Shown: positions 1-7,978 of the stretch, piece after piece
Layout: each line of letters opens with the position of its first letter
Numbering within the stretch: position 1 is the first letter of the stretch
DNA from: Actinomycetota bacterium
GTDB taxonomy: Bacteria; Actinomycetota; Actinomycetes; Streptosporangiales; Streptosporangiaceae
Direction of reading: 5' to 3'
Assembly: GCA_003168295.1 (NCBI GenBank)
Contig: PMST01000578.1
Coordinates: 1 to 7,978 of the forward strand
Length of the DNA stretch: 7,978 nucleotides
Notes under the pieces: generated by a model
What the model saw: the letters and a program-made list of their open reading frames with translations, nothing else
Databases searched by the model: none
Told to the model about the DNA's origin: nothing
Made by a program: the position numbers and the translations under genes

Positions 1-133
1 GGATCAGCAGCGGGTTGACGATACCGACCGTCGAGGTCAGCACGATGAGCCCGACGACGAACGCCACCTGCAGCCGGTACGGCCGGAACAGCGGGATGAC
101 CCGCCGGGCCGTGTCCCGGCCCGCGTGGGGCAG
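1..133 (-). CDS. ABC exporter (permease-ATPase half transporter), N-terminal fragment, runs off the left edge
   Basis: Read on the minus strand, the last 133 bases encode about 44 residues that look like the start of a type IV ABC exporter (MsbA/LmrA-like, membrane domain first). A basic amphipathic stretch with the motif RRVIPLFRPYRLQ is followed by a hydrophobic first membrane helix (VAFVVGLIVLTSTVGIV) and NPLLI, the usual opening of this family. The ATPase domain would lie outside the window. The start is odd: the frame is closed by a TGA at 146-148, and no ATG, GTG or TTG lies between it and the conserved residues. A CTG at 131-133 preceded by AGGGA (minus strand, 138-142) is the best start I can see. 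A GTG in another frame (minus strand, just upstream) would need a frameshift, and a GTG at 65-67 would cut into the first helix. It lies 64 bases downstream of the glycosyltransferase on the same strand, so the two may be co-transcribed. The family call rests on a short piece. Confidence 0.6.
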   Translation of the reverse strand, partial: MPHAGRDTARRVIPLFRPYRLQVAFVVGLIVLTSTVGIVNPLLI

Positions 134-186
134 GCGATCCCTGCGTCACCGTCGGCCTGCCACGAGCAACAGCCTAAAACGCCCTA

Positions 187-211
187 CCCCAAACCGGCTA
201 CCGCGGTGGGG
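187..211 (-). terminator. weak hairpin at the end of the glycosyltransferase gene
   Basis: On the minus strand, CCCCA and TGGGG arms enclose a second short CCG/CGG pairing and straddle the TAG stop (198-200) of the glycosyltransferase. A run of four T follows about 8 bases further on (176-179). The U-tract is short and displaced, so this is at best a weak terminator or attenuator between the glycosyltransferase and the downstream ABC exporter. Confidence 0.22.
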
Positions 212-2981
212 CGACGAGCGTGGCGGTGCCCGACAACGACCCCGACAGGTTCTCGGCGAAGGAGCCGACGCTCAGCCCGGTAAAGGTGTGCGTCAGCGCC
301 GTGGTGAACCGATGGCCGCTTTCCCCGGAACGGACGGTGAGCGTGAGCACGGGAATGGTGACAGCGTTCCCCTGGTCCCGGAATATCCCGTCGAGCAGCG
401 GCAGCGACGGCGTGGTGAAGCGGAGGTCGAGGGGGCCACCCGACGCCCCCTGGGAGAGCTGGACGGCCGTCACGGCGTAGGCAGGCGCCCCGGTCCCCAT
501 GGTGACGTACACCTTCGTGGCTAGCGCAGGGCCGGAGAGCCCGGCGAACGGGCCGACGCGCTGTAGCGCACCCGGCGTGGTGACCACGTGGCTCAGCGCG
601 GGAAGCGCGAGCGAGACGGTGCCCGCGGGCGGGCCGGACAGCTGTTCCTTGACTGAGGCGACGGAGGCCGTGCCGAACGTGTCCACGAACTCGGTCGTCG
701 GCCGGCCGTTCAGGCCGGGCGTGCGAAAGGCCAGGCTGACGTGCGAGATCCGCCCGCCGGCCGCGGCCGCCTTGAGGATCTCGCCGAGCAGCGGGAGCGA
801 GGACGTGTTGAATCTGAGCTTGGCCCGCGCCGACGCGGTCGACAGGTTCACCGAGGTGATGAAGTAATACTCACGGTCGGCCCCGGAGGTCGCCGAGCCC
901 AGCTTCAGGTACACCTGGGTGCTCGCCGAGTCGGCCAGCAGCGACTGCGGGGACTCGGCGTGCCGCAGCACCGCCGTGTGCAGCAGCGGCACGGGAGCCA
1001 GGAAGGCGCTCGCCACCCCTCCGGCGCACAGGGCCGTCAGGGCGGCACCGGCCGCGGCAGGCCGGGGCAGCCGGGCCCAGGACCGCCGTCGGCGCTCCGC
1101 GCGCAGGCGTCGCTTCTCGAAGCGTTGCAGGTACTCCGGAGCCGGAACCCCCACGGCCCACAGGTTCCACACGGACGCGATCGGACCGCAGAGGTAAACG
1201 GTGGCCTGGATGAAGAGAATGAAGACGAGCAGCCACGGCGGGCGATGCGAGCTGGCGAGGAGTCCGGCACCGACGTACAGCAGGACGGCCAGGGTCGTCT
1301 CCACCCGGGTCAGCCGGAGCGCGGTGCGGATGCGGCGGCGGCCGGCCACCTTGGAAGTCCGCAGGAAAACCGCGTCTCGCCGGGCCATCCCTTCGAGGCA
1401 GCCGAGTGCGACGACCCAGGTGACCGAGAGGCTGATGACGAGCGATAGCAGGGCCCGCTTAAACGACATGGTCGTCCAGAGGCGCAGCGTCCACAACATG
1501 CAGATCGTGGCGATGACGATGAGCGACAACGGCAGCAGCGACCGGGTGCCGTCTATCGGGGAGACGGCGAAACGGGAATCGGCGACCAGCAGGCCGGTGA
1601 TCACGAGCAGCAGCAGGCTGAAGGCCAGCATGAGCAGGTCCCGGAACCACCCGACCGACGCCATCAGGTAGTCGCGGCGCTGCGCGCTGGTGAGATGGTT
1701 GCCCGGCGAGCGGTCCCACGGCATCAGGCTGCGCCAGTGCAGCCGCATGATCTGCATGCCGCCGAAGCACCAGCGGTGACGCTGGGTGAGCATTCCCTTG
1801 AAGCTGGGCGGCACGACGCCCCGGCCGAAGCAGCGCGGAATGTACAGGCCGGACCAGCCGTCCCTGGTGACCCGGAGCGAGGCCTCGGTGTCCTCGCAGA
1901 TGCACCATTCGTTCCATCCGCCCACGGCCGTCAGCGCACTGCGGCGGAACAGCCCCATCGTCCCGACGAACGGGATCGTGTCCCGCTCGTTGCGGGAGGA
2001 CATGACCGACAGGTAGAAGGCCTGGAAGGAGTCCACGCAGGCGGTGTAGTAGTTGCTGCCCTGGAACTCGCGGTTGCCCTCGAAGGTCTGCACGAAGCCA
2101 AGGTTGGGGTCGGAGAAGTACCCGGCGGTCTCGCGCAGGTAGTGCGGCTGGACGATATCGTCGGCGTCGACCAGGCCGATGATCTCGGCCCGCGGGTCGG
2201 TGTAGCGGCGCAGGACGAGGTTGCAGGCGCCCGCCTTGTAGCCGGGCCAGGGGGCGACGTGGACGAAGCGGACGCGCTTACGACCCCGGCAGTACTCCTC
2301 CACCGGACCCCACACGGCCGGATCCTTGGTGTTGTTGTCGATGACGACCACTTCGAAGTTCGGGTAGTCGATCCGCTCGCACGCCTTGATCGTCTCGATG
2401 AGCAGCTCGGGCGGCTCGTTGTAGGCCGGGATGTGCAGCGACACGAAGGGCTTGTAGCTGGGGTCGGCCTTGGGCAGCGGCCGCGTCCGGCGGCTGCGGC
2501 ACAAGACGTCGCTCACGTAGTTGATGTTCGAGATCCACACCACGAACGCGGCCAGGTCGAGCACGATCACCAGCGAAGCCGTCAGCGCCTCGAGGATCGA
2601 GTGCGAGGCCACGACGGCGAGAAAGGCCGCGTAGACGATGAAGGCGAAGGACGCCGAGAGGTACGAGGCGTAGAACACCTGGCCGATGACGTTGGTGTTC
2701 GGCTGCAGCGCCATCACCACGACCGAGACGACCACCAGCAGGTAGGCGCCCGTCTCCAGGCCGGCGAACGGCAAGCCCCAAATCTCGTGGGTGAGCACGC
2801 AGGCCAGAGCCGAGATGGCTACTGCCTCCACGCCGCCGACGAAGAGCTCAGTGATCCTCGAGCCAGTCCAGCGAAAGCGGGCGCCGATGCCACGCGCCGG
2901 ACTCAGCACGAGTATGGTCGACAACATCAACTGCATGAAGGCCAGGAAAAAAAGGTCATAAATATTAAACTTCAGAAACAT
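198..2981 (-). CDS. membrane glycosyltransferase family 2 (processive synthase type) with tandem extracytoplasmic C-terminal domains
   Basis: This 927-residue protein joins sugar units from nucleotide sugars, probably while moving the growing chain across the membrane. About five N-terminal membrane helices (8-150) precede a cytoplasmic GT-A domain (about 170-440). All the classic GT2 signatures are present: PAYNE (185-189), VIDNN (213-217), the metal-binding DADD (272-275), the catalytic-base region CEDTE (362-366), and QRHRW (400-404), the Q(Q/R)xRW motif of processive enzymes such as cellulose and hyaluronan synthases. Further helices follow (about 449-601). A very basic loop (619-640) and a last helix (about 642-664) then place the C-terminus outside the cell by the positive-inside rule. 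No PilZ domain is visible. Residues 688-925 form two related domains of about 105 residues, described separately. The ATG start has AGGGGGAG six bases upstream (2988-2995). The polymer cannot be deduced. The ABC exporter just downstream may handle the product. The GT2 call is firm; the substrate is unknown. Confidence 0.93.
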   Translation of the reverse strand: MFLKFNIYDLFFLAFMQLMLSTILVLSPARGIGARFRWTGSRITELFVGGVEAVAISALACVLTHEIWGLPFAGLETGAYLLVVVSVVVMALQPNTNVIGQVFYASYLSASFAFIVYAAFLAVVASHSILEALTASLVIVLDLAAFVVWISNINYVSDVLCRSRRTRPLPKADPSYKPFVSLHIPAYNEPPELLIETIKACERIDYPNFEVVVIDNNTKDPAVWGPVEEYCRGRKRVRFVHVAPWPGYKAGACNLVLRRYTDPRAEIIGLVDADDIVQPHYLRETAGYFSDPNLGFVQTFEGNREFQGSNYYTACVDSFQAFYLSVMSSRNERDTIPFVGTMGLFRRSALTAVGGWNEWCICEDTEASLRVTRDGWSGLYIPRCFGRGVVPPSFKGMLTQRHRWCFGGMQIMRLHWRSLMPWDRSPGNHLTSAQRRDYLMASVGWFRDLLMLAFSLLLLVITGLLVADSRFAVSPIDGTRSLLPLSLIVIATICMLWTLRLWTTMSFKRALLSLVISLSVTWVVALGCLEGMARRDAVFLRTSKVAGRRRIRTALRLTRVETTLAVLLYVGAGLLASSHRPPWLLVFILFIQATVYLCGPIASVWNLWAVGVPAPEYLQRFEKRRLRAERRRRSWARLPRPAAAGAALTALCAGGVASAFLAPVPLLHTAVLRHAESPQSLLADSASTQVYLKLGSATSGADREYYFITSVNLSTASARAKLRFNTSSLPLLGEILKAAAAGGRISHVSLAFRTPGLNGRPTTEFVDTFGTASVASVKEQLSGPPAGTVSLALPALSHVVTTPGALQRVGPFAGLSGPALATKVYVTMGTGAPAYAVTAVQLSQGASGGPLDLRFTTPSLPLLDGIFRDQGNAVTIPVLTLTVRSGESGHRFTTALTHTFTGLSVGSFAENLSGSLSGTATLVAPPR
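207..920 (-). other. tandem Hcp-like domain pair in the C-terminal tail of the glycosyltransferase
   Basis: This stretch codes for residues 688-925. Repeat 1 (597-920, residues 688-795) and repeat 2 (207-518, residues 822-925) align by eye: a VY-containing first strand, then LRFNTSSLPLL versus LRFTTPSLPLL, then an alternating beta-strand region, then F..T..SV.S..E.LSG and GT..L..P at the end. The order of elements resembles the Hcp tube-protein fold of type VI secretion: a VYLKLG opening strand, a SP.L/SLPLL helix start, a strand like VSLAFR, then a strand ending in SV.S, then a closing V.L.L strand. I infer a beta-barrel of Hcp type. Secreted Hcp-like domains also occur in Actinomycetota without a type VI system. 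A basic loop and a membrane helix precede the pair, so it should lie outside the membrane, where it might bind or guide the emerging polymer or recruit a partner. The duplication is seen directly; the Hcp relationship is inferred. Confidence 0.6.
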
Positions 2982-3078
2982 CCTTAACTCCCCCTAGCGT
3001 CCCCTCCCAAAGGATGCTTCCACCACTTTAGCCGCAATTAGTCCCACTAGAGACAGAGACGCCCGATTTAGGGAGAAA
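2982..3078. promoter_or_regulatory. AT-rich divergent promoter region between the glycosyltransferase and DUF72 genes
   Basis: These 97 bases separate two divergent start codons and must carry both 5' regions. On the minus strand, TAAAGT (3025-3030) fits a -10 box 43 bases from the glycosyltransferase start, with no convincing TTGACA-type -35. AGGGGGAG (2988-2995) is that gene's ribosome site. On the plus strand, GGGAG (3071-3075) sits three bases before the GTG start of DUF72, an unusually tight spacing. No clear inverted repeat or riboswitch was seen. Confidence 0.4.
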
Positions 3079-3810
3079 GTGACAGTCGTCAGGATCGGTA
3101 CCTCCGGGTGGAGCTATGACCACTGGGAACCCGAGCTTTACCCGCCCGGGCTTCCGGCCGCCGGCCGGCTCGCCCGCTACGCGGCCGCCTTCGACACCGC
3201 CGAGCTCAACAGCAGCTTCTACCGCTGGCCCCGGCCCGCCACGTTCGGCTCCTGGCAGCGCCGGCTCCCTGACGGCTTCGGCCTCTCGGTCAAGGCACCG
3301 CGGGGCCTCACCCACGGCCGTCGGCTATACCGGCCCGAGCCCTGGATCCCGCGGATCGAGTCGGGCTGGCACGAGCTCGGTGACAAGCGAGCGGTGCTGC
3401 TGGTCCAGCTCGCGCCCGGACACGAGCGCGACGACGCCCGGCTGGCCTATTTCCTCCGGCTGCTCCCGGCCTGGATCAGGGTCGCGGTGGAATTCCGGCA
3501 CCCCAGCTGGCACTGCGAGGACGTCTTCGCGCTGCTCGCCGCGCACGGCGCCGCCTACTGCGTTATGAGCGGCGCGAACCTGCCGTGCGTCCTGCGGGCC
3601 ACCGCCGACTTCGTCTACCTCCGGCTGCACGGCCCGGATCATGATCACCTCTACGCGGGCTCCTACCAAGACGCCGACCTGATGTGGTGGGCGGACCGGA
3701 TAAGGGAATGGCGCGCGGCCGGACACGACGTGTTCGCCTACTTCAACAACGACGGTGACGCGAATGCCGTACGAAACGCCCGCACCCTCCGCGGCCTGCT
3801 CGACCGGTAA
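3079..3810 (+). CDS. DUF72 (YecE-like) family protein
   Basis: This 243-residue soluble protein has the full set of DUF72 hallmarks in order: GTSGWSY (7-13) at the first beta strand, TAELNSSFYR (40-49, the usual E-N-FY motif, here with AEL for the common VEI), VKAPRGLTH (71-79), AVEFRHPSW (136-144), LRLHGP (181-186) and YFNND followed by NAVRNA (221-234). The family adopts a TIM-barrel fold related to sugar-isomerase/endonuclease-IV-like barrels; its biochemical role is not established, so I assign none. Length is normal for the family (about 240-300). The start is GTG with GGGAG just ahead. The gene ends in TAA at 3808-3810. It diverges from the glycosyltransferase and converges on the SRPBCC gene, whose open frame runs antisense through its 3' two-thirds. 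Nothing links it functionally to either neighbour. There is no sign of damage or a frameshift. Confidence 0.93.
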   Translation: MTVVRIGTSGWSYDHWEPELYPPGLPAAGRLARYAAAFDTAELNSSFYRWPRPATFGSWQRRLPDGFGLSVKAPRGLTHGRRLYRPEPWIPRIESGWHELGDKRAVLLVQLAPGHERDDARLAYFLRLLPAWIRVAVEFRHPSWHCEDVFALLAAHGAAYCVMSGANLPCVLRATADFVYLRLHGPDHDHLYAGSYQDADLMWWADRIREWRAAGHDVFAYFNNDGDANAVRNARTLRGLLDR

Positions 3811-4257
3811 CGACGCATCCACGTAAGCCTTGAGCGCGAGCAGGGTACGAGAACTTTCGACCCGGAACGAACGGACTATCACCGCCTGGATAACCCTCAG
3901 CGGCCAGGGGGTATCGATGGTCACGACGCGCGACACGTGCGTCGACTCCCCGCTGGCCGTCAGCGTGTAGCGCAAGGTTACGTCGATGGTCCCGGCGTGC
4001 AGTTTCATCGTCATCGGCTGGTGGAAGGTGATCGACGTCGGCCGCTCGAACTCGGTGACGGTCCCGTTCCGCACGCCGAGCGGCCCGGGTTCGCGGTAGG
4101 TGGTCCCGAGCGTGACCGGGTCCGAGGAGACCTCGGTCGTGCCGCGGAAGGCCGAGGACTTGGCCAGCCAGCGCTCCTGGCCTTTGAAGTCGATGATCAG
4201 GTCGAAGATCTTCTCGGCCGGACCACCGATGTCAGTCTGGGACGGTATGTCGGGCAT
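3325..4257 (-). CDS. SRPBCC / polyketide-cyclase-like protein with an unterminated, antisense-overlapping C-terminus
   Basis: Residues 1-149 (3811-4257) form a normal small SRPBCC (START/Bet v 1-like) domain: the opening MPDIPSQTDI, a helix with PAEKIFDLIIDF, the RW of QERW, strands around TVTEFERPTSITF, and a final long amphipathic helix ending near LLALKAYVDAS. Such proteins bind hydrophobic ligands in a deep cavity; the ligand here is unknown. The ATG at 4255-4257 has GAGAGGGA upstream (4267-4274). The frame could be extended upstream to 4398, but those residues are basic, low-complexity and not family-like. The odd point is the 3' end: the domain ends at base 3811, and the next codon is TTA, the exact complement of the DUF72 stop TAA. 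The frame then stays open antisense to DUF72 until TAG at 3325-3327, giving 310 aa. The extra 161 residues look like antisense translation (V/E/R/G-rich) rather than an evolved domain. Either the stop has been lost, or a small indel hides it. Confidence 0.68.
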   Translation of the reverse strand: MPDIPSQTDIGGPAEKIFDLIIDFKGQERWLAKSSAFRGTTEVSSDPVTLGTTYREPGPLGVRNGTVTEFERPTSITFHQPMTMKLHAGTIDVTLRYTLTASGESTHVSRVVTIDTPWPLRVIQAVIVRSFRVESSRTLLALKAYVDASLPVEQAAEGAGVSYGIRVTVVVEVGEHVVSGRAPFPYPVRPPHQVGVLVGARVEVIMIRAVQPEVDEVGGGPQDARQVRAAHNAVGGAVRGEQREDVLAVPAGVPEFHRDPDPGREQPEEIGQPGVVALVSGRELDQQHRSLVTELVPARLDPRDPGLGPV

Positions 4258-4363
4258 CGCCTGAATTCCCTCTCCCGCGGACCTAGACGCGGTGTTCCCG
4301 GGTCCGCGTCCATCCTGCATCATGGTGCCATGGCAACGCAGCCGCGCCGATCGGAGTGGCCGC
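4258..4363. promoter_or_regulatory. divergent regulatory region with interlocking inverted repeats
   Basis: This gap separates the divergent SRPBCC and ABC-permease starts. It holds a perfect 8-base inverted repeat, CGCGGACC (4276-4283) with GGTCCGCG (4301-4308), spacer 17. A second, mutually exclusive 7-base pair is nested in it: GACGCGG (4286-4292) with CCGCGTC (4304-4310). A further 5-base dyad, CATGG-TG-CCATG, lies at 4321-4332. The first two could form alternative hairpins in RNA or an operator for a dimeric regulator. In very GC-rich DNA short inverted repeats arise easily, so this is suggestive only. No clear -10/-35 pair was found. Confidence 0.35.
4353..4356 (+). promoter_or_regulatory. 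ribosome-binding site that sets the permease start
   Basis: GGAG lies seven bases before the ATG at 4364. The earlier in-frame ATGs at 4292 and 4322 lack such a site and would add basic residues not typical of the family, so 4364 is preferred. Confidence 0.6.
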
Positions 4364-6106
4364 ATGGCGGTCACACCTACCTTCCCTAGCCGTGACACGC
4401 TGCGGCGATTCCGGTTCCGGCCGGTCGACGTGCTGGTCGGGGTCGGCGTGTTCTTGCTGCTTTACGCCGTCGTGCGGGTGGGCGCGAGCGCCCATGTCCC
4501 GTACCACCCCAGCCACGTAATCCCGTTCGACACCTCGCCGGCCGAGCTGCCCTACTACGCGGCCCGCAGCTTGCTGCGGATGTTCGTCGCGCTGTTCTTC
4601 TCCTACGCGTTCAGCCTCGGCTACGCGCTGTGGGCCGCGCGGAGCCGGCGGGCCCGGCGGATCCTGATCCCGGCCCTCGACATCCTCCAGTCGGTGCCGG
4701 TGCTCGGCTTCCTCGCCATCACCGTGACGTTCTTCATCGCCCTGTTCCCCGGCTCCGAGCTCGGCCTGGAGGCGGCGGCGGTCTTCGCCGTCTTCACCTC
4801 TCAGGCGTGGAACATCACGTTCTCCTTCTACCACTCCCTCGTCACCCAGTCCGGCGAGCTGGACGAGGCGAGCCGGCTCATGGGACTGTCCCGCTGGAAG
4901 CGGTTCTGGAGCATCGACGTTCCCGGCGGTGCGATCGGGCTGGTCTGGAACGGCATGATGAGCTTCGGCGGCAGCTGGTTCTTCCTGACCGCGTCCGAGC
5001 TGATCACGGTGGGCGGCCGCAGCTACACGCTGCCCGGGGTCGGCTCGTACGTCGGCGTGGCCGTGCGGCAGGGGGAACTCGGGCACGTCGCCTGGGGCAT
5101 TCTCACCATGATCATCATGATCCTGGCGGTCAACTTCGTGTTCTGGCGGCCGCTGGTGGCCTACGTGGAACGGTTCCGGATCGAGCAGACGGAGTCGAGC
5201 GCCAAGGCCCGCTCGATCGTCCTGAACGTGCTGCGGCGCTCCAGCTGGCCGGCGCTGGTCGGGCGGGGGCGGCGGGCCCTGGCCCGGCCCGTCAACCAGC
5301 TGATGGGCGCGGCCACCGGCATCGACGACCGCAGCCTGGTCAGTCACGCCGCGCGACGGCGGGCCGGCGACACGGCCTTCGCGGTCGTGGTCGTGCTGGT
5401 GCTCGGCTGGGGCCTGTACAGCATGCTGGCCTACGTGGCCGGCGGCCATCAGGGCCTGGGCATCTTCGGGCACGCGTTCGCACTTGGCTTCTTCACGTTC
5501 CTGCGGGTCGCCGTGGTGGTGGCGGTGGCGTCGGTGATCTGGGTGCCGGTCGGCGTCTGGATCGGCTTCAACCCTCGGGTCGCTCAGTTCATGCAGCCGG
5601 TCGTCCAGGTGTTTGCGAGTTTTCCGGCGAATTTCATCTTCCCGTTCGTCATCGTTTTCTTCCTGGACATCGGGCTCAGCCTCAATTACGGCAGCGTCCT
5701 GCTGATGGCGCTGGGTACCCAGTGGTACATCCTGTTCAACGTGATCGCGGGCGCCAGCGCCGTGCCTTCCGATCTGAAGGAAGCCATGGACAATCTCGAC
5801 GTGCACGGCTGGGAACGCTGGCGGCGGATGATCATCCCCGCCGTGTTCCCCGCCTACGTCACCGGGGCGATCACCGCGGCCGGCGGCGCGTGGAACGCCA
5901 CCATCGTGGCCGAGATCGTCACCTACAAGGGGCGGGTCCTGGCGGCCAGCGGACTGGGCGCCTTCATCACCGAGGCGACCACGAACAATGACTTCCACCA
6001 GATCATCGCGGGCATCCTGGTCATGTCCGTCTACGTCAGCGGGCTGAACGCGCTGCTGTGGCGGCGTCTGTACGCCATCGCCGAGTCGAAATACGCGCTC
6101 GCATGA
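4364..6106 (+). CDS. NitT/TauT-type ABC transporter permease, two fused permease units
   Basis: This 580-residue integral membrane protein provides both halves of the membrane channel of an ABC importer in one chain. Each half is a binding-protein-dependent permease unit (BPD_transp_1). The first has helices from about 22 to 265, with an EAA coupling loop at 165-189 (GELDEASRLMGL then WSIDVPGG). A linker rich in basic residues (270-335) leads to the second, with helices from about 336 to 572 and an EAA loop at 470-497 (DLKEAMDNLDV then MIIPAVFP). The two EAA loops are where the ATPase docks. Features such as SWFFLTASELI in the first half and the WNATIVAEIVTYKG stretch in the second match nitrate/sulfonate/taurine-class permeases. 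Its stop overlaps the ATPase start (ATGA, 6103-6106), so the two are translationally coupled. Fused double permeases with an AAA-associated-domain ATPase are a known subgroup of this class. The substrate is not evident, and no binding protein is nearby. Confidence 0.9.
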   Translation: MAVTPTFPSRDTLRRFRFRPVDVLVGVGVFLLLYAVVRVGASAHVPYHPSHVIPFDTSPAELPYYAARSLLRMFVALFFSYAFSLGYALWAARSRRARRILIPALDILQSVPVLGFLAITVTFFIALFPGSELGLEAAAVFAVFTSQAWNITFSFYHSLVTQSGELDEASRLMGLSRWKRFWSIDVPGGAIGLVWNGMMSFGGSWFFLTASELITVGGRSYTLPGVGSYVGVAVRQGELGHVAWGILTMIIMILAVNFVFWRPLVAYVERFRIEQTESSAKARSIVLNVLRRSSWPALVGRGRRALARPVNQLMGAATGIDDRSLVSHAARRRAGDTAFAVVVVLVLGWGLYSMLAYVAGGHQGLGIFGHAFALGFFTFLRVAVVVAVASVIWVPVGVWIGFNPRVAQFMQPVVQVFASFPANFIFPFVIVFFLDIGLSLNYGSVLLMALGTQWYILFNVIAGASAVPSDLKEAMDNLDVHGWERWRRMIIPAVFPAYVTGAITAAGGAWNATIVAEIVTYKGRVLAASGLGAFITEATTNNDFHQIIAGILVMSVYVSGLNALLWRRLYAIAESKYALA

Positions 6107-7978
6107 GCGAGCCGGCCGGGCCCGGCCCGCTGATCAGCGTCCGGGCGCTGAGCAAGTCATTCTCTGGTCCGGACGGGCATCCGGTGCCGGTGCTCGAAGG
6201 CATCAACCTCGATGTCGCCGAGGGCGAGTTCGTCGCGCTGCTCGGCCGCAGCGGCAGCGGCAAGTCCACCCTGCTGCGGTGCATCGCCGGCCTGATGGCG
6301 CCGACCTCCGGGGAGGTCCTGTTCCGCGGCCAGCGGCTGGTCGGCACCAACCGGGACACCACCATGGTGTTCCAGACCTTCGCGCTGCTGCCGTGGCTCA
6401 CCGTGCAGCAGAACGTCGAGATCGGCCTGGAGGCGCGGAAGGTACCGCCGGGACCGCGCTCCGAGCGGGCGCTGCGCGCCATCGACCTGGTCGGCCTCGA
6501 CGGCTACGAGTCCGCCTATCCCAAGGAGCTTTCCGGCGGCATGCGCCAGCGCGTCGGCTTCGCCCGCGCCCTGGTCGTGGAGCCGGCCGCGCTGCTGATG
6601 GACGAGCCGTTCAGCGCGCTGGACGTGCTCACCTCGGAGAACCTGCGCGGCGAGCTGCTTGAGCTCTGGGAGGGGCAGCGGTTCCCGACCAAGACCATGG
6701 TCATGGTCACGCACAACATCGAGGAGGCGGTGCTGCTGGCCGACCGGATCCTCGTCCTGGGCACGAACCCGGGCCGGATCCGGGCCGACATGCCCAACCC
6801 GCTGCCTCGGCCGCGGCGTAGGCGAACCCCGGACTTCGACGCGCTCGTCGACGAGATCTACCGCCTGATGACCCACCGCGACAGCGTGCCCGCGGAGCCC
6901 GCCGCCCAGGCCGGCGGCACGCGGGCCGGCACGGTCGGCGACTCCCCGCTGCCGCTAGCCACCGTGGACGGGCTGTCCGGCCTCGCCGAAATCCTGCTGG
7001 GCCGTCACGACGGCGCGGCCGATCTGCCTGACCTGGCCGACAACCTGGGCCTTGAGGTCGATGAGCTGCTGCCTCTGGTGGACGCGCTGGTCATGCTCGG
7101 GTTCGCCCAGCTCAGCGGCGAACGGCTGGCCCTGTCCCGCGAGGGCCGGATCTTCGCCGGCGCGAGCATCCAGGACAGCAAGGAGATTTTCGCCCGGGCG
7201 TCGCTGGACCGGGCCCCGCTGGTCCGTACCATCTACCGGGCCCTGGGCAACAGTCTCGACGGCAACCTGCCGTCCGGCTTCTTCACCGACATCCTGCGGA
7301 CCAGGTTCGGCGAGGACGCGGCCACCGCGCAGCTCGACGTGGCCGTGAACTGGGGCCGGTACGCCGAGCTCTACGCCTACGACGCGACCCGCGGCCAGAT
7401 CATCCGCGAGGACAACGGCATCGGCGCCATGCTGGCGGCCCCGGCCGAGCCGGTCCGGCGGGGCACGCTGCACCTGTACCTCGGCGCCGCGCCAGGATCC
7501 GGAAAGACCTTCAGCATGCTCAGGGAGGGCCGCGCGCTGCGCGACCGGGGCGAGGACGTCGTGGTCGGACTGGCCCGAACCCGGGGCCGGCCGCGCACGG
7601 CCGAAGCCCTCGCCGGCCTCGAGGTCATCCCGCCCCGCCCGCCCGGCACCGGCCCTGACGCCCGCGACCCGGACGCCCGCGAGGAGATGGACCTCGACGC
7701 GGTCCTCGCGCGCAAGCCGGCCGTGGTGCTGGTGGACGATTACGGTCCGAACATCGAGGCGATCAGGTCCCTGCGGGACGCCGGGATCGACGTCATCAGC
7801 ACCGTCGACGTGGCCGACCTGGAGCGCGCGGCCGAGACCGTCCAGCAGATCACCGGACAGCCCGCCGCGGCCACCGTGTCCGATGCCGCCCTCGCCGAGG
7901 CCGATGAGATCCGGTTCCTGGACAACTCGCCCGAGGCGCTGCGTAAGCGGCTCGGGCACGGGAACATCTACCCGGCCG
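6103..7978 (+). CDS. ABC transporter ATPase fused to an AAA-associated domain and a KdpD-type sensor domain (3' end outside window)
   Basis: One open frame of at least 625 codons, checked codon by codon without a stop, holds three modules. Residues 10-245 are a complete NitT/TauT-class ABC ATPase: Walker A GRSGSGKST (48-56), Q-loop Gln91 (VFQTFALLPW), signature LSGGM (143-147), Walker B LLMDEP (164-169), D-loop SALD (171-174) and H-loop His204. A linker rich in Ala, Gly and Pro (about 262-286) leads to residues 288-430, an AAA-associated C-terminal domain as found on related transporter ATPases (GLAEILLG, LSREGRIFA, then VNWGRYAELYAYD). Residues 453-625 match the N-terminal domain of KdpD, the potassium/osmotic sensor kinase: LGAAPGSGKT (460-469), VVVGLARTRGR, EEMDLDAVLARKPAVVLVDD (527-546), DAGIDV and ADEIRFLD. 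The ATPase powers uptake through the upstream permease, with which it overlaps by ATGA. The KdpD piece may gate transport or sense ions. What follows (USP, kinase or stop) is not visible. Confidence 0.92.
   Translation, partial: MSEPAGPGPLISVRALSKSFSGPDGHPVPVLEGINLDVAEGEFVALLGRSGSGKSTLLRCIAGLMAPTSGEVLFRGQRLVGTNRDTTMVFQTFALLPWLTVQQNVEIGLEARKVPPGPRSERALRAIDLVGLDGYESAYPKELSGGMRQRVGFARALVVEPAALLMDEPFSALDVLTSENLRGELLELWEGQRFPTKTMVMVTHNIEEAVLLADRILVLGTNPGRIRADMPNPLPRPRRRRTPDFDALVDEIYRLMTHRDSVPAEPAAQAGGTRAGTVGDSPLPLATVDGLSGLAEILLGRHDGAADLPDLADNLGLEVDELLPLVDALVMLGFAQLSGERLALSREGRIFAGASIQDSKEIFARASLDRAPLVRTIYRALGNSLDGNLPSGFFTDILRTRFGEDAATAQLDVAVNWGRYAELYAYDATRGQIIREDNGIGAMLAAPAEPVRRGTLHLYLGAAPGSGKTFSMLREGRALRDRGEDVVVGLARTRGRPRTAEALAGLEVIPPRPPGTGPDARDPDAREEMDLDAVLARKPAVVLVDDYGPNIEAIRSLRDAGIDVISTVDVADLERAAETVQQITGQPAAATVSDAALAEADEIRFLDNSPEALRKRLGHGNIYPA
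7459..7978 (+). other. KdpD-type sensor domain within the ATPase fusion
   Basis: Residues 453-625 of the fusion protein. Relative to canonical KdpD, the Walker A motif, the GLEV.P segment, the EEMDLDA.LAR.PA.VLVD segment and the ITGQ...ADEI stretch are kept. The usual run after the Walker B acid (VDELAHTN.PG.RH.KRWQDVEELL) is replaced by a much shorter DDYGPNIEAIRSL, about ten residues less. The canonical TTLNVQHLES strand-loop reads STVDVADLER. In KdpD this domain is cytoplasmic, binds ATP and tunes kinase/phosphatase balance. Here its acid and P-loop remain, but the conserved His/Asn/Pro/Trp cluster does not, so the site may bind nucleotide without the usual output. The domain boundary at the left is approximate. 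Confidence 0.82.

Follow-up and report, generated by a model that had tools for sequence, protein, structure and literature searches.

Genes and domains at the locus

The window (the whole 7,978-nucleotide stretch that was analysed) contains a gene for a duplicated permease of the NitT/TauT type. It is followed by an ORF in which an ABC ATPase, an AAA_assoc_C domain and the N-terminal domain of KdpD (KdpD1) are joined in a single frame (Table 1). This fusion is real, as the original prediction had proposed. Its identification of a KdpD domain at residues ~453-625, with a second P-loop in the same frame, is likewise borne out. No stop codon is present from 6103 to 7977, and the ORF is still open where the window ends. 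The ATPase has a complete ABC motif set together with AAA_assoc_C. KdpD1 covers profile positions 1-178 of 210, the remainder being lost at the window end; scanned alone, this piece matches the Pfam family at 2e-47, and it also matches the solved KdpD N-domain 2r8r. The HTN...KRW loop, which lies behind the Walker B Asp-Asp, is absent.

The permease frame is open from a GTG at 4292. Its start is probably the ATG at 4364 and not this GTG, because relatives share the initial VTPTFPSR residues and the length of 580 aa matches theirs. The stop codon of the permease overlaps the first codon of the ATPase in an ATGA, which is also found in all nine of the loci L001-L009 and may couple translation of the two genes. 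There is no solute-binding protein among the few flanking genes scanned. The neighbours of unfused copies give no hint of a substrate either; the top 25 clusters resemble ordinary chromosomal synteny, mostly within Acidobacteria.

Table 1. Features of the permease and fused ATPase genes in the window
Feature	Position	Strand	Evidence and remarks
Duplicated permease, NitT/TauT type, 580 aa + stop	4364..6106	+	two BPD_transp_1 domains, Pfam 8.8e-32
ATGA overlap, permease stop/ATPase start	6103..6106	+	sequence
Fused ORF: ABC ATPase + AAA_assoc_C + KdpD1	6103..7978	+	625 codons seen, open at window end
ABC_tran domain	6193..6612	+	Pfam 6.5e-32, residues 31-170
ABC Walker A, GRSGSGKST	6244-6270	+	sequence
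ABC LSGG signature	6529-6543	+	sequence, intact
ABC Walker B	6592-6609	+	sequence, intact
ABC H-loop	6703-6717	+	sequence
AAA_assoc_C domain	7027..7383	+	PF09821 8.5e-33, residues 309-427
KdpD N-terminal domain (KdpD1)	7456..7974	+	PF02702 7.2e-46, residues 452-624; 2r8r 1e-22
KdpD Walker A, GAAPGSGKT (G-X5-GKT form)	7483..7509	+	sequence, Lys present
KdpD Walker B Asp-Asp	7735..7740	+	second position corresponds to Glu110 of E. coli KdpD; Asp in window

Architecture and distribution of the fusion

In seven complete relatives, KdpD1 is followed by a USP domain, a second KdpD domain (KdpD2), a second USP domain and a stop. These proteins are 1145-1182 aa long and terminate 143-158 aa past KdpD2. 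The USP domain which had been considered possible past position 7978 thus comes next in the relatives, and a second KdpD-USP pair follows it. Pfam scans of nine relatives, several of them incomplete, found no four-helix membrane part and no GAF, DHp or CA kinase domain.

Proteins with all three domains number at least 59 in precomputed Pfam lists (59 of 120 among the matches listed). The same junction is present in nine actinobacterial loci and in one Dormibacterota locus. In all nine actinobacterial loci, 170 or 171 residues separate the start of AAA_assoc_C from the start of KdpD; the frame is full-length in 7/7 loci in which the contig reaches the gene end. Every carrier with a named origin is a metagenome-assembled genome (MAG), seven of the nine actinobacterial MAGs being titled Streptosporangiaceae; the carriers are some uncultured soil bacteria. 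Many database copies of the fusion are truncated or frameshifted.

In principle, two separate genes could have been joined by a frame error or in a chimeric contig. The window ends inside KdpD, the named carriers are all MAGs, and seven of the nine actinobacterial ones belong to the single series JOPF. However, the junction recurs across at least four MAG series (JOPF, clean1706, FK1 and palsa) and two phyla. The ATPase side and the KdpD side each form a single clade, and two trees of these sequences show a single origin for the fusion. Purifying selection also acts on both sides of the ATPase/KdpD junction. These independent copies refute an artefact, the chance of which is negligible; they also exclude an architecture unique to one assembly with a frame error near 7440, one of three outcomes which would have undone the original prediction. 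The other two, lack of a KdpD match and an architecture already characterised, did not turn up in the searches made either.

Five records (P0091, P0092, P0095, P0111 and P0117) fall in the fused clade and were considered, and rejected, as genuine proteins without the fusion. In the first three, the residues continue as if out of frame; the other two end shortly past AAA_assoc_C in short odd tails. All five are probably frameshifted or cut records. Four Dormibacterota sequences in which the match starts upstream of KdpD (G210, G251, G269 and G281) were rejected as fusion stubs, as they contain neither AAA_assoc_C nor an ABC part. A split version of the system, with an unfused KdpD gene adjoining the ABC family, was not found: there is no KdpD match in the flanking sequence covered for L012-L080.

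Kinase residues of the fused KdpD domains

KdpD has long been viewed as a transcriptional sensor; direct action of its N-domain on the pump was reported in 2024 (PMC11018627). That paper describes the KdpD domain of E. coli and Deinococcus geothermalis as a serine kinase, the latter being stimulated by c-di-AMP. Glu110 of E. coli KdpD is essential to this activity, which the E110A substitution abolishes. The fused KdpD domain could accordingly be pictured as an active kinase which phosphorylates its own permease, its own ATPase or KdpB, serine phosphorylation switching the importer as it does the Kdp pump. The Walker A Lys is present in the window, in 79/101 rows of fused KdpD1 and in 66 of the 87 readable copies. 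Against this, it is replaced by Thr or Ala in the remaining 21 of the 87, and KdpD2 has no such Lys in any of 48 copies. The essential Walker B Glu is kept in one of 87 readable fused copies (non-Glu in 86) versus 50/50 unfused KdpDs; the KRW loop is missing in 81/87 and kept in 50/50, respectively. These residue counts disfavour an active kinase, which is very unlikely. It should be noted that replacement of Glu by Asp is conservative, and some activity could survive.

Judged by these residues, the kinase site of the fused KdpD looks disabled and its activity appears to be lost; therefore, the KdpD tail probably serves as a regulator built into the importer. The idea that a regulatory portion of KdpD has been joined to a transporter motor is upheld. 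The prediction that uptake is controlled by the signal which KdpD reads stands in part: a KdpD part does sit on a transporter, but it is not simply the KdpD switch. A working switch of that kind is not supported: the Glu and KRW positions are altered, the membrane part is absent from the scanned relatives, and neither USP has the published c-di-AMP motif, although that motif has no positive control here. Control by K+, ATP or c-di-AMP is a hypothesis.

USP domains, ligand motifs and selection

The two USP domains are predicted to pair with each other. They are packed as a pair in two predicted structures, which were made from two related sequences; overall confidence is low for the second (pTM 0.32; pLDDT <50 over residues 159-280). 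The packing is like that of proteins with tandem USPs, and like that in the cytoplasmic domain of cation-chloride cotransporters.

A specific form of allosteric control is one in which c-di-AMP, a product of high K+, binds to the paired USPs and slows or stops import. Such a gate would parallel c-di-AMP control of short KdpDs. The c-di-AMP motif (A/G/C)XSXSX2N(Y/F), derived from Firmicutes (PMC8214093), occurs in 0/28 fused USP1 and 0/24 covered fused USP2 domains; it is also absent from 38 unfused proteins of these lineages (20 tandem, 14 host and 4 short KdpDs), so the motif has no positive control there. DAC is present in 11/14 control genomes. Its co-occurrence with the fusion is weak evidence, because DAC is common in bacteria. 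A c-di-AMP gate is possible but rather unlikely. The USP ATP motif was not found in the fused USPs.

Alternatively, the tail could be passive, merely stabilising or localising the transporter without sensing. The altered kinase residues, the many cut or frameshifted copies and the USPs, which evolve faster than the ABC part, are in keeping with this. dN/dS is highest in USP1 in two of three pairs (0.35 and 0.40) and in KdpD1 in the third (0.34); the high USP1 values are compatible with a loosely constrained tail. However, dN/dS is 0.11-0.40 across all tail domains in the three pairs, the frame is full-length wherever the gene end is reached, and the length to KdpD1 is conserved. A passive tail is unlikely.

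Comparison with known systems

Short (KdpD-USP) and tandem (KdpD-USP-KdpD-USP, ~740 aa) KdpDs share their domains and domain order with the fused tail. Examples are found in Deinococcus (published) and in Chloroflexota and Dormibacterota MAGs. In the KdpD tree, fused KdpD1 groups with 20/25 tandem rows, and the second KdpD lacks the Lys in tandem and fused proteins alike. Standalone KdpDs have Glu110 together with the HTN...KRW loop (32/32 for both Glu and Arg), residues which the fused ones have lost. In L010 and G011, standalone KdpDs lie near Kdp pump genes; the fused KdpD sits on an ABC ATPase.

The unfused ABC family (Nocardia, Gordonia, Acidobacteriota and others) has the same ATPase with AAA_assoc_C in 69/69 loci (L012-L080) and the same permease adjoining in 68 of them, but the chain ends past AAA_assoc_C. 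CmpC/CmpD, the nitrate/bicarbonate ABC ATPases, are the closest solved ATPases by sequence to the relative P0006, which was used as the query in place of the window; NrtC/NrtD also belong to this group. CmpC/CmpD-type chains (665-690 aa) likewise have a large C-terminal domain. That domain is regulatory; it is solute-binding-like, not KdpD-USP.

Cation-chloride cotransporters (KCC, NKCC) have a cytoplasmic USP-like pair, which matches the predicted models at rmsd 4.2-5.4; they are secondary transporters without KdpD domains. Rv2623, a tandem USP, acts on the ABC transporter Rv1747. Unlike the single-chain fusion, these are separate proteins, the transporter is an exporter, and contact is made via phosphothreonine and an FHA domain.

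No description of the fusion was found among the titles and abstract starts of the first papers listed in each search, a scope confined largely to openly accessible journal articles. The portion of PMC11018627 consulted has no match for terms which denote ABC transporters, fusion or duplication. ATPases with a C-terminal regulatory domain are an already known type, to which the KdpD-tailed ATPase would belong.

A putative regulatory tail

The favoured explanation, which is fairly probable, is that the fused ATPase is an importer subunit with an allosteric, kinase-dead regulatory tail. This C-terminal tail would derive from a tandem KdpD-USP protein, of a type which exists as a stand-alone protein in Dormibacterota. 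The duplicated permease would receive two fused ATPase copies in a dimeric assembly, with AAA_assoc_C anchoring the tail. The KdpD and USP domains would bind a ligand or partner and so alter the rate of ATP hydrolysis or transport. The tail, a pseudokinase with a USP pair, would act by shape, its serine-kinase role on the K+ pump being gone. The Walker A Lys retained by most readable KdpD1 copies, the conservative nature of the Glu-to-Asp change, the failure to find published USP ligand motifs, the high dN/dS of USP1, the low confidence of the second model and the many cut or frameshifted copies count against this explanation. Transport may be gated by the tail, and the signal may be the K+/osmotic state or a nucleotide messenger. 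More tentatively, and with the balance slightly against it, K+/osmotic control may have moved from the Kdp pump to an ABC importer which has no binding protein among the neighbours scanned, with a retired kinase and paired USPs gating import allosterically by ionic or second-messenger state.

If true, this would be, to our knowledge, the first KdpD which acts without histidine or serine kinase activity and whose target is not Kdp. The findings suggest that an unrelated transporter captured a KdpD module and kept it under selection minus the kinase chemistry; here, this is seen in two phyla and in MAGs only. The fusion provides a single-chain system for asking what KdpD and USP domains do beyond kinase activity. 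It would also help to trace what is transported by the widespread ABC family in which AAA_assoc_C is paired with a duplicated permease: should import be gated by the ionic or osmotic state, an osmolyte or a counter-ion would be a candidate substrate.

Domain structure of the fused ORF

The window has a G+C content of about 61-75%. Its + strand carries a permease gene, in which Pfam finds two BPD_transp_1 stretches, followed by an ORF that is open at the window end. The original prediction placed an ABC ATPase, an AAA_assoc_C domain and a KdpD N-terminal domain in one frame, and the Pfam matches confirm this. Walker A, LSGG, Walker B and H-loop motifs are all found in the ABC part. The KdpD piece matches the NCBIfam models KdpD_non_kinase (5.6e-37) and KdpD (8.7e-35); both scores are far under the model cut-offs because the models cover whole proteins. 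Complete relatives continue with USP1, a second KdpD domain (KdpD2) and USP2; everything after AAA_assoc_C is referred to here as the tail. Among the other genes, the DUF72 gene and the Polyketide_cyc2 ORF oppose each other; neither was noticed by eye among the listed neighbours of the actinobacterial fusion loci (L001-L009).

Features of the window (nucleotides, or residues of the fused ORF)
Feature	Position	Strand	Evidence
Glycosyltransferase family 2 protein, 927 aa; long C-terminal part without Pfam name	198-2981	-	
DUF72 gene	3079-3810	+	
ORF with Polyketide_cyc2 domain	3325-4398	-	
Overlap of permease stop and fused ORF start (ATGA)	6103-6106	+	Sequence
ABC_tran	residues 31-170	+	Pfam 6.5e-32
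AAA_assoc_C	residues 309-427	+	Pfam 8.5e-33
KdpD	residues 452-624 (profile 1-178 of 210)	+	Pfam 7.2e-46

Distribution and origin of the fusion

The architecture recurs in databases. A protein search with fused-ORF residues 290-625 scored 7998 proteins, 5940 of them at E <=0.001; PF00005, PF09821 and PF02702 occur together in 59 of the best 120 of these 5940 (counted manually from precomputed lists). This search reached proteins up to 1.75 times as long as the query (~1094 aa), so the longest fused proteins are absent from its list. Among the proteins listed, all fused ones with a named organism come from Streptosporangiaceae, Streptosporangiales or Actinobacteria MAGs.

It had been considered that the fusion might be confined to one assembly; it is not. 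A scan of 84,980 species, each represented by a single genome (8-sequence alignment A1, both patterns within AAA_assoc_C), found 185 relatives. Among the best 80, which give lower bounds because pattern scans miss distant relatives and only these 80 were used, the fusion lies beside a permease in nine actinobacterial MAGs (L001-L009, titled Streptosporangiaceae in seven cases, Actinobacteria in one and Actinomycetes in one) and also in one Dormibacterota MAG (L011). In a second MAG of Dormibacterota (L010), the KdpD part is present with a stub of AAA_assoc_C only. The other 69 loci (L012-L080) have ABC and AAA_assoc_C, with no KdpD match in the flanks examined. In the family of genome G001 (200 genomes; at most nine candidates scored per row shown), the same nine MAGs have the fusion and three more genomes have an AAA_assoc_C match only. 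These three (G045, G047 and G144) give no match to the KdpD part, and one in-frame stop lies inside each match. In the class of G011, 29 of 101 genomes match: one with the intact fusion (G011), one with the stub (G010) and 27 over the KdpD part. In four of these 27 (G210, G251, G269, G281) the match starts up to ~80 residues earlier, but the fetched sequences have no AAA_assoc_C or ABC part. The fusion is no accident.

In a midpoint-rooted tree of 83 first KdpD domains (KdpD1), the 40 fused rows, three of them less than half filled, form a single clade (support 95/96). A larger group of 60 rows (98/98) unites this clade with 20 of the 25 KdpDs from standalone tandems (unfused KdpD-USP-KdpD-USP proteins); these come from genomes of the Dormibacterota class and from database proteins, a part of which bear the name Chloroflexi or Dormibacteraeota. 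The remaining five tandem rows lie next to a separate clade (100/99) made up of the single KdpDs of the host genomes. For ABC + AAA_assoc_C, a tree of 41 segments places the 24 fused rows in a single clade (100/99); P0091, P0095, P0111 and P0117, which end after AAA_assoc_C, are counted among them as frameshifted or cut. The simplest interpretation is that the fusion arose once and then spread in two phyla. The standalone proteins of ~740 aa (P0096-P0121, minus P0111 and P0117) have only KdpD and USP as listed domains and are often labelled KdpD sensor kinases by a source; their second KdpD is without the Walker A Lys in the 20 aligned.

Selection and the kinase site

Nei-Gojobori dN/dS was calculated with a custom script for full-length genes of three pairs of near relatives. 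The tail is under purifying selection; in two of the three pairs, the constraint on KdpD2 is similar to that on the ATPase.

dN/dS by domain
Region	L002/L005	L004/L006	L001/L003
Overall	0.196	0.158	0.206
ABC	0.11	0.08	0.15
AAA_assoc_C	0.30	0.09	0.08
KdpD1	0.34	0.17	0.22
USP1	0.24	0.35	0.40
KdpD2	0.11	0.17	0.11
USP2	0.19	0.25	0.37

PMC11018627 shows that the E. coli KdpD N-domain is a serine kinase which phosphorylates KdpB Ser162 and that it cannot do without its Walker A, D109 or E110. The KdpD alignment holds 101 fused rows (some 5'-cut, with the ABC part out of view), 32 standalone tandems and 18 single domains. The rows include near-copies and are therefore not independent. Fourteen fused rows are truncated or have lost the frame at Walker B, which leaves 87 readable ones. 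At the E110 position these have Asp (81), Tyr (3), Asn (2) or Glu (1, P0019); all 32 tandem and all 18 single domains have Glu. The Walker A Lys position is occupied by Lys in 66, Thr in 17 and Ala in four, and Lys is kept in 50/50 unfused rows. The KRW-loop Arg is a gap in 81/87 and present in 50/50 unfused rows; the six fused rows that keep it are P0073, P0076, P0077, P0078 and the Dormibacterota rows of L010 and L011. This residue pattern suggests that KdpD1 is a pseudokinase in the fused proteins. The Glu-to-Asp change at E110 is conservative, and alone it is no proof of this. KdpD2 has no Walker A Lys in 48/48 proteins of a second alignment (A2), fused and unfused alike, so this loss probably preceded the fusion.

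Genomic context

KdpA and a further KdpD are encoded elsewhere in 11/11 genomes searched (those of L001-L011); the fusion thus adds to the Kdp components and does not replace them. A DAC domain is present in 9/11 of these genomes, but also in 11/14 controls. A Na_H_Exchanger gene lies upstream of the permease on the opposite strand in L001 and L007, which is a hint, and no more, of ion homeostasis. In L004 and L008, similar protein N-termini were noticed there by eye. No solute-binding protein was found among the few flanking genes scanned. In L048 (an Armatimonadetes MAG; 10054-11343), a Nramp metal transporter gene lies ~1.3 kb downstream of an unfused ABC pair.

At L010 (8000-17250), a tandem KdpD ORF retains no more of AAA_assoc_C than its last ~60 residues, and the locus gives no ABC or permease match; either the fusion has been split here or the contig is chimeric. 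Next to this ORF are kdpA, a second tandem KdpD and a single 906-aa ORF (12270-14987) that carries a P-type ATPase (E1-E2) domain as well as KdpC, an apparent fusion of KdpB and KdpC; a 2-base N run lies inside this 906-aa ORF at 14030.

Putative regulation of the ATPase

ABC ATPases with C-terminal regulatory domains, such as MetN, OpuA and NrtC, are well known. USP pairs on transporters are known too, in KCC/NKCC, which emerged here through a structure match. The tail hangs from AAA_assoc_C at a fixed distance, and we think it fairly likely that it gates the ATPase allosterically. The AAA_assoc_C-to-KdpD1 distance (170-171 residues in 9/9 loci), the pairing of the two USPs with each other in predicted structures, and the changed kinase residues despite selection are consistent with such gating.

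ATP may bind KdpD1 where the Lys is kept. By analogy with a short KdpD-USP protein whose response to c-di-AMP is described in PMC11018627, this nucleotide is a possible ligand of the tail. The Firmicutes-derived c-di-AMP motif and the USP ATP motif G-X2-G-X9-G-(S/T), both taken from PMC8214093, are absent from both fused USPs; the c-di-AMP motif is absent from 38 unfused proteins of these lineages as well. Among the titles and abstract openings listed in a literature search, none describes an ABC motor regulated by a KdpD part.
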